Positions 1 to 64,000 of a stretch of DNA of 64,000 bases are shown piece after piece (the stretch's first letter is position 1; every line of letters starts with the position of its first letter). Under the pieces are notes generated by a model. The model was not told the DNA's origin and ran no database searches. It saw only the letters and a program-made list of their open reading frames with translations. The position numbers and the translations under genes are program-made. Location of the stretch: contig NZ_AP029019.1 in assembly GCF_037101375.1 (NCBI RefSeq), positions 3,820,001-3,884,000 of the forward strand, read 5' to 3'. Source of the stretch: Acidovorax sp. DW039 (GTDB lineage: Bacteria > Pseudomonadota > Gammaproteobacteria > Burkholderiales > Burkholderiaceae_C).

Positions 1-1495
1 AGTCTGGGTTCTTGAGCTGCGTGGCGCTGATGCGGCCGGGGTACTCGCGCTCTTGGTGCATGCGGATGGTGCCGTACATGCCGTTGTCCAGCACCACCAC
101 GATGATGTTCAGGCCGTATTGCACAGCCGTCGCGAACTCCTGGCCGTGCATCAGAAAGTCGCCATCGCCCGCGAAGATCACCACCTCGCGCTGCGGCCAC
201 AGGCGCTTGCCGCCCACGCCTGCGGGCAGGCCGTAGCCCATGGAGCCACTGGTGGGCGCAAGCTGGCTCGCGTAGGTGGTGAAGGGCCAGAAGCGGTGAA
301 TCCAGGTGGCAAAGTTGCCAGCGCCGTTGCAGAAGATGGTGTCGGCGGGCAGCACTTCCTTGAGATGCTGCATCACCTGGCCCATTTGCAGGTTGCCGGG
401 GATGCGGATGGGCGCGGTGTCGCTCCAAGCCAGATATTCGGCATGGGCAGCCTCGGCATGAGCCTTCCAGGGCACAGCCGCTGTGGGCCGCACCGTATTG
501 AGCGCCGCAGCAAACGCCTGGGGCGTGGCGTGGATGGCCTGTGTGGGGCGATACAGCTTGCCCAGTTCATCCGCATCGGCATGCACATGCACCAGAGGCT
601 GTGCAGGCGTGGGGATATTGAACAGCTCATAGCCCTGCGATGGCACCTCCGACAAGCGGCCGCCCACCACCAACACCAGATCCGACGCTTTGATGCGCGC
701 CAACAGCTTGGGGTTGACGCCCAGGCCCAGGTCGCCGCCGTAGCAGGCGTGCGTGGCCGGGAACAGCATCTGGCGGCGGAACGAGCAGTACACAGGAATG
801 GACCACGCTTCGGCAAACGCGGTGAATTCGCGCACCGCCTGCTCGGACCAGCGGCTTCCGCCCAGGATGGCCACAGGGTTCTTTGCGGCTTGCAGGCGCT
901 GGGCCAGCTCGGCCATCTGCGCAGCGCCGGGGTGCGTTTCCGTCACCTGGTAGGGCAGCGCATCGGCCACCGTGGCGGCCTCGGTCAGCATGTCTTCGGG
1001 CAGCGCCACCACCACGGGGCCGGGGCGGCCCGAGGTGGCAACGTGGAAGGCACGCGAGATCAGTTCGGGCACACGGGCCGGGTCGTCAATCTGCACCACC
1101 CACTTGGCCATGGTGCCAAACACGGCGCTGTAGTCCAGCTCCTGAAACGCCTCGCGCCCCATGGCGTTGCGCGCCACCTGGCCCACGAACAGGATCATGG
1201 GGGTCGAGTCCTGGTGGGCAATGTGCACGCCCGCAGACGCATTGGTGGCACCGGGGCCGCGCGTCACAAAGCAGATGCCGGGCTGGCCGGTGAGCTTGCC
1301 CTGCGCTTCGGCCATCATGGCCGCACCGCCCTCCTGACGGCACACGGTCACGGCGATGTTGGCATCGTGCAGCGCATCAAGCACAGCCAAATAGCTTTCG
1401 CCGGGCACGCAAAAGAGCTGCTTCACGCCATGGGTGATGAGCTGCTGCACCAGAATCTGGCCGCCGGTGCGGGGGGTGAGGGAAGTCGTGTTCAT
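1..1495 (-). CDS. TPP-dependent acetolactate synthase-like enzyme (3' end beyond window)
   Basis: The protein begins MNTTSLTPRTGGQILVQQL and runs off the window at about residue 498. It has the N-terminal TPP-enzyme layout: a pyrimidine-binding region with FCVPGES near residue 29 and the catalytic glutamate in CRQEGGAA near residue 53, followed by GPGATN. The C-terminal TPP/Mg site is visible as GDGDFLMHGQEF with the downstream DNGMYG. This is the acetolactate synthase/glyoxylate carboligase/benzoylformate decarboxylase superfamily; the exact 2-oxo acid substrate cannot be read from sequence. It is the last visible gene of a five-gene minus-strand operon, 28 nt after the aminotransferase. As no small regulatory subunit is seen beside it, a catabolic decarboxylase or ligase role is more likely than branched-chain amino acid synthesis (inference). 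Confidence 0.85.
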   Translation of the reverse strand, partial: MNTTSLTPRTGGQILVQQLITHGVKQLFCVPGESYLAVLDALHDANIAVTVCRQEGGAAMMAEAQGKLTGQPGICFVTRGPGATNASAGVHIAHQDSTPMILFVGQVARNAMGREAFQELDYSAVFGTMAKWVVQIDDPARVPELISRAFHVATSGRPGPVVVALPEDMLTEAATVADALPYQVTETHPGAAQMAELAQRLQAAKNPVAILGGSRWSEQAVREFTAFAEAWSIPVYCSFRRQMLFPATHACYGGDLGLGVNPKLLARIKASDLVLVVGGRLSEVPSQGYELFNIPTPAQPLVHVHADADELGKLYRPTQAIHATPQAFAAALNTVRPTAAVPWKAHAEAAHAEYLAWSDTAPIRIPGNLQMGQVMQHLKEVLPADTIFCNGAGNFATWIHRFWPFTTYASQLAPTSGSMGYGLPAGVGGKRLWPQREVVIFAGDGDFLMHGQEFATAVQYGLNIIVVVLDNGMYGTIRMHQEREYPGRISATQLKNPD

Positions 1496-1523
1496 ATCAA
1501 CGGTATCGGATCAGAAATTCAAC

Positions 1524-2750
1524 TTAGAACAGAGCCTGGCAGGCGCGCTGGATGCGTGCGCAGGCTTCCTGCAAATCGGCGGTAGAGGCGGCGTACGAAA
1601 TGCGGAAGTACGGTGCCAGCCCCAGCACCCCGCCGGGCACCACGGCGACATGGTGTTCGCGAAGCAGATACGCGCAGAAGTCCGCATCGGTGCGCAGCAG
1701 CATGCCGCCGGGCGTGGTGCGGCCCAGCACGCCTTCGCAACTGGCAAAGGTGTAGAACGCGCCCTCGGGCACGCGACAGCGCAGGCCGGGCGAGGCGTTG
1801 AGCGCGGCCACCACCAGATCGCGCCGATCCTGGAACGCTTGGCAGCGCTCGCGCACCACGTCTTGCGGCCCGGTCAGCGCCGCAACGGCAGCCGCCTGAC
1901 TGATGGACGAAGGGCAGGACGTGGCCTGGCTCTGCACCACGGCCATGGCGGCAATCAGCGCCTTGGGCCCTGCGCCGTAACCGATGCGCCAGCCCGTCAT
2001 GGCATAGGCCTTGGAGACACCGTTCACCGTCAGCGTGCGATCGCGCAGTGACGGCAACACAGCAGCGGGCGTGGCAAACGCGCGGCCGTCGTACAGGATG
2101 TGCTCGTAGATGTCGTCCGCCAGCAGCCACACCTGCGGGTGACGCTCCACCACCTCAAGCACGGGTCGCAACTGCTCGGCGCTGTAAGCCGCGCCGCTGG
2201 GGTTGGAGGGCGAGTTGATGAACACCCAGCGCGTGCGCGGTGTGATGGCGGCCTCCAGCTGCTCGGGCGTGATGCGAAAGCCGTTGGCCTCGGTGCAGGG
2301 CACCACCACTGGCACACCGCCTGCAATCAGCACCATGTCGGCGTACGAAGTCCAGTACGGCGCGGGGAGGATCACCTCGTCACCCGGGTTCACCGACGCC
2401 ATCAGCGCGTTGTAGAGGATCTGCTTGGCGCCTGCGCCCGCAGTGATTTCGTTCAGCGCAAAGTCCAGCCCGTTGTCGTGCTTGAACTTGTGCTGGATGG
2501 CGGCCTTGAGTTCGGCCGTGCCATCCAGCACCGTGTAGTGCGTCTCCCCCCGCGCCATGGCCTGCTGCGCGGCCTCCAGGATGTGCGCGGGCGTGTCGAA
2601 GTCGGGCTCGCCCAGGCCCAGCACGATCACGGGCTGGCCCTGGCGCTTGAGCTGGTTGGCCTCTTGCGTCAGTCGCACGATTTCGGAGACGCCGATGGCA
2701 GCGAGGCGGTCGGCTGCGCGGAAGGCCGTGGCGGGGATGGGAGCGTTCAT
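1524..2750 (-). CDS. Class I/II PLP-dependent aminotransferase
   Basis: This 408-residue protein starts MNAPIPATAF; the ATG overlaps the stop of the upstream binding-protein gene by 4 nt (ATGA), which fixes the start. It shows the fold-type I aspartate aminotransferase family signatures: GLGEPDFDTP near residue 44, the ring-stacking YWTSY region, NSPSNPSG, the ADDIYE segment and the PLP lysine in VNGVSKAYAMTGWRIGY. The family transfers amino groups from aspartate, glutamate, aminoadipate or aromatic amino acids. Its place behind an antiquitin-type dehydrogenase and an FAD oxidase suggests it may act on 2-aminoadipate or a related product of the pathway; that is an inference from context. Confidence 0.9.
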   Translation of the reverse strand: MNAPIPATAFRAADRLAAIGVSEIVRLTQEANQLKRQGQPVIVLGLGEPDFDTPAHILEAAQQAMARGETHYTVLDGTAELKAAIQHKFKHDNGLDFALNEITAGAGAKQILYNALMASVNPGDEVILPAPYWTSYADMVLIAGGVPVVVPCTEANGFRITPEQLEAAITPRTRWVFINSPSNPSGAAYSAEQLRPVLEVVERHPQVWLLADDIYEHILYDGRAFATPAAVLPSLRDRTLTVNGVSKAYAMTGWRIGYGAGPKALIAAMAVVQSQATSCPSSISQAAAVAALTGPQDVVRERCQAFQDRRDLVVAALNASPGLRCRVPEGAFYTFASCEGVLGRTTPGGMLLRTDADFCAYLLREHHVAVVPGGVLGLAPYFRISYAASTADLQEACARIQRACQALF

Positions 2751-3664
2751 TGCTGATAGGTTTCCAGGGGCTTGTCGTTGGGGGTGGCAAACAGCTGACG
2801 CAGCGTGGTGCCCAGCGGCAGGTTCAGGCTCATGTTCTTGGGCGGGATGGGGTTCACAAACCACTTGGTGTAGATCTTTTCCATCTCGCCGGACTGCATC
2901 AGCTTGATGAGCACGCCATCCACCGCCGCTTTGAACGTGGGGTCATCCTTGCGGAACAGCAGTGCAATCGGCTCAGCGCCCAGCGGCTCGCCTACGATAC
3001 GGTAGGCCGAGGGGTCTTTGGAGTTGGCAATCATCCCGGCCAGCAGGTTGTCGTCGAGCACAAAGGCATCGGCACGGCCAGACTCCAGCAGCAGGAAGCT
3101 CTCGTGGTGGTCCTTGCCCAGCACGGTCTTGATGGGTGCACCGCCCAACACGCGCTCTTGCTTGCGCAGCAGCTGTACGGCGGTGGTGCCTGTGGATGCG
3201 GCAATGGTGCGGCCTGCAAGCTGGCTGATGGACTTCAAGTCCGAATCCTTGCGCACCGCCATCCTTACTTCGCTCACATAGGTGGTCACCGCAAAGGCCA
3301 CTTGCTGCTGGCGTGCGGTGTTGTTGGTGGTGGGGCCGCAGCCAATGTCCAGCGTGCCGTTTTGCACCAGGGGCAGCGTGTTCTGCGCGGTCACGGCCAT
3401 GTATTCGAGCTTGGCGTCAGGCGCGATTTCCTTGAGCACGCGCTCGCACAGCTCCACGTGGTAGCCCACGTATTTTTCGTTCGCACCCAGCGCATAGGCC
3501 ATGGGCGGCGAGGTTTCGCGCACGCCCAGCACGGCCTTGCCGCTGGACTTGATCTTCTCCAGCGTGGGCTGGGTGACCGTCTGCGCCAGCGCGGGGGCCG
3601 AGGCCATGCAGGCCAGAGCCAGGCCTGCAGCGAGCGCGGTGAAGGTCTTGCGGGAAATTGCCAT
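2747..3664 (-). CDS. Periplasmic amino-acid-binding protein, ABC family 3
   Basis: A 305-residue protein with a Sec signal peptide (MAISRKTFTALAAG through ...APALA/QT). The mature part carries the family-3 solute-binding pattern: LGVRETSPPMAY, YHVELCERV, the NGTLDIGCGP hinge strand, FVLDDNLLAG and a C-terminal KIYTKWF. It resembles glutamate/aspartate binding proteins (GltI type). No permease or ATPase lies between it and its operon partners, so the membrane subunits must be beyond position 1 or elsewhere. The stop overlaps the start of the aminotransferase. A GAGACAACGAC stretch ahead of the ATG is the likely ribosome site. Confidence 0.9.
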   Translation of the reverse strand: MAISRKTFTALAAGLALACMASAPALAQTVTQPTLEKIKSSGKAVLGVRETSPPMAYALGANEKYVGYHVELCERVLKEIAPDAKLEYMAVTAQNTLPLVQNGTLDIGCGPTTNNTARQQQVAFAVTTYVSEVRMAVRKDSDLKSISQLAGRTIAASTGTTAVQLLRKQERVLGGAPIKTVLGKDHHESFLLLESGRADAFVLDDNLLAGMIANSKDPSAYRIVGEPLGAEPIALLFRKDDPTFKAAVDGVLIKLMQSGEMEKIYTKWFVNPIPPKNMSLNLPLGTTLRQLFATPNDKPLETYQQ

Positions 3665-3714
3665 GTCGTTGTCTCCTGGTGTTATGTCGTTGGCAGGTTG
3701 GAAAAAGGCGAGGC

Positions 3715-4908
3715 TCAAATCACGTTCTTTTCGAGCAGCGGCGCATTGCGCGCAATGCGTTCGATGGACAGCGGTGACAGGTCCAGGCTCTGGTAGCTGC
3801 CGGTGAGCAAAAACTCGGCGACGCCCCGGCCCACGGCTGGGCACTGCTGCAGGCCGTGGCCCGAAAAGCCGTTGGCAAACACCAGGTTGTCGCACGCCGG
3901 GTGCAGGCCCACGATGGCGTTGTGGTCAAAGGTGTTCATCTCGTAGTAACCAGCCCAGGCCCCCTGCATGCGCAGTGCCTCAAAGCCGGGGATGCGCTCT
4001 GCCAGCGTGGGCCAGATGCGGTCCTCGAACGCGGCGTACTCGGGCTCCAGCGGGGCAAAGTCGGCGTCGTCGTCGGCGTCAGGCGCAAAGCCACAGATGA
4101 AGCCTTTGCCCTCGGGCCGCAGCCAGATGCCACTGGTGTCGATGAGCAGGGGGCAGCCCGGCAGCGCGGCGGGGCTGGCCAGGTTGAACACCGTGCGGCG
4201 CTTGCCCACCACAGGCAGATCAATGCCCGCCCAGCCCGCAATCGCAGCAGCCCAGGGGCCACCGGCATTGACCGCATAACGGCATGGCAGCACGGCACCG
4301 CTTTGCAGGCGCACCGCGTTCACGTGCAGCACGCCATCGCTGGCCGCCGTAACCAGCCCCACGGCCTGATCGGCCACGTAGCGCACACCCTGGCTCTGCG
4401 CCTTTTTGCGCAGCGCCGTCAGCAGCAGGTAGCCATCAAACCAGCCCTCGCCCGACAGGCCCAGCGAGCCCAGCACCACATCCTGCAGCGCCAGCCACGG
4501 AAAGCGCTCGGCCAGTGGCTGCGGGCCCAGCAGCGCCACATCGGCGCCATGCTGCTTTTGCAGCGCGTGGTTCTCGCGCAGCGTGGCTTCGCCCGCCTGG
4601 GTGGCCAAGTACAGGTAGCCGCCTTCATGCAGGCCAATGTCGGGCACATCGCCATGGCAAGCCAACAGCGTGCCCACGTTGCGCAGAAAGCCGATGCCAA
4701 ACGCCGATATCTGGATGTTGATGTCAGTAGAAAACTGCTGACGAATGGAGCTGGCCGACAGGGCCGAGGAGGCACGGGCGTACGTCGGGTCGCGTTCAAC
4801 CACTATCACCTCGCAGCCCGGCTGCTGCAGGGTGAGAAAGTACGCAATGGCGCTGCCTATGACGCCACCGCCAATGATGACGATGGGCCCGCTCTGGACT
4901 GCAGACAT
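3715..4908 (-). CDS. FAD-dependent amino acid/amine oxidase (DAO family)
   Basis: This 397-residue flavoprotein has an N-terminal dinucleotide motif VIIGGGVIGSAIAY (GxGxxG) and an ERD acidic end of beta-2, then the long DAO substrate domain with VNAGGPWAAAIAG and a C-terminal FANGFSGHGLQQCPAVG FAD-contact region. Members include sarcosine oxidase, glycine oxidase, D-amino acid dehydrogenase and pipecolate oxidase. It lies 36 nt behind an antiquitin-type aldehyde dehydrogenase, the same pairing as amaA-amaB in Pseudomonas lysine/pipecolate catabolism, so a cyclic or side-chain amine substrate is plausible. Substrate assignment is inference only. Confidence 0.85.
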   Translation of the reverse strand: MSAVQSGPIVIIGGGVIGSAIAYFLTLQQPGCEVIVVERDPTYARASSALSASSIRQQFSTDINIQISAFGIGFLRNVGTLLACHGDVPDIGLHEGGYLYLATQAGEATLRENHALQKQHGADVALLGPQPLAERFPWLALQDVVLGSLGLSGEGWFDGYLLLTALRKKAQSQGVRYVADQAVGLVTAASDGVLHVNAVRLQSGAVLPCRYAVNAGGPWAAAIAGWAGIDLPVVGKRRTVFNLASPAALPGCPLLIDTSGIWLRPEGKGFICGFAPDADDDADFAPLEPEYAAFEDRIWPTLAERIPGFEALRMQGAWAGYYEMNTFDHNAIVGLHPACDNLVFANGFSGHGLQQCPAVGRGVAEFLLTGSYQSLDLSPLSIERIARNAPLLEKNVI

Positions 4909-4944
4909 GCTGGCTGGCGACGAAAGGTGGCTCTGGAATGCGGC

Positions 4945-6480
4945 TTAAACGTCGAATTTGACGCCTTGTGCCAGGGGCAACGCGGTCGAATAGTTCACCG
5001 TGTTGGTCGCGCGGCGCATGTAGGCCTTCCAGCTGTCAGAACCCGCCTCGCGGCCACCGCCGGTTTCCTTCTCGCCACCAAACGCACCGCCAATCTCGGC
5101 ACCGCTGGGGCCAATGTTGACGTTGGCAATGCCGCAGTCCGAGCCTGAGGCCGACACGAACTGCTCGGCCTCACGCATGTTCAGCGTGAAGATGGACGAC
5201 GACAGGCCTGCGCCCACGGCGTTGTTCATGGCAATGGCTTCGTCCAGTGTGCTGTAGCGGGTGACGTACAGGATGGGCGCAAAGGTTTCATGCAGCGCGG
5301 GGCCTTCGTGCTTTGCCAGTTCCACCAGCGCGGGGCGCACGTAGTACGCATCGGGGCCGCCCAGGCCTTCCACGCGGGCACCGCCGTGCACCTTGGCACC
5401 CAGCGCGCGGCTTTGCTCCAGCGCCTTTTGCATGCCGTCAAACGCCATGCGGTCAATCAGCGGGCCTACCAGCGTGCCATCGGTGCGCGGGTCGCCCACC
5501 TGCACGTTGCCGTACACCTTGATGAGCTGGGGCACGAGCTGGTCGTACACGCTTTCATGCACAAACAGGCGGCGCAGCGTGGTGCAGCGCTGGCCTGCTG
5601 TTCCCATGGCCGCAAAGGCAATGCCGCGCAGGGCCAGGTCCAGGTCTGCAGAAGGTGCAACGATGGCAGCGTTGTTGCCACCCAGCTCCAGAATGGCACG
5701 GGCAAAGCGGGCTGCCAGGCGCGGGCCCACGGCGCGGCCCATGGCGGTGGAGCCGGTGGCCGACAGAACGGGCACGCGGGCGTCGTCCACCAGCACCTCG
5801 CCAATGTCGCGCTGGCCGATGATCAGCTCCAGCAGGCCCGCGGGTGCATCCGATCCAAAGCGAGCCAGTGCGCGCTGGGCAATGGCGTGCGTGGCCAAGG
5901 CCGTGAGCGGGGTCTTTTCAGACGGCTTCCACACCACCGGGTCGCCACACACCACAGCCAGCGCGGCGTTCCACGACCATACGGCCACCGGGAAGTTGAA
6001 GGCCGAGATGACGCCGCACACACCCAGCGGGTGCCAAGTTTCCATCATGCGGTGACCAGCGCGCTCGGTGGCAATCGTCAGGCCGTACAGCTGGCGCGAC
6101 AGGCCCACGGCAAAGTCGCAGATGTCGATCATCTCCTGCACCTCGCCTAGGCCTTCGGACGGGATCTTGCCCGCTTCCAAGGTCACCAGGCGGCCTAGGT
6201 CGACCTTGGCGGCGCGCAGCTCTTCGCCCAGCAGGCGAATCAACTCGCCCCGGCGTGGCGCGGGTACATTGCGCCACGCCGCAAACGCCGCGTGGGCACG
6301 GCCAATGGCTTCGCGGGCCTGTGCAGGCGTGTGCTGAGGCACATGGGCCACCACTTCGCCCGTGAGGGGGGAGCGCACAGCCAAGTCGCCCCCCTGGTAG
6401 GCAGAGGCGGGCACGCCCAGGCGCTGCAGCAGGGCATGGACTTCAGGAACAACGCTGGAAGCAATGGAGGTGTCAGACAT
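4945..6480 (-). CDS. amaB: Antiquitin-type aldehyde dehydrogenase (aminoadipate-semialdehyde type)
   Basis: At 511 residues it has the ALDH7 length. Seen in order: a WHPLGVCGVISAFNFPVAVW cofactor-binding segment, VVWKPSEKTP, the ATGSTAMGRAVG Rossmann turn, the catalytic glutamate in ILELGGNNA and the catalytic cysteine in GTAGQRCTTLRR. The GQRCTT form and the FNFPVAVWSWNAALA block are typical of antiquitin/ALDH7 enzymes, which oxidise alpha-aminoadipic semialdehyde to 2-aminoadipate in lysine degradation. It is the first gene of the minus-strand operon and faces the LysR gene across about 295 bp. The amaB symbol is by family resemblance; specificity is untested. Confidence 0.85.
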   Translation of the reverse strand: MSDTSIASSVVPEVHALLQRLGVPASAYQGGDLAVRSPLTGEVVAHVPQHTPAQAREAIGRAHAAFAAWRNVPAPRRGELIRLLGEELRAAKVDLGRLVTLEAGKIPSEGLGEVQEMIDICDFAVGLSRQLYGLTIATERAGHRMMETWHPLGVCGVISAFNFPVAVWSWNAALAVVCGDPVVWKPSEKTPLTALATHAIAQRALARFGSDAPAGLLELIIGQRDIGEVLVDDARVPVLSATGSTAMGRAVGPRLAARFARAILELGGNNAAIVAPSADLDLALRGIAFAAMGTAGQRCTTLRRLFVHESVYDQLVPQLIKVYGNVQVGDPRTDGTLVGPLIDRMAFDGMQKALEQSRALGAKVHGGARVEGLGGPDAYYVRPALVELAKHEGPALHETFAPILYVTRYSTLDEAIAMNNAVGAGLSSSIFTLNMREAEQFVSASGSDCGIANVNIGPSGAEIGGAFGGEKETGGGREAGSDSWKAYMRRATNTVNYSTALPLAQGVKFDV

Positions 6481-6619
6481 AGACGGTGTAGGAGGTTCGA
6501 TTCAGAAAATACGCGGCGCCCCGGCATGGCCGGTGATGCGCCGAGATGGGCATTTCAGCAGCAAGGATGGTGCCACTATCCATGCGCCACGGCCCCCTGC
6601 ATAGCAAAAGTTTGGAACG

Positions 6620-6644
6620 ACTTCATACCATTTCAGAATGAAGT
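6620..6644. promoter_or_regulatory. LysR-type operator, T-N11-A palindrome
   Basis: ACTTCAT, an 11-bp spacer and ATGAAGT form a perfect 7-bp inverted repeat with the T-N11-A core that defines LysR-type recognition boxes. It sits in the middle of the 295-bp region between the aldehyde dehydrogenase start at 6480 and the LysR start at 6776, about 135 bp from each, as expected for control of a divergent pair. Apart from this box I see no other clear structure in the region. Confidence 0.7.
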
Positions 6645-6775
6645 AACGCACAATGCCTAGCAAATGCAGGAGTGGCCAGCGCTTGTTCAAAAAGCGCTGA
6701 CTCTGCATTAAGGGCACAAGGGCTGCAAAGCCGCTCATTCCCTCTACGCATCAATCGCCCACTTTTTGTGCAGCC

Positions 6776-7675
6776 ATGTTCCGCAAGACCTTCCTGCCCC
6801 CCATCGCTGACCTGCTGGCCTTTGAAGCGGCAGCGCGCCACACCAGCATCTCGCGCGCCGCGCAGGAGCTGCACCTGACGCAAAGCGCGGTGTCGCGCCA
6901 GATCCGGCAACTGGAGGAGCAACTGGGCATGGCCCTGTTTCACCGCGTGCGCCAGCGCATCGTGCTCACCGATGCAGGCCGGGTGTATGCGGCCGATGTG
7001 CGCGCCGCGTTGCAGCAGCTCTCGGCCAGCACACAAAAGGCCATGGCGTTTTCGCATGCCGAAGGGCTGCTCAACCTGGCCGTTCTGCCCACGCTGGGCA
7101 CGCGCTGGCTCATACCGCGCCTGAGCCGCTTCATGGCCCAGCACCCACAGATCACGGTGAACTTTTCAGCCCGCACCGAGCCGTTCGAGTTTGCGGGCAC
7201 CCCTTTTGACGCGGCCATTCACTTTGGCGCACCCACCTGGCCCGGAGCGGTGTGCGAATTTTTGATGCGCGAAGAGGTCGTGCCAGTCGCCAGCCCCGCC
7301 TACCGCGATCAGCACCAGATCCACACGGCGCAAGACCTGGCGCGCGTGGTGCTGCTGCAGCAAAGCACCCGCCCGACCCAGTGGGCCGAATGGTTTGAGC
7401 ATGTGGGCGCACCCACCACCATGGCACTGCGCGGCCCGCGTTCGGAACATTTCGCCATGATTGCGCAGGCTGCCGTGTCAAACCTTGGCGCTGCGCTGCT
7501 GCCGCGCTTTCTGATCGAGCAGGAACTGGCCGCCGGAACCCTGGTGGAGCTGCTGCCCGACACCGTGACCAGCCCCGATGCCTACTACCTTGTCTACCCC
7601 GAAGCTCGCGCCCAGACGCCCCTGGTCAAGGCGTTCAGAGACTGGCTGGTGTCCGAGTGCCAGCACATGGAATAA
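6776..7675 (+). CDS. LysR-family transcriptional regulator
   Basis: A 299-residue regulator. The N-terminal winged helix-turn-helix is clear (FEAAARHTSISRAAQELHL, then TQSAVSRQIRQLEEQLG) over residues 10-65, followed by a LysR substrate domain starting around NLAVLPTLGTRWL and reaching the C-terminus. It is of the GcvA-like subgroup by its LIPRLSRF and DAAIHFG pattern. It is divergent from the five-gene catabolic operon and is probably its regulator. The stop codon is the first part of a palindromic repeat element, which makes the gene end unusual. Confidence 0.9.
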   Translation: MFRKTFLPPIADLLAFEAAARHTSISRAAQELHLTQSAVSRQIRQLEEQLGMALFHRVRQRIVLTDAGRVYAADVRAALQQLSASTQKAMAFSHAEGLLNLAVLPTLGTRWLIPRLSRFMAQHPQITVNFSARTEPFEFAGTPFDAAIHFGAPTWPGAVCEFLMREEVVPVASPAYRDQHQIHTAQDLARVVLLQQSTRPTQWAEWFEHVGAPTTMALRGPRSEHFAMIAQAAVSNLGAALLPRFLIEQELAAGTLVELLPDTVTSPDAYYLVYPEARAQTPLVKAFRDWLVSECQHME

Positions 7676-7788
7676 GAGCAGCTCACAAAACTCTTCTGGC
7701 GTCGTTGCCGCGTCTTGTCGTACTACGCGTACTGCCTGCGACGCAGCGCCTAGCCAGAACCGCTACGCTGAGTTTTGTGAGCCGCTCT
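7675..7788. repeat. Palindromic element A (114 bp) docked on LysR stop codon
   Basis: The arms 7675-7693 (AGAGCAGCTCACAAAACTC) and 7770-7788 are inverted with one mismatch over 19 bp. An inner TTCTGGC/GCCAGAA pair and GTCG/CGAC steps extend the stem, leaving a loop with TACTACGCGTACTGCC. The element begins with the final A of the LysR TAA stop and lies between the convergent lysR and ynfA genes, so it could act as a bidirectional terminator or RNA-stabilising hairpin. It has no U-tract. A diverged second copy is at 18494-18618 in the same position relative to a stop codon. Confidence 0.8.
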
Positions 7789-7837
7789 CAGCCACCCCAA
7801 GTCATTAGCCTCCGCGTGATCCCGATCCCACGCAGCC

Positions 7838-8170
7838 TCAGCCCACCCGGCGGCCCAGCATGATGATGGTCATGCCCAGCAGGCTCACAGCCACACCCAC
7901 CCAGTCCGTCATGCTGGGCCTGACTTTGTCCACCAGCATCAGCCACACCATGGCCACAGAGATGTACACGCCGCCATAGGCCGCATACACCCGACCCGAA
8001 GCAGTGGGATGCAAAGTGAGCAGCCAGGCAAACGCCGCAAGACAGGCCGCGGCGGGTAACAGCAGCCAAGCAGATTTGCCCTGGCGCAGCCAGAGGTAGG
8101 GCAGATAGCAGCCCACGATTTCTGCCAGTGCCGTGGCCACAAACAGCCCGAAGGTTTTGAGGAAGTCCAT
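7838..8170 (-). CDS. YnfA/UPF0060 family membrane protein
   Basis: A 110-residue, four-helix integral membrane protein beginning [20 protein letters not shown]. The pattern [31 protein letters not shown] and the [19 protein letters not shown] end match the YnfA (UPF0060) family, which is related to small multidrug-resistance transporters. The open frame extends upstream to about 8425 but the family start and length (about 108 residues) support the ATG at 8170. It is convergent with lysR across the palindromic element. Confidence 0.9.
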
Positions 8171-8328
8171 GGGCGGGGATTGTCGTTGCAGATATGCAAG
8201 CCACTGTTCCTGGCCAACAAAGTCTGAGACAGCGCGAAGGTCCGCTTTAGGCTCACGCGCGACGCGTCCGCGAATGTATGCTTCGGCCCCTGAGCAGTCC
8301 TTGCCCAATTTGGGGATGCGAGGCCTGA

Positions 8329-8607
8329 TTAAAGTCGAGCTGCGAAACGTGAGGATGCCTCGCTCAATCCCATGTTTTCTGCCGCCAGCTGGAGTTCCGC
8401 CCAAAAGGCTGGAGGGGAATGGCAAAGGTTACCGAGGAACTCTGCTTCTTCCAGCGCTAACTCGAGTTCGTTATGACTTAGAAACTCATCAAGCTGACGA
8501 AGAGCGTCTAACCCCTCATTGGGGAGTGGAGACGGAAGGTGACCCTTACTCGCAATCAGGTGCCAAGACGTGATTGCCCAAGAAGACCTCGTATCTTGGC
8601 TCCCCAT
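8329..8607 (-). CDS. Small acidic protein, immunity-like, function unknown
   Basis: A 92-residue protein. The start is set by a perfect GGAGGT seven bases before the ATG at 8607; an in-frame GTG lies farther upstream. It is acidic and helical, with [20 protein letters not shown] and [17 protein letters not shown]. This HNE-x-ELAL-x-E layout is seen in small proteins near polymorphic-toxin immunity genes; I do not recognise a named family with certainty. It lies 53 nt after the DUF2625 gene on the same strand in a lower-GC patch, suggesting a recently acquired pair. Confidence 0.7.
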
Positions 8608-8660
8608 TGTTGCCACCTCCATTGACTGATGGCCGCATCCTGCCACACCGAGCTACTTCC

Positions 8661-9293
8661 TCACTGCCTCGATGCGGTGTTGAAAGCATACTGCTCGTCC
8701 ACAGGAATCGGCCGTCTAGAACTGGTCTGTGCCGACCCCTGCTGACTCCACAAGAACGGGTAGAAGTTGAAGCACTGGTCTCCAGGTAGATTCCCGACAT
8801 CGTCTTCCCAGCCAGACCATCGCATTCCAGCGTAGAAGGTGTGGAGCTTCTTGGTGAATGCCCACTGCGTGAATGCCGCATGGCCGACCCCTAAGTTTTC
8901 CCATTCCAGCGTGTCAGGCGCGAGGTAGTACACCAAACCGAGGTCGTCACCGAATGCTCCGCCGTTTAGCGCGAAAAAACCACCAACAACATCGTCAGCC
9001 ACAAGACAAAACCCGTTAGACCTCCCGGTGTTCCACATCGCTATGTTGCGGGTTAGCTTTGGATGCCCAGAGCCGAGCATTCTGAGCCATCCTCCGTCCA
9101 CTAGGATGCCGCCCGTCCCATAGGCGATGGCCCCAAGGACCGACCGAGTGGTCACTTGCAACTCAACGAGAACATCACCGCAGTTCGGGGAAGGAGGCAG
9201 TATCTCGACCGAGAGTTCAGCATTTGCAGCCCAGTCCTTAACCAAGGGCAAAGCTGGCTCGACGACTTCCAAAAGCTCATCTAATAAACGCAA
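8661..9293 (-). CDS. DUF2625 family protein
   Basis: A 210-residue protein beginning (M)RLLDELLEVVEPALPLVKDW from a TTG at 9293. It shows the DUF2625 landmarks: ELQVTTRSVLGAIAYGTGG, LRMLGSGHPKLTRN, DDVVGGFFALNGGAFG, LGLVYYLAPDTLEW, MRWSGWEDDV and NFYPFLWSQQG, ending in the SSRRPIPVDEQY block. Its biochemical role is unknown; many members sit in accessory regions. No ATG gives the family N-terminus, so TTG is the likely start. Base composition is visibly poorer in GC than the neighbours, consistent with transfer. Confidence 0.85.
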   Translation of the reverse strand: MRLLDELLEVVEPALPLVKDWAANAELSVEILPPSPNCGDVLVELQVTTRSVLGAIAYGTGGILVDGGWLRMLGSGHPKLTRNIAMWNTGRSNGFCLVADDVVGGFFALNGGAFGDDLGLVYYLAPDTLEWENLGVGHAAFTQWAFTKKLHTFYAGMRWSGWEDDVGNLPGDQCFNFYPFLWSQQGSAQTSSRRPIPVDEQYAFNTASRQ

Positions 9294-9472
9294 TTTTCCC
9301 CCTCGATGTCAGGTTCTGGCACGACCTTCCGCCCTACAGGGGGAAGGTCTGGTGCTGCCCGATAGTACGCGTTCGCTGTAGATCCATGGGAGGGCAACCG
9401 CTGGATAGTGACCGTTACCACCAGCTTATGTGTCTCAGACTCAATTACTCGTGAACCACAACCGTCACTCAA
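9281..9472 (-). CDS. Possible small ORF or gene remnant upstream of DUF2625
   Basis: A 63-codon frame from a TTG at 9472 to a TAG at 9281, overlapping both the EAL gene end (9465) and the DUF2625 start (9293). The predicted peptide contains THKLVVTVTIQRLPS and PDLPPVGRKVVPEPD, which reads like protein but matches nothing I recognise. Its overlap with DUF2625 is compatible with translational coupling, or with being the 3' remnant of a gene (for example a toxin C-terminus) whose front was lost. It may also be chance. Confidence 0.25.
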   Translation of the reverse strand: MSDGCGSRVIESETHKLVVTVTIQRLPSHGSTANAYYRAAPDLPPVGRKVVPEPDIEGENCVY

Positions 9473-10280
9473 GAGCGATAAGCGCCCCTCGGTTCAACGG
9501 TGCAATAGCCCGGAAGGCAGGCCGCGCAAACAGATACCCCTGCATCAAGCGGATGCCGCAGTCCGCCACAAAATCCCGCTCCGCAGGCGTCTCAATGCCT
9601 TCGGCAATCACGGTGATTCCCATCTCTTCGCACAGCCGCGCCAGGTTTCGCACGATGGCCTGCCGGGGGCGGCTGGTGTCCACATGGCGCACCAGATCCA
9701 TGTCGATCTTCACGATGTCGGGCTGAAAATCTGACAGCAGCTTGAGCCCCGCAAAACCCGCCCCGAAGTCGTCGATGGCTGTCTTGAAGCCGCAGCGCTT
9801 GTACTCCCGCAGGATCTGGGCAAACCAGGGGCCATCTTCAATGCGCTCGCCCTCGGTCACCTCAAAGATGATGCGGTCCAGCGGAAAGCCGTGCACCCGG
9901 GCAGCCTCCAGCGTGGTGCGAATGCACAGCTCGGGTTTGTAGATGGCGTTGGGCAGAAAGTTGATGGACAGGTGCTCGGCCATGCCCAACTCCTTGGCCC
10001 CCTTGATGGCCTTGACCCGGCACGCCTGATCGAACCGGTAGCGGTTGAGTTCATTGACCTGCGCCAGCACATGGGCCGCGCTCTCCCCCTGCGGTCCGCG
10101 CACCAGTGCTTCATGGGCAAACACCTGGTGCGTGTGCACATCCACAATGGGCTGGTAGGCAAACTCAAAGGCAAAGCCCACGCGCTCGGCATTGCCACAG
10201 GCATCGCAATCGGCACGGGTGCCCGCCAAGGGCTCAAAACCGATGGGGAATGAAGGGTTGGCAAGCACGGGTGGGTTCAT
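9465..10280 (-). CDS. EAL-domain c-di-GMP phosphodiesterase
   Basis: A 271-residue, soluble, stand-alone EAL protein starting MNPPVLANPSF, with AGGTG five bases upstream. A short N-terminal part holds a CDAC pair. The EAL domain has the catalytic series: EALVRG, the asparagine of INFLPN, FEVTEGE, DDFGAG, KIDMDL, EGIET and the QGY end. All metal and general-base residues visible in active enzymes appear present, so c-di-GMP hydrolysis is expected. No transmembrane or sensor domain is attached; the CxxC could bind a metal or respond to redox state (inference). Confidence 0.9.
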   Translation of the reverse strand: MNPPVLANPSFPIGFEPLAGTRADCDACGNAERVGFAFEFAYQPIVDVHTHQVFAHEALVRGPQGESAAHVLAQVNELNRYRFDQACRVKAIKGAKELGMAEHLSINFLPNAIYKPELCIRTTLEAARVHGFPLDRIIFEVTEGERIEDGPWFAQILREYKRCGFKTAIDDFGAGFAGLKLLSDFQPDIVKIDMDLVRHVDTSRPRQAIVRNLARLCEEMGITVIAEGIETPAERDFVADCGIRLMQGYLFARPAFRAIAPLNRGALIALE

Positions 10281-10492
10281 AGGGCACCTGAAAATCTGCA
10301 CCTGTCGCGCAGCGCGAACGCGAAGCCGGACAGGCACTCCAACAGCTTCAAGGAAATGTGACTGATTGTGCATCGATAGCAACCCCTCATGGCGGGCCTG
10401 CTTTCACACCTGTGCAGATGCAGCAGATGGCACTAGCAACAAGACACTATGGATGACTGTGCTGCGAAGTCCAACAAGAAAAGTGCCTGTAT

Positions 10493-10527
10493 CGCTCACT
10501 AAACAAGCGCAAGCAGCTATCAAAAGA
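10493..10527 (+). repeat. Short dispersed repeat copy R1; rest of gap featureless
   Basis: AAGCGCAAGCAGCTATCAAA at 10505-10524 is the best conserved part of a short repeat that recurs at 19366, 34858, 43816 and in both arms of the 1-kb palindrome. Its upstream half (CGCTCACTAAAC) is degenerate. It lies in the 334-bp gap between the EAL gene and the IclR gene (10281-10614), where I see no other gene, terminator or operator. Confidence 0.55.
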
Positions 10528-10614
10528 GAAGCAAATCCACGCCGCGTTCTCGCATGTGGACGCTTCACATGGCAGGCCTCCGCCCATCACTGCAGGCACA
10601 AGGCCACCGTGACC

Positions 10615-11460
10615 TCACTCCACGTTCGCACCAATGGCCACCCCTTGCGCCCCACCCGCCAAGCTCTGCGCAGGCCGACGCAGCGTTGCATCAAACGGGT
10701 TGATCTTCGGCCCCACCGATGCTGCCTCGCGCTTGAGCAGTTCGACCACGGTGGGCAGCCGGTCTTCGTTGAGGCGTGCAGAGATGGTGCCCACGCTCAG
10801 GGCCGCCACGGCGCGGCCTTCGCGGTCGCAGATAGGCACGGCCACACCGGCCATGCCTTCGAGCAAGCCAGTGTTGCGGCCCGCGTAGCCCAGCTGGCGC
10901 ACGCGTTCGATTTCGGTGCGCAGGTACACCTCATCGAACACGCCGTACTCCCGCACACGGGAGAGGTTGAAACGGATCACCTCTTCGCGTTCAGACTCGG
11001 GCAAAAACGCCAGGATGGCCAGCGCCCCCTGCCCCACGCCAAGCGCCACCCGGCCACCAATGTCGCCCGTGAAAGAGCGGATAGGAAACGGCCCCTCGGC
11101 ACGGTCCAGACACACCGCGTCAAAGCCGCTGCGCACCAATAAAAAGATGCTGTCCCCCAGGCTGGCGCACAGGCGCAGCAGCACCGGGCGGCACAGGGTG
11201 CGCAGGTCGCCAGGGTTGCCCGCTTTGGCCGCCAGGGCGAAGAAATCCATGCTCAGCCGGTAGAGCTTGCTGCGCTCGTCCTGCTCCACCATGCCTTCAG
11301 CCACCAGAGACTGCAGCAAACGGTGCGTGGTGCCCTGCGTCAGACCCACGGCGCGCGCCAATTGGGTGACTCGCCCCCCTTCTGCCTGCACCGCAGACAG
11401 TGCCCGGATGACGGCGAAGACGCGGGGTACGCCCCCGGTGGCTGTGGATGCTGCTTCCAT
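10615..11460 (-). CDS. IclR-family transcriptional regulator
   Basis: A 281-residue regulator with an N-terminal winged HTH (RVFAVIRALSAVQAEGG, LARAVGLTQGTTHRLLQSL) and the IclR effector domain (LRLCASLGDSIFLLVR, SFTGDIGGRVALGVGQGALAILAF, GYAGRNTGLLEGMAGVAVPI, VAALSVGTISARL). It is divergent from the transporter/dehydrogenase operon and almost certainly regulates it. Two matching inverted repeats in its upstream region are candidate operators. Confidence 0.9.
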   Translation of the reverse strand: MEAASTATGGVPRVFAVIRALSAVQAEGGRVTQLARAVGLTQGTTHRLLQSLVAEGMVEQDERSKLYRLSMDFFALAAKAGNPGDLRTLCRPVLLRLCASLGDSIFLLVRSGFDAVCLDRAEGPFPIRSFTGDIGGRVALGVGQGALAILAFLPESEREEVIRFNLSRVREYGVFDEVYLRTEIERVRQLGYAGRNTGLLEGMAGVAVPICDREGRAVAALSVGTISARLNEDRLPTVVELLKREAASVGPKINPFDATLRRPAQSLAGGAQGVAIGANVE

Positions 11461-11503
11461 ACATCGCTCCCATGGAATGTGGTGTTCTTTCTGAAGGCAT
11501 CAT

Positions 11504-11550
11504 ATTCCATTGATCGGAATAAATTTAAGAAAAATTCTGATTAATGGAAT
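11504..11550. promoter_or_regulatory. Tandem inverted-repeat operators, IclR candidate
   Basis: Two 17-bp sites have the same geometry: ATTCC-N7-GGAAT at 11504-11520 and ATTCT-N7-GGAAT at 11534-11550. Their centres are 30 bp apart, about three helical turns, so bound dimers would lie on one face. A half site ATGGAAT occurs at 11473. The tract is AT-rich, unlike its surroundings, and lies between iclR and the operon start at 11746. The remaining 195 bp to that start show nothing further. Confidence 0.55.
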
Positions 11551-11745
11551 ACCCGAAGAAAGTTGGTTTGTTTATTGCAATAGAGTGAACTGAACTCGCT
11601 GTTTCCGTCCAATCCTTCAGACAGCTCGCACCATAGCAGTGCAACAAGAGACTTCTGAATCTGGTGGACGGCCTTGCAAACCAACCAGCCAGCGCAGGCA
11701 CTGGGCGTCAACCCAGACTTGAGCAGGCACGAAAGGGCGTTCGCC

Positions 11746-12855
11746 ATGTCGTTTCTCAAGCTCACGGACGTGACCAAGTTCTATGGCAGCACCTGCGCGG
11801 TGCAGTCCATGAACCTCACGGTGCAAAAGGGTGAATTTGTGTCGTTGCTGGGCCCCTCGGGCTGCGGCAAGACGACCACGCTGCAAATGGTGGCGGGGTT
11901 TGAGGCCGTGACCAGCGGGCGCATCGAGCTCGATGGCAAGGACATCACCCACGCCAAGGCCAACACGCGCGGGCTGGGCATCGTGTTCCAGAGCTATGCG
12001 CTCTTCCCGCACATGACGGTGGCGGCCAACGTGAGCTTTGGGCTGGAAATGCGCAAGGTGCCCAAGGCCGAGCGCGCCGAGCGCGTGGCCCAGGCCCTGG
12101 CCTTGGTGCACCTGGAAAAGCACGCCACGCGCTACCCCCGCGAGCTGTCCGGCGGCCAGCGCCAGCGGGTGGCCCTGGCCCGTGCGCTGGTGATTGAGCC
12201 ACCCGTGCTGCTGCTGGACGAGCCCCTGTCCAACCTCGACGCCAAGCTGCGCGAGGAGATGCAGTTCGAGCTGCGGCAGATTCAGCGCAAGGTGGGCACC
12301 ACCACCATCATGGTCACACACGACCAGAGCGAGGCCATGTCCATCAGCGACCGCGTGGTGGTGATGGAAGCAGGCCGCGCCACACAGATTGACCACCCGC
12401 ACCGCGTGTACGAGCATCCGCGCACGCGCTTCATCTCCACCTTTGTGGGCAAGGCCAACCTGCTGCCAGGCAAGGTGACGCATGCCAGCGGCACCCACAC
12501 GCATGTGGCTGTGGGCGGGCTGGAGGTGGAAGTCAACGGCCCCCGTTTTCGGCCCGGTGCCGCGGTGCTGCTGAGTGTGCGGCCCGAAAAGCTGCAACTG
12601 GTGCCTTCGGTACAAGGCAGGCTGGATGGAGAGGTGTGCGAGCGCTTCTTTCTGGGCAGCCAATGGCTTTATCGCATTGGCACCGCTGCAGGCGACCTGA
12701 TGGCACTCACCCCCAACGATGGCCGCACCGCACTGGCCGAGGGTGAACGCACAGGCGTGGACTGGCCCGACCACTGCATGCGCCTGCTGCCCGCTGACGA
12801 GACCGCACTGGCCGAGCTGGAGGCCGAGGAAGCCAGCGCCGAGGTCACGTCATGA
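11746..12855 (+). CDS. ABC transporter ATPase, polyamine/opine (PotA) type
   Basis: A 369-residue ATPase starting MSFLKLTDVTKFYG. It has Walker A GPSGCGKTT, the Q-loop in FQSYALFPHM, the signature LSGGQRQRVALARAL, Walker B LLLDEPLSNLD and the H-loop in VTHDQSEAM, followed by a C-terminal TOBE-type domain from about residue 250. This layout is that of the spermidine/putrescine and Fe(III) importer ATPases. It is the first gene of a seven-gene operon; its last four bases overlap the first permease gene. Confidence 0.92.
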   Translation: MSFLKLTDVTKFYGSTCAVQSMNLTVQKGEFVSLLGPSGCGKTTTLQMVAGFEAVTSGRIELDGKDITHAKANTRGLGIVFQSYALFPHMTVAANVSFGLEMRKVPKAERAERVAQALALVHLEKHATRYPRELSGGQRQRVALARALVIEPPVLLLDEPLSNLDAKLREEMQFELRQIQRKVGTTTIMVTHDQSEAMSISDRVVVMEAGRATQIDHPHRVYEHPRTRFISTFVGKANLLPGKVTHASGTHTHVAVGGLEVEVNGPRFRPGAAVLLSVRPEKLQLVPSVQGRLDGEVCERFFLGSQWLYRIGTAAGDLMALTPNDGRTALAEGERTGVDWPDHCMRLLPADETALAELEAEEASAEVTS

Positions 12856-13724
12856 ACGCGTCTTCCACCCCGCTGATGCGGCGAGCGCTGCCCTGGTGGC
12901 TGTCCGGCCCCGCGCTGCTGCTGTTCACGGTGCTGCTGCTGGTGCCGCTGGCACTCACGGCGGTGCTGTCGTTCAATGCCTTTGACCCGGCCACCGGAGT
13001 GAAGGCGGGCGAGTTCACGCTGGAGCATTACGCCCATGTGTTCACCGATTCGTACTACCACGCCATCTTCTGGCGCACGTTCTGGATTGCGGGCCTGGTC
13101 ACACTGATCTGCGTGCTGATTGGCGCGCCCGAGGCCTACATCCTGAGCCGTATGGGCAACCCGTGGCGCTCCATCTTGCTGCTGGTGGTACTGGCGCCGC
13201 TGCTGGTGTCCGTAGTGGTGCGCGCCTTTGGCTGGAGCATGCTGCTGGGGCCGGAAGGGCTGGTCAACGGCCTGTTCGGGCTGATGGGTTTTGGGCCCGT
13301 GAAGATGCTCTACACCGAGATCGCAGTAGTCATCGCCCTGGTGCATGTGATGCTGCCCTTCATGGTGATTCCCGTGTGGACCTCGCTGCAAAAGCTGGAC
13401 CCTGGCGTGGAAAACGCGGCCCTGTCGCTACAGGCCAGCCCCTTCACCACGCTGCGGCGCATTGTGTTGCCGCAGGTGCTGCCGGGCATATTGTCGGGCA
13501 GCCTGATCGTGTTTGGGCTGGCGGCCAGCTCGTTCGCCATTCCCGGCCTGCTGGGCGGGCGGCGGCTGAAGATGGTGGCCACGGTGGTGTACGACGAGTA
13601 CCTGCACGAGCTGAACTGGCCCCTGGGCGCAGCGATTGCGCTGACGTTGCTGGTAGCGAATCTCGTGGTCATGCTGAGCTACAACCGGCTGGTTGAGGGC
13701 CGGTACAAGAAAGCGTTGGGCTGA
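12852..13724 (+). CDS. ABC transporter permease, PotB type
   Basis: A 290-residue permease with about six membrane spans: a first helix at residues 18-40, a periplasmic loop containing FTLEHYAHVFTD, then a core bearing the EAA-type loop (ENAALSLQASPFTTLRRIVLPQVLPGI). It is of the PotB/PotH class and should pair with the following permease and the ATPase. Start and stop are tied to its neighbours by overlap with the ATPase and a 4-nt gap to the next gene. Confidence 0.92.
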   Translation: MNASSTPLMRRALPWWLSGPALLLFTVLLLVPLALTAVLSFNAFDPATGVKAGEFTLEHYAHVFTDSYYHAIFWRTFWIAGLVTLICVLIGAPEAYILSRMGNPWRSILLLVVLAPLLVSVVVRAFGWSMLLGPEGLVNGLFGLMGFGPVKMLYTEIAVVIALVHVMLPFMVIPVWTSLQKLDPGVENAALSLQASPFTTLRRIVLPQVLPGILSGSLIVFGLAASSFAIPGLLGGRRLKMVATVVYDEYLHELNWPLGAAIALTLLVANLVVMLSYNRLVEGRYKKALG

Positions 13725-13728
13725 AGTT

Positions 13729-14523
13729 ATGCAGAAGAACGGACCTTTGGCCCTCGCGTTCAACGCGCTGGTCATCACCTTCATGCTCGCCCCGCTGCTG
13801 GTGGTGTGCATCGTGGCGTTCACGCCGCACAACACGCTGACGCTGCCCACCACCGAGTTCTCACTGCGCTGGTTCAAAGCGGTGTTTGAGCACCCGGACT
13901 TTGTGCAGTCGTTCTGGAACAGCCTGTGGCTGGCGCTGGCATCGGCCACGCTGGCCACGGTGCTGGCCGTGCCTGCGGGCATTGCCATCACACGCTACGA
14001 CTTTGCGGGGCGCGGCTTTTTGAATGGACTGTTCCTGTCACCGCTGATCATTCCGCACCTGGTGCTGGGCGTGGCCCTGCTGCGCCTGTTTGCGCTGCTG
14101 GGCGGCACGGGCAGCTTTGGCTGGCTGGTGTTTGCGCATGCGCTCATCGTCACACCCTACACGCTGCGGCTGGTGGTGGCGGCCCTGGTGGGCTTTGACC
14201 GCAGTGCCGAGCACGCCGCCCTGTCGCTGGGTGCGAGCCAGGCCACGGTGTTTACACGCATCACTCTGCCAATGATCCTGCCCGGCGTCACAGGCGGGTG
14301 GATGCTGGCCTTCATCAACAGCTTTGACGAAGTGACCATGTCGATCTTTGTCACCTCGCCCAGCACCGTGACGCTGCCGGTGCGCATGTACATGTACGCC
14401 ACCGAATCCATTGACCCGCTGATGGCAGCGGTGTCTGCGTTGATGGTGGGCCTGACCGCCTTCGCCATGGTGCTGCTGGACCGCGTGTATGGGCTGGACC
14501 GCGTTTTGGTGGGCAAGAAGTAA
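13729..14523 (+). CDS. ABC transporter permease, PotC type
   Basis: A 264-residue permease with about six membrane helices and the coupling-loop motif AEHAALSLGASQATVFTRITLPMILPGV split over residues 160-190. It is the PotC/PotI-like partner of the preceding permease. The ATG at 13729 is chosen because it follows the previous stop by 4 nt and gives the family N-terminus. The next gene starts directly after its TAA. Confidence 0.92.
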   Translation: MQKNGPLALAFNALVITFMLAPLLVVCIVAFTPHNTLTLPTTEFSLRWFKAVFEHPDFVQSFWNSLWLALASATLATVLAVPAGIAITRYDFAGRGFLNGLFLSPLIIPHLVLGVALLRLFALLGGTGSFGWLVFAHALIVTPYTLRLVVAALVGFDRSAEHAALSLGASQATVFTRITLPMILPGVTGGWMLAFINSFDEVTMSIFVTSPSTVTLPVRMYMYATESIDPLMAAVSALMVGLTAFAMVLLDRVYGLDRVLVGKK

Positions 14524-14835
14524 ATGGGCACGACCTCCATGACTGTGAATACCGCCCTGCTCCACCGCGTGGCAGAAAAAGACCGCGCACCCGTGCCCTT
14601 CATGCTCGATGGCGAACCCGCCACCGCACTCGAAGGCGACACGGTGCTGACGGCCATCCTCACCCATCGCGCCCAGTTGCGCCGCAACGAGTTCAGCCAT
14701 GAGCCGCGTGCAGGCTTTTGCCTGATGGGCGCGTGCCAGGACTGCTGGGTGATGACCGCCACGGGCGAACGCCTGCGGTCTTGCGCCACCTTCATCCAGG
14801 CAGGCATGCAGCTGACCACCGGAGCGCCCGCATGA
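14524..14835 (+). CDS. [2Fe-2S] subunit of HcnABC-like dehydrogenase (gamma)
   Basis: A 103-residue ferredoxin-like subunit. The cluster motif is C-x4-C-x2-C (GFCLMGACQDCWV) with the fourth cysteine in LRSCATF, as in HcnA and the small subunits of octopine/nopaline oxidase and hetero-oligomeric hydroxyproline dehydrogenases. The ATG is contiguous with the permease stop, and its own stop overlaps the start of the alpha subunit. It should relay electrons from the flavin subunits. Confidence 0.88.
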   Translation: MGTTSMTVNTALLHRVAEKDRAPVPFMLDGEPATALEGDTVLTAILTHRAQLRRNEFSHEPRAGFCLMGACQDCWVMTATGERLRSCATFIQAGMQLTTGAPA

Positions 14836-16220
14836 CCGGCCCCACCTTGCAACCCGTGATCGTGGGCGCAGGCCCTGCGGGCATTCGCGCTGCGCAAACC
14901 CTGGTGGCGCATGGCGTGCGGCCCGTGGTGATTGACGAGGCCGCGCGCGGTGGCGGACAAATCTACCGCCGCCCGCCTGCCCACTTTGCCCGCAGCGCAC
15001 AAACGCTGTACGGCACCGAGGCAGCACGCGCCACGGCGCTGCACAGCACCTTTGACAGCTTGAGCGCGCACATCGACTACCAACCCGACAGCCTGGTGTG
15101 GAACGCCCAGGGTGGCGTGCTGGATGCGCTGCACGGTACCACGCAAACCACGCGCACGGTGCCCTACCAGCAGCTCATCGTCGCCAGCGGCGCAACCGAC
15201 CGTGTGCTGCCCATACCGGGCTGGACGCTGCCCGGCGTGTACACGCTGGGTGGTGCGCAGGTGGCACTCAAGTTTCAGGGCTGCACCATTGGCCGCAATG
15301 TGGTGCTGATGGGCACTGGGCCACTGCTCTACCTGGTGGCCTACCAATATGCCAAGGCGGGCACAACGGTCGCTGCGGTGCTGGACACCGCCCGCTTTGC
15401 CGACCAGTTGGCTGCACTGCCCGGCATGCTCACCCAGCCTGCCGTGCTGGGCAAGGGCCTGTACTACGTGGCCTGGCTGCGCGCGCATGGTGTGGCCGTG
15501 CACACCGGCGTGCGGCCGGTGCGCGTGGAAGGTGACACCCGAGTGAACGCCGTGGTGTGGAGCGATGGTCAGGCCGAGCACACCGTGCCCTGCGATGCCG
15601 TGGGCTTTGGCTACGCCCTGCGGTCCGAAACCCAGCTGGCCGACCTGCTGGGCTGCCGCTTTGCCTGGGCACCCATGCACCGCGCCCACCTGCCCGAGCG
15701 CGACAGCGCAGGCCGCACCAGCGTGGCAGGCGTGTACTTGGCGGGCGATGGCGCGGGCATCATGGGTGCGGATGCGGCAGAGTGGGCGGGCGAGCGCGCC
15801 GCACTGGCGCTGCTGGCCGACCATGGCGTGAAGGTCGAAGCGGCACGCGCCGCCGAGCTGGAACGCAAGCTCACGAATCTGATGCCGTTCCGCCAAGGGC
15901 TGGAACGCGCCTTCCCCTTCCCCACCGACTGGGCTGCCCACGCACCCGATGCGCTGGTGGTGTGCCGCTGCGAGAACATCACAGCCGGCGAGCTGCGCGC
16001 CTGCGCCCGCGATGCAGGTGCCGACGAGATGAACCGCCTCAAAGCCCTGACCCGCGTGGGCATGGGCCGCTGCCAGGGCCGCATGTGCGGTGTGGCGGCG
16101 GCAGAAATCCTGGCCCAGGCCACGGGCAAGCCCATCGACCAAGTGGGTCGGCTGCGCGGGCAAGCCCCCATCAAGCCCATTCCCATCCACCTGCAAGCCC
16201 AGGCGGAGGCTGCCGAATGA
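14832..16220 (+). CDS. FAD/NAD-type dehydrogenase subunit with BFD-like Fe-S (alpha)
   Basis: A 462-residue flavoprotein: GAGPAGIRAAQTL near the N-terminus, a second nucleotide-binding region VVLMGTGPLLYLVAYQYAKAG near residue 157, and the AGDGAGIMGADAAEWAGERAAL FAD segment read across residues 300-320. The C-terminus has CRCE and GRCQGRMCG, the four-cysteine BFD-like [2Fe-2S] domain found in HcnB, OoxA and sarcosine oxidase alpha relatives. It overlaps both neighbours by 4 nt. The enzyme probably oxidises a secondary amine, opine or imino acid imported by the linked transporter. Confidence 0.9.
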   Translation: MTGPTLQPVIVGAGPAGIRAAQTLVAHGVRPVVIDEAARGGGQIYRRPPAHFARSAQTLYGTEAARATALHSTFDSLSAHIDYQPDSLVWNAQGGVLDALHGTTQTTRTVPYQQLIVASGATDRVLPIPGWTLPGVYTLGGAQVALKFQGCTIGRNVVLMGTGPLLYLVAYQYAKAGTTVAAVLDTARFADQLAALPGMLTQPAVLGKGLYYVAWLRAHGVAVHTGVRPVRVEGDTRVNAVVWSDGQAEHTVPCDAVGFGYALRSETQLADLLGCRFAWAPMHRAHLPERDSAGRTSVAGVYLAGDGAGIMGADAAEWAGERAALALLADHGVKVEAARAAELERKLTNLMPFRQGLERAFPFPTDWAAHAPDALVVCRCENITAGELRACARDAGADEMNRLKALTRVGMGRCQGRMCGVAAAEILAQATGKPIDQVGRLRGQAPIKPIPIHLQAQAEAAE

Positions 16221-17374
16221 CGACCACCCGAACCATCAACACCGACGTTGCCATTGTGGGCGGCGGCATCATGGGCGCGTCCGCCGCGCTGGCGCTGCGC
16301 CGCAAGGGCGTGAGCGTGGTGCTGCTGGAGCGCGATCTGTGCGGCTCCCGCTCCAGCGGCGTGAACTATGGCGGCGTGCGCCGCCAGGGCCGCCCGGTGA
16401 GCCAACTGCCGCTGGCGCAGCGCGCCCACCAAGTGTGGGCCGACCTGCCCGCGCTGATTGGCACCGATGGCGAATACCAACGCAGCGGGCACTTCAAGAT
16501 TGGCCGCAGCGAGGCCGACATGGCCGCGCTGGAGGCCTACGCCGACCTGAGCCGCGACTTTGATCTGGGCATACAGCTCATCTCTGGCACCACGCTGCGC
16601 GAGCGCTGCCCGTGGCTGGGCGGGCGCGCCGTGGGTGGATCGCTGTGCCCCGATGACGGCCAGGCCAACCCGCGCCTGGTGTCGCCCGCCTTTGCACTGG
16701 CTGCACGGCGTGCGGGGGCGCATATTCTGGAACGCACACCGATGACCTCGGTAGAGCACGACGGCAAGCGCTTTACCGTGCGCTCGGGCACCGCCGTGGC
16801 TGTGCGTGCGCCCGTGCTCATCAACTGCGCAGGCGCGTGGGCTGGTGCGCTGGCCGCGCAGTTTGGCGAGGCCGTGCCCATCCACTCCGGTCACCCGGCT
16901 ATGGCGGTGACCGAGCCCCTGCCCTTTTTCATGCACTGGAGCCTGGGCGTGGAGGGCGGAGGGATCTACTGCCGCCAGGTGGCACGCGGCAACCTGGTGA
17001 TGGGCGGCGGGTCCGGCGTGGCGCTGGATGCCGACCGCGCCCGATCAGAACGCAGCGCCATCGCCACCCTGGCCGTGCAGGCGGTGGAGCTGCTGCCCGC
17101 GCTAAAAAACGCGCACTTCATCCGCACCTGGAGCGGCACCGAGGGCTACCTGCCCGACCGCCAGCCCGTGCTGGGCAAAAGCAGCACCACGCCTGGCCTG
17201 ATCCACGGCTTTGGCTTTGCGGGCGCTGGCTTTCAGATTGGCCCTGGCGTGGGCGAAGTGCTGGCCGAGCTGGCCCGCGATGGCCGCAGCACCACGCCGA
17301 TTGAGGCATTTGCGATTGAGCGATTTCTACCAACGACGGTGGCTGAAGTGGCCAGCACTGCCGCTGCCCACTGA
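16217..17374 (+). CDS. FAD-dependent DAO-family dehydrogenase subunit (beta)
   Basis: A 385-residue DAO-family flavoprotein starting MTTTRTINTDVAIVGGGIMG. It has the GxGxxG dinucleotide motif, LLERD at the end of beta-2, a SSGVNYGGVRRQGRP FAD-attachment-like segment, the NCAGAWAGALA core and a FGFAGAGFQIGPGVG C-terminal FAD contact. It corresponds to HcnC, OoxB or the beta subunit of hydroxyproline dehydrogenase and should hold the catalytic site. The final residues beyond ERFLPT are poorly conserved in style. Confidence 0.9.
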   Translation: MTTTRTINTDVAIVGGGIMGASAALALRRKGVSVVLLERDLCGSRSSGVNYGGVRRQGRPVSQLPLAQRAHQVWADLPALIGTDGEYQRSGHFKIGRSEADMAALEAYADLSRDFDLGIQLISGTTLRERCPWLGGRAVGGSLCPDDGQANPRLVSPAFALAARRAGAHILERTPMTSVEHDGKRFTVRSGTAVAVRAPVLINCAGAWAGALAAQFGEAVPIHSGHPAMAVTEPLPFFMHWSLGVEGGGIYCRQVARGNLVMGGGSGVALDADRARSERSAIATLAVQAVELLPALKNAHFIRTWSGTEGYLPDRQPVLGKSSTTPGLIHGFGFAGAGFQIGPGVGEVLAELARDGRSTTPIEAFAIERFLPTTVAEVASTAAAH

Positions 17375-17423
17375 ACCCCGTAGCCACCGGCCCCACATCA
17401 CCCCCACCAGAAAGGAAACTACC

Positions 17424-18494
17424 ATGACCTTCTCCTCTCGCATCACCAGCCGCACCCGCCGCGCCCTTGTGGCCGCCGCCGCACTGGCCACCATGGTCGC
17501 CGCAGGCAGCGCCAGCGCGCAGACCAAAACGCTGTACATCGGCATGAACGGCGGCACCATGGAGAAGGCGTACACGCAGTACGTGTTCCCCGCGTTTGAA
17601 AAGCTGCACGGCGTGAAGGTGGTGGTGGTGCCCGGTACGTCTTCGGACATCCTGGCCAAGGCCCAGGCCAACAAGGACAAGCCGCAGATGCACGTCATGT
17701 TTCTGGACGACGGAATCATGGTGCGTGCCATGGGCATGGGCCTGTGCGAAAAGCAAAAGCCCAACCCGCATCTGAACGACATCTTTCCCGCGGCCCGTTT
17801 CAAGGATGACCTGGCCAGCGGCGTGAGCCTGGGCATGACCGGCATTGCCTACAACACCAAGATGTTTGCCGAAAAGGGCTGGCCAGCGCCCACCTCGTGG
17901 ATGGACTTTGCGGACCCCAAGTTCAAGGGCAAGGTGGTGTTCCAGTCCATGCCCTCCTCATCGTTCGGGCTGCATGGCTTCTTGATGTTCAACCGCATTC
18001 AGGGCGGCAACGACAAGAACGTGGAACCCGGCTTCAACAACTGGGCCAAGACCATTGGCCCGAATGTGCTGGAGTACATCCCCAGCTCGGCCAAGATTTC
18101 AGAGATGGTGCAGACAGGCGAGGCGGCCATGTTCCCCCTCACGCCCACGGCGGTGGCCGCACTCAAGTCCAAGGGCATTCCGGTCGAATACGCGCAGCCC
18201 AAGGAAGGCTCGGTGGTGCTGCTGACGGCCCAGTGCGTGATTGCCAAGAACAGCGAGCCCGAGCTGGCCCAGAAACTGGCGGAGTTCCTGCTGAGCCCGC
18301 TGGCCCAGGCCAATGTGCTGCAGTTTGGCGCGCAGATCCCCACCAACCCCAAGGCCCCCGTGGTGGGCGAAGGGGCTGAGCAGGTTGCCAAGATCAATCA
18401 GTGGATGAAGAACGCGGTCACGCTGGACTGGGACAGCATCAACGCCAACCGCCCAGCCTGGAATACACGCTGGAACAAGACGATTGAGCGTTAA
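17424..18494 (+). CDS. Periplasmic solute-binding protein, PotD/family 1 type
   Basis: A 356-residue binding protein with a Tat/Sec-like N-terminus containing RTRRAL and a cleavage region ASA/QT. The mature part shows YIGMNGGTMEKAY, VPGTSSDILAKAQANK, GMTGIAYNTKMF, the SWMDFADPKFKGKVV hinge and AQCVIAKNSEPELAQ, typical of the polyamine/Fe(III) family-1 binding proteins. AAAGGA lies ahead of the ATG. It closes the operon; its TAA is the first part of palindromic element B. As the specificity component it should bind the substrate of the linked dehydrogenase. Confidence 0.9.
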   Translation: MTFSSRITSRTRRALVAAAALATMVAAGSASAQTKTLYIGMNGGTMEKAYTQYVFPAFEKLHGVKVVVVPGTSSDILAKAQANKDKPQMHVMFLDDGIMVRAMGMGLCEKQKPNPHLNDIFPAARFKDDLASGVSLGMTGIAYNTKMFAEKGWPAPTSWMDFADPKFKGKVVFQSMPSSSFGLHGFLMFNRIQGGNDKNVEPGFNNWAKTIGPNVLEYIPSSAKISEMVQTGEAAMFPLTPTAVAALKSKGIPVEYAQPKEGSVVLLTAQCVIAKNSEPELAQKLAEFLLSPLAQANVLQFGAQIPTNPKAPVVGEGAEQVAKINQWMKNAVTLDWDSINANRPAWNTRWNKTIER

Positions 18495-18618
18495 GAGCCG
18501 CAAACACAACCCTCTGGCGTCGTTGTTTCGTCTTGGCCTACCTGCTGTACTGCCTGCTGTACTGCCTGCGAGGGAACGCCTGGCCAGGGCCGCTTCGCTG
18601 GGTTGTGTCAGCCGCTCC
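18494..18618. repeat. Palindromic element B (125 bp) docked on stop codon
   Basis: A second, more diverged copy of the element at 7675. Left arm 18494-18512 (AGAGCCGCAAACACAACCC) pairs with right arm 18600-18618. Shared internal features are CTCTGGCGTCGTTG, CGTCTTG, a TACTGCCTGC motif (here duplicated) and GCCTGGCCAG. As with copy A, it begins with the last A of the TAA and separates convergent genes (18494 and 18697). The 78 bp from here to the cupredoxin gene end show nothing else. Confidence 0.75.
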
Positions 18619-18696
18619 AAGGCGTCGATAGTGAAGGCAGGCGGTGGGCAGGGCACCCCGCCTGTTCACAGCCTGACGAAACGCGGCTCAGGCGTC

Positions 18697-19422
18697 TTAG
18701 TAATGCATGTGCGGGGCCGCTCCCCCGCTGCTCCCGGCAGGGACTGAGGGTGCCGCTGGCGCAGGGCGGCGCGGGCGTGGCACCACGCTCAGCTGCATGG
18801 TCTCCAGCACTGGAGTGGGTTGCACTTGCAGGGATTTGCGGGGCAGGTCCACCAGTTGCTCGGCATGCCATACACGCAGCTGCGCAGCACCGTCGGGCAC
18901 AGCGGCAAACCGGGCAATGCCGTTCTCATCGGTCTTCAGCGTCCAGCCCGAATCCGTCACGAACACGTGGCCGCGCATGGAGCCGTGCAGATGGCAGCCC
19001 AGCAACACCACGCCCGGGTGCTGCAGGGTCACGTCAGCCGTCTGGGCGGGCTGGCCATCCTGCTTGCCTGCCAGTCGCATCTCGAAGCCTTCGTTGGTGA
19101 CTGCAGTTGCTTGCCCCGCTGCAGCCACTGGCGTGCCACGCACATGGTGGTCCCAACGGTCCTGGTTGGTAAAGCGGATGCGGGTGCCGGGGGCCACCAC
19201 GGTCAGTGCGGGCACAAAGCGCATGCGCTCTTGTTCGATGGTGGGCGCAGCCTGCAACAGGCTGCCCGCGGGAGCGGCACCCGCAGCGGGGTACAGCACC
19301 ACCACGGCATCGGGCACGGGTTTGCCATCGCGGTCCAGCACTTGAATCTGAACATTTCCGGCGCTAGCGCTTATAGAGAAAGCGTAAGCAGCTATGAATA
19401 ATGCAGCAAATGAGGTTTTCAT
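18697..19422 (-). CDS. Cupredoxin-like 'methylamine utilization' periplasmic protein
   Basis: A 241-residue secreted protein (MKTSFAALFIAAYAFSISASA signal region). After a carboxypeptidase-like beta strand (QIQVLDRDGKPVPDAVV) comes a cupredoxin domain with IRFTNQDRWDHHVRG and GCHLHGSMRGHVFV. The histidine of the DHH and the Cys-x-x-His-x3-Met triad would form a type I copper site. A proline/alanine-rich tail ends in HMHY. It is the last gene of a minus-strand trio with truncated haemoglobin and a DUF3034 barrel. The signal-peptide coding region contains a copy of the short dispersed repeat (19366-19402). Electron transfer or copper binding is likely; the pathway is unknown. Confidence 0.75.
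   Translation of the reverse strand: MKTSFAALFIAAYAFSISASAGNVQIQVLDRDGKPVPDAVVVLYPAAGAAPAGSLLQAAPTIEQERMRFVPALTVVAPGTRIRFTNQDRWDHHVRGTPVAAAGQATAVTNEGFEMRLAGKQDGQPAQTADVTLQHPGVVLLGCHLHGSMRGHVFVTDSGWTLKTDENGIARFAAVPDGAAQLRVWHAEQLVDLPRKSLQVQPTPVLETMQLSVVPRPRRPAPAAPSVPAGSSGGAAPHMHY
19366..19402 (+). repeat. Short dispersed repeat copy R2 inside signal-peptide codons
   Basis: AGCGCTTATAGAGAAAGCGT followed by AAGCAGCTATGAATAAT matches the consensus (G/A)GCGCTT-N7-AAGCGCAAGCAGCTAT. It lies within the cupredoxin-like gene and encodes, on the opposite strand, part of its hydrophobic signal segment. Confidence 0.55.
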
Positions 19423-19424
19423 GG

Positions 19425-19895
19425 TCAGTGCGCTGTGATGATGTCGCGGTGCATGGGTGCCAGCAAAGCCAGCAGGCGGTTTTGCTGTGCAAAGGGAATG
19501 CCTTGCGCCGCCATCGCGGCCTGCAGCAGCTCCACCAGCGCGTTGAAGTGGGCTTTGCTGATGTCCATGTCGGCGTGGGCTGCTTTCATGTCTGCGCCCT
19601 CGTATTGGCATGGCCCACCGCTCAGTTGGCATATCTGGTCCGTGAGGCTTTCCTTGAGGGCCTGGGGCTTGGTGTCCTTGAAATGATGACCAATGCGTGG
19701 GTCCTTGACGGCGCGGTTCACAAAGTCGTCCATCAACCGGGCAATACCCTCTTTTTCGCCCAGCGCCTGATAGAGCCCTGCAGGCGCGGCCACCGCAGGG
19801 CGGCTGGCAGCGGGCGGGGAGAGAGTCTGCGCCAAGGTGGCCAGTGGCATCAGGCAGATCGCAGCCAATGCCCATGCGAATTTTGATAAGTTCAT
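19425..19895 (-). CDS. Secreted group I truncated haemoglobin
   Basis: A 156-residue protein with a signal peptide (MNLSKFAWALAAICLMPLATLA/Q split at about residue 22) and a GGAG ribosome site. The mature part is a trHbI globin: LYQALGEKEGIARLMDDFV, IGHHFKDTKPQALKESLTDQ, the YEGADMKAAHADM region whose His107 fits the proximal F8 haem ligand, and HFNALVELLQAAM. A periplasmic location is unusual for a globin and suggests handling O2 or NO outside the cytoplasm, perhaps passing electrons with the cupredoxin-like partner two bases downstream (inference). Confidence 0.85.
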   Translation of the reverse strand: MNLSKFAWALAAICLMPLATLAQTLSPPAASRPAVAAPAGLYQALGEKEGIARLMDDFVNRAVKDPRIGHHFKDTKPQALKESLTDQICQLSGGPCQYEGADMKAAHADMDISKAHFNALVELLQAAMAAQGIPFAQQNRLLALLAPMHRDIITAH

Positions 19896-19955
19896 GGTGG
19901 ACTCCGGAGAGAAACGAAGCGGGCGTGCCAATGTCATAACGCAGCAGGGTCGGGG

Positions 19956-20891
19956 TCAGAACGCAAATTGCGCGGACAGGTAGTACCCCGTCTGGCGCCG
20001 CTCCCGCGTCACCCCGGGCACGATGCGCCCCAGGTCCACATAAGCCAGCGTGACAGAGACGTTCTTGCTGGGAGCCCAGGCCAGGAACACATCCTTCCAG
20101 TCGTCCTCCCTCAGCGCGGCGCCCAGCCCCGCCGCTGCGCCCAGCGCTTGCAGGTTGTTGGGTTTGAACCGGTATTCAGCCCCCACAGCCAGGTTGGGGC
20201 GCAACAGGTAGGCCACGGACAGCTCAGGTTGCAGGCTGCGACGGTTCTTGCCGGGCGAGGCAGAACCGAAGCCGAGCAGGCCGTTCTGGTTGGCGTTGGT
20301 ATAGCGGAGCGTGCCGTTCAGCAACAGGCCCGGGCCCAGGAGCAGTTTGGTGGCGCTCAGGTACACATCGGTGCCGTGGGTCTTGGTCCCCAGAAAATCC
20401 AGCACCGATTGCAGAGAACCGGGGCGCACCTGCTTGTGCTCCAGACCGATGGCAATCTGGGGCATCCAGGTATCCGCATCCAGAATCGCATCCCCCGCCA
20501 GCCTAACCTTGAGCCCCAGCACATCCATCTTGATGTGCTGCCCCGGCGTCACCCCAAAGGGTGCAATCCCATTCAAGGCCACGGCAGGGGCGGCATCAAA
20601 ATCCTGCCGCGCCAGGGACAGTTCCACCCGGTCCTTGAAACCCACAGCCACCCCGTAGCTGGACAAGGCGTAATCCTGCGTTCCCGCCCGCGTCAGATAG
20701 GTGGTCAAGCCCACCTCGCCCTCTGTGGCTTGCGTGCCGATGACGGCCCAAGGCGTGATGCCGCCGCCAGCGCTACCCGTGATCGAGCTGACGCCGCCCG
20801 TGAGCACGAGCTTGCCGGTGTCAGCGTGCGCGACTCCAGCAACCCCTGCACCGCTCAGCAAACAGAACAGCGGCCATAGTTTTCGCTTCAT
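19956..20891 (-). CDS. DUF3034 outer-membrane beta-barrel protein
   Basis: A 311-residue protein starting MKRKLWPLFCLLSGAGVAGVAHA, then LVLTGGVSSITGSAGGGITPWA, the hallmark opening of DUF3034. The rest alternates short hydrophobic strands (GVAVGFKDRVELSLARQ, TDVYLSATKLLLGPGLLL, PNLAVGAEYRFKP) and ends in YYLSAQFAF with a terminal phenylalanine, typical of outer-membrane barrels. It is first in a trio with truncated haemoglobin and the cupredoxin-like protein. Function is not known; a pore or receptor for this periplasmic redox set is possible. Confidence 0.8.
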   Translation of the reverse strand: MKRKLWPLFCLLSGAGVAGVAHADTGKLVLTGGVSSITGSAGGGITPWAVIGTQATEGEVGLTTYLTRAGTQDYALSSYGVAVGFKDRVELSLARQDFDAAPAVALNGIAPFGVTPGQHIKMDVLGLKVRLAGDAILDADTWMPQIAIGLEHKQVRPGSLQSVLDFLGTKTHGTDVYLSATKLLLGPGLLLNGTLRYTNANQNGLLGFGSASPGKNRRSLQPELSVAYLLRPNLAVGAEYRFKPNNLQALGAAAGLGAALREDDWKDVFLAWAPSKNVSVTLAYVDLGRIVPGVTRERRQTGYYLSAQFAF

Positions 20892-21033
20892 GGAGAGACT
20901 CCTGTAAAGGTTGGCATGCAGATCATGGCGATGGATTCGTGTCTTCAAAGACCCCCAACCCCACCATACGCGGAGGACAGTGAACTGGATTCAGATTTCT
21001 TCCATTTGAGTCGCGCAGCGGGCTTCTGATCCA

Positions 21034-24000
21034 TCACCCAGCCGAAGGAGGAATCATCTCATTCAATATCTGCAAGGCAGCATCAAACTCCAGCGCGTCC
21101 ACATGCTGCTGCATGACCAACTGCCGCTCTGCCCCCCATGCACTCACACATTGCGCAGCGACAGCTTCCCATTCATCCAGCGCTGCAAGATCGTGATTGC
21201 GCAGAGCATCGCGCAAGGTATGAATGCGTGACTGCATGGCGGGATCGCTCAGCACCGCTGAGGCAGTTTGGCCCAGCGATGTACCAACGCCCTCCAAACT
21301 CATATCTGCCCTCTGTATAGTTACATCCCAGCGCTCCACGCAAGCGCGTATCTGGGCCAACAGGGAAAGCAGTCCCTCGCGCCGTTGAGCAGCGAACTCT
21401 TCAGCTTGAGCGGCCAGTTCATACAAAGCTTGCGCCCCCAAGGAGCCAGCCATGCCTTTGAGGTCATGCAATGATTTTTTGAGTGCGGCAACGTCCAAAG
21501 CCTCCGCATCTTTCCCGTTGGGGAGCGTTTCCGCAACACCTCGAATGCGACGGGCCAACTGCCAGAAGAGCGGTGCGCGCCCCTTGAGCCTCACAAAAGA
21601 CTGCTCCGATTGAACATCTGGGAGCTGCGGCCAGTCATCCGGCATGGAAGCAGGAGTCACAGGCTCAGAAGTTTCAGCAGGCACCCCTACCCGTTGGGCC
21701 AACTCCGGCAGGCAGCGCCACAAGGTACGTATGAGCACAGGGGGATCGAACGGTTTACCGACTACCGCGTTCATCCCCGCATCCATCGCTTCGGTCTGCT
21801 CTGAGAGGGACACCCCGGCGGTCAGGCCGATCACCGGCAAGGTGGCAAATTGCTCACTACTCCGGATCTGACGCGTGGCATCCAGCCCATTGAGCACAGG
21901 CATATGCACGTCCATCAGAACAGCATCAAAGCCTTGGGGCCGTTTCTGCAGCCAATCCAGTGCCGCCAGCCCATGGGCCGCAACCTCCACCAAGGCACCT
22001 TCAGCCGCCAGGATGCGCGCTGCAATTTCCTGGTTGGTTTCGTTGTCATCTACCACCAGCAGCCGCACGCCGGGCAAACCTTGTCCGCTGGGCAGCACAG
22101 GCACAGCCTCTCGGTGTAGCAGCAGGCCCATGCTGCGATGCATTGGAAGGGTGACGACAAATCGGCTCCCCTGACCCAAGGTGCTATCAACCTCCACAGT
22201 GCCATGCATCATCTCGACCAGTTGCTTCACGATAGACAGCCCCAGCCCCGTCCCACCATAGCGCCGGGTGGTCGAGAGATCAGCCTGTACGAAAGGCGCA
22301 AACAGCCGCTTGCAAGCCTCTGCGTCAATGCCAATGCCTGTATCCGTCACACTCATTTGCACGCGGAACGTTCCACTCCCTAGCGCCTCATGTCGAACTG
22401 CGAGTCGCACTTCGCCATGCTCGGTGAACTTGATGGCGTTGCTCAGCAAGTTGATCAATATCTGCTGCAACCGGGTGCTGTCCCCCTCCAGCGGCTGGGG
22501 CACTGGCACGGGCACGTCTACAACGAAGGTCACGCCTTTTTCACGGGCCTGAAGATCAATCAGGGCAGCCACATCTCGCACGACCTGATTGATATCCACA
22601 GGCACGCGCTCCAGCGCCATCTCACCGGCCTCAATCTTGGACAGATCGAGAATGTCGTTGATCACTGCCAGCAAAGCCTTGCTGGCGATCTGCACACGTC
22701 GCAGCATGCTCTGCTGCTCGTCATTGAGCTCTGTGCGCGCCAGCAAGAACGAGAGGCCCAGCACCGCGTTCATGGGAGTTCGGATTTCGTGGCTCATATT
22801 GGCCAGAAAGCGGCTCTTGGCCTCGTTGGCAGCATTGGCCTGTTGCATGGCAACACGCAGGCTCTGCTCCTGCTCAAGGCGCAGGCGAATGTCAGATGCA
22901 ATCCCCAAATATCCGGCAAAACGTCCCTGGGCGTCCTGTATTCGCGTCACAGCCAAAGATACCGGTACCTTGCTACCGTCTGAACGCCGCATGAACCAGG
23001 TGGTTGCTGGGTCGAGGGTTGCGTGGTGAAAGCGGGCCAGCCGTCGCAGTTCCCCCCACCGACTGAGCCCAATGTGTTCGGACTCTTCAGAAGGCACCGT
23101 GTCACCACCCGACGCAAAAAGCGACAGTGCATTCACCTTGCCAACGACACCCCCAGCCTGCATATCCAGCAGCAACTCTGCACCACGGTTCAGCAGGGAT
23201 ACAAATCCATGCGGATCTGTCGCCACGATGGCCACTTGCGTGGATGCCTCCAACACTGCCTGCAGCAAAGCCAAGGTACGCTGCAATTCCAGTTCAGTGC
23301 GTTTGCGGTCCGTGATGTCTGTGCGGATGGAAACATACTTTTCTACCTGACCTCGAGCGTCCATGAAGGGCGCGACAACGCTGTTCACCCAATACAGGGA
23401 GCCGTCCTTTGATCGGTTGCAGACCTCGGCATGCCAGCTTTGACCACTGCTGATGGTCCGCCACATCCCGACCCAAAATTCTGGGCCATGAACACCAGAG
23501 TTGACGATCCGATGGTTCTGCCCCAACAGTTCATCTCGTGTGTAGCCAGAGATATGGCAGAACGCATCGTTGACCTCAATGATGCGCCCGGCACGGTCTG
23601 CCACCGACACGATCGCGTGTTGATTGAGTGTTTGCAGCAGGGCTGCGTTATCCCGCTGGGCTATGGCCAGTTGCAGCCTGCTTTCCGTCAGTTCCGTGAC
23701 GTCATGCACGAAGGCATAAAAACCCTTGATGCGCCCATCCTGAATATCGGGCAGGTAGTGCACCAGCATGTGGCGCGCAGGTTCGTTTTCTGTTGCGGGA
23801 CGGGTCTGCTCAAAAGTTCGAGGCTCGCCTCGCAGGGCTGCCTCGGCATAAGGCCGAGAGATCTCGAACATGGCGGGACCAATCAGGTCGCGCAAGTGCA
23901 TCCCATTGACCTTACCCGGATCAATCTTGAACCAGTCTCCGTAAGCTCTGTTGGCGACCAGGTTTCGCAAGTCAGGTCCCCAATAGCCAATTTGTGATGG

Positions 24001-25518
24001 CATGGCGTCCAGCACCGTCTGCAGTGCATGGCGAGCAGTCTCCAGGTCAGCAGTGCGTTCACGCACTTGGTCTTCCAGGGTCGCGTTCAGTTCTTCTACC
24101 CGGCGCGCAGCCGCGCGTGCTTCACGCACATCGCGTAGGGTCTTGGCCAGGCCCACCACGCTACCATCAGCGTCCACGATAGGACCCGCTGATATGGACA
24201 CCTCGATCAGACTTCCGTCGCGATGGCTGCGGACTGTTTCGTAGGCTTTGACATGCTCTCCCCTGGCAACTTTTGCCAGCATGGATTGGTCTTCGCTCTT
24301 GAGGTGCTCGGGCACCAGCAACTCTTGCGCGGTATGCCCCAGCGCATCTGCTGCGCTATGGCCGAAGAGACGCATGGCTCCATCATTCCAGTCCGTAATC
24401 ACACCTTGCAAGGTCTGCACGATGATGGCGTCTTCCGACCCTTCAACGATGGCTGCGCGGCGCGCCTGCTCCAGTCTTTGGACCCTGCCCCGATGTGCCA
24501 GATGCAACACCGTTACAACGAGGGCGGAAGCCAGCAATCCAAATAACCCAGCCTCGATGGCCTTGCGCTCGGGTTCCTGCAATTTCAAGGACTCCACAAA
24601 CGCTCTTGTGGGCTGCAGATCTGCTTCCCACTGCCGCCCAAAGAGATCCAGGGCAACAAGCGGCTGCCTTGGGTACCCTGCCGCTGGGGATACCTCACCG
24701 CCATACAACCAGCTGCCAGGCGGCATTGCACGGTCACGCAAACCCATGACGAAAAACTGAGCGTCTTCGTCGAGGTTTTTCAGCACCTCGCTCATCTGCA
24801 AAGGAGCGTAGACCCAACCCACCAAAGCAATCTCGCGCGAGGCTTCCGTGTTGGTGGGCAATCCATAGCGATAGATCGGGAGCATCAGTAACAAGCCGGA
24901 AGAATCGGCCTGACCGTCCTGGATCAATGTGATAGGCGCACTGAGCGTTGCTTTGCCAGAGCGCATTGCTGCCAGTGCGGTAGCCTTGCGCACCGGTTCT
25001 GAAGCGATATCCAGCCCCAGAACAGGCAGATTGCGCTCCAGGGGCTCAATGTACTGAATGATGAAGCTGTCCCCAGCGTGGGCTTGCAATTGCCTCACCT
25101 TGAAATCAGTCCCCATCTCACGCTTGGCGAAGCGCTCGAAATCCGGCAGGTTTTCTGGAGCCACCTTGCGGATGAAGCCGAAACCTCGAGCTCCAGGAAA
25201 CTCGCTGTCAAAGTTTCGGCTTGCGCTATAGCGGGCGAAGGAGGAACTATTGAGCCCATCCCCTACTGCAGCCACCGCGCCGCGGGTGCCACGCAAGCCA
25301 TACTCATACTGCTGCATGCGCAGTGCCACCTCACTCAACAGTCGGCTCTTCAGGCGCTCGAACCGCTCACTGACTTCCTCAATGTTTTGCTGTTGCTGCT
25401 GAATGTACGCAAGAGCAGTGCTTCCCAACGTGAAACACAAGACAAATGTGGCCATCAGGATGGCCCGATCAATCGGACTCATGGGGATGAGAATGTCACG
25501 AAGCCGTTTTCGTGGCAT
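21034..25518 (-). CDS. CHASE-PAS hybrid sensor histidine kinase with REC and Hpt
   Basis: A 1494-residue inner-membrane kinase. Order: TM1 (residues 16-38), CHASE-type periplasmic domain (about 75-260), TM2 (about 320-340), four PAS domains (about 345-465, 510-625, 630-755, 765-895), HisKA with SHEIRTPMN (His910), HATPase with NLLSNAIKF and DTGIGID and GGTGLGLSI, a receiver with MDVHMP (Asp1203), and a C-terminal Hpt with SLHDLKGMAGSLG (His1351). It starts 3 nt after the REC-GGDEF gene, so the two form an operon, and phosphotransfer His-Asp-His to that receiver is expected. Composition is less GC-rich than flanking genes. Confidence 0.92.
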   Translation of the reverse strand: MPRKRLRDILIPMSPIDRAILMATFVLCFTLGSTALAYIQQQQQNIEEVSERFERLKSRLLSEVALRMQQYEYGLRGTRGAVAAVGDGLNSSSFARYSASRNFDSEFPGARGFGFIRKVAPENLPDFERFAKREMGTDFKVRQLQAHAGDSFIIQYIEPLERNLPVLGLDIASEPVRKATALAAMRSGKATLSAPITLIQDGQADSSGLLLMLPIYRYGLPTNTEASREIALVGWVYAPLQMSEVLKNLDEDAQFFVMGLRDRAMPPGSWLYGGEVSPAAGYPRQPLVALDLFGRQWEADLQPTRAFVESLKLQEPERKAIEAGLFGLLASALVVTVLHLAHRGRVQRLEQARRAAIVEGSEDAIIVQTLQGVITDWNDGAMRLFGHSAADALGHTAQELLVPEHLKSEDQSMLAKVARGEHVKAYETVRSHRDGSLIEVSISAGPIVDADGSVVGLAKTLRDVREARAAARRVEELNATLEDQVRERTADLETARHALQTVLDAMPSQIGYWGPDLRNLVANRAYGDWFKIDPGKVNGMHLRDLIGPAMFEISRPYAEAALRGEPRTFEQTRPATENEPARHMLVHYLPDIQDGRIKGFYAFVHDVTELTESRLQLAIAQRDNAALLQTLNQHAIVSVADRAGRIIEVNDAFCHISGYTRDELLGQNHRIVNSGVHGPEFWVGMWRTISSGQSWHAEVCNRSKDGSLYWVNSVVAPFMDARGQVEKYVSIRTDITDRKRTELELQRTLALLQAVLEASTQVAIVATDPHGFVSLLNRGAELLLDMQAGGVVGKVNALSLFASGGDTVPSEESEHIGLSRWGELRRLARFHHATLDPATTWFMRRSDGSKVPVSLAVTRIQDAQGRFAGYLGIASDIRLRLEQEQSLRVAMQQANAANEAKSRFLANMSHEIRTPMNAVLGLSFLLARTELNDEQQSMLRRVQIASKALLAVINDILDLSKIEAGEMALERVPVDINQVVRDVAALIDLQAREKGVTFVVDVPVPVPQPLEGDSTRLQQILINLLSNAIKFTEHGEVRLAVRHEALGSGTFRVQMSVTDTGIGIDAEACKRLFAPFVQADLSTTRRYGGTGLGLSIVKQLVEMMHGTVEVDSTLGQGSRFVVTLPMHRSMGLLLHREAVPVLPSGQGLPGVRLLVVDDNETNQEIAARILAAEGALVEVAAHGLAALDWLQKRPQGFDAVLMDVHMPVLNGLDATRQIRSSEQFATLPVIGLTAGVSLSEQTEAMDAGMNAVVGKPFDPPVLIRTLWRCLPELAQRVGVPAETSEPVTPASMPDDWPQLPDVQSEQSFVRLKGRAPLFWQLARRIRGVAETLPNGKDAEALDVAALKKSLHDLKGMAGSLGAQALYELAAQAEEFAAQRREGLLSLLAQIRACVERWDVTIQRADMSLEGVGTSLGQTASAVLSDPAMQSRIHTLRDALRNHDLAALDEWEAVAAQCVSAWGAERQLVMQQHVDALEFDAALQILNEMIPPSAG

Positions 25519-25521
25519 GGC

Positions 25522-26433
25522 TCATCCTTCAATGAGGTCGGAAATCCAGCGGTTGCGTCCGCCCGCTTTGGCCCGATACAGGGCATGGTCTGCAGCACGA
25601 TAGAGGGATGGAGCATCAGACTGCATCAGGTTCCGCGGTGTGCAAACCGCAACTCCCACGCTGATCGAAACATGTTCTGCAGTGAGCGAGCCGACGTGGG
25701 GGAGCATCAGATCCCGAACCAGTTGCACTGCATGCTCTGCGACTCCTTGAGCACCAGACAAATCAGTATCAGGCAGGAGAACTGCAAACTCCTCTCCACC
25801 CAAGCGCCCTACCCTGTCTGCAGGCCGCCTTGCGGCAGACTCCAGCGCTTTAGCCACGGATTGCAGACACGCGTCGCCCGCTGGATGCCCGTAGTGGTCG
25901 TTATAGCGTTTGAAGTGATCCACATCCGCCATCAGTAGCGCGATAGGTGCACCGCTGCGAGCGCATCGCTGCCATTCACGCTGCATCAGCTCATCGAAAT
26001 GGCGTCGGTTGACCAAACCGGTCAGCCCGTCTGTGGTAGCCATGCGGCGCAACTCGTCCGCCATGGACTTGATACGAAGCTGGGTACGCACACGGGCCAA
26101 CAGCAAAGCTTCATTCACAGGCTTGGTGATGAAATCCACAGCTCCAGCGTCCAGCCCCCTCAGTTCGGCAGCCGCCTCTCCATGCCCCGTAACGAATATC
26201 ACGGGGATCTCTGAAAGAGCAGCGTCCGCACGTATGGCTTCGCAGACTTGATAGCCACTCATCTCAGGCATTTCTGCATCCAGAAGCACCAGATCCGGAG
26301 GCATGTCTCGCATCAATCGAAGAGCCTCTTGTCCCCTGGTGGCAAACCGTAGATTTGCGGTCCCCTTGAGCATGCGGGCCATGAGCTGAATCATGCTGGT
26401 GTTGTCATCCACGATCAGAATGCTCGAGGTCAT
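25522..26433 (-). CDS. Response regulator with GGDEF (REC-GGDEF diguanylate cyclase)
   Basis: A 303-residue protein. Residues 4-120 are a receiver (SILIVDDN, LLDAEMPEMSG with the phospho-aspartate, VTGHG, DFITKPVNEALL). Residues 130-300 are a GGDEF domain with TDGLTGLVNRRHF and the active-site GGEEF; an RPAD inhibition site lies five residues before it. This is the WspR/PleD-like output for the hybrid kinase downstream. A GTG three codons upstream could also serve as start. Phosphorylation should raise c-di-GMP synthesis. Confidence 0.92.
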   Translation of the reverse strand: MTSSILIVDDNTSMIQLMARMLKGTANLRFATRGQEALRLMRDMPPDLVLLDAEMPEMSGYQVCEAIRADAALSEIPVIFVTGHGEAAAELRGLDAGAVDFITKPVNEALLLARVRTQLRIKSMADELRRMATTDGLTGLVNRRHFDELMQREWQRCARSGAPIALLMADVDHFKRYNDHYGHPAGDACLQSVAKALESAARRPADRVGRLGGEEFAVLLPDTDLSGAQGVAEHAVQLVRDLMLPHVGSLTAEHVSISVGVAVCTPRNLMQSDAPSLYRAADHALYRAKAGGRNRWISDLIEG

Positions 26434-26628
26434 GCAGGCCACTCAAGTATTAAAAAATGTTAACCACAATGCCAGAAACCCCTCTAGGATTCAATCGCAA
26501 AGAGTTAATTACAAAAAGAAACAATGATAACAATGGGCGTGTAAATTTGCAAAATTGATTTAATTATCAATTCAGCTCCTTTATCGCACAGCGTTTGTCC
26601 ACAAACCTGCTACTCAGAGGGACTTGCC
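26434..26628. promoter_or_regulatory. AT-rich divergent promoter region
   Basis: This 195-bp gap between the REC-GGDEF start and the chemoreceptor start is strikingly AT-rich for the window. It contains an inverted repeat AATTGAT-N6-ATCAATT at 26553-26572 and runs such as AGTTAATTACAAAAAG. It should hold promoters for both directions; no confident -35/-10 or flagellar-sigma site can be assigned by eye. Confidence 0.45.
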
Positions 26629-28278
26629 ATGCCACCCCCAAGCTCCGGATTTGGGAAAACCCTTGGTCAACGGTTGTTCATCATGAACACCGCCATGTCG
26701 CTGCTCCTTATCTCTGCGATTGCCACGATCTGGCTGATGATGAGCAAAGTAGTGGAAGACGCGCAAACCGTTGAGCAATTCAACGTGGCTCAGCTTCAGC
26801 GCATCGCAGAACTGGAACTCAATGTCACCCGCGTGTCACTGCAGCTACGGCACGCCATCCTGTCCCGGAACGAGCAAGAGCTGAACTCAACGCTTGCCGA
26901 TATTGAAGAAAAGCGCCTGCTGCTCTTGAAAACTCTGGAACAGTTTGGTGCCAACATGATTTCCGACGATGGAAGGAAGGCGTTCACCCCCTTACCCGGA
27001 CTGATGCAGGACTTTTGGACCGTAGGGGCACAAAACCTGCAACTGATTCAGGCGGGGAAAAAGGATGAAGCATTTGCCTTTCTGGTGGAGCAGACCATTC
27101 CTGCACGCAACCGGTTGCTAAAACCTCTCGCGGAAGAAAAAGCCCGGCAAGGCGAGCGCCTTTCGGGTCGTATTGGGGAAATCCGGGCTCTGGCAACCAC
27201 CGATCGAAATATCGCAACGATCACGGTACTCGTCGTTCTTGGATGCCTGGCGGGCCTTGGGCTATATCTGCGGAGTGTGGTGCGCAATCTGGGAGCAGAC
27301 CCGCCAGAACTCAAACGTTTCGCCAGCGGTATCGCGCAGGGGAACTTGGCTGTGCATGCGCACCTGCGGGATGGAGATGACCGGAGCATCATGGCAGAGC
27401 TGAGCGTCATGCGGCAGCAGCTGACGCATATCGTCGCTCAAGTACGGGAGACTGCTCACCATGTCGCTGATGCGAGCACCGAGATTGCCTCGGGCAACCA
27501 CGACCTTTCAGCGAGAACAGAACGTCAGGCCGCGGCACTGCAGCAGACCGCAGCAGCCATGGATGAGATGGGAAGCACAGTGCGCCAAAACGCCGACAGC
27601 GCCCAGCAAGCCTCCGAGGAAGCCAAGTCGGCATCTGGCGTGGCAGAACAGGGCGGCATGGTGATGAATGAAGTGGTGAGTACGATGAAAGGTATCCATC
27701 ACAGCAGCAATCAAATCAGCAACATCATCGGAGTGATTGACTCAATCGCTTTCCAGACCAACATACTGGCCCTGAACGCGGCCGTTGAGGCGGCCCGAGC
27801 GGGTGAACAGGGACGGGGATTTGCCGTGGTGGCCTCAGAGGTGCGTACGCTCGCGCAGCGCTGTGCATCTGCGGCCAAAGAGATCAAAACATTGATTACC
27901 ACGAGTGTGGAGCAAGTGGACAAGGGCAGCCGGTTGGTGGACCAGGCAGGCACCACGATGAACGATTTGGTGAAAGCAATCCAAAACGTTTCGAGCCTGA
28001 TGCAGGCGATCACGCTATCCAGCAAAGAGCAAAGCCAAGGGGTAGACCAAATTGCGACTGCGATGGCTCAGGTTGACCAGGTAACCCAGCAAAACGCAGC
28101 GCTGGTGGAGGAAATGTCCGCTGCAGCAAGCCACCTGGATTCACAGGCAAAGGAGCTGGTGAAAACTGTGGCTTTTTTCAGCACGGGCTCTGCCCAAGAA
28201 CCTGTTCAAGATCTCAAAGCAAGCACATCCAACGCCGGGGTTGCGACTCAGCTCATGATGTTGCGTAACAGCGGTTAA
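26629..28278 (+). CDS. Methyl-accepting chemotaxis protein
   Basis: A 549-residue chemoreceptor: TM1 at about 18-40, a four-helix-bundle ligand domain (about 45-195), TM2 at about 200-220, HAMP, methylation helices and the conserved tip [19 protein letters not shown] then [21 protein letters not shown]. The C-terminus (LMMLRNSG) lacks the NWETF-type CheR tether. It is divergent from the REC-GGDEF/hybrid kinase operon and shares its lower GC, suggesting a functional or acquired block. Confidence 0.92.
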
Positions 28279-28321
28279 AGGGAACTACTGGACAGAACAC
28301 AGACCATAGGTACCGGTCACC

Positions 28322-29110
28322 CTAGAGCACGCGCTGAATCAGGGCCCCCTTGAACAGCACAGGCCCTGTGGGCCCCGTCTCGCTGGGTACGCCGCCTTTG
28401 GGCTCCAGGCTGATGGCGAGCGCGGGCACCTGCTTCACGTCTTGCTCTCCAGCCGTCAGGGTCAGCAGCTTGTCATGCCCCAGAACGCCCAGCGAGCGCG
28501 GCCCGCCACCAGGCGGCAGCGCCCACAGTTGCAGGGACTTGTCTTCCCCCTCCTGAAAGCCACCCACGCGCTGGAGCACCAGCTTTTGGCTGCGGGGGTC
28601 AAAAGTGACGAGCATGGATGCATCGGCTTTTTCATCCGCAAGCACCGCCACATACTGGATCTGCGGAGTGCTCTGGAGCTGCTGCTGCAAGGATGCGATC
28701 TGCGCAGCGGCGCGGTGCTGCAGGTTGTTGTGGGCTTGCATGCCCACCACCACGGCGACCAGAGTGGCCAGAGCGCCAACGGCTGTGGCACCACGCCACA
28801 CCCACAGCTTGCGCCACCCGCTTGCGGGGGCAGCATCCGCCGCAGTGGCTGCTGCACGCATGGCTGATTGCGCCTTCTCAGCCTGCACCAGGTTATGAAT
28901 TCGCTGCCACACAGCGGGGTCAGGCACATGGCCGGGCTGCAGCTCTGCCAGGCCTGCCCAATGGGTGTGCCACACCAATGCCGCAGCGCGCACGGCTGCA
29001 TGCTCACGGGCCAGGGTTTCAAAGCGGCGACGGGCACCGCCACGCAAAGTGCCCAGTGCGTAGCTGGCGGCCAGGCGCTGCAGCAGTTCGGGGTTTTGGG
29101 TCAGGTTCAT
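28322..29110 (-). CDS. Anti-sigma factor, RskA type
   Basis: A 262-residue single-pass membrane protein. The N-terminal cytoplasmic segment (LLQRLAASYALGTLRGGARRRFE and WHTHWAGLAEL) is the anti-sigma binding type, a single TM lies at about residues 118-138 (GALATLVAVVVGMQA), and a periplasmic RskA domain follows with VQ/YVAVLADEKADASMLVTFDP, LQLWALPPGGGPRSLG and AISLEPKGGVPSETGPTGPV. It is 14 nt downstream of an ECF sigma gene and should hold that factor at the membrane until released by proteolysis. Confidence 0.9.
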   Translation of the reverse strand: MNLTQNPELLQRLAASYALGTLRGGARRRFETLAREHAAVRAAALVWHTHWAGLAELQPGHVPDPAVWQRIHNLVQAEKAQSAMRAAATAADAAPASGWRKLWVWRGATAVGALATLVAVVVGMQAHNNLQHRAAAQIASLQQQLQSTPQIQYVAVLADEKADASMLVTFDPRSQKLVLQRVGGFQEGEDKSLQLWALPPGGGPRSLGVLGHDKLLTLTAGEQDVKQVPALAISLEPKGGVPSETGPTGPVLFKGALIQRVL

Positions 29111-29124
29111 GGGCCGGGGTCTCC

Positions 29125-29700
29125 TCAGACATAACGCGCCATGCACTGGCGCAACTGCTCCAGCCCACGTCGTATCCAGGTCTTGACGGTGCCCAACGGC
29201 AGCTTGAGTTGCTCCGCCAATTCGCCATGGCTCTGGTCACGCAGATACGCCAGGCTGACTACCTCGCGCTGCTTTCCTTCCAGGCGGGAGAGGCACTGGT
29301 GCAGGGCAAATGCCTGCTCGCTGGCGTCGGCCGTATCCATGGGATTGGCGGCATCACCGGCCAGAGTTTCCGAGAGCAGATCATCCAGTTCATCCGTCAC
29401 ATCAGCGCGGTCCGATGTGCGTTTGCGCAACGCATCCAGTGCCCGGCTGCGCACGATGAGCCCCATCCACGCCAAGGGAGGACTGAGCGATGCACGGTAA
29501 CTGCCCGCCCCGCGCCAGATGGCGAGAAACGCCTCCTGCAACGCGTCCTCTGCGGCATCACGCTCGCGCAGGATGCGCAGCGCCAGCCCGTACAGCTTGG
29601 ACGATGTGCGGTCGTACAAAGCCTTGAGGGCCCTGTCGTCCTGCGCAGCCACGCGGTCGATGAGTTCCATGAGTTCGCGATCTGTAGAAGGGGTGCTCAT
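29125..29700 (-). CDS. ECF sigma factor, SigK-like
   Basis: A 191-residue sigma-70 family factor. Region 2 is seen in LYDRTSSKLYGLALRIL, RDAAEDALQEAFLAIWR and SPPLAWMGLIVRSRALDALRKR; region 4 in LSRLEGKQREVVSLAYL and HGELAEQLKLPLGTVKTWIRRGLEQLR. Pairing with an RskA-type anti-sigma puts it in the SigK-like ECF group. It is divergent from the DUF3455 lipoprotein gene across 262 bp, which is a likely target. Confidence 0.9.
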   Translation of the reverse strand: MSTPSTDRELMELIDRVAAQDDRALKALYDRTSSKLYGLALRILRERDAAEDALQEAFLAIWRGAGSYRASLSPPLAWMGLIVRSRALDALRKRTSDRADVTDELDDLLSETLAGDAANPMDTADASEQAFALHQCLSRLEGKQREVVSLAYLRDQSHGELAEQLKLPLGTVKTWIRRGLEQLRQCMARYV

Positions 29701-29819
29701 GCCGCAGATTGTGTGGGATATCGGCGGGCAAGGCACCTGAGTTGTTGTGCAAGGACTGCACTTCCTGGATACGGCGAGCAGGGGACATCAGATTCAGCCC
29801 AGTGAAACCAATCCCACAG

Positions 29820-29849
29820 CCATCCAAGGGAAATAACACGTTGCTGAAT
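29820..29849 (+). promoter_or_regulatory. Candidate SigK-type ECF promoter upstream of DUF3455 gene
   Basis: CCATCC at 29820-29825 and CTGAAT at 29844-29849 are 18 bp apart. This resembles the CCATCC / C(C)GAAT promoter elements known for mycobacterial SigK. A second CCATCC occurs at 29907-29912 with a weaker partner. The site lies 114 bp before the DUF3455 start. Assignment rests on motif similarity only. Confidence 0.35.
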
Positions 29850-29962
29850 CCAGCAGCCACTCGGCGGCGTATTGCCTGTTGCAAGCACCGAAAGATGCAT
29901 GGAGCCCCATCCATCGGAGCCCCATGCAGTCGGCATTTGCTCAACTTACAGAGGACATGACC

Positions 29963-30529
29963 ATGAACGTACGCACTCCCTTTGCCGCGCTCTCCCTGCT
30001 GGCAGCCGCCGCCACACTGACTGCCTGCGGCTCCATGACGACCACTGCAGCCAAACCCATGTTCGACCAAAGCATGCTGCCTGCAGCAGTGCAGGTCCCC
30101 ACGGGCCAGCGCATTGCGATGGAAACCGTGGGCATCGGCGACATCACATATGAATGCCGCGCCAAGAAAGACATGCCAGCGGATTTTGAGTGGGTGTTTG
30201 TGGGGCCTGATGCCAAGTTGATGGACCGCGCGGGCAAGGCTGTGGGCCGCTACTACGGCCCACCCGCCACGTGGGAGAGCAACGACGGCTCCAAGGTGAC
30301 TGCCACACAGGTGGCTGTCGCCCCCGCAGGCACTGGCAATATTCCCCTGCAACTCGTCAAGGCCAACCCCGCCATGGGCATGGGTGCCATGCAGGGCATC
30401 ACCTACATCCAGCGCGTAGCCACTCAGGGCGGCGTGGCGCCAGCTGCCGTGTGCAACGCAGCCAGCGCAGGGCAAAAGCAGGTGGTGAAGTACCAGGCGG
30501 ACTACATCCTCTGGAAAGCGGCCTCCTGA
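29963..30529 (+). CDS. DUF3455 lipoprotein
   Basis: A 188-residue protein starting MNVRTPFAALSLLAAA with a lipobox LTAC, so it should be lipid-anchored. The body matches DUF3455: QVPTGQRIAMETVGIGDITYEC, FEWVFVGPDAKLMDRAGK, YYGPPATWESNDGSKVTA and GGVAP/AAVCNAASAGQ with KYQADYILWKA. An ATG six bases earlier is possible, but GAGG is better spaced for 29963. It faces the ECF sigma/anti-sigma pair, and DUF3455 proteins are often found beside such pairs, so it is a likely regulon member. Function unknown. Confidence 0.85.
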   Translation: MNVRTPFAALSLLAAAATLTACGSMTTTAAKPMFDQSMLPAAVQVPTGQRIAMETVGIGDITYECRAKKDMPADFEWVFVGPDAKLMDRAGKAVGRYYGPPATWESNDGSKVTATQVAVAPAGTGNIPLQLVKANPAMGMGAMQGITYIQRVATQGGVAPAAVCNAASAGQKQVVKYQADYILWKAAS

Positions 30530-30559
30530 CAGCAAACCAGCTGACGCCCACACAAAGCG

Positions 30560-30585
30560 CAAAGCCCCGCTTCTGCGGGGCTTTG
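30560..30585. terminator. Bidirectional hairpin terminator
   Basis: CAAAGCCCCGC, a TTCT loop and GCGGGGCTTTG form an 11-bp perfect stem between the convergent DUF3455 and alpha-hydroxy-acid oxidase genes. The AAAG/CTTT base of the stem gives short U-runs on either strand. Confidence 0.85.
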
Positions 30586-30615
30586 GCTTCAGACGAGTGA
30601 TGCAGAGCGCTGGGT

Positions 30616-31782
30616 TTACAGCGCAGGAATGGTACCCGGCAACAGAATGGAACGGTCCACGTTGTTAATGTTGGTATGCCCGCAGAATGCCATGGTGATG
30701 TCCAGTTCCTTCTGGATGATCTGCAACGCCTTGGTCACACCCGCCTCGCCATACGCGCCCAGTCCGTAGAGGAAGCTGCGGCCGATCAGCGTGCCTTGGG
30801 CACCCAGCGCGCGGGCCTTGAGCACATCCTGCCCGCTGCGGATACCGCCGTCCATCCACACTTCAATGTGCTTGCCCACCGCCTCGGCAATGTGGGGCAG
30901 CGCAGCGATGGAGGACGGTGCTCCGTCCAGCTGGCGTCCGCCGTGGTTGCTGACGATGAGGGCATCCGCCCCGCTGTCCACGGCAAGGCGTGCGTCCTCC
31001 GCATCCATGATGCCTTTGAGGATGAGCTTGCCGCCCCAGCGCTTCTTGATCCATTCCACATCGCCCCAGTTGAGCTGGGGATCAAACTGCTCGGCCGTCC
31101 ATGACGAGAGAGAGGACAGATCGCCCACCCCTTTGGCATGGCCCACGATGTTGCCGAAGGTGCGGCGCTTGGTCCCGAGCATGCCCAGGCACCAGTGGGG
31201 TTTGGTGGCCAGGTTGATCAGATTGGCCAGCGTGGGCTTGGGTGGGGCAGACAGGCCGTTTTTGATGTCCTTGTGGCGCTGGCCCAGGATCTGCAAATCC
31301 AGCGTGAGTTGCAGGGCCGAGCAGTTGGCAGCCTTGGCGCGATCGATGAGGCGGTTGATGAAGTCGCGGTCTCGCATCACGTACACCTGAAACCAGAACG
31401 GATGCCGACCTGTATGTTCGGCAATGTCCTCGATCGAGCAGATGCTCATGGTGGAAAGTGTGAAGGGAATGCCAAACGCTTTGGCGGCGCGTGCCCCAAG
31501 GATTTCCCCGTCTGCATGCTGCATGCCTGTGAGGCCCGTGGGCGCAATGGCCACAGGCATGGCCACGTCCTGCCCCACCATGGTGGTGCGGGTGGTACGC
31601 CCTTCCATGTTGACGGCAACCCGCTGGCGCAGCTTGATGCGCTGGAAGTCGGATTCGTTGGAGCGATAGGTGCCCTCGGTGTACGAGCCAGAGTCTGCGT
31701 AGTCGTAGAACATGCGCGGCACACGGCGCTGGGCTACCGCCCGCAGGTCTTCGATACAGGTGATTTTGGACAGGTCTGGCAC
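30616..31782 (-). CDS. lldD: FMN-dependent L-lactate/alpha-hydroxy-acid dehydrogenase
   Basis: A 388-residue flavoenzyme of the LldD/glycolate oxidase family: FYDYADSGSYTEGTYRSN, the IAPTGLTGMQHADGE FMN region, TLSTMSICSIEDIAE, WFQVYVMRD, LTLDLQ, the FMN lysine in LILKGIMDAEDA, the catalytic histidine in VSNHGGRQLDG and the phosphate site DGGIRSGQDVLKARALGA and GTLIGRSFLYGL. It should oxidise L-lactate or a similar 2-hydroxy acid at the inner membrane. It appears monocistronic, convergent with DUF3455. No lldP permease is adjacent, so the lldD symbol is by similarity. Confidence 0.88.
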   Translation of the reverse strand: MPDLSKITCIEDLRAVAQRRVPRMFYDYADSGSYTEGTYRSNESDFQRIKLRQRVAVNMEGRTTRTTMVGQDVAMPVAIAPTGLTGMQHADGEILGARAAKAFGIPFTLSTMSICSIEDIAEHTGRHPFWFQVYVMRDRDFINRLIDRAKAANCSALQLTLDLQILGQRHKDIKNGLSAPPKPTLANLINLATKPHWCLGMLGTKRRTFGNIVGHAKGVGDLSSLSSWTAEQFDPQLNWGDVEWIKKRWGGKLILKGIMDAEDARLAVDSGADALIVSNHGGRQLDGAPSSIAALPHIAEAVGKHIEVWMDGGIRSGQDVLKARALGAQGTLIGRSFLYGLGAYGEAGVTKALQIIQKELDITMAFCGHTNINNVDRSILLPGTIPAL

Positions 31783-31913
31783 GTCTTGCTCCGTTCAGAA
31801 AAATACAGCGCTGCATGGTAGGCCCAGACGATGCGCCGGACCATCAAATTAATTTGCGGGTGCTTGCAACAAATTTCCAAACGGGCCCACCCCAAGCCAT
31901 GGCGGCCCGGAAA

Positions 31914-34238
31914 TCACGTCGCGGTGGAATCGGTCTCGGTGGCGCCTGCACCAGCGGTGACGGGCTCAAGGCTCGATTTCTCCACCACCAGCCGCGGTGG
32001 CTGGCCAGGCCCCTCGTAAAGGCGCACCTGATTACGCCCCGCTTGCTTGGCCGCGTACATCGCTGCATCTGCATGGCGCGTGAGTTCATCCAGGTTCTGC
32101 CCATGTTCCGGGAACAGGCTGATGCCCCCGCTCACCCCCACCGGTACAGACACCCCATGGAGCATGAATGGCGCTTCGCATTGCTGCAGGATCTTGCGCG
32201 CCACAACGCAGGCTTGCTGCGCCCCACCAATGCCCGGCAGCAGCAGCACAAACTCATCGCCCCCCTGGCGGCACACGGTGTCGGTCTGCCGCACCACGGC
32301 CTGCAGGCGCTGTGCCCACTGCACCAGCAGCTGGTCGCCCACCTCGTGGCCCATCACATCGTTCACCTGCTTGAAGCCGTCCAGATCCAGATACAGCACA
32401 GCCACATGCTTGCCGTCACGCTGGGCCTGGGCAATGGCCTGCTGGGCGCGGTCCTGCAGCAGCACGCGGTTGGGCAGGTCCGTCAGCGCGTCGTAGTGGG
32501 CCAGCCGCGCCATGCGCGCCGCCATGGCCACAGCCTGCGTCACATCACGCAGCACGGCCACGGCACCCGTCACATGTCCGTGGCGGTCGGCAATGGGGCT
32601 TGCAGACAGTTCCACATCAAAGCGCTGTCCGGTGGTGCGGTGCTCCACCACGCCGCGGGTGGAGACGATAGGCCGATCCATCTGCATGGCGGTGCGCAGG
32701 GGGCTGCCAAGGTCTGCCCCCGCTTCATCGGGCAGCAGGCGCACCACATCGTCCACGTCGCAACCTGCAGCATCAAAACCCTGCCAGCCCGTGAGCCGCT
32801 GGGCCACAGGGTTCAGATAGGTGACCTGCCCTGCGGCGTTGCAGCACACCACGGCATCGCCGATGGACTGAAGGGTCAGGCGCATCAGCTCCTTTTCTTC
32901 AAAGAGCTGCTCCTCCATGTGCTTGCGGTCGGTGATGTCGGTCAACTGGATAAACAGACCCAGCACCTGGTCGCCATCTCCCCGCTCGGGTGTGAAGGAA
33001 ACGATCACGTGCCGCTCCACACCCAGGCTGTCGTTGAGTGTGGTCTCAAACACCTGCGGCTCACCGTTCAAGGCACGGCGCAGCAAAGGCTCGACAAAGG
33101 CAAACCGTTGCTCGCCGAGCAGCTCGCGCATCGGCATGCCACGCAGCTTTTCCGGGGGCACACCAAACCAGTCCTGGTGCGACTGGTTGCCAAACCGGTT
33201 GGTCAGGTCAGCGTCCCATGATCCCACCACAGAGGGGATGGAGTGCAGGATGGTGCTCATGTCACGCTCCGCGCGCAACAGCTGGGCGCTGACGGCCTGG
33301 CGACGCTGCAACTCGCGCGTGAACAAAGTCGCCAGCGCCACGCTGAAGATCATGAGCAGCAGCGTGAACACCCCCAGCCCCCAGGCGGACTGGGTCCACT
33401 TTTTTTCGATGGTGAATTTGGCCTGGGCCACGTTCAGAATGAGAGGAAAGCGCCCCACATGCACGAAGGAGTAAGCGCGTTCCACCTTGTCGATTTCGGC
33501 GATCCCGACAAACGCGCCCTCGCGCTCGCGCTGGAACCGCTGCATGTTGGAGCTGCCTGCCAGACTCTTGCCTACATCCATGTCACCGTAGGGGAAGCGC
33601 GAGATCACGATGCCGTCTGCCCGGAACAGGTTCACGCCGCTGTTGTCACCCAGGTCCACCGAGGCAAAAAGCTCGTTGATGTGGCTCAGCCGCACTCCGC
33701 TGATCACCACGCCAGCAAAAGCGCCCTCACGCGTGCGGTAGGCGCGGGCCAGGGGCAGTGAATTGAGGCTGGTCAGTCGCGAAGGGACAGGAAGGCCCAC
33801 CACCAGCCCTTGGTTGGGGTTCTCCTTGAGCGACCGAAAGTAGTCACGATCTGCAAAGTTGGCCTTGCGCGGCACCGCCGCCCCCGAGTCGGCAACGATA
33901 TCGCCCTGGGCATTGAGCACCAGCAGGTCACCCACAGCCTGCATGCGCACAATGCCGTCAAACTGCACCTGCTTGCGTACCTGCTCAGCACGGGTGGGGT
34001 CTGGAAGGCGCTCCAGGTCCTGCACCACACCCTGCAATGACTGGTCCACGGCGTCCAGTGTCCATTGCAGCGATTGCGAAAGGGTGTTGACCAGATTGGC
34101 GTTGGCCTGCAGCGCGTAGTTCCACTCATCGTTGCGCAACGTCCAGAGCGTGCGGGCCGACAAGGCACCAATCCCCAAGGACAGCAAAAGAGCCATCCAC
34201 AAAAGGCGGTGAGAAAAGAACTGGCGGACTGAAGGCAT
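31914..34238 (-). CDS. Membrane sensory diguanylate cyclase (dCache-PAS-PAS-GGDEF)
   Basis: A 774-residue protein: TM1 (about 12-30), a periplasmic dCache/PDC-type sensor (about 40-275, with FADRDYFRSLKENPNQG and GVVISGVRLSHINELF), TM2 (about 285-308), two PAS domains (about 335-455 and 460-590, the first with SIPSVVGSWDADL) and a GGDEF domain with YDALTDLPNRVLLQDR and active GGDEF. An RQTD inhibition site is five residues before the active site. It should make c-di-GMP in response to a small periplasmic ligand. The 262 bp upstream (34239-34500) are AT-rich near 34440 and hold its promoter but no other gene. Confidence 0.9.
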   Translation of the reverse strand: MPSVRQFFSHRLLWMALLLSLGIGALSARTLWTLRNDEWNYALQANANLVNTLSQSLQWTLDAVDQSLQGVVQDLERLPDPTRAEQVRKQVQFDGIVRMQAVGDLLVLNAQGDIVADSGAAVPRKANFADRDYFRSLKENPNQGLVVGLPVPSRLTSLNSLPLARAYRTREGAFAGVVISGVRLSHINELFASVDLGDNSGVNLFRADGIVISRFPYGDMDVGKSLAGSSNMQRFQREREGAFVGIAEIDKVERAYSFVHVGRFPLILNVAQAKFTIEKKWTQSAWGLGVFTLLLMIFSVALATLFTRELQRRQAVSAQLLRAERDMSTILHSIPSVVGSWDADLTNRFGNQSHQDWFGVPPEKLRGMPMRELLGEQRFAFVEPLLRRALNGEPQVFETTLNDSLGVERHVIVSFTPERGDGDQVLGLFIQLTDITDRKHMEEQLFEEKELMRLTLQSIGDAVVCCNAAGQVTYLNPVAQRLTGWQGFDAAGCDVDDVVRLLPDEAGADLGSPLRTAMQMDRPIVSTRGVVEHRTTGQRFDVELSASPIADRHGHVTGAVAVLRDVTQAVAMAARMARLAHYDALTDLPNRVLLQDRAQQAIAQAQRDGKHVAVLYLDLDGFKQVNDVMGHEVGDQLLVQWAQRLQAVVRQTDTVCRQGGDEFVLLLPGIGGAQQACVVARKILQQCEAPFMLHGVSVPVGVSGGISLFPEHGQNLDELTRHADAAMYAAKQAGRNQVRLYEGPGQPPRLVVEKSSLEPVTAGAGATETDSTAT

Positions 34239-34500
34239 GTGCAGCTAGCAGGAAGTGCCTGCCGTTGCCAGGTACGGACATTCGGCGTCCAGCCGCCGCT
34301 GGGGAGAGGGATCGGCCCGATCACCACGGAGTGGCCGAGAAGCACTCATCAAAAGGAGGGAAGATGGCTCAAATCGCACACAGCGTTCCGGCAAGGCATC
34401 CAAACGGCGCGTTTGAATTTGTGTCTCATTGTAGGTAAGCAAATTGTTACACAAAAGCAAATTTTTCAGACCATGGGGTGCATCGCCGTTTTGATCTCCG

Positions 34501-36921
34501 TCAACGCACCTTGCGCCCCCGTGCATCCCCGGCTGAGGGTGCAGCAACCTGCGCCACCGTTGCACCACGCACTTCAAACTGCACGGCGTCCATGACCCGC
34601 CCCTGCTCGTCGGCCAGTTCCAGCTGATGCCGGCCGGGCCAGGGCAACCATTCCAGCGACGCGCCACGGCCCAGCGGTTTGCCGTCCAGTCGCCAGGTCC
34701 ACCGGGCATTGTTTCCTTCAGAGGCCGTCATGCGCAGACGCTGGGACTGGGGGGGAATATCAGGGTCCAGCGCAATGATGGTGCCCTTGACCGGGCTGAG
34801 GATGCGCCCCGCCTCGGGTTCAGCAGGCTGCCCACTCTTGGGATTATTTTTGCCTTTGGCGCTTGCAACATAAGCGGGAGCAGCTACGTTATTGATAGCA
34901 AAAAACGGCTGCTGGGTTCCTTGCACAAACCACTCCTGCCGCGCGGCTTCCAGCGGCATGGCGGCAGCCCGCTGGCGCTGGGCAGCAATGGGTGCGTCAG
35001 CGGCATCGTTCGCCGCAGGCCCAAAACGCACGGCCTGCTGCACAACGCCCTGGGGCGGCTGCGGCGCACGGCTGGGCTCGCGGGCGTGCAGAAAACCCAT
35101 GATGGCAGCCCACACGGGCGCAGCGCCGCTGGTGCCGCTGACATCGTGCATGGCTGCGCCGCTGGCATTGCCCACCCACACGCCCACGGTGTAGCGCTGC
35201 GACCAGCCCACAGCCCAGTTGTCGCGCATGTCCTTGCTGGTGCCAGTCTTCACCGCCGTCCAAAAGCGCGTGGCCAGCACGCTGTCGGTGCCAAAAGTGC
35301 GCGCCCGTGCATTGCCGTCGGAGAGGATGTCGCCCACGATAAAGGCCGCCCGCGGGTCCAGCCCCAGTGCAAATGCAGGTTTGGCATCGGCTGGCAGCAC
35401 CCTCACAGCACTCAGGCGCCCGCCGTTGGCGAGCGAGCGGTAGGCGTTGGTCAGGTGCAGCAGCGGCACCTCGGGGCTGCCCAGCGCCAGGCTGTAGCCA
35501 AAGTAGTCGCCACTTTCGCGCAAAGGCATGCCCAAGGCGCCGAGCTGGCGATGGAAGGCATCCGGCGTGACCATGACCAGTGTGCGCACCGCAGGCACAT
35601 TGAGCGAAGCCGCCAGCGCAGTGCGCACCGACACCCAGCCCTTGAACTGCCGGTCGTAGTTTTGCGGAATGTAGAGCCCGCCTGAGGTGGCAATCTGGGC
35701 CGAAGAGTCATCCACCAGCGATGCCGCCGTCAGCCGCTGCTCGGCAATAGCCTGCGCGTACAAAAAAGGCTTGAGCGTGGAGCCCGGCTGGCGCGGGGCC
35801 AGCACGCCATCCACCTCGCTGGCCTGGCTCAACACGCCAGAGGAGCCCACCCACGCCAGCACCGCCCCTGTGGCGTTGTCCAGCACCAGCACGGCACCGT
35901 CTTCCACATGCCGCCCCCGCAGCTCGCGCAGATGTTGCTGCAGGGTTTGCACGGCAAAGCGCTGCAAAGGTGCGCGCAAGGTGGTGCGCAACTGCGGGGT
36001 CGTCACCGGGCTGATGCCCCCTGCGGCAGCCGATCCAGCGCTACCCGCCCCACCCTGCTGCTGGCGCAGCGCATAGCGGGCAAAGTGGGGAGCCACGCCC
36101 TCGGTGGCATCAAACGCACGGTGCTGCAGAGCGGCAGAAGCAAACAGCTCCAGCGCATCGCAGTCCAGCGCTGCAGAACGGCTTACTGTGGCCACTTTCG
36201 TCGGTTCGGCAAGCGCTGGCTGCATGGCGCGCAGCACGCCACAGGCCCGTTGCGCCACCAGCGCGGGTTTGGCATTGGGTGCGCGCACCAGGGCTGCTGC
36301 CACCGCGGCCTCCCGGTCATCCAGCCCGTGGGCTGCCTTGCCAAACAGGGTTCGGCTCAGTGCATCGATGCCCACCACCTCACCCCGAAACGGCACCAGG
36401 TTGAGGTAGGCCTCCAGAATCTGGTCTTTGCGCCAGCGGCGGTCCAGCACCTGCGCTGCCACGGTCTGCCCCAGCTTCTGCACCACTGTGCGCCCCCCCG
36501 GCCCCTGTCGCCAGTCACCGTCCAGCAGCCCGGCCAACTGCATGGTGATGGTGCTGGCCCCCCGCGTGCGCTGGTTCCACAGGTTGCCCCAGGCGGCTGC
36601 CGACGCAGCGCGCCAGTCCACCCCACTGTGCTCATAAAAGCGCTTGTCTTCGCTGAGCACCAGCGCCGTGCGCAATGCGGGCGACACATCGGCCAGCGGC
36701 ACCCACTGGCCCCGGCGCACCGTGGCATCGGTGCGGATGCGCTGCACCACCTCGCCCTCGCGGGAAAGGATGAGCGTGTCTGATGGACGAAAGTCCTGTC
36801 GCACCTCGGCATAAGTGGGCAAGGCATGCACAGCAAAGCCGGGCAGCGCCGCGCCCATCACCACCAATGCACGCAGCCACAGGGTGCGCATCTCTCTCCC
36901 TCTCACCATCTCAGCCTTCAT
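34501..36921 (-). CDS. pbpC: Penicillin-binding protein 1C
   Basis: An 806-residue bifunctional peptidoglycan synthase. The ATGA overlap with the CPBP gene supports the start at 36921; ATGs at 36909 and 36891 are alternatives. Glycosyltransferase motifs: EDKRFYEHSGVDW, RGASTITMQLA, KDQILEAYLNLVPF. Transpeptidase motifs: SxxK in PGSTLKP (Ser381), SLN in AASLNVPA and KTGTS. A C-terminal PBP1C domain begins near RILSPVKGTIIALD. A copy of the short dispersed repeat (34858-34899) lies in the linker before that domain, encoding FAINNVAAPAYVASA. PBP1C commonly pairs with bacterial alpha-2-macroglobulin, which lies two genes upstream. Confidence 0.93.
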   Translation of the reverse strand: MKAEMVRGREMRTLWLRALVVMGAALPGFAVHALPTYAEVRQDFRPSDTLILSREGEVVQRIRTDATVRRGQWVPLADVSPALRTALVLSEDKRFYEHSGVDWRAASAAAWGNLWNQRTRGASTITMQLAGLLDGDWRQGPGGRTVVQKLGQTVAAQVLDRRWRKDQILEAYLNLVPFRGEVVGIDALSRTLFGKAAHGLDDREAAVAAALVRAPNAKPALVAQRACGVLRAMQPALAEPTKVATVSRSAALDCDALELFASAALQHRAFDATEGVAPHFARYALRQQQGGAGSAGSAAAGGISPVTTPQLRTTLRAPLQRFAVQTLQQHLRELRGRHVEDGAVLVLDNATGAVLAWVGSSGVLSQASEVDGVLAPRQPGSTLKPFLYAQAIAEQRLTAASLVDDSSAQIATSGGLYIPQNYDRQFKGWVSVRTALAASLNVPAVRTLVMVTPDAFHRQLGALGMPLRESGDYFGYSLALGSPEVPLLHLTNAYRSLANGGRLSAVRVLPADAKPAFALGLDPRAAFIVGDILSDGNARARTFGTDSVLATRFWTAVKTGTSKDMRDNWAVGWSQRYTVGVWVGNASGAAMHDVSGTSGAAPVWAAIMGFLHAREPSRAPQPPQGVVQQAVRFGPAANDAADAPIAAQRQRAAAMPLEAARQEWFVQGTQQPFFAINNVAAPAYVASAKGKNNPKSGQPAEPEAGRILSPVKGTIIALDPDIPPQSQRLRMTASEGNNARWTWRLDGKPLGRGASLEWLPWPGRHQLELADEQGRVMDAVQFEVRGATVAQVAAPSAGDARGRKVR
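34858..34899 (+). repeat. Short dispersed repeat copy R3 within pbpC
   Basis: GGCGCTTGCAACATAAGCG then GGAGCAGCTACGTTATTGATAGC split at 34876 keeps the repeat layout: GGCGCTT, a short spacer, AAGCG, GCAGCTA and a terminal ATTGATAGC. It is read through in frame by pbpC on the other strand and forms a low-complexity linker. Confidence 0.55.
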
Positions 36922-37733
36922 TGCACCCGCCTCTGGCGCCACCACCCATACGCGGTGGCACATCCCCACACCATCACGGCACTGCTGACCACGGCCGCCA
37001 TGGTGCCGTGCCCAGCCTCGGTGGCTACTACCAGGTTGTAGGCGGCGTGCCAGAGAGCCACCACAGCCACACTGCGACCGCTCCACACATACACCTGGGC
37101 CAGCACAAACGCGCCACAGACCAAGCCCAGGGCCCAGCCCAGCAGCATGGGCCCCACCAGGGCGGCCATGCTTTCATTCAGCCAGAACAGGGGCAGGTGC
37201 CACAGCATCCAGGCCAGCACCACCCACCAGGTGGTTGCCCAGCGTGACAGGTCCTTGAGCAAAAGCTCCGTCAGGTAGCCACGCCAGCCCAGCTCCTCCC
37301 CCACGCCATTGACCAGCACCACGGCCAAGGTCACCGCCCAGGGCCCCCACTGCAAAGGAAGACCCGGAAAGTGCCAGAACGCCGCGCCTTGCGGCAAGGG
37401 CTGGCCCGCCAGGCTCCACACCGCCCACAGTGCGGACCCCACTGCCAGCGGAGACAGGGCCATCAACCAGCCGCGCCATGCGGGGCGGGGCCACTGCGTC
37501 CAGGCACGGCGCAACAACGCAGCTCCGGCACCAGGGCCACCAAAGCAGCGGGCGGTGATAACCGCTGCCAATGCAGGCCCCAACAGGCCCGGCAGATGGG
37601 TCACCCAAGGGTGGTTGGCACCTCCCGCAGCCTCCACGCGCAAGCCCAAAGCCAGCAAGACGCCCCAATAAGACCAGGACAGCCCCATCGCACAGCCCAC
37701 GAAGAACAAGGCCCTGCGCTGACGCTCATTCAT
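36918..37733 (-). CDS. CPBP-family intramembrane protease (Abi-like)
   Basis: A 271-residue protein with about seven or eight membrane helices. The CPBP motifs are present: GVGEELGWRGYL (EExxxR), WMLWHLPLFWL (FxxxH position) and ALWHAAYNL (HxxxN). These form the putative metal-binding intramembrane active site of CAAX/Rce1-like proteases. The ATG at 37733 overlaps the end of the upstream small gene by 8 nt, and its stop overlaps pbpC, so it is embedded in an envelope operon. Substrate unknown. Confidence 0.85.
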   Translation of the reverse strand: MNERQRRALFFVGCAMGLSWSYWGVLLALGLRVEAAGGANHPWVTHLPGLLGPALAAVITARCFGGPGAGAALLRRAWTQWPRPAWRGWLMALSPLAVGSALWAVWSLAGQPLPQGAAFWHFPGLPLQWGPWAVTLAVVLVNGVGEELGWRGYLTELLLKDLSRWATTWWVVLAWMLWHLPLFWLNESMAALVGPMLLGWALGLVCGAFVLAQVYVWSGRSVAVVALWHAAYNLVVATEAGHGTMAAVVSSAVMVWGCATAYGWWRQRRVQ

Positions 37734-38094
37734 CTGAATGCTCCCGCTCAAACCGCTTTTCCGCCTCGGTCAGGTGGCGCAGCAGCACATGGGAAATCAG
37801 GTTGACCCCGATGCCACCGAACACCACGGGCAGCACATACAACGCAATCGAAAGCTCAGACACAAACAGGGCGTCGTCGGCCAGCGAGGGAGAGGTTTTG
37901 GCCAGCGAGCTGAGAGATTGCAGCAGGTACACGTCCACCCCTGAGATCAACACGAGCGCTATGCCAAACACCAACACAGCCCGGCTGGAGATGGAGCGAC
38001 TGGCCAGCAGCACACCGTAAATGCCTGCAGGCAGCACCAGCGAAAAGATCACCAGCAGCCAGAACCGCATCTCCACAAACACACTCAGGCTCAT
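37726..38094 (-). CDS. Small membrane protein, function unknown
   Basis: A 122-residue protein with three predicted membrane helices (about 8-30, 38-58 and 82-105) and a charged C-terminal tail (HLTEAEKRFEREHSDE). I recognise no domain. It overlaps the CPBP protease gene by 8 nt and lies 103 nt after the alpha-2-macroglobulin gene, so it is probably co-expressed with the PBP1C/A2M envelope set. Confidence 0.7.
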   Translation of the reverse strand: MSLSVFVEMRFWLLVIFSLVLPAGIYGVLLASRSISSRAVLVFGIALVLISGVDVYLLQSLSSLAKTSPSLADDALFVSELSIALYVLPVVFGGIGVNLISHVLLRHLTEAEKRFEREHSDE

Positions 38095-38197
38095 AGGGCT
38101 GGCAGAGTTGTGTGCAACAGGTGCATGCAGATGACCGCCCGGCCCGCGGCTCGCCGCCAGGTGGCAGCAGGCCGGGCCGTGGCGGCGTGCCGTGGGC

Positions 38198-41100
38198 TCA
38201 CTTCGCGGCCCCTACCTTGACTCGCGCATTGGGGTATTCGCCAAACATCTCGGGCGCATACATGGCTTCCACCCGGCTGGGGGGCAGCGCAAAGTCGCCC
38301 ACGTTGTTCAGGCGCACGGTGTATTCCATGGTCACGGTGCCCTTGGGCAGATACTGGTAGTAGCTGCGGAACGACTCAAAGCTGCGCTCTTCATACGCCA
38401 GCCAGCCGCCACCGCTTTGCTTCTCGCCCTGCGTGGCGATCTCGGAGTCCCGCCCCAACCCACTGCCCAGGATGGTGGCACCGCCCGGAATCGGGTCGGT
38501 GATGGCCACCCAGGTCATGTCGGTGCTGGCGTTGATTTCAAGCTTCACACGCAGTACATCACCACGCGAGTACTGGCCTGCAGGCAACGACTTGTTGGCC
38601 TGCTCCACAGGGGTCACGGTCTTCTTGATGGAGTAGCCCGCTGCAAAAGGTGCTTTCAGCTCCACTGCCGCGACCGATTGCAGGGTCAGCCAGGGCTTGC
38701 CAGCGCCTTGGTGGGCGACCTCCAGCGCCTCCTTGCCACCGGCCTTGCCCCAGGGCAGGAACATGCCGTTGTTCTTGAGGTTGCCGGGCGCTGCGGGTGC
38801 GCCAAACCAGGTGGTCTGGTGCGGCGCGCCTGTGGCATCGGTCACCTTCACGCGGTCCACCTTGCTCCAGTCCACACTGGCGCTGTTGCCTCCCATGGTG
38901 GCCTTGGTCAGGCCCGCCACGGGGGTGGCTTCAAACTTGGCACTGAACTTCTCCAGCGCCAGCCCGCCCCACAGGTTGGCCGTGGTGGTGTGCCAGGCAC
39001 CGGCCTGCTGGCGGCTGATGAAGCCGTTGGCAAGGCGGCCCATGTCGTCCTTCCAGCTCGGGTCGTCCATCACGGCCAGCATCAGGCGTGCGGTGTTCAC
39101 ATCGCCGTTTTGCATCAGCCACCACCAGTAGTCATCCTTTTCGGTGCTGAAGAGCAGCTTGGTGCCCTGGAACGACAGGCGCGCGCGCAGGATTTGCATC
39201 GCTTCGGCCAGGCGCTTGTCGCGCTCGGGCACATCGGCCACGCGCTTGAGCACGTTCACCCAGTCGATCACCGCATGGGTCGGCCACTGGTTGGGGGCAA
39301 TGGTGATGCTGCTGACCATGCGGCCCTGCGCCTTGCCGTAGCGCGACAGCGCTTCGATGGCGGCGAGCTTGCGCATGTCCAGGTCCTTCACCGGGCTCCA
39401 GAAGTTGCGCTGGATGCGGCCTTCGATGAAGGCGATCAGGCCGCGCTCCATGGGGGCGCGGGCTTCATCTGGCAGGGCAAAGGCGGGGTCGAGGGAAGCA
39501 GCTTCGTGCGTGGCTGCCAGCACGTAGGCCGTCAGCGTGTCACTGCCGTTGTTGGCCTCGCCGTTGCGCGGTGGGTAGTAGTTGGCCAGGCCATCGCTGT
39601 CCAGGTACGTGGGCAACTGGGCCACCACGGTCTGCCAGAGCTTGCCATCACGCAGGCCCACGGCCTTGCTGGTTTTTTGCTCCAGGCAGGCAAAGGGGTA
39701 GCGTGCCCACCAGTCGCGCACGCCCGGCAGGCCTTCGGCCAACTTGGGTTGCAGCGACATCTTGAGCCCACCGCGGCCAGGAATGACATCGGCGGGGGGC
39801 GCTACATCAAGTGCAAACTTTCCATCCACCTGCACCAGGGTCGCCTGCTGCACGGTCAGGGGCACAGCGGGCACGATGCGCTGGCTGGCCTTGAGGGCAT
39901 CGCTGGCACCCGAGGTGGTATCGCGCGCCTGAATCTCCCACAGGATGGCCTCGGCCCGGGTCTGCGCCAGCTGGGCCGGGGCGGTGACCTCCCAGGCCAC
40001 TTCGCGGGCTTCGCCTGCAGGAATCTCCACGGTCTGGGGCTTGAGCTCCAGCAGCGTGGCGCGGGGCGCTGCCTCCACCTTCATGGCCGACTTGGTGGTG
40101 TTGCGCAGCGTGAACTGGGCACGGAAGTTGTCACCCTCACGCACCAGCGGTGGCAGGCCGCTGATGATCTGCAGGTCTTGCGTTGCGCGAATCTGGGTCG
40201 AGCCCGTGCCAAACAGGCCGGAAGACGCATCGGCCACCGCCACGATCTTGAAGGTGGTCAGCGCATCGTTCAGGGGCACCGTCACCTTGGCCTGCCCGTT
40301 GGCATCAAGCTGCACCGTGGGGTTCCACAGCAGCAGCGTGTCCAGCAGCTCGCGGGTGGGCGAACGCCCGCCACCACCGCCCGCAGGCACAGCCTTCTTG
40401 CCGTAGTGGCGGCGGCCAATGATTTCCATCTGCGCGGTGGATGTTTGCACACCCCAGCTGCGGCGCTGCAGCATGGCTTCGAGCAGGTTCCAGCTGTTGT
40501 TGGGCATCAGTTCCAGCAAGGCCTGGTCTACCGCAGCCACAGCCACTTCGGCGTTGGCGGCAGGCTTGCCGCCGGGCAAGGTGGCGGTGATGGTCACTTG
40601 CGCCTTGCCGCGCACCGGGTAGCTTTCCTTGTCGGCGGTCACCTTCACGTTGATCTGGTGGGCTTGCGTGCCCACGCGGATCTCGGCCAGGCCCAGACGG
40701 AATGCGGGCTTGGACAAATCCACCAGCGCCGTAGGGGCCTGGTATTCGCGGCCTTCGTACCAGAAGGCGTTCCACCATTCGCCGGGAGCACGGAAGCCCC
40801 AGGTGAAAAAGCTGTACCACGGCACTTCACGCAGGCGGCCACGCAGGGCCAGCACGCTCACGTACACGTTGGGGCCCCAGTCAGACTGGACCTTGAGGCT
40901 CACGGTGGGGTCTTGCCCATTGAGCTGCACCACATGGGTTTCGATGATGCCTTCACGCTCCACCGCCACCAGGGCCGTCGCAAAGCGGAAGGGCATGCGC
41001 ACCTGGAACTTGGCCGTCTCGCCCACCTGGTAGCTCTTCTTTTCGGGCAGCAGGTCGATGCGGTCGTGGTCCTCGCCACCAAACCACAGCTCGCCCTGGC

Positions 41101-44100
41101 GGGTGACCCACACCGACGAGGCCGCTTCGCTGGTGTTGCCGCTGCCGTCGGTGGCTGTCACCACCAGTTCCACCTCGCCCGCCTCGTCCAGCTTGGCTTC
41201 GCACAGCAGCAGGCCGCGGCTGTCGCTCTTGCCCGTGCACACCGTGCCCAGGTCTTTCGTCGAGGTCTGGTTGTCGTAGCTGTAGAAGCCCCCCACCATG
41301 CGCTTGCGGGTGGTGGTGGTGATGCGAGCCACGGCCTGCACCTGCAGTGCGGTGCCCGGTGCAGCCTGCCCGTTGTGTTGCAGGGCCAGGGCCTGGAAGC
41401 GGATCTTCTGGCTGGCCGATGCCCAGCCTTCGGTCTTGATACCGGCAATGACGCCTGCAGGCCACAAGGTGTTGGTGCTGCGCAGGGTCTGCACTTCGCC
41501 GTTGGGGTCGGCATAGGTGGCTTCCAGCAACAGCTCTTGCGGGCGGCGGGCCTGGGGCAGGTTGTCGATGGTGACTTTGCCCGCGCCGTTCTTGTCCAGC
41601 GTCACGGGCAGCTTGTCTGCCACCACGCGGGTGTCCTGGCTGGCGGTGGCTTCCTCATCGTCGCTTTGCCCGCTGGCAGCACCCTTCTGGCGCGGCGGGT
41701 TGAAGCTGAACATGTCGTAGTCCGGAAACTGCAGGGACTTGCTGCGCACCAGCGCAGACACGCGCACCGGCAAATTGGCCGCACCACCGCCAGATACATA
41801 GTTGACCTGCACATCGGTCGGCACCGAGCGCACGCGCACCAGGGGCTTGCTGTCAGACGGCGTCACGCGCCCTTCCAGCACGGGCAGGCGGAACTCTTCC
41901 ACACGGAAAGAGCCCGTGGTCACCGTGCCCCGGTCGTTCGCGGCATCGCGCAGCTCCACGGTGTATTCGCCCAGCTTGGCCGCGGGTGGAATGGAGAAGC
42001 TGTTTTGTGCGCTCAGCCCCCCGGTGGGGGTCTTGCGCCACTGGATGGGCTGCTCAAACTGCTGGCCGCTGCCCACATGGGTGATGACCAGCGTCTCGGG
42101 GCCGCTCTTGGGGGTGTCAAAGCCCTTGCGTGTCTCCAGACGGTAGTAGTGCTTCATCGACACCGACTCGCCTGCGCGCAGCAGCATGCGGTCCAGCACC
42201 GTATGGGCGCGCACATCGGGCTGGGGCTGCATGCTCAGCGGCACATTGAAGCGCCAGGGCTCAATGCCCCGCTGCCATTCGCTCCAGGTGAAGGCCATGT
42301 CTTCGACGCCGCCCTCACTGCTGCGCGCACTGACAAAGTAGCCCGAGGAGCCCTGGGCGTAGTCCTCGCTCTCGTGGCACGACGGCGCATCAGGAGACAG
42401 CCCTTCGATGGAGGCCACACCCTGCTCGTTGGTGATGGCCTGCGCCAGTTCACGGCCCTTGCAGTCCGACACGCGCACCTTGGCACCCGCCACAGGCTTG
42501 CCCTTGTCCAGCGTGGTCACCCAGGCCAAGGCGTTCTCGCGCCCCAGCTTGAAATGCACGCCCAGGTTGGTAACCAGTGCCGAGGTGCGCACATACATGG
42601 TGCGACCTTCGCCATGGCGCTCGTCCAGCAGCGAGGCACCCAGCTTTTGCGAGGCGATCTCCACCACATGGAAGCCAGGTGGCAGCGGAATGCCCACCAC
42701 CTCGAACGGGCGCAACTCCTTGCCCGTGACCTGCGGCAAGTCCAGCGTCTTGACGCCGCCCTGCCCCGCCAGCAGCGAGAGCATGCGGGTCTGCACATAG
42801 TCGCGGTCGTCGTCCACGATCTTGGGCAGTGGGCTCTTCACTTCACGGGCCGCCACGCGGCGCTGGATGTTGTAGCTGTCGTAGCGCGCCACCTTGCGGA
42901 ACCAGGTGATGATGTCCGCGTCGCTGGAAGGCTTGAAGGTGCTCACCTTGCCAGTGGGCGCAGCCAGGGTACCCGCCTGCAGGCCCTGCACCTTGAGGCC
43001 TGCTTCCACATTGCGCAGGGTCACCGGCAGCAGCGCGGGGCCATCAGGGCCTTCGGCAAAACGCTCCACCACGCCAAAGGATGCCGCTGCAAACTTGGCC
43101 AGGGGCGGCATGCCGGATGTAGCGACCTTGAGCGGAAAGCTCGATGCATTGCGCAAAGGCCTGCCCGCAGCGTCCTTGAAGTCCTTGGGCAACTCCAGGG
43201 TGAACGCGGTCTGCTCGGGCAGAGGCGCATCAAACTGGATGCTGTTGACCAGGGTGTCGGCATCCTTGCCCTCCTCACCCTCCCCCTTCTCGACCTGGGG
43301 CTTGAGGGTTTCCTTGCTCGACTTGAGGCGGATGGCCATGGCCAGCTTGCGCGGCACTGGGGCGTTGAACGACAGCGTCATGGGCCGCAGCGGCAGGCAG
43401 GCGGCCTGGGCATTTTCGCGTTCGCAAGTGAAATCTGCCGAGAACGGCTCACGCACCTTGAAGGTAAAGCGCCTGTCTACCGCATTGGCGATACCACTGG
43501 GCGTGGCCACGCCTTTGCCGTACACCAGCTGCATTTGCGAGCCCGAGGTGAGGCGGCGGTTGCAGGTCAGGCTGTGGAACTGCAGCGGCTCCTTGGCAAC
43601 CTGCTTTTCCAGCCCCAGGGACTTGAGAATTTCGGTACGCTGCGGGCCCTCAATCATGCGCACGGGCACCCGCTCGCCCACGCCGTCCAGCGCACACCAC
43701 ACGTTGGCCAGCACGCTTTCCTTGGTGGCCGGACCATTGAGCTGCAGCACGAAGAACTGCTCTTCGTCGATCTGCTCATAGGTGTTGGGGCGCACGTTCT
43801 GCACAAACGGCCCACCGCTATTGAATTGATAGCTTTTTGCGCCCGTCAGTGTTGCGCCAGAGGCCGGTTTGAAGTCAGCTTTGACGGTGGCCGTGCAACG
43901 CATGCCGGGTGGCAGGTCGGCTTCAAAGTCAAACACCCATTCACGCTCGCTGGTCCAGCGGCCCGTTCCGCGCGAGACCGTGGCGTCATTGCAGCTGATG
44001 GCCAGCGGTGCCGGTGCCTTGGGATCCCCAAAATTGACCGCCGCTGCGTCGAACTTGGCTACGGCCTGCCGCACACGGGACACTTCGCCCTGGGGGCTGA

Positions 44101-44194
44101 AGCTGATGATCTGCAACGCATGTGCCTGGGCCGCCAGTAGCAACCCGCCCACCAGCACGGCGCTGGCCGGGACTTTCCTCCAAAGTGTTTTCAT
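38198..44194 (-). CDS. Bacterial alpha-2-macroglobulin (YfhM/YfaS-like), thioester-containing
   Basis: A 1998-residue periplasmic protein with a Sec signal peptide (MKTLWRKVPASAVLVGGLLL then AAQAHA) and no lipobox cysteine. It begins with MG-like repeats, has the A2M bait-region area and a thioester motif CLEQ (Cys1503) in FACLEQKTSKAV, followed by an alpha/alpha-toroid TED domain and a final receptor-like domain ending VKVGAAK. Bacterial A2Ms trap proteases and are coupled to PBP1C in a cell-wall repair/defence role. At about 2000 residues it is longer than E. coli YfhM (about 1650). A short repeat copy (43816-43858) is embedded near residue 120. Confidence 0.93.
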   Translation of the reverse strand: MKTLWRKVPASAVLVGGLLLAAQAHALQIISFSPQGEVSRVRQAVAKFDAAAVNFGDPKAPAPLAISCNDATVSRGTGRWTSEREWVFDFEADLPPGMRCTATVKADFKPASGATLTGAKSYQFNSGGPFVQNVRPNTYEQIDEEQFFVLQLNGPATKESVLANVWCALDGVGERVPVRMIEGPQRTEILKSLGLEKQVAKEPLQFHSLTCNRRLTSGSQMQLVYGKGVATPSGIANAVDRRFTFKVREPFSADFTCERENAQAACLPLRPMTLSFNAPVPRKLAMAIRLKSSKETLKPQVEKGEGEEGKDADTLVNSIQFDAPLPEQTAFTLELPKDFKDAAGRPLRNASSFPLKVATSGMPPLAKFAAASFGVVERFAEGPDGPALLPVTLRNVEAGLKVQGLQAGTLAAPTGKVSTFKPSSDADIITWFRKVARYDSYNIQRRVAAREVKSPLPKIVDDDRDYVQTRMLSLLAGQGGVKTLDLPQVTGKELRPFEVVGIPLPPGFHVVEIASQKLGASLLDERHGEGRTMYVRTSALVTNLGVHFKLGRENALAWVTTLDKGKPVAGAKVRVSDCKGRELAQAITNEQGVASIEGLSPDAPSCHESEDYAQGSSGYFVSARSSEGGVEDMAFTWSEWQRGIEPWRFNVPLSMQPQPDVRAHTVLDRMLLRAGESVSMKHYYRLETRKGFDTPKSGPETLVITHVGSGQQFEQPIQWRKTPTGGLSAQNSFSIPPAAKLGEYTVELRDAANDRGTVTTGSFRVEEFRLPVLEGRVTPSDSKPLVRVRSVPTDVQVNYVSGGGAANLPVRVSALVRSKSLQFPDYDMFSFNPPRQKGAASGQSDDEEATASQDTRVVADKLPVTLDKNGAGKVTIDNLPQARRPQELLLEATYADPNGEVQTLRSTNTLWPAGVIAGIKTEGWASASQKIRFQALALQHNGQAAPGTALQVQAVARITTTTRKRMVGGFYSYDNQTSTKDLGTVCTGKSDSRGLLLCEAKLDEAGEVELVVTATDGSGNTSEAASSVWVTRQGELWFGGEDHDRIDLLPEKKSYQVGETAKFQVRMPFRFATALVAVEREGIIETHVVQLNGQDPTVSLKVQSDWGPNVYVSVLALRGRLREVPWYSFFTWGFRAPGEWWNAFWYEGREYQAPTALVDLSKPAFRLGLAEIRVGTQAHQINVKVTADKESYPVRGKAQVTITATLPGGKPAANAEVAVAAVDQALLELMPNNSWNLLEAMLQRRSWGVQTSTAQMEIIGRRHYGKKAVPAGGGGGRSPTRELLDTLLLWNPTVQLDANGQAKVTVPLNDALTTFKIVAVADASSGLFGTGSTQIRATQDLQIISGLPPLVREGDNFRAQFTLRNTTKSAMKVEAAPRATLLELKPQTVEIPAGEAREVAWEVTAPAQLAQTRAEAILWEIQARDTTSGASDALKASQRIVPAVPLTVQQATLVQVDGKFALDVAPPADVIPGRGGLKMSLQPKLAEGLPGVRDWWARYPFACLEQKTSKAVGLRDGKLWQTVVAQLPTYLDSDGLANYYPPRNGEANNGSDTLTAYVLAATHEAASLDPAFALPDEARAPMERGLIAFIEGRIQRNFWSPVKDLDMRKLAAIEALSRYGKAQGRMVSSITIAPNQWPTHAVIDWVNVLKRVADVPERDKRLAEAMQILRARLSFQGTKLLFSTEKDDYWWWLMQNGDVNTARLMLAVMDDPSWKDDMGRLANGFISRQQAGAWHTTTANLWGGLALEKFSAKFEATPVAGLTKATMGGNSASVDWSKVDRVKVTDATGAPHQTTWFGAPAAPGNLKNNGMFLPWGKAGGKEALEVAHQGAGKPWLTLQSVAAVELKAPFAAGYSIKKTVTPVEQANKSLPAGQYSRGDVLRVKLEINASTDMTWVAITDPIPGGATILGSGLGRDSEIATQGEKQSGGGWLAYEERSFESFRSYYQYLPKGTVTMEYTVRLNNVGDFALPPSRVEAMYAPEMFGEYPNARVKVGAAK
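43816..43858 (-). repeat. Short dispersed repeat copy R4 within alpha-2-macroglobulin gene
   Basis: Read on the minus strand: GGCGCAACACTGACGGGCGC, then AAAAAGCTATCAATTCAATAGCG. It keeps the order GGCGC, spacer, GGCGCAA, AGCTATCAA, ATAGC of the family and is translated in frame as part of the A2M (ATLTGAKSYQFNS). Confidence 0.45.
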
Positions 44195-44426
44195 TGTGAT
44201 TTTTTGGGTCTTGCCTGCAAGGGCACTGAGCGTAGCCGATCCGCCCGCTCAGGCGCCACCCTGCGCCGCCTGTCCAGACCGCGAATGTGTGAGAAAGTGC
44301 AGCCAAAAGGGGGGCTCGCACCGCCCCTACAATCCGCCCACAAAGTGAGCACAGTCCCCGGGCACCCTATCCCGGAACACCCGATGGGGCTGCGCGGCCC
44401 GCGCAGGGAGGCGGGAGACATCCACT

Positions 44427-45824
44427 ATGACTACACGTCCGTCGGGCAACTTACAGTCTGCCCCCTCCGCCGCTTCTGCGACCTCGGGCCCCTTTGCACA
44501 GCAGCAGCCCAAGCGGCCTGTCCCATTCTGGCACCGCCTCAACACCTTTTTTGCGTTTCCGCTGCAGTCCAAGCCGTTGATGTACAGCCTGCTGCTGGCC
44601 CTCTCCAGCCTACTGTTCAAGGCAATGGTCTTCCTGCCCGCACCGCTGGCCATCTTGGTGGTGGAAATCGGGGTGCTGCTGGCTGCCTCACGCTATGGCT
44701 TCAAGGTCACGGCCCTGGGTTCGCGCGGCATCTACAAGGCCGAGGACTACCCCCACGAGCTGGACCCGGACTGGAAGAACCTGCCCTGGAAGCTGTTTGG
44801 CATTGTGCTGGTGCAGTCGTTTGTGGTGGGCTGGATGCAGCGGCTGAGCCCTGGCCTGGGCCTGCTGGCTTGGCTGGCCATGTGCTTTTTGCTGCCGGCC
44901 ACGCAGATCGTGCTGGTGCAGACCTGCAGCTTTACGGAAACCGTCAACCCCCTGAATGCATGGAACGCGGTGCGCATCATCGGCTGGCCGTATGTGCTGC
45001 TGTGCGTGTTCCTGTTCCTGCTCAGCCAGGGCATGTTCCTTGCCATGGGCATGCTCATGCCGCTGTTCAAGGGCTGGATCCTGCTGCCGATTGGCAACTG
45101 GATCTTCATCTACTTCAGCTGGGTGATGGCCAGCCTGCTGGGCTACGCGATGTACCAGAACCACGAGGCTTTCGGCATCGACCTGCTGCCCGGTGGCGGA
45201 CTGGACGAGGACGATCAGGCTCCCATCGACCGCCGCACGCCCCGCCAGATTGAGCAGGACAACCTCGACGCCCAGGTGGCCGAGCGCATCACTGCGGGCG
45301 ACGTGGCGGGTGCCCTGGGCATTGCCTATGAAGAGCAACGCACCCGTGGCGAAGACGTGCCTGCGCAGCGCCGCTACCACCGCGTGCTGGCCCTGGCAGA
45401 GGGCAAGACGGCGACATTGCTGGACCATGCGCAGCGCTACATTCCGCTGCTGCTGCGGTCGGGCCAGAACACGGAGGCGGTCAAAGCCTTCCAGACCTGC
45501 CGCAGCAAGAATGCCGAGTTTGTGCTCCAGGACGCCACAGCCACGCTGAACCTGGCCAAGGCGGCGTGGAATTCCGCCGCAGATGCCTCGCTGGCGCTGG
45601 CCTTGCTGCAGGGTTTTGACCGCCGCTTCAAGGAGCATGAAACCATCCCCGCCGCCTACGAACTGGTGGCGCGCGTGCTGCTGCAGGGCATGCACCGGGC
45701 GGATATGGCCCTGCGGGTGCTGGCGACGCTGGAGTCTCGCTACCCGGAGAGCGAGGCCACCAAAGAGACGCGTTGGCTGTTGCGCAACCATGTGCCGCAG
45801 GCGCCTGGGGCGGGGCAGGCATAA
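44427..45824 (+). CDS. Membrane protein with C-terminal helical-repeat domain, unknown
   Basis: A 465-residue protein. After a Ser/Ala-rich N-terminus there are about five to six membrane helices between residues 50 and 255 (SLLLALSSLLFKAMVFL, VLLCVFLFLLSQGMFLAMG, WIFIYFSWVMASLLGYAM). From residue 275 the chain is soluble and helical with TPR-like spacing (ERITAGDVAGALGIAYEEQ, YIPLLLRSGQNTEAVKAFQ, ALALLQGFDRRFKEH, MALRVLATLESRYPES). I recognise no named family. It is divergent from the A2M gene and is followed by the 1-kb palindrome. Confidence 0.75.
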   Translation: MTTRPSGNLQSAPSAASATSGPFAQQQPKRPVPFWHRLNTFFAFPLQSKPLMYSLLLALSSLLFKAMVFLPAPLAILVVEIGVLLAASRYGFKVTALGSRGIYKAEDYPHELDPDWKNLPWKLFGIVLVQSFVVGWMQRLSPGLGLLAWLAMCFLLPATQIVLVQTCSFTETVNPLNAWNAVRIIGWPYVLLCVFLFLLSQGMFLAMGMLMPLFKGWILLPIGNWIFIYFSWVMASLLGYAMYQNHEAFGIDLLPGGGLDEDDQAPIDRRTPRQIEQDNLDAQVAERITAGDVAGALGIAYEEQRTRGEDVPAQRRYHRVLALAEGKTATLLDHAQRYIPLLLRSGQNTEAVKAFQTCRSKNAEFVLQDATATLNLAKAAWNSAADASLALALLQGFDRRFKEHETIPAAYELVARVLLQGMHRADMALRVLATLESRYPESEATKETRWLLRNHVPQAPGAGQA

Positions 45825-45847
45825 ATTTTTAGGTGAAATTGGGCTCT

Positions 45848-46830
45848 GGCGCTTATGGGGAAAGCGCAGGCAGCTATGAAATTGGTAGTGATTGCTTGGG
45901 TTCTTCTGCCCCGGTCATACCCCATCCGTTCGGGCTGAGCCTGTCGAAGCCGGGGCTTGCTGGCTGATCTTGTCGCATGCCTGTGCCTGGGACGGGAGCC
46001 GGGGAGTGCGCCCGGCGGCGCAGTAACTTTCTCTTGTCTCGCCAAGAGAAAGTCACCAAAGAGAAAGCGACCCCACTGTCTGCGTCCCCTGCGCTTCGCT
46101 ACGGGGCAACCTGCGGTGCTCGCGGGCGGGGTGCGCTGCGGAACTCGCTGCGCGCCTGCGGCGCTCCGCTCAAACAGCCGCAGCGAGTCAGTTCACGAAG
46201 CGCGTGTGTCCTTCGGCACACGCGCCACCCCGCCCGCTGCGCTCCTCGGCGCATACAGAGGGGATGGGGAGCCAAACAGCCACTCGGGCCATTGCTTCGC
46301 TCGGCCCGAATTCGCGGGCGCAAGCGCCGCGCGCTGGGCGCTGGGCGCCGGACGCAGCATTGGCAGGGTCGAGCGCAGCGACGACCCGAGTGGCTGTTTG
46401 GCTGTTCGCCCCCCTGCTGGCTGCGCCTGCGGCGGTGCGGTTGCGGGGTGAGCATGGGCGTCGAAGCGCCCATGCCTCGTCCTCTAGCTCGCCGGGGTTG
46501 TCCGAGCGGCGCTGCGCAGCAGCACAGCGAGTTCCACGGCGCACCCCGCAACCGGACCGCCGCAGGTCTGCCCCTTCGCAACGCGAAGGGGTCGCAGACT
46601 GGGGGTCGCCTTTTCTTTGGTGACTTTCTTTTGGCGAAGCAAAAGAAAGTTACTGCGCCGCCGGGCGCAATCCCCGGCTCCCGCCCTCAGCAAAGGCATG
46701 CCACCCCATCAACCCAAAAGCCCTGGCTTCGACAAGCTCAGCCCGAACGAATGGGGATATGACAGGGGCAGAAAAATCCAAGCAATCACTACCAATTTCA
46801 TAGCTGCCTGCGCTTGATCCATAAGCCCTA
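45848..46830. repeat. About 980-bp near-perfect palindrome (giant inverted repeat)
   Basis: The whole gap 45825-46838 is occupied by one symmetrical element centred near 46338. A perfect 37-bp pair lies at 45863-45899 and 46778-46814; a perfect 19-bp pair AGCCAAACAGCCACTCGGG at 46271-46289 and 46385-46403 shares the same centre. Between them, TTCGGGCTGAGC(C/T)TGTCGAAGCC, the GGCGGCGCAGTAACTTTC block and AGAAAGTCACCAAAGA blocks are mirrored with a few differences. The outer arms carry copies R5 and R6 of the short dispersed repeat. Frames predicted in it are repeat artefacts; I see no gene. It separates convergent genes. Confidence 0.85.
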
Positions 46831-46838
46831 AACCAAAC

Positions 46839-48314
46839 CTAAACCCCGCCCAACATCCGCAACGCAGGACTCGCAGGTGCCAACTGCTGCAACTGCACCC
46901 CAAAAGCCGCAGCCTGCTCACGCCTGCCTGCCTGGCACAACCCCGCCACCAACATGCCCAGCGTCTCACCCAGCTCAGGATGGGTCGGCGCTGTCTTGTG
47001 CAAGGCCAGAAACAACTTCTCTGCATCGCCCCATTGCTGCGCCCGCGCAAAGCGGCGCGACAGACGGGCCATGTCATCAGGCTGCAGACGCGCGCCGGGC
47101 TTGGCTTTTTCGAAATAGGTGCGGTAGCTGGTGTGCTGGAAATCCAGAGTGGCCGGGTCGTGGGCCTTGAGGCGGAAGATGCGGCGCGCAGCGCGGTGAA
47201 AGTCCTCCCCCTCAGGCCACAACGATGCCGTCTTGAACCATGCACTGAGCACCTGCGCATCTTGCGGACGCAGCTGGGCGGCGGCACGCCACTGGCCCAG
47301 GGCCTGCTCAAACTTCATGGCCTGGGCCAGGCGCTGGGCGTTGGCCACATGGGTGTCAAAGCCATCGTCTTCCTCTGCGGCATCGCTGGCAGCGGGCACT
47401 TCCAGCGGCTTGCTGCGCACGGCCATGGCCAGGGCCATGAGCGCGGCCCCGGTCAGCAACCCGCCCAGGTGGGCCATGTAGGCCACGCCGCGCCCACTGA
47501 ACCAGTGCTGCAGCAGCTCGTTGGCAATCCACGCAGGCAGTAGCAGCAAGGCGGGGGCCGTGACGTAGTTGAAGTAGAAAAAGAGCTGGTAGAAGAAACG
47601 CACACGCCGCAAGCGGTACATGACCGCATACATGCCCATGAGCGCCGACACTGCGCCCGAGGCACCCAGGCCGTAGCTGCCCATGCCTGCGTACGCCCAG
47701 GCCGACAGGGCCGAGCCGCCCAGCCCGCCCAGCAGGTAGAAGGCCAGATAGGTGGTGCGGCCCAGCGCCAGTTCTACCGAGAAGCCGAACAGAAAGAGGA
47801 ACAGCATGTTGCCCAGCAGATGCCCCGTGCTGCCATGCAAGAAGGTCGCCGTGAGCCAGGTGATGGGGCGAAACTCCGCCTCCTTGCCATAGTCCATGGC
47901 CCAGTGGCGTGTGAACGGGGCTGGCAGCTTGGCCTCGTATTCAGTGCGTGCGCTCTTCCATGCTGCGTACTGCGGGTCGCTCTCGCGCACCTCCAGCCCG
48001 GAACGCAGGCGCTGCTGAAAGGTGTCCTCCTGCTCCATCCAGCGCAGCAGCGTGCGGTAGCTGCCCGCCTTTTGCAGGCGCAAGGCCTGCCGCAGCTGCT
48101 TGTCTCCTGTGGATTCCAGCCACGCCACAAAGCGCGGCACCTCCAGCGAGGGCAACACGCTAGCCACGTAGTAGGTGGCCGCAACATCGCGGGCCTTTTC
48201 CTCGGTGCGCTGCGGCCCCCAGAACACGGCCATGTTGATGAGGATGAGCAGCACCGTCATCCAGGGCGGGTTGCGCCAGGTGGGGCGGTTTTCCAGGGGA
48301 ATGGCGTAGAACAT
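46839..48314 (-). CDS. Rhomboid-family intramembrane serine protease with TPR-like tail
   Basis: A 491-residue protein. A first helix (about 18-34) is followed by a long soluble loop, then the rhomboid core: FLHGSTGHLLGNMLFLFLFG (HxxxxxHxxxN), the catalytic serine in GLGASGAVSALMG (Ser219) and the catalytic histidine in MAHLGGLLTG (His282). From about residue 325 a soluble helical tail has TPR-like repeats (ALGQWRAAAQLRPQDAQVL, WGDAEKLFLALHKTAPTHP, REQAAAFGVQLQQLAPASP). The dyad is intact, so proteolytic activity is expected. Substrates unknown. Confidence 0.9.
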   Translation of the reverse strand: MFYAIPLENRPTWRNPPWMTVLLILINMAVFWGPQRTEEKARDVAATYYVASVLPSLEVPRFVAWLESTGDKQLRQALRLQKAGSYRTLLRWMEQEDTFQQRLRSGLEVRESDPQYAAWKSARTEYEAKLPAPFTRHWAMDYGKEAEFRPITWLTATFLHGSTGHLLGNMLFLFLFGFSVELALGRTTYLAFYLLGGLGGSALSAWAYAGMGSYGLGASGAVSALMGMYAVMYRLRRVRFFYQLFFYFNYVTAPALLLLPAWIANELLQHWFSGRGVAYMAHLGGLLTGAALMALAMAVRSKPLEVPAASDAAEEDDGFDTHVANAQRLAQAMKFEQALGQWRAAAQLRPQDAQVLSAWFKTASLWPEGEDFHRAARRIFRLKAHDPATLDFQHTSYRTYFEKAKPGARLQPDDMARLSRRFARAQQWGDAEKLFLALHKTAPTHPELGETLGMLVAGLCQAGRREQAAAFGVQLQQLAPASPALRMLGGV

Positions 48315-48338
48315 GCCGCCATTCTCACCCGGCCACAG

Positions 48339-49820
48339 TCAAGTAGCGTGGGATGTCGCTGCGGCAGCGAAGGACCCCGAGGAATCAAAAGGCTCGGCCA
48401 GGCAGGCCACCCCTTTGCCGTTGCGCTTGCTGGTGTACAGGGCGCGGTCTGCCCGGTCGATCAGCGAGGTCAACGGCTCGTCGGGATCCCCCTGGAACAT
48501 GGCCACGCCAATGCTGGCACTGGCCAGCACATACTGCCCATCGTCCAGGCCGATGGGGGCCACCAGCGCGAGCAGCACTTTCTCGGCGACCTCCATGGCA
48601 GCTTGCGAAGAAGCCACCGCGTTGAGCACCAGGGCAAACTCGTCGCCCCCCAGGCGGGCGGCCGTGTCGTTGGCGCGGGCCAGGCCCGCCAGGCGCTGGG
48701 CCACGCGTTCCAGCACCTGGTCGCCACTGCGGTGCCCCAGGCTGTCGTTGATCTCTTTGAACCCGTCCAGGTCAATCAGCAGCAGCGCACCGGCACGGCG
48801 GTCACGCTGCGCCGTCAGCACGGCTTGTGAGAGGCGGTCGTCAAACAAGCGCCGGTTGGGCAGGCCGGTCAGCCGGTCATGGCTGGCCAGGGCCAGCACC
48901 TGCTGGTGGGCACGCACCAGCCGGGCACTGAGCAACCCCAGCAACAGCGCAAAGGCGTAGGCCAGCATGATGACCAACGCGGGAGCCCGGCCAGCAGCGC
49001 TCCACCCACCTGCAGGTACGGCACCCAAGGTCCAGCTGCCGCCGCCCGGCAAGGGCACATCCAGCGTGACGGGGTTGTGCTCAAACACCTGGGGGGAGCC
49101 CAGAAAGACCGCCCCCTTGTCACCCATGGCATCGAGCCCGCGGGCGGCAATCTGGAATCCCATCTGCTCGGTGGTCAGCCCGGCGTCGGCAAACAAGGTG
49201 TCTGCGTTGACGGCCAACGAGACGATGCCCCAGTACCGAGGCTCCGGGACGGACTGCGCCCCTGTAGAGGCCTTGCGGGCCGATGACTCAGCCACCAGAA
49301 ACACCGGAGTGCGGCTCACGATACCCAAACCGCCTTGCACCAAGGGAATGGGCCCCGCCACGACCGTCCGCCGCGTCTGGATGGCCCGCTCTACGGCACC
49401 GCGCTGCTGGGGGTTGTCCATGTAGCGCAGGCCCAGCGCCCGCTCATTGCCCAGGCGCGGGTAGACATCGCTGATCACGTTGTCTGGGGCCAGGGCCAGG
49501 TTGCGGATATTGCGCTGGTGCTCCAGCAAGCGCCCCACGACCGTTGCAAACAGTTCCGGTGCCATCCCGCCCTGGGCGGCAATGAACGCCGCCACGGTTT
49601 CAGGCACCGACAGGGTGCTTTGCAACTGGCGATCCAGCCGGTCCCTGATCTGTAGCAACTGCGCTTGCGCCTGAGCAGCAATCTCGGTTTGTGCTTTGGT
49701 GTGGGAGATATCCATCACCAGCCACGCCAGCGCAGCGGCCAGCGCTGCACTGCACAGGCCTGCGCACAGCGGTAGAAGGCGGTGCTGTATCCAGTTGGCG
49801 GGCAGACGGTGCGAGGGCAT
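48339..49820 (-). CDS. CHASE-domain membrane diguanylate cyclase
   Basis: A 493-residue protein: TM1 (about 14-36), periplasmic CHASE domain (about 60-280, with DVYPRLGNERALGLRYMDNP and GPIPLVQGGLGIVSRTPVF), TM2 (about 288-312), then GGDEF with HDRLTGLPNRRLFDDRLS and active GGDEF. An RAND inhibition site is five residues upstream. The ATG at 49820 gives a normal N-terminus; a longer open frame runs into the adjoining repeat and is not credible. It lies 25 nt upstream of the rhomboid start on the same strand (possible operon). Confidence 0.92.
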   Translation of the reverse strand: MPSHRLPANWIQHRLLPLCAGLCSAALAAALAWLVMDISHTKAQTEIAAQAQAQLLQIRDRLDRQLQSTLSVPETVAAFIAAQGGMAPELFATVVGRLLEHQRNIRNLALAPDNVISDVYPRLGNERALGLRYMDNPQQRGAVERAIQTRRTVVAGPIPLVQGGLGIVSRTPVFLVAESSARKASTGAQSVPEPRYWGIVSLAVNADTLFADAGLTTEQMGFQIAARGLDAMGDKGAVFLGSPQVFEHNPVTLDVPLPGGGSWTLGAVPAGGWSAAGRAPALVIMLAYAFALLLGLLSARLVRAHQQVLALASHDRLTGLPNRRLFDDRLSQAVLTAQRDRRAGALLLIDLDGFKEINDSLGHRSGDQVLERVAQRLAGLARANDTAARLGGDEFALVLNAVASSQAAMEVAEKVLLALVAPIGLDDGQYVLASASIGVAMFQGDPDEPLTSLIDRADRALYTSKRNGKGVACLAEPFDSSGSFAAAATSHAT

Positions 49821-49839
49821 GTGAACTGAACGTGTACTA

Positions 49840-50126
49840 AGAACCTGTTCACAGTCTTTTTGGAGTTGCACAAGTGTCTTGCCGGGCGCCCGGCTAGGGG
49901 ATGGGCTGCTAGGCGCAGCGCTTGCCAATAGCCCGTCGTGCTATTGGCAAGCGCTGCAACAACGCAGACCGCCCGGCAAGCCACTTGCCCGAAGGGTTGG
50001 AGTGAAATCGGGCGATTGGACGCCCCGGCTGCTTGCATGGGCACCAGCCCATGCGGCGCACCCGAAGCATCCACTCATCCCGATTGCACTCCAATGCAAT
50101 CTCCCAAAAGACTGTGAACAGGTTCT
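49840..50126. repeat. 287-bp nested palindromic element
   Basis: The ends 49840-49860 and 50106-50126 are a perfect 21-bp inverted repeat beginning AGAACCTGTTCACAGTC. Inside, a perfect 18-bp hairpin GCAGCGCTTGCCAATAGC (49915-49932) pairs with 49940-49957 around a 7-nt loop, and TGCCGGGCG/CGCCCGGCA pair around that. A GCATGGGC/GCCCATGC pair is near 50036. No open frame of note is within it. The structure suggests a non-autonomous mobile element or a large structured RNA. It lies upstream of the CHASE-GGDEF gene and downstream of the Bug-protein terminator. Confidence 0.8.
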
Positions 50127-50176
50127 GAACGCATTCCAGCACGAATACCCGCATGTCGCCAACAAAAAACGCGCAC

Positions 50177-50205
50177 AAAAAAGCCCACTGCGATGGGCAG
50201 TGGGC
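50177..50205 (-). terminator. Rho-independent terminator of the Bug-protein gene
   Basis: Read on the minus strand: GCCCACTGC, CCATC loop, GCAGTGGGC, then TTTTTTG. A 9-bp perfect stem with a U-tract 70 nt after the stop of the binding-protein gene at 50275. Confidence 0.9.
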
Positions 50206-50274
50206 CGAAAGGGGAAAACAAGTCAGGGTGGGGTCAATGCGCTCCGCAGGGGCATCCCTGATCGCAGCAGGCAC

Positions 50275-51273
50275 TCACTGCGCGACAAACCCGCTGTTCT
50301 TGATGATGCGAGTCCACGCCTGGGTGTAGGCGTTTTGGCGGTTGGTGAGCTGTTGGGGTGTCATGTAACCCACGGTGAGCCCCATGGTGGTGAGCTGGCT
50401 GTGCACATCGGGCATGGCCACCACCTTGGCCAGGGCGTTAGAGAAATCAACAACAAACTTCTGGGGCGTGCCCACTGGGGCGTAGATGCCGTAGTAAGGC
50501 AGGTCCTCAAAACCCTTGAGGCCCAGTTCATCAAACGTAGGCACATCCGGCATGGCGGCCTGGCGCTTGGTGCCCAGCACCGCCACCACATGCACTTTGC
50601 CCGCCTTGTGGTTCTCGATGAAATCCTGCACCGAGGCCACGCCGGCAGCAATCTGGTTGCCCAGCATGTCCGCCATCATGGGAGCACTGCCGCGGTAAGG
50701 GGCTGAAACGAGGTCGATCTGATACTTCTCGGCCACCAGCTTGACCAGGAACTCGGGCGTAGATGCCGGGGCGGGAATGCCCACAGCACCCTTGCCCTTG
50801 CCTTGCGACTTGACCCATGCCACGTAGTCGCCAAAGCTCTTGGCAGGCGTGCCACCTGACACCGCAAAGGCGTTGACGAAGGTGGCAAAGCCCCCCACGG
50901 AGACAAAGTCATGCACCGGGTCGTACCCCGGGTTCTTCACCACCTGGGGCAGGATGGAGATGGTGTGGTCATGCGACAGGAACAGCGTGTGACCATCGGC
51001 AGGAGCGGCCTTGAGCGCCTGAGCAGCAATCTGGCCCCCGGCGCCAGGGCGGTTGTCCACCACCACGGGCATGCCCAGTTCGTCCTTGAGCTTTTCAGAC
51101 AGCAGACGTGCAATCGCATCAGTGCCCCCGCCCGGAGGGAAACCCACCAGGATACGCACCGGCTTGGCAGACTGGGCCATGGCCAAGCCCATCGTCAAAG
51201 CCGCGCCCACCACAGCCGTGGTGCGCAAAGCCCGCAGCACCAGGCCACGGCGTGAGAAGAAAGAGGTTGTCAT
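50275..51273 (-). CDS. Bug-family (TctC) periplasmic solute-binding protein
   Basis: A 332-residue protein with a signal peptide containing SRRGLVLRAL and cleavage near AMAQ. The mature part is the Bug/TctC type: VRILVGFPPGGGTDAIARLLSEKL, VVVDNRPGAGGQIAAQALK, GYDPVHDFVSVG, SAPYRGSAPMMADML, DVPTFDELGLKGFE and YAPVGTPQKFV. Such proteins are very numerous in Burkholderiales and bind carboxylates. No TctAB membrane partner is nearby. It lies 76 nt after argH on the same strand. Confidence 0.92.
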   Translation of the reverse strand: MTTSFFSRRGLVLRALRTTAVVGAALTMGLAMAQSAKPVRILVGFPPGGGTDAIARLLSEKLKDELGMPVVVDNRPGAGGQIAAQALKAAPADGHTLFLSHDHTISILPQVVKNPGYDPVHDFVSVGGFATFVNAFAVSGGTPAKSFGDYVAWVKSQGKGKGAVGIPAPASTPEFLVKLVAEKYQIDLVSAPYRGSAPMMADMLGNQIAAGVASVQDFIENHKAGKVHVVAVLGTKRQAAMPDVPTFDELGLKGFEDLPYYGIYAPVGTPQKFVVDFSNALAKVVAMPDVHSQLTTMGLTVGYMTPQQLTNRQNAYTQAWTRIIKNSGFVAQ

Positions 51274-51349
51274 GCGAGGGCTCCAGCAATGATGGGCAAT
51301 GTGGCAAAAACGGGGCGGTGGGCAGCGCGGTGGTGGCGATCAGGACCGA

Positions 51350-52819
<1,470 letters not shown>

Positions 52820-52870
52820 GGGAGGGCAATAATTGGATGGTTCAGACACCCGGACCGTCCGGATGCCGCA

Positions 52871-54112
52871 ATGCAAAACACCCAAATTTTATCGACGCTG
52901 CCCCCGGAGTCCGGACAAGCCCCCCGGCAAGCCCCTCGCGCGCAGGTGCCCAGAGGCTCTGCAACGCCCACGGGCCGCGCCTTGGTGTTCGATGCATGCC
53001 AGCTGGGTGTGGTACTGCGTGCGGTGCTATTTGTGGAGACCGTGGTCGCGGTGGGTGTCATGTTTGGGGTCTCCAGCGCGTACGAGTGGCTGGCCAATGT
53101 GGCCCTGCTCACGGGCGGCGCGCTGCCCGCCACCCTGGCATGGCTGGGCACGGCCTGCAGCCTCAAGCGCTTTCTGCAGCGCCTGAGCACCGCACAGCAA
53201 TATGCGGCAGGTGTGGCCTTGGGCGCGCTGGCCGGTGCCTACGCTTGCGCGATGCTCAAGCTGGCAGGGGTGGCGCCCCCCTCCCCACCCTGGCTGGCCA
53301 GCGCAGCCAGTGGGGCGCTGCTATCGGCCATGCTGGTCACCGCACTGGTGCTGAGGGCCCGGGGCCGCACCCCTGCTGCCACGACGGCGCGGCTCACGGA
53401 ACTGCAATCGCGTATCCGCCCGCACTTTCTGTTCAACACCCTCAACAGCGCCATTGCGCTGGTGCGCGCCGAGCCCGCCAAGGCAGAGTCGCTGCTGGAA
53501 GACCTGAGCGATCTGTTCAGGCACGCACTCATCGAGCAAGGTGAATCGGTCACGCTGGCAGAAGAAATCACGCTGGCTCAGCGCTACCTGGCGATTGAAG
53601 AGGTGCGCTTTGGCCACCGCCTGCAGGTGCAGTGGAGCCTGGACCCCCGCACCGACGCGGCACGCCTGCCACCGCTGTTGCTGCAGCCGCTGGTGGAGAA
53701 CGCCGTCAAGCACGGCGTGGAGCCCAGCCCGCGCGGCGGCAAGCTGCGGGTGCTGACCGAGCTGCGCGGCAGCCGCGTGGTGGTGCGCATTACCAACACA
53801 TTGCCGCCCTCCCACATCAAAAACGACGGAGCCCCGCGCGGCCATGGCATTGCGCTGGCCAACGTGCGTGCTCGTCTGGCCTTGCTGCACGATGTGCAGG
53901 GAGAATTCACGGCCGGTGTGCGCGATGGTCTGTACCAGGTACGCATCACGCTGCCGGTGGACAGTCAGGTCCGCAAAGCCCAGAAAGCCCAAAAGGCTGC
54001 TCAGTCGGCTGGCAGAGCCGCACCAACTCGCAACGTAGAACGCCGCAAAGCGGCAGTGCCCCCCCCAGCGGTTGCCACAGAAACCGCCACCCCACCCCCA
54101 CCCGCGCCATGA
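52871..54112 (+). CDS. LytS/AlgZ-type sensor histidine kinase
   Basis: A 413-residue kinase with about four membrane helices (residues 50-165) and a His_kinase domain of the LytS/AlgZ type: [20 protein letters not shown] with His185, [29 protein letters not shown] (N-box) and a [14 protein letters not shown]-box. An Ala/Pro/Lys-rich tail of about 45 residues after the ATPase domain is unusual. The gene overlaps the LytTR regulator by 4 nt. argH/algZ/algR order matches Pseudomonas; the regulated process here is unknown. Confidence 0.9.
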
Positions 54113-54858
54113 ACATACTGATCGTTGACGACGAACCCCTGGCACGCAGCCGTCTTCGCACCCTGCTGGCCGACTGTGCCGACACTCTGCGCACGACGGT
54201 GGCAGAGGCCAGCAATACCGGCGAGGCGATGCAACTGCTGGGTGCCACCGGAGGCCGGGGCTTTGATGTCGCCCTGGTGGACATCCACATGCCGGGGCAG
54301 GATGGGCTGTGTTTGGCCCATGCCATCCAGCAACTGCCGCAGCCCCCTGCTGTGGTGTTTGTGACGGCGCACGCAGACCATGCGGTGAGCGCCTTTGAGC
54401 TCGACGCGGTGGACTACCTCACCAAGCCCGTGCGGCGCGAGCGGCTGCAACAGGCCTTGGCCAAGGTGCAGCGGCTGCAGCGCCCAGCAGTGCCCCCCAC
54501 CATTCCCTCGCTGCCCGAAGGCGAGACCCTGCTGATCCAGGACCGGGGCCGTACCGAGCGGGTTGCTCTGGCGGAGGTGCTGTACTTCAAGGCAGAGCAA
54601 AAGTACGTCACTGTGCGCACAGCCACCCGCAGCTTCATCATGGATGGCTCACTGAGTGATCTGGAATCCCGCTACGGCGAGCGGTTCTTGCGTATCCACC
54701 GCAATGCCCTGGTAGCGCGACGCGCGCTGCGGGCCCTGGAGAAGCACTACGACCCCGAAGAGGGAGAAGGCTGGGCTGTGCGCCTGCAAGGTTCCACCGA
54801 GGTGCTCTCCGTGTCGCGCAGGCAAGTGGCCGCCGTGCGCGAAGAACTCGCCCGATAG
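54109..54858 (+). CDS. LytTR response regulator, AlgR-like
   Basis: A 249-residue regulator: a receiver ([16 protein letters not shown], phospho-acceptor Asp58 in ALVDIHMPG, VTAHADHAVSAFELDAVDYLTKPV) and a C-terminal LytTR DNA-binding domain (residues about 145-245; VALAEVLYFKAEQKYVTVRT, SLSDLESRYGERFLRIHRNALV). It is the partner of the overlapping kinase. The hemC gene that usually follows algR in Pseudomonas is absent; DUF2946 and a TonB receptor follow instead. Confidence 0.92.
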   Translation: MNILIVDDEPLARSRLRTLLADCADTLRTTVAEASNTGEAMQLLGATGGRGFDVALVDIHMPGQDGLCLAHAIQQLPQPPAVVFVTAHADHAVSAFELDAVDYLTKPVRRERLQQALAKVQRLQRPAVPPTIPSLPEGETLLIQDRGRTERVALAEVLYFKAEQKYVTVRTATRSFIMDGSLSDLESRYGERFLRIHRNALVARRALRALEKHYDPEEGEGWAVRLQGSTEVLSVSRRQVAAVREELAR

Positions 54859-54927
54859 GCACCGCAACCCGCCACATCGCTGCGCCAGCGCAAGATGGCG
54901 CACCCATCGCCCGGCATAATCCCCATC

Positions 54928-55296
54928 ATGTCCATGCCACGCACCTTATCCATCTGGCGCCTTGTGCGCCTGTGGGTGCTGGCGTGGTTTGTCGGCTCCA
55001 TCGGAGTGTCCGTGGCATCGCCACTGGTGCACCCACAGTCGCTAGAGGTCGTTTGCTCGGGCTCGGGCGCCATCAAGTGGCTGGTGCAAACCGACGACGG
55101 AGCGGTCGAGATGGGCGCGACAGGCATGGACTGCCCTTTGTGTGCGCAGGCCAACGGGGCCCCGCCACCGTCCCCCGCCCAACCCCCACTGCCCACCAGC
55201 CCGCTGGCCCACGCGGTGCAACCGGTGCCCGCAGCGCGCATCGCCGCAGCCACAGCGGCGCCGCTGCCAGCGCGCGGCCCACCCTCTCTCCTCTGA
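54928..55296 (+). CDS. DUF2946 family small secreted protein
   Basis: A 122-residue protein with an N-terminal hydrophobic segment (LVRLWVLAWFVGSIGVSVASP), then LEVVCSGSGAIKWLV and GMDCPLCAQANGAPP, the Cys pairs characteristic of DUF2946, and a Pro/Ala-rich tail. Such proteins are often encoded just before TonB-dependent receptors and are suspected to bind metal, perhaps copper. The next gene is such a receptor 146 nt on. An ATG two codons later is an alternative start. Confidence 0.75.
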   Translation: MSMPRTLSIWRLVRLWVLAWFVGSIGVSVASPLVHPQSLEVVCSGSGAIKWLVQTDDGAVEMGATGMDCPLCAQANGAPPPSPAQPPLPTSPLAHAVQPVPAARIAAATAAPLPARGPPSLL

Positions 55297-55442
55297 TCCG
55301 TTCGCTTTCTGCGTGCGCCTGACGGCATTGCCGTGGGGGTACGCAGGTCTTCGTTCGTTTGCACGGCAGCTCCCTACAACAAACCCGGTAGCCATTCTGG
55401 GCGCCGCTGGTGGCTGCACTGCCGTTTTCAGAGTGCCTCTTC

Positions 55443-57650
55443 ATGCCTTCCCTTACTTCGCGCCGCGCTGCGGCTTTCCCGTGCCTGCCCCTTTCACCTC
55501 TTTGCCTGGGGGTGCTCGCCACCTGCGCGTTGGCCGCAGTGCCAGCCCAAGCACAAACTCCTGATGCCCCCATGCTGAAGACGGTGGAGGTGGTGGAACC
55601 CGCCACCTCCTCCAACGGCAAGCTCAGCCTGGACATCCCCGTAGACACCGGCAGCCGCCTGGGCCTGACAGCGCGTGAAAACCCAGCATCTGTCACCGTA
55701 GTGGACCGATCCACCATCGATGCACGCGGCGCGCAGAACACGCAAGAGATCCTGCGGGCCATCCCTGGCGTAGTGGCGCACAACGCGCCCGGCTCTATGG
55801 CCGCGCACTACCGGGGCTTCACGGCCAACTCGGTGGCTCAGCTCTACAACGGCATCAACCCGCAGTACGGCAGCGCCACCCGTGCGGTCGATAGCTGGAT
55901 CTACGACCGCGTGGAGGCCATCGGCGGCGCCTCCAGCTTCCTGTACGGCTCGGGCGGCGTGGGCGGCTCCATCAACTACATCACCAAGTCGGCCGAGCGC
56001 AGCGACTTTGCCGAAGGACAGTTGCGCCTGGGCTCGTACGGACTCAAAGAGGTGTCCGTAGGGCTGAACCGCCGCATTGCTGGCGGCGAGCAAGGCGCGA
56101 GCCCCGCACACTATGCGCGCATCGACATCAACCACCGCGACGCAGGCAGCTGGACTCACGGCACCCAAACCCAGGCCACACAACTGGCGACCTCCCTTCT
56201 GTCCGACCTGGGCGGTGGCCTCACCCACACGCTGGCCTACGAGTACCAGAAGGACCATGTGGATCGCCCCTACTGGGGCACACCGGTGCTGAACCCCGCT
56301 GTGGGCGCTCTGGCCATAGACCCAGGAACGCGTTTTCAAAACTACAACAGCGCTGACGGCATGTATGAGCATCGCGTGCAGTGGCTGCGCTCTGTCGCGC
56401 ATTGGCGCATGTCCGATGCGCTGCAGTTCAAGAACACGTTCTATGTGTACGACGCGCTGCGCGACTACCGCAACGTCGAGATCTACACCTTCAACGCCGC
56501 CAACACCGCCGTCACCCGCACCTCGCCTTACCTGCAGCGGCACGACCAGACGCTGGTGGGTGACCGACTGGAAGGCACGTACCAAAGCCAGCTGGCAGGC
56601 AAGAAAAGCGACTGGGCTTTTGGCATGGACGTAAGCGTGAACAAGCAGACGCGTTTTCCGTTCGGCCCCTCGGTCACCGTGAGCACAGTCAATCCGTACA
56701 ACTTCACCACCGAGAACTTCTTCGACATTCCTGGCATGTCGCCAGCCCTGACCCCTGACAAAGACAACAAGATCACCAACACCGCGCTGTATCTGGAAAA
56801 CCGCACGGTGGTTGCGTCGGGGGTCAATTTGGTCACCGCACTGCGGCATGAACGCATTGCACTGGACCTGGTGAACCGCCGCGCCATCACAGCCACTGCG
56901 CCCGCCACTTTCAGCCGCAGCTACAGCCCCACCACGGGCCGTCTGGCGGCGGTGTGGGACATTGCTCCCGGCGCCAACCTGTATGCGCAAGCCTCCAACG
57001 CCGCGGATCCACCGTCGGGCTCGCTGGCGTCGGCTTCGTTTGCCGATGTGCGCAACAACAGCGAACTGACCACGGGTCGTCAGATCGAGGTGGGCAGCAA
57101 GTTCGACTTCTGGGGTGGCAAGGGCAGCGCCACGGTGGCGGTGTTTGACATCCGCCGCAAGAACATCGCATCGCAAGACCCATCCAACCCGAACCTCACG
57201 GTGCTGGTGGGCGAGCAGTCGTCCAAAGGCATCGAACTGGCAGCAGGCATTCGCCCCACTCCGCAATGGCAACTGCAGGGCAACCTGTCGCTGATCCGCG
57301 CGCGGTATGAGAACTTTGTACAGGGCGGGGTATCGCGCGCGGGCAACGTGCCGCAGCTGGTTCCACAGCAAGTGGCCAATCTGTGGGCGTCGTATGCCAT
57401 CACCCCCACAGTGATTGCCAGCGCGGGGCTGCGCCATGTAGGCAAGGTGTATGGCAACGCCGCCAACACCAAGTTCTGGCCCTCCTACACGCTGCTGGAC
57501 CTGGGTCTGGCGTGGAAGATCAATCACACCACCACCCTCACCACCCGCGTGCGCAACGCCACTGACCGCACCTACGCAGAAGAGACACGGGACCAGGTCT
57601 ACCTGGGCGCGCCACGCACGCTGGACGTGGCACTGCACACCGCGTTTTAA
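55443..57650 (+). CDS. TonB-dependent siderophore-type receptor
   Basis: A 735-residue outer-membrane receptor with a signal peptide ending VPAQAQ. The plug domain (about residues 60-190) has ENPASVTVVDRSTIDARGAQNTQEILRAIPGV split by residue 100, and AIGGASSFLYGSGGVGGSINYITK. The barrel ends in RTLDVALHTAF with terminal Phe. It is most like ferric-siderophore receptors. No convincing Fur box lies in the 146 bp upstream. It is followed 15 nt later by a PepSY membrane protein. Confidence 0.92.
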   Translation: MPSLTSRRAAAFPCLPLSPLCLGVLATCALAAVPAQAQTPDAPMLKTVEVVEPATSSNGKLSLDIPVDTGSRLGLTARENPASVTVVDRSTIDARGAQNTQEILRAIPGVVAHNAPGSMAAHYRGFTANSVAQLYNGINPQYGSATRAVDSWIYDRVEAIGGASSFLYGSGGVGGSINYITKSAERSDFAEGQLRLGSYGLKEVSVGLNRRIAGGEQGASPAHYARIDINHRDAGSWTHGTQTQATQLATSLLSDLGGGLTHTLAYEYQKDHVDRPYWGTPVLNPAVGALAIDPGTRFQNYNSADGMYEHRVQWLRSVAHWRMSDALQFKNTFYVYDALRDYRNVEIYTFNAANTAVTRTSPYLQRHDQTLVGDRLEGTYQSQLAGKKSDWAFGMDVSVNKQTRFPFGPSVTVSTVNPYNFTTENFFDIPGMSPALTPDKDNKITNTALYLENRTVVASGVNLVTALRHERIALDLVNRRAITATAPATFSRSYSPTTGRLAAVWDIAPGANLYAQASNAADPPSGSLASASFADVRNNSELTTGRQIEVGSKFDFWGGKGSATVAVFDIRRKNIASQDPSNPNLTVLVGEQSSKGIELAAGIRPTPQWQLQGNLSLIRARYENFVQGGVSRAGNVPQLVPQQVANLWASYAITPTVIASAGLRHVGKVYGNAANTKFWPSYTLLDLGLAWKINHTTTLTTRVRNATDRTYAEETRDQVYLGAPRTLDVALHTAF

Positions 57651-57665
57651 GGACAAGGGGTCACC

Positions 57666-59363
57666 ATGCGGCACGCCAAACGCTGGCTCTATCTGGCTCA
57701 TCGCTGGCTGGGGGTGCTGTTGTGCAGCTTCTTCGCCATGTGGTTCATCTCCGGCTTGGTGATGATGTATGTGGGCTACCCCAAGCTCACGCACACCGAG
57801 CGTCTGGAGCACCTGCGCCCCCTGCGGGATGTCCCCATAGCGCTGGAGCCCGCGCAGGCCCTGCAAGCGGCTGGCGTGTCAGGCCCACTGCAAGAGCTGC
57901 GCCTGACGGTGGCCAGCGGCGGGCGTGCCGTGTACCTTGCTACGCCTGCTGCGCCCGACGAGGGCATACCTGGCAAACGCCTTCGCAACGCAGCCCCGTT
58001 GGTCATCGACGCCAACACCGGCGCTGCGCTGCGTAAGGTGACGGCCGAGTACGCCATGGCTTCGGCCCACGCTTTTTCTGCTGCCAGCGCTGAGGGGGTC
58101 GCGCCACGCTATTTGGGACGGGTTGACGAAGACGCGTTTACCCATTCTCGGGCGCTGGACATACACCGCCCCCTGCATGTGCTGACCTTGGCCGATCAGG
58201 CAGACACTTGGCTCTACGTTTCGGGCACCACGGGCGAAGTGGTGCGCGATGCACCGCGCACCGAGCGGCTGTGGAACTACGTGGGTGCTTGGATCCATTG
58301 GCTCTACCCCCTGCGCGGCAACGCCTTCAACACCTACTGGGCCGACATCGTGAACTGGCTGTCCATCGCAGGCACGGTACTGGCGCTGTCGGGTACGGTG
58401 GTTGGCGTGCTACGCTGGCGCTTTGCGGGGCCAAGCTACAAAAGCGGCGCCCGCTCGCCCTACCCCGGGGCCATGCTGCGCTGGCACCATACAGTGGGTC
58501 TGCTGTTTGCGCTGGTCACCATCACCTGGATCTTCAGCGGCCTCATGTCCATGAACCCCTGGAAGATGTTTGACAGCGGCGCCCCCGCCTTGCGCACTGC
58601 AGCCATGCATGGCGGGCCGCTGCAGATCACCCCCATGGCGAGCAACCCGATGGCTTCGGTGCAGGCCCTGCTAGCCAGCGCCTCACCCAACACCCGTGAG
58701 CTGCGCTGGGCGCGCACGGCAGGCTACCCCCTAGTGCAAGCCTGGACCCCCACGGGAGCGCCTACCGTGCTGCATGCCGCCACGGCACAGCGCCACCTGC
58801 TCACGCCCGAAACCCTGTCCACTGCCGCCGCACGCCTGCTGGATGCACCGGTGCAGCGCACCGTCACCCTGACGGATTACGACCTGCACTACTACGACCG
58901 CGCCGCCCACACCATGACTGGCGGCACTGACAAGCCCCTGCCCGTGCTGCGTGTGGTGTTTGCCGATGCGCATGCCACCTGGGTGCACATTGACCCCCAC
59001 ACGGGTGCCGTGCTGGGCCGCACAGACAGCCACCGACGCACCAGCCGCTGGCTGTTTGGCATGCTGCACAGTTGGGATTGGCTGCCTCTGCTGGAACGCC
59101 GCCCCCTGTGGGACGCCGTGATGATCTTGCTGTCCCTGGGTGGCGCGGCCCTGAGCCTGACCGGCGTGGTAGTAGGCTGGCGCAGACTAAAGCTCAAGGT
59201 GCGTACCTGGAGCCTGCCACGGCGAAGCCCTGGGAGTTTTCTGCTTACCAAAAGTGTTTCTAATGGTTACACTGCAACCGGCTCGTCCGTGCACCCCGGT
59301 GCCAGGGCGTCTGCCCCACAGTCCAAAGCCCCAGGCTTCATCCATCAGAGAAAAACACGATGA
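57666..59363 (+). CDS. PepSY-associated transmembrane protein (possible ferric reductase)
   Basis: A 565-residue inner-membrane protein with four helices: residues 14-36 (WLGVLLCSFFAMWFISGLVMM), about 230-252, about 278-300 (TVGLLFALVTITWIFSGL) and about 475-500. Conserved His/Trp pairs (YLAHRWLG, WIHWLYPLRG, RWHHTVGLL, MLHSWDWLPLL) flank the helices, as in PepSY-TM proteins encoded with siderophore receptors and thought to reduce ferric complexes. The last 45 residues look unstructured. The stop overlaps the next small gene by 4 nt. Confidence 0.85.
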   Translation: MRHAKRWLYLAHRWLGVLLCSFFAMWFISGLVMMYVGYPKLTHTERLEHLRPLRDVPIALEPAQALQAAGVSGPLQELRLTVASGGRAVYLATPAAPDEGIPGKRLRNAAPLVIDANTGAALRKVTAEYAMASAHAFSAASAEGVAPRYLGRVDEDAFTHSRALDIHRPLHVLTLADQADTWLYVSGTTGEVVRDAPRTERLWNYVGAWIHWLYPLRGNAFNTYWADIVNWLSIAGTVLALSGTVVGVLRWRFAGPSYKSGARSPYPGAMLRWHHTVGLLFALVTITWIFSGLMSMNPWKMFDSGAPALRTAAMHGGPLQITPMASNPMASVQALLASASPNTRELRWARTAGYPLVQAWTPTGAPTVLHAATAQRHLLTPETLSTAAARLLDAPVQRTVTLTDYDLHYYDRAAHTMTGGTDKPLPVLRVVFADAHATWVHIDPHTGAVLGRTDSHRRTSRWLFGMLHSWDWLPLLERRPLWDAVMILLSLGGAALSLTGVVVGWRRLKLKVRTWSLPRRSPGSFLLTKSVSNGYTATGSSVHPGARASAPQSKAPGFIHQRKTR

Positions 59364-59677
59364 AAAAAATCACCACTTTCACAGCCGCCGTGCTCATGAC
59401 CCTGGCAGCGGGCGTTGCCATCGCCCAGGGTGGCTACAACCGCCCACCCGCAGGAGACAAGCAATATGCCCAGTGCCTGACATACGCTGACCGTTTGTAC
59501 GAGGGCGGCAATGAGCCAAGCCCTGTCAAAGGTCAAACCAAGGCACAGGCTTGGTGCACCTGCATGTGGAATGAAACACCCGATGACTTCAAGGGCAACC
59601 TGGTGAAGTTTGCGGAAACCCGCAAGGGCAAGGAAACCAACAAGCTGTGCGAAAAGCACTCTGACTGGAGCGAGTGA
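59360..59677 (+). CDS. Small periplasmic four-cysteine protein, unknown
   Basis: A 105-residue protein starting MKKITTFTAAVLMTLAAGVA with a signal peptide cleaved near IAQ. The mature part has four cysteines (QYAQCLTYADRL, AWCTCMWNETPDDF, NKLCEKHSDW), a spacing compatible with two disulphides or a metal site. I recognise no family. It overlaps the PepSY gene end and is followed by a strong terminator, so it closes the TonB/PepSY operon. Confidence 0.75.
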   Translation: MKKITTFTAAVLMTLAAGVAIAQGGYNRPPAGDKQYAQCLTYADRLYEGGNEPSPVKGQTKAQAWCTCMWNETPDDFKGNLVKFAETRKGKETNKLCEKHSDWSE

Positions 59678-59706
59678 GAGCGTTTCCACACAGACGGGAA
59701 TGAATC

Positions 59707-59734
59707 AAAAAAGTCGCCTTCAGGCGACTTTTTT
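59707..59734 (+). terminator. Rho-independent terminator after the TonB/PepSY operon
   Basis: AAAAAAGTCGCC, TTCA loop, GGCGACTTTTTT followed by further T's: a 12-bp stem ending in a U-tract 30 nt after the small-protein stop. The A-run side makes it usable from both strands, relevant to the convergent permease gene ending at 59781. Confidence 0.92.
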
Positions 59735-59780
59735 TGTTGGAACCTTGTGCGGCGTAGGTAGACGCCCCGCATCCCGAAAA

Positions 59781-61451
59781 TCAGCCTTTGCTGCGCAATG
59801 TGCGGCTCAGCAAGATCACCGGCACCAACCCCACCGCCACCAGCGCCAGCGAGGGCAAGGCCGCTTCGCCCAGCCGCTCATCACGTGCGAGCTGGTAGGC
59901 CACCACGGCCAGGGTGTCGCTGTTGAAGGGGCGCAGCACCATGGTGGCGGGCAGCTCCTTCATCACATCCACAAACACCAGCAGCGCTGCCGCCGCGGTG
60001 GAACGGCGCAGCAAAGGCCAATGCACGCGGGCCAGCAAACCGGCGCTGCCGGTGCCCAGCATGCGGGCGGAGTCGTCCAGGCTGAGGGGGATGCGGGCAT
60101 ATCCGCTTTGCATGGACTGCAAGGCCACCGCGCAGAAGCGCACCAGGTAGGCCCACACGATGCCCACCACCGTGGCCGTGACCAGGGCACCCACACCCCA
60201 CTGCGGCATAGCCGCCTGCAGCCAGCCCACAGGCAGCAGCAGGCCCACCACAATCACGGCTCCAGGCACCGCGTAGCCCACGCTGGCCAGTTGCACCACC
60301 CCCCGGGTGATGCGATCAGGGTTGCGGCGCACGGCAAACGCCAGCACCAGCGCCAGGGCCACTGCAATGGCAGCCGTGATGCCCCCGAGCCGCACGCTGT
60401 TGCCAGCCCACTCCACAAACCGGTCCCAGGGCAACACCGACCAGTCGGCCGCCAGCGGGCGCAGCATGAAAGCCACCGGGGCCACAAAACCCATGACCAC
60501 AGGCACAGCGCACAGCAGCCAGGCCACCCAGCGGGGTGCACCACGCAACACCAGGGGTTGCGCCTCAGACGAACCCGCGCGCCCCACCCCGCCCGCCGCA
60601 AACCGCATGCGCTTTTGGGCCCGGTGCTCCAGGTGCAGCAAGGCCAGCACCACCACCAGCAACATGGTGGCCAGTTGCGCGGCAGCCAGCCGGTTGTCCA
60701 TGGACAGCCAGGCCTTGTAGATGCCGGTGGTAAAGGTCTGGATACCGAAATAGCTCGACACACCAAAGTCAGCCAAGGTCTCCATCAGCACCAGCGCCAC
60801 ACCGGCAGCCACTGCGGGGCGCGCCAGTGGCAGCGCCACGGTGCGAATGCGGCGCGGCAGCGGGGCACCCAACAGGCGGGCGGCTTCCATCAGCTGCGCA
60901 GCCCGCTCCCCCAGTGCGGTGCGGGCCAGCAAATACACGTAGGGGTAGAGGGAAAAGATGAACACCCACACGGCACCGCCCAGGCTGCGCACTTCGGGCA
61001 GCAGTCGGCCTTCCAGGCCAAAGGTGTTGCGCAAGCCCACCTGCAGCGGGCCGCTGAACTGAAGGAAGTCTGTGTACGCATAGGCCGTGACATAGGCAGG
61101 CATGGCCAGGGGCAGCAGCAACAGCCATTCAAACGTGCGCCGCCCCGGGAAATCAAACAGCGTGACCGCCGCCGCCGCCCCGGTGCCCACAGCCGCGGCC
61201 CCCAATGCCACCAGCACGCTCAGCCACAGCGTGGTGCCTGTGTAGCGCGGCAGCACAGTGGCCGCCATCTCACGCAAGATGCTCCCGGCCTGCGCATCGG
61301 TCTGGCCAAACGGTAGCCAGGAGGCCAGCACGGCCAGCACCGGCAGGGCCAGAACACCTGCCAGCACAATCAAAGCCAGGGAACGGAAGGCAAAAGGATG
61401 GCGGCGCAAGACGGGCACTCGTTCAGAAGGGGGGTGAATAGGCTGCGCCAC
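59781..61451 (-). CDS. Fe(III) ABC transporter permease (FbpB-like, fused double permease)
   Basis: A 556-residue protein with about twelve membrane helices in two homologous halves, each with an EAA-type loop (AAQLMEAARLLGAPLPRRIRTV and SLDDSARMLGTGSAGLLARVHWP, split here by half). This is the FbpB/SfuB/ThiP layout. The start is a GTG at 61451 with AGGA six bases upstream; the frame stays open to 61520 but that extension lacks membrane or family features. It is divergent from the matching ATPase. No binding protein (FbpA) is in the window. Confidence 0.88.
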   Translation of the reverse strand: MAQPIHPPSERVPVLRRHPFAFRSLALIVLAGVLALPVLAVLASWLPFGQTDAQAGSILREMAATVLPRYTGTTLWLSVLVALGAAAVGTGAAAAVTLFDFPGRRTFEWLLLLPLAMPAYVTAYAYTDFLQFSGPLQVGLRNTFGLEGRLLPEVRSLGGAVWVFIFSLYPYVYLLARTALGERAAQLMEAARLLGAPLPRRIRTVALPLARPAVAAGVALVLMETLADFGVSSYFGIQTFTTGIYKAWLSMDNRLAAAQLATMLLVVVLALLHLEHRAQKRMRFAAGGVGRAGSSEAQPLVLRGAPRWVAWLLCAVPVVMGFVAPVAFMLRPLAADWSVLPWDRFVEWAGNSVRLGGITAAIAVALALVLAFAVRRNPDRITRGVVQLASVGYAVPGAVIVVGLLLPVGWLQAAMPQWGVGALVTATVVGIVWAYLVRFCAVALQSMQSGYARIPLSLDDSARMLGTGSAGLLARVHWPLLRRSTAAAALLVFVDVMKELPATMVLRPFNSDTLAVVAYQLARDERLGEAALPSLALVAVGLVPVILLSRTLRSKG

Positions 61452-61485
61452 GGCAGGTCCTAGCCCTTGCCGCAAGGCATTGGAT

Positions 61486-61504
61486 GCAAATGCGAATTTT
61501 AAGC
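61486..61504. promoter_or_regulatory. Fur-box-like site between permease and ATPase genes
   Basis: GCAAATGCGAATTTTAAGC matches 11 of 19 positions of the classical Fur palindrome, and AATGC-N9-GCATT is a symmetric pair across it. It sits in the 82-bp AT-rich gap between the divergent Fe(III) permease and ATPase genes, where iron control would be expected. Confidence 0.4.
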
Positions 61505-61533
61505 ATTCACGCCCTGCCACCTAGAATGGCGGG

Positions 61534-62598
61534 ATGTTCCTAGAGGTCTCCCAACTTGAAGTGCGCTACCCCGGCCGCGCACAAGCCGCCGTGCAAGGCG
61601 TTTCGCTGGGTTTGCATGCAGGCGATATTGGCGTGCTGATTGGCCCCTCGGGCTGCGGCAAAACCACGCTGCTGCGGGCTGTGGCCGGGCTGGAGCCCGT
61701 ATCTGGCGGAGAGATCCGCCTGACCAAGAACGTGGTCAGCAGCGCCCAGCGCAGCGTTCCGCCTGAGCAGCGGCGCATTGGCATGGTGTTCCAGGACTAC
61801 GCGCTGTTCCCGCATCTTTCGGTCGGTCGCAACGTGGCCTTTGGCATCCACCAGCTGCCCCGCGCGGAGCAGGCAGCGCGCGTGGCAGAAGTGCTGGAAC
61901 TGGTGGGCCTGGCGGGCAGCGAGCACCGCTACCCGCACGAGCTTTCTGGCGGCCAGCAGCAGCGTGTGGCCCTGGCGCGTGCGCTGGCACCACGCCCCCA
62001 GCTCATGCTGCTGGACGAGCCCTTTTCCAACCTGGACGTGGACCTGCGGGAACGCCTGGCCCATGAGGTGCGCGGCATTCTCAAGGCGGCAGGGGCCACG
62101 GCCCTGTTCGTCACGCACGACCAGTTCGAGGCGTTTGCGATTGGCGATGTGATTGGCGTGATGCACGACGGCCATCTGCACCAGTGGGACGATGCCTACA
62201 CCCTGTACCACCGCCCCGCCACACGTTTTGTGGCCGACTTCATCGGCCACGGTGTGTTTGCCCCCGCCACGCTGGTGCAACGGGGCAGCAACGTGGTGGC
62301 ACAAACCCCATTGGGCGAGTTGACTGACCTGGCCGAATGTCCCCTGCCTGGCAGCTACCCCGGCGGCGAATGCGATGTGCTGCTCAGGGCCGACGACATC
62401 GTGCACGACGACCAGGCCCCCGTGCAGGCCCGCATCGTGCGCAAAGCGTTTCGCGGATCCGAGTTTCTGTACACGCTGGAGCTGGACAGCGGCCTGCAGG
62501 TGATGGCCCATGTGCCCAGCCACCATGACCACGCCGTGGGCGAGCGCATCGGCATCCGCGCGCAGGTCGACCATGTGGTGACCTTTGCACGTGAGTAA
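61534..62598 (+). CDS. Fe(III) ABC transporter ATPase (FbpC-like)
   Basis: A 354-residue ATPase: Walker A GPSGCGKTT, Q-loop in FQDYALFPHL, signature LSGGQQQRVALARAL, Walker B LMLLDEPFSNLD, H-loop VTHDQFEAF, and a C-terminal TOBE/OB regulatory domain from about residue 235. The DLRERLAHEVR and FIGHGVFAPATL features place it with FbpC/PotA-type importers of ferric iron. It is the partner of the divergent double permease. Confidence 0.9.
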   Translation: MFLEVSQLEVRYPGRAQAAVQGVSLGLHAGDIGVLIGPSGCGKTTLLRAVAGLEPVSGGEIRLTKNVVSSAQRSVPPEQRRIGMVFQDYALFPHLSVGRNVAFGIHQLPRAEQAARVAEVLELVGLAGSEHRYPHELSGGQQQRVALARALAPRPQLMLLDEPFSNLDVDLRERLAHEVRGILKAAGATALFVTHDQFEAFAIGDVIGVMHDGHLHQWDDAYTLYHRPATRFVADFIGHGVFAPATLVQRGSNVVAQTPLGELTDLAECPLPGSYPGGECDVLLRADDIVHDDQAPVQARIVRKAFRGSEFLYTLELDSGLQVMAHVPSHHDHAVGERIGIRAQVDHVVTFARE

Positions 62599-62717
62599 GA
62601 CGGCGAGCACCAGACGCCAGGCTCCGAATTTGCAACGGACTGATCTTGAAGCAAGCGCTGAATAGCTGCGTGTAGACTTTGGCCGAGCCTCTTGCGACAC
62701 CCAAGGTCTTAACCAGG

Positions 62718-63128
62718 ATGACAGAACTTCTTTTTTGGATCGTCGTGCACATGCTGCATGCAGCAGGCGGTCCCCTATATGCGCGGTTGTTTTGCAGGGC
62801 TGCAAAAAGAAAGCTGCGCAAACAAGGCTCAAGGCACTTTCGAGCCTTGTCAGTGTCTTGCAGTGTCCCTGACTACGAACTCATGAGAACACAAGCGCAA
62901 GTGCTGTGTGTCCAGGAGTCGTTCACGTTTGACGCGCACTTTGTCTTGCAATACCAGTGCATACGCATTCTGAAAAACACCCACGGTATCTATTTCTACT
63001 ATCGCTTCCAAAGCGATGGATCTGCGCTGATCAAACCTATTCCTGAAGGCTCGGCCAAGGTTCTTCTAAAAGGCAGGCCACCGCGGCGCCCAGCGCCACT
63101 GGCCGCAGTCGATTTCGCCCGGTCTTGA
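62718..63128 (+). CDS. Hypothetical protein, unknown
   Basis: A 136-residue protein starting MTELLFWIVVHMLHAAGG with a short CAGG ahead. It has one hydrophobic N-terminal segment, then a basic stretch (RAAKRKLRKQGSRHF) and a mixed domain with several Cys and Tyr residues (CIRILKNTHGIYFYYRF). No family is recognised. Codon use and GC content are lower than in neighbours, suggesting an acquired or orphan gene. A longer frame begins at 62679. Confidence 0.5.
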   Translation: MTELLFWIVVHMLHAAGGPLYARLFCRAAKRKLRKQGSRHFRALSVSCSVPDYELMRTQAQVLCVQESFTFDAHFVLQYQCIRILKNTHGIYFYYRFQSDGSALIKPIPEGSAKVLLKGRPPRRPAPLAAVDFARS

Positions 63129-63321
63129 GCCGACCGATCCCATTGCAATGCCAACGGGATTGACTCAGCCAAAAGAAAACAAATTGTCACAAATGGCAGG
63201 CCCAATACCTCTGGGCGATGTTGCCCGTTGAGCCCCCTGTCTGCACACCACAGTGCTGGCGCCCAGCCTGCTGCCACCAGCGGCAGAGCGATGCGCCTCA
63301 AGGGGAGCGAAAGCACCTGCC

Positions 63322-64000
63322 ATGACCGCTTTTGTTGACACCCGTCCACGTACCACCAACATCCTGGGCCGCCGCCTGCTGGCCACGTTCATTACTGTGC
63401 TGTTGCTCACTCTTGCGGGCTCGGCCATCGGCATCTGGTCACTGCGCGCGGTAGACGCCGCCACGCGTCAGGCCATTGAAAACAACGTGGCCACCGAGCG
63501 TCTGGTGGCCGATGCCTACCGCCTGCAGGCCATCAACACCGAGCGCTACAAGGCCATGGCCCTCAGTTCAGAGCCCGAAGTGGGCGAGATTCTGACGGCT
63601 GACATTGACCGCACCCAGGCCGCCTACACCGCGCTGCTCGGCCAGTTGGCAAGCCGCCTGCAGACGCCCGAAGAGCAAGCCCTGCTGGACAAGACCCGCA
63701 CCCGGGCCCAGGACTTTCAGGCCGCCGTCAAAGAACTCGTCACCGCCCGCGACTTTGGCCTGACCGAGCGCATCCGCAAGGTGTTTTCTGAACGCTTTGA
63801 GCCCAGCGCCGCCGCCCTCCTCGGGGCTTTGCAGCAATTGGCCCAGTCGCAGCGCGATGCGATTGACGCTGCAGGGGCACAGATTGCGCAGCGCAGCCAC
63901 AACGCACAGCTGGCACTGGCCCTGTTTTGCACGGCTGCCCTGCTGCTGGGCAGCGTGTTGACCTGGTGGCTGATGCGCAGCATTTCCCGCCCCATCGTGC
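63322..64000 (+). CDS. Methyl-accepting chemotaxis protein (5' part only)
   Basis: The first 226 residues of a chemoreceptor, cut by the window end. It starts MTAFVDTRPRTTNILGRRLL, has TM1 at about 18-40 (TFITVLLLTLAGSAIGIWSL), a four-helix-bundle periplasmic domain (about 42-195, with QAIENNVATERLVADAYRLQ) and TM2 near residue 200 (LALALFCTAALLLGSVLTWWLM), leading into HAMP (RSISRPIV). The signalling tip lies beyond the window. GGGGAG is 12 bases upstream of the ATG. The 193 bp before it hold no gene. Confidence 0.88.
   Translation, partial: MTAFVDTRPRTTNILGRRLLATFITVLLLTLAGSAIGIWSLRAVDAATRQAIENNVATERLVADAYRLQAINTERYKAMALSSEPEVGEILTADIDRTQAAYTALLGQLASRLQTPEEQALLDKTRTRAQDFQAAVKELVTARDFGLTERIRKVFSERFEPSAAALLGALQQLAQSQRDAIDAAGAQIAQRSHNAQLALALFCTAALLLGSVLTWWLMRSISRPIV

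Follow-up and report, generated by a model that had tools for sequence, protein, structure and literature searches.

A dispersed quasi-palindromic repeat family of Acidovorax that usually faces against the replication fork

The described systems closest to the element reported here are the REP, BIME and REPIN repeats, which are associated with RAYT (TnpA-REP). With these repeats the element shares an intergenic position, an excess at gene 3' ends, a build of inverted doublets that form hairpins, layers of REP-like appearance, and occurrence both as single units and in arrays. Polarity is a further likeness, as polar arrays are reported in Pseudomonas fluorescens SBW25, where tandem arrays of REPs have opposite orientations on the two sides of the chromosome (PMC3116915). 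On the other hand, the unit is approximately 400 bp here instead of 20-40 bp, only the outer layers being short, and the doublet measures about 0.8-1 kb. REPs occur in very many copies per genome, whereas at least 6-9 copies per genome were scored here (nine genomes, small pieces excluded), and no RAYT is linked to the element. In Acidovorax ebreus, the motif GCTTAT(N)5AAGCG is reported in 114 copies, 107 of them intergenic, and the intergenic copies lie between convergent genes in 44 cases, divergent genes in 4 and co-oriented genes in 59 (PMC5217627). This motif corresponds to outer layer A of the element, and its gene-context bias is close to that of the element; however, it is a short spaced motif, and the available part of that source does not describe the long element, its unit or its polarity (PMC5217627). 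The beta-proteobacterial repeat elements (BRE) are likewise intergenic, found in Bordetella and in Comamonadaceae including Acidovorax, but they are 75-91 bp long, tandem and not co-oriented with the fork, in a comparison made by description only (PMC3110155). The MITEs and intergenic repeats of P. fluorescens resemble the element in being non-coding, in their inverted repeats and in their tail-to-tail placement, while the MITEs are 50-352 bp long with short terminal repeats around a core (PMC2718517) and the element is quasi-palindromic over its whole length. Of the features of a MITE, inverted ends are present, whereas comparison of sites yielded no clean insertion boundary and no target-site duplication. 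Among the papers listed by topic searches none described the long element, which does not prove its absence, and among the listed matches to its letters in published texts nothing was apparently related.

The locus lies in a window of 64,000 nucleotides, the whole stretch of DNA that was analysed, from contig NZ_AP029019.1 of Acidovorax sp. DW039. The coordinates of its features are given in Table 1, and the two genes on either side are convergent, as an earlier sequence-only reading of this DNA had stated. The four perfect inverted stretches (38, 26, 19 and 16 bp) have a common midpoint at 46336.5-46338.5. In a gapped alignment the arms are 79.7% complementary over 468 columns, which supplies the arm identity that the sequence-only reading had left to be measured, and the arm-to-arm score is 521, a value that never exceeded 45 when one arm was shuffled 100 times. 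The proposal of one continuous symmetrical element with a single midpoint is thus confirmed. The description of this element as near-perfect holds for the outer 73 bp, which are 90% complementary, but not for the whole, in which the inner blocks reach about 75-87% and the very centre is asymmetrical. In short, this is a genuine palindrome, though an imperfect one. A palindrome of such length would be expected to be unstable. The RNA fold of 45848-46830 has z = -29.6 against 20 shuffles, and the outer layers of this copy have the highest arm likeness among 113 copies (score 77, mean 22.5).

Table 1. Features of the quasi-palindromic element and its flanking genes (window coordinates)
Feature	Coordinates	Strand	Remark
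Left flanking gene, 465 aa	44427..45824	+	no Pfam family at E 1e-3
Whole quasi-palindromic element	45848..46830	+	family '+' orientation = against the fork
Outer layer A, left	45848..45919 (boundary approximate)	+	AGCGCTT(N7)AAGCGC-type repeat plus AGCTATGAAAT...
Layer B, left	45929..45951	+	REP-like TTCGGGCTGAGCNTGTCGAAGCC
Left arm, diverged ~400-bp unit pointing outward	45995..46317	-	usual core-match start plus arm alignment; limits approximate
Short hairpin GTAACTTTCTCTTG...CAAGAGAAAGTCAC, left arm	46023..46056	+	
Asymmetrical centre separating the two units	46318..46365	.	
Right arm, ~400-bp unit, also found singly elsewhere	46366..46757	+	half copies match 519-910 of the element
Internal stem-loop domain, right arm	46426..46566	+	46426-46453 pairs with 46539-46566
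Matching hairpin GTGACTTTCTTTTG...CAAAAGAAAGTTAC, right arm	46620..46653	+	with flank (46602-46653), resembles sequences in other phyla
Layer B, right	46725..46747	-	REP-like TTCGGGCTGAGCNTGTCGAAGCC
Outer layer A, right, inverted	46757..46830 (boundary approximate)	-	
Perfect inverted stretch, 38 bp	45862-45899 / 46778-46815		
Perfect inverted stretch, 26 bp	46007-46032 / 46644-46669		
Perfect inverted stretch, 16 bp	46047-46062 / 46614-46629		
Perfect inverted stretch, 19 bp	46270-46288 / 46385-46403		
Right flanking gene, 491 aa, Rhomboid domain (PF01694)	46839..48314	-	

The full element is composed of two diverged units of approximately 400 bp, arranged head to head within shorter REP-like repeats. 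This build is evident because the right arm also occurs alone, as half copies of ~400 bp (at 3666726 and 988549 of the same genome, G000, among others), and because extra right units exist; the earlier idea of a hybrid of two head-to-head repeat units therefore agrees with what is found. The outer layers consist of short repeats in their own right, a point that the sequence-only reading had overlooked, as it had the family and its polarity. The layer B sequence TTCGGGCTGAGCNTGTCGAAGCC is present once per side, and a search of the window that allowed up to 3 mismatches gave no further match. With up to 2 mismatches allowed, the layer-A-type motif is matched 16 times in the window, where 3.5 matches are expected, and palindromic motifs of this type are also seen at 6678-6698, 19366-19398 and 34858-34878. 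In genome G016 (L146-L149), a full element is followed by at least one extra right unit in the same direction, reaching up to ~1.6 kb. Four tandem layer-B repeats with a spacing of ~44 bp adjoin an element at L145:2212-2381.

The sequence at 45848..46830 is one copy of an old, dispersed, non-coding repeat family of the Acidovorax family. Its own genome (G000; 5.2 Mb, 2 contigs) contains four further long copies (81-88%) and two half copies (81 and 90%). Matches to the element at E 1e-10 are present in 33 of 36 genomes of the same genus and in 3 of the 24 genomes taken from elsewhere in the order, and the right arm is matched in 52 genomes of a family sample of 150, or 47 of 141 genera; altogether 136 element loci were fetched. 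Two records of a plasmid collection gave weak matches to the element. A phage origin was rejected, as the phage collection matched neither the whole element nor the hairpin, and so was a coding function, since Pfam gave no hit at E 1e-3 for either of the reading frames (261 and 160 aa) that run across the element. Genome G157 (L260-L278), which belongs to another genus, carries many copies, in which single units are mixed with two-armed palindromes of a different interior. A plasmid of Variovorax paradoxus (CP063167.1; L336:2394-3166) contains a palindrome of 773 bp (76%) in which the arm ends are the same and the centre differs.

Relatives of the flanking genes allow this particular site to be followed across genomes. 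The named relatives of the rhomboid gene belong to Acidovorax, Variovorax and other Comamonadaceae. In the named collection, the same two convergent genes enclose an element of the same orientation at L060, L061 (Acidovorax radicis N35) and L113 (A. temperans), while the site is a 347-bp gap with a decayed element remnant at L064 and a gap of ~190 bp with a layer-A-like piece at L068 and L103. Where the two flanking genes are adjacent in other genera, the gap is mostly 6-120 bp with no element match. Of 40 genomes of the genus, 12 gave a match to the rhomboid gene, and 6 of these 12 have the element at this site (G000, G034, G022, G017, G011 and G035), in flipped orientation in G022. Among the others, G009 has a remnant; G592 and G008, whose gene copies are more distant, have no element; and the fetched pieces of G025, G021 and G006 showed neither an element match nor the partner gene. 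Judging from these comparisons, the element at this site is old, because it is common to several Acidovorax species at the same place. A recent origin, which had been put forward to explain its retention, does not agree with this shared site or with the same two diverged arms being kept at other sites and in other genomes.

Grouping the 136 loci by their flanking DNA gave 35 clusters, which reduce to 30 sites once clusters distinguished solely by the orientation of the element are merged (five merges). At one site, the element is flipped in L043, L044 and L194 (draft genomes) relative to L031 and nine others, with unchanged flanks. A core alignment was made from 103 loci, with partial copies, five over-long loci (L145-L149) and two duplicates excluded, and blocks within this core are conserved at 95-98%. 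Copies within one genome are 81.8% identical (190 pairs), compared to 78.5% for copies at the same site in different genomes (219 pairs) and 76.3% for the rest (4541 pairs); the nearest relative of 100 copies was in the same genome in 50 cases, at the same site in 17 and in neither in 33. Because same-genome copies are more alike than same-site copies of other genomes, these data suggest sequence exchange among copies. In same-site pairs, the core is on average 0.818 identical, compared to 0.739 at four-fold sites, and it is the higher of the two in 231 of 256 pairs. It stays near 0.80 in the seven pairs whose four-fold identity is below 0.6 (down to 0.58), and in the four closest pairs it is lower (0.88 vs 0.92). 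The core thus appears to be constrained or homogenised, yet fast-varying among close relatives.

Copies of the element sit at gene 3' ends. Among 125 scored copies, 64 lie between convergent genes, 59 between co-directional genes and 2 between divergent genes, and the baseline of 143 other gene pairs from the same loci and the window comprises 19, 92 and 32, respectively. The difference is significant for convergent (Fisher p = 1.5e-11) and divergent placement (p = 5.7e-8), and with one count per cluster the values are 4.6e-6 and 0.006. The genes were called with a home-made caller, and 11 of the 136 loci, with no called gene on one side, were left unscored. Tolerance fits this bias as well as function does.

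The orientation of the copies relative to replication was scored in nine genomes, each assembled into one or two contigs, with the origin placed at dnaA and the terminus assumed to be opposite. An E. coli-type dif pattern had no match in the nine genomes, and therefore the terminus was set opposite dnaA and checked by GC skew alone, the sign of which fits the dnaA-based arm at 51 of 66 loci. Four one-arm pieces of ambiguous direction were excluded from the count (G000 4740181, G004 4873067, G018 2849725 and G034 1604976). Among the matches listed, 60 of 66 copies in the nine genomes face against the fork (nominal p = 2.7e-12). Same-site copies are non-independent, and the polarity rests on 20 sites and not on 66 copies; by site majority, 19 of these 20 face against the fork (p = 4e-5, among the matches listed). 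An orientation bias relative to replication is also a property of the IS200/IS605-like single-strand elements. Copies between convergent genes, which are informative because gene direction cannot bias them, face against the fork in 32 of 34 cases, and the other copies in 28 of 32 (both among the matches listed). Each of the 6 exceptions belongs to a site at which other species carry the element in the opposite orientation, judged against the flanking DNA. In addition, 15 of the 20 sites lie at 0.2-0.6 of the distance from origin to terminus (p = 0.002, among the matches listed). Outside the genus, single units in two other genera face against the fork in 15 of 17 cases (p = 0.002). The polarity is not seen in the full elements of two further genera, of which 2 of 4 face this way, and the pooled count is 17 of 21 (p = 0.007). 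These loci were scored by reading them individually (9 in G074, 8 in G157, 3 in G131 and 1 in G063); locus 1352730 of G074, scored as a single unit, has a partial inverted partner, and the two-armed palindromes of G157, one palindrome of G074, the ambiguous locus L269 and the genomes G179, G187, G207, G149 and G186 were unscored. This polarity against the replication fork is a new observation, and the usual orientation, opposed to the course of DNA copying, may point to replication in the element's origin or role.

The pairing within the element differs between its long arms and its short hairpins. The long arms are complementary at 0.703 within a copy and at 0.687 to arms from other genomes, and their mismatches in 103 copies comprise 1668 G-U and 1665 A-C, so neither strand is favoured. 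Three further rows of the 103-locus core alignment were omitted from the co-variation count. Compared to shuffles, they are in slight excess (0.697 vs 0.682, sd 0.001), with 1168 double changes vs 911. In the short hairpins, 69 pairs are Watson-Crick in 96.9% of cases vs 83.6% when shuffled, with 619 double changes vs 189 and with 61 G-U and 43 A-C cells, although these pairs were chosen from a structure prediction on the same alignment, for both strands, which inflates the pairing. Several hairpin pairs show two Watson-Crick types within one genome, such as columns 532/545 in 11 of 28 genomes. Template switching is reported to maintain stems (PMC8794818), and template-switch correction of one hairpin side from the other would explain the coexisting pair types without selection on an RNA. 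That the short hairpins co-vary while the long arms barely do may be read as structure at the DNA level.

Based on the results presented above, the reading that we favour, with a probability of about 0.5, is that the element is an old REPIN/BIME-like ssDNA hairpin repeat with strand-specific entry or survival at replication forks. Assembly can create inverted repeats, and this copy has the most similar outer arms of the 113 tested, as might be expected of an assembly join or a recent inverted duplication. Nevertheless, independent assemblies of other Acidovorax genomes have the same element at this site, and its arms differ by ~20%; a join at 45848..46830 is very unlikely, and the explanation as a whole, which the shared site and the diverged arms already contradict, was rejected with a probability close to nil. 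It is also improbable that the ~400-nt unit is a structured non-coding RNA gene, duplicated head to head. Such a gene would account for the conserved blocks and for the unit strand folding better than its complement in both arms (-98.6 vs -62.6 in the right arm and -101.9 vs -78.0 in the left arm), but it would usually meet the fork head-on, a scan found no promoter-like site in the element, and G-U equals A-C in the long arms, with a slight excess in the short hairpins. Moreover, a known RNA was rejected: nothing in Rfam reached the gathering score, and two matches with E 0.79 fell far short of it.

Placement at gene 3' ends bears on a further explanation, a bidirectional transcription terminator or insulator, which we consider unlikely. 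The convergent excess, the near absence between divergent genes and the strong foldability are in line with it, and repeats of P. fluorescens are reported to have a similar tail-to-tail bias (PMC2718517). However, promoter avoidance predicts the same placement, nearly half of the copies are non-convergent, and such a role requires neither a length of 1 kb nor a replication polarity. A simple scan for GC-rich hairpins with a T run behind them found two terminator-like sites, one of them outside the element, where shuffles predict 1.3, and no promoter-like sites; with no excess over shuffles and a site bias that tolerance explains equally well, the terminator suggested by the sequence-only reading finds no backing. 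A more serious rival, to which we give a minority chance and beside which the terminator and RNA readings are weaker, is a selected chromosome landmark: a site bound by a protein, such as gyrase or a nucleoid or segregation factor, acting one way relative to the fork, with sites and orientation kept by selection. This would fit the sites common to several species, the replication polarity, the position of 15 of 20 sites at 0.2-0.6 from origin to terminus, and the core that exceeds four-fold sites in 231 of 256 same-site pairs and remains at ~0.80 while these drop to 0.58. The 6 copies that break the polarity are each turned round at their site compared with the copies of other species, as though such flips seldom happened. 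Against it, 3 of 36 same-genus genomes have no match and site occupancy is patchy, several species retain flipped copies, gene conversion could by itself keep copies alike, and in 4 of the 256 pairs, the closest ones, the core is less alike than the four-fold sites. We know of no protein that binds these elements. The readings as a recombination hot spot and as a nucleoid landmark, both raised earlier, may fit the polarity together with the in-place flips.

As for how the ssDNA hairpin repeat would move and what it would do, we infer that the unit may work as a folded single-stranded DNA at the replication fork. Y1/HUH elements are reported to enter and leave the lagging-strand template (PMC6006769). 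Entry through the lagging-strand template, as in HUH/Y1 single-strand transposition, would lead to one orientation per chromosome arm. Alternatively, the orientation could be a matter of survival: the strand with the stabler hairpins might be removed when it is on the lagging template, and only the orientation tolerated by the fork would be kept. Template switching would then keep the short hairpins perfect, gene conversion would exchange copies, and at gene ends the element would do little harm and may insulate neighbouring transcription. Several observations run counter to this proposal: no enzyme is tied to the element, the copy number is low for a REP, the full elements in other genera show no polarity (2 of 4), the RNA fold of the unit strand is better than that of its complement in both arms, as would be expected of an RNA, and the long arms slightly exceed shuffles. 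Nor was a target duplication seen, and one single-unit site, compared with species that lack the unit, showed no clean insertion boundary. Genome G000 has two Y1_Tnp (PF01797) genes, which are candidate RAYTs (L134 at 1069488 and L135 at 2216546). Within ~1.5 kb on each side of these two genes there are no layer B repeats, and the element match is limited to one 17-nt stretch; a RAYT link was rejected on this basis.

The hairpin of the right arm with its flank (46602-46653) has a wider distribution, with 83-88% matches in Ilyobacter (Fusobacteriota), Aeromonas and Pasteurella (L334:3001-3049; L335:3001-3054; L337-L340), so that similar sequences are spread over Fusobacteriota, Gammaproteobacteria and other Betaproteobacteria. 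In the plasmid collection, similar sequences were found in Ilyobacter polytropus (several places), Aeromonas caviae and Pasteurella multocida, and also in Pseudoalteromonas, Burkholderia, Paraburkholderia, Caballeronia and Chitinibacter; the Ilyobacter version of the hairpin led to Pseudoalteromonas, Burkholderia, Caballeronia and others. The three of these sequences that were folded have a stem of 13-14 bp. The similar sequences as a whole are intergenic or unannotated, apart from a few weak matches inside annotated genes, and four of the records inspected around the hairpin matches carry almost no annotation. A search of 398 genomes in the phylum with a strict exact hairpin pattern gave hits in 2, which belong to the same family; this tells little about spread, because looser matches occur elsewhere. 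It is conceivable, if rather doubtful, that 46602-46653 is the recognition site of a broadly distributed putative ssDNA-processing system that builds replication-polar repeats, of which the 1-kb Acidovorax palindromes would be the most elaborate form.

Approximately thirty sites in one genus thus hold quasi-palindromes of 0.8-1 kb that last across species and nearly always face the same way relative to the fork. They make it testable how REP-like repeats without a gene of their own spread, and whether the replication fork decides which orientation of a hairpin-rich sequence survives. The short hairpins, which co-vary exactly, and the long arms, which hardly do, provide ready-made data for the study of bacterial template-switch repair.
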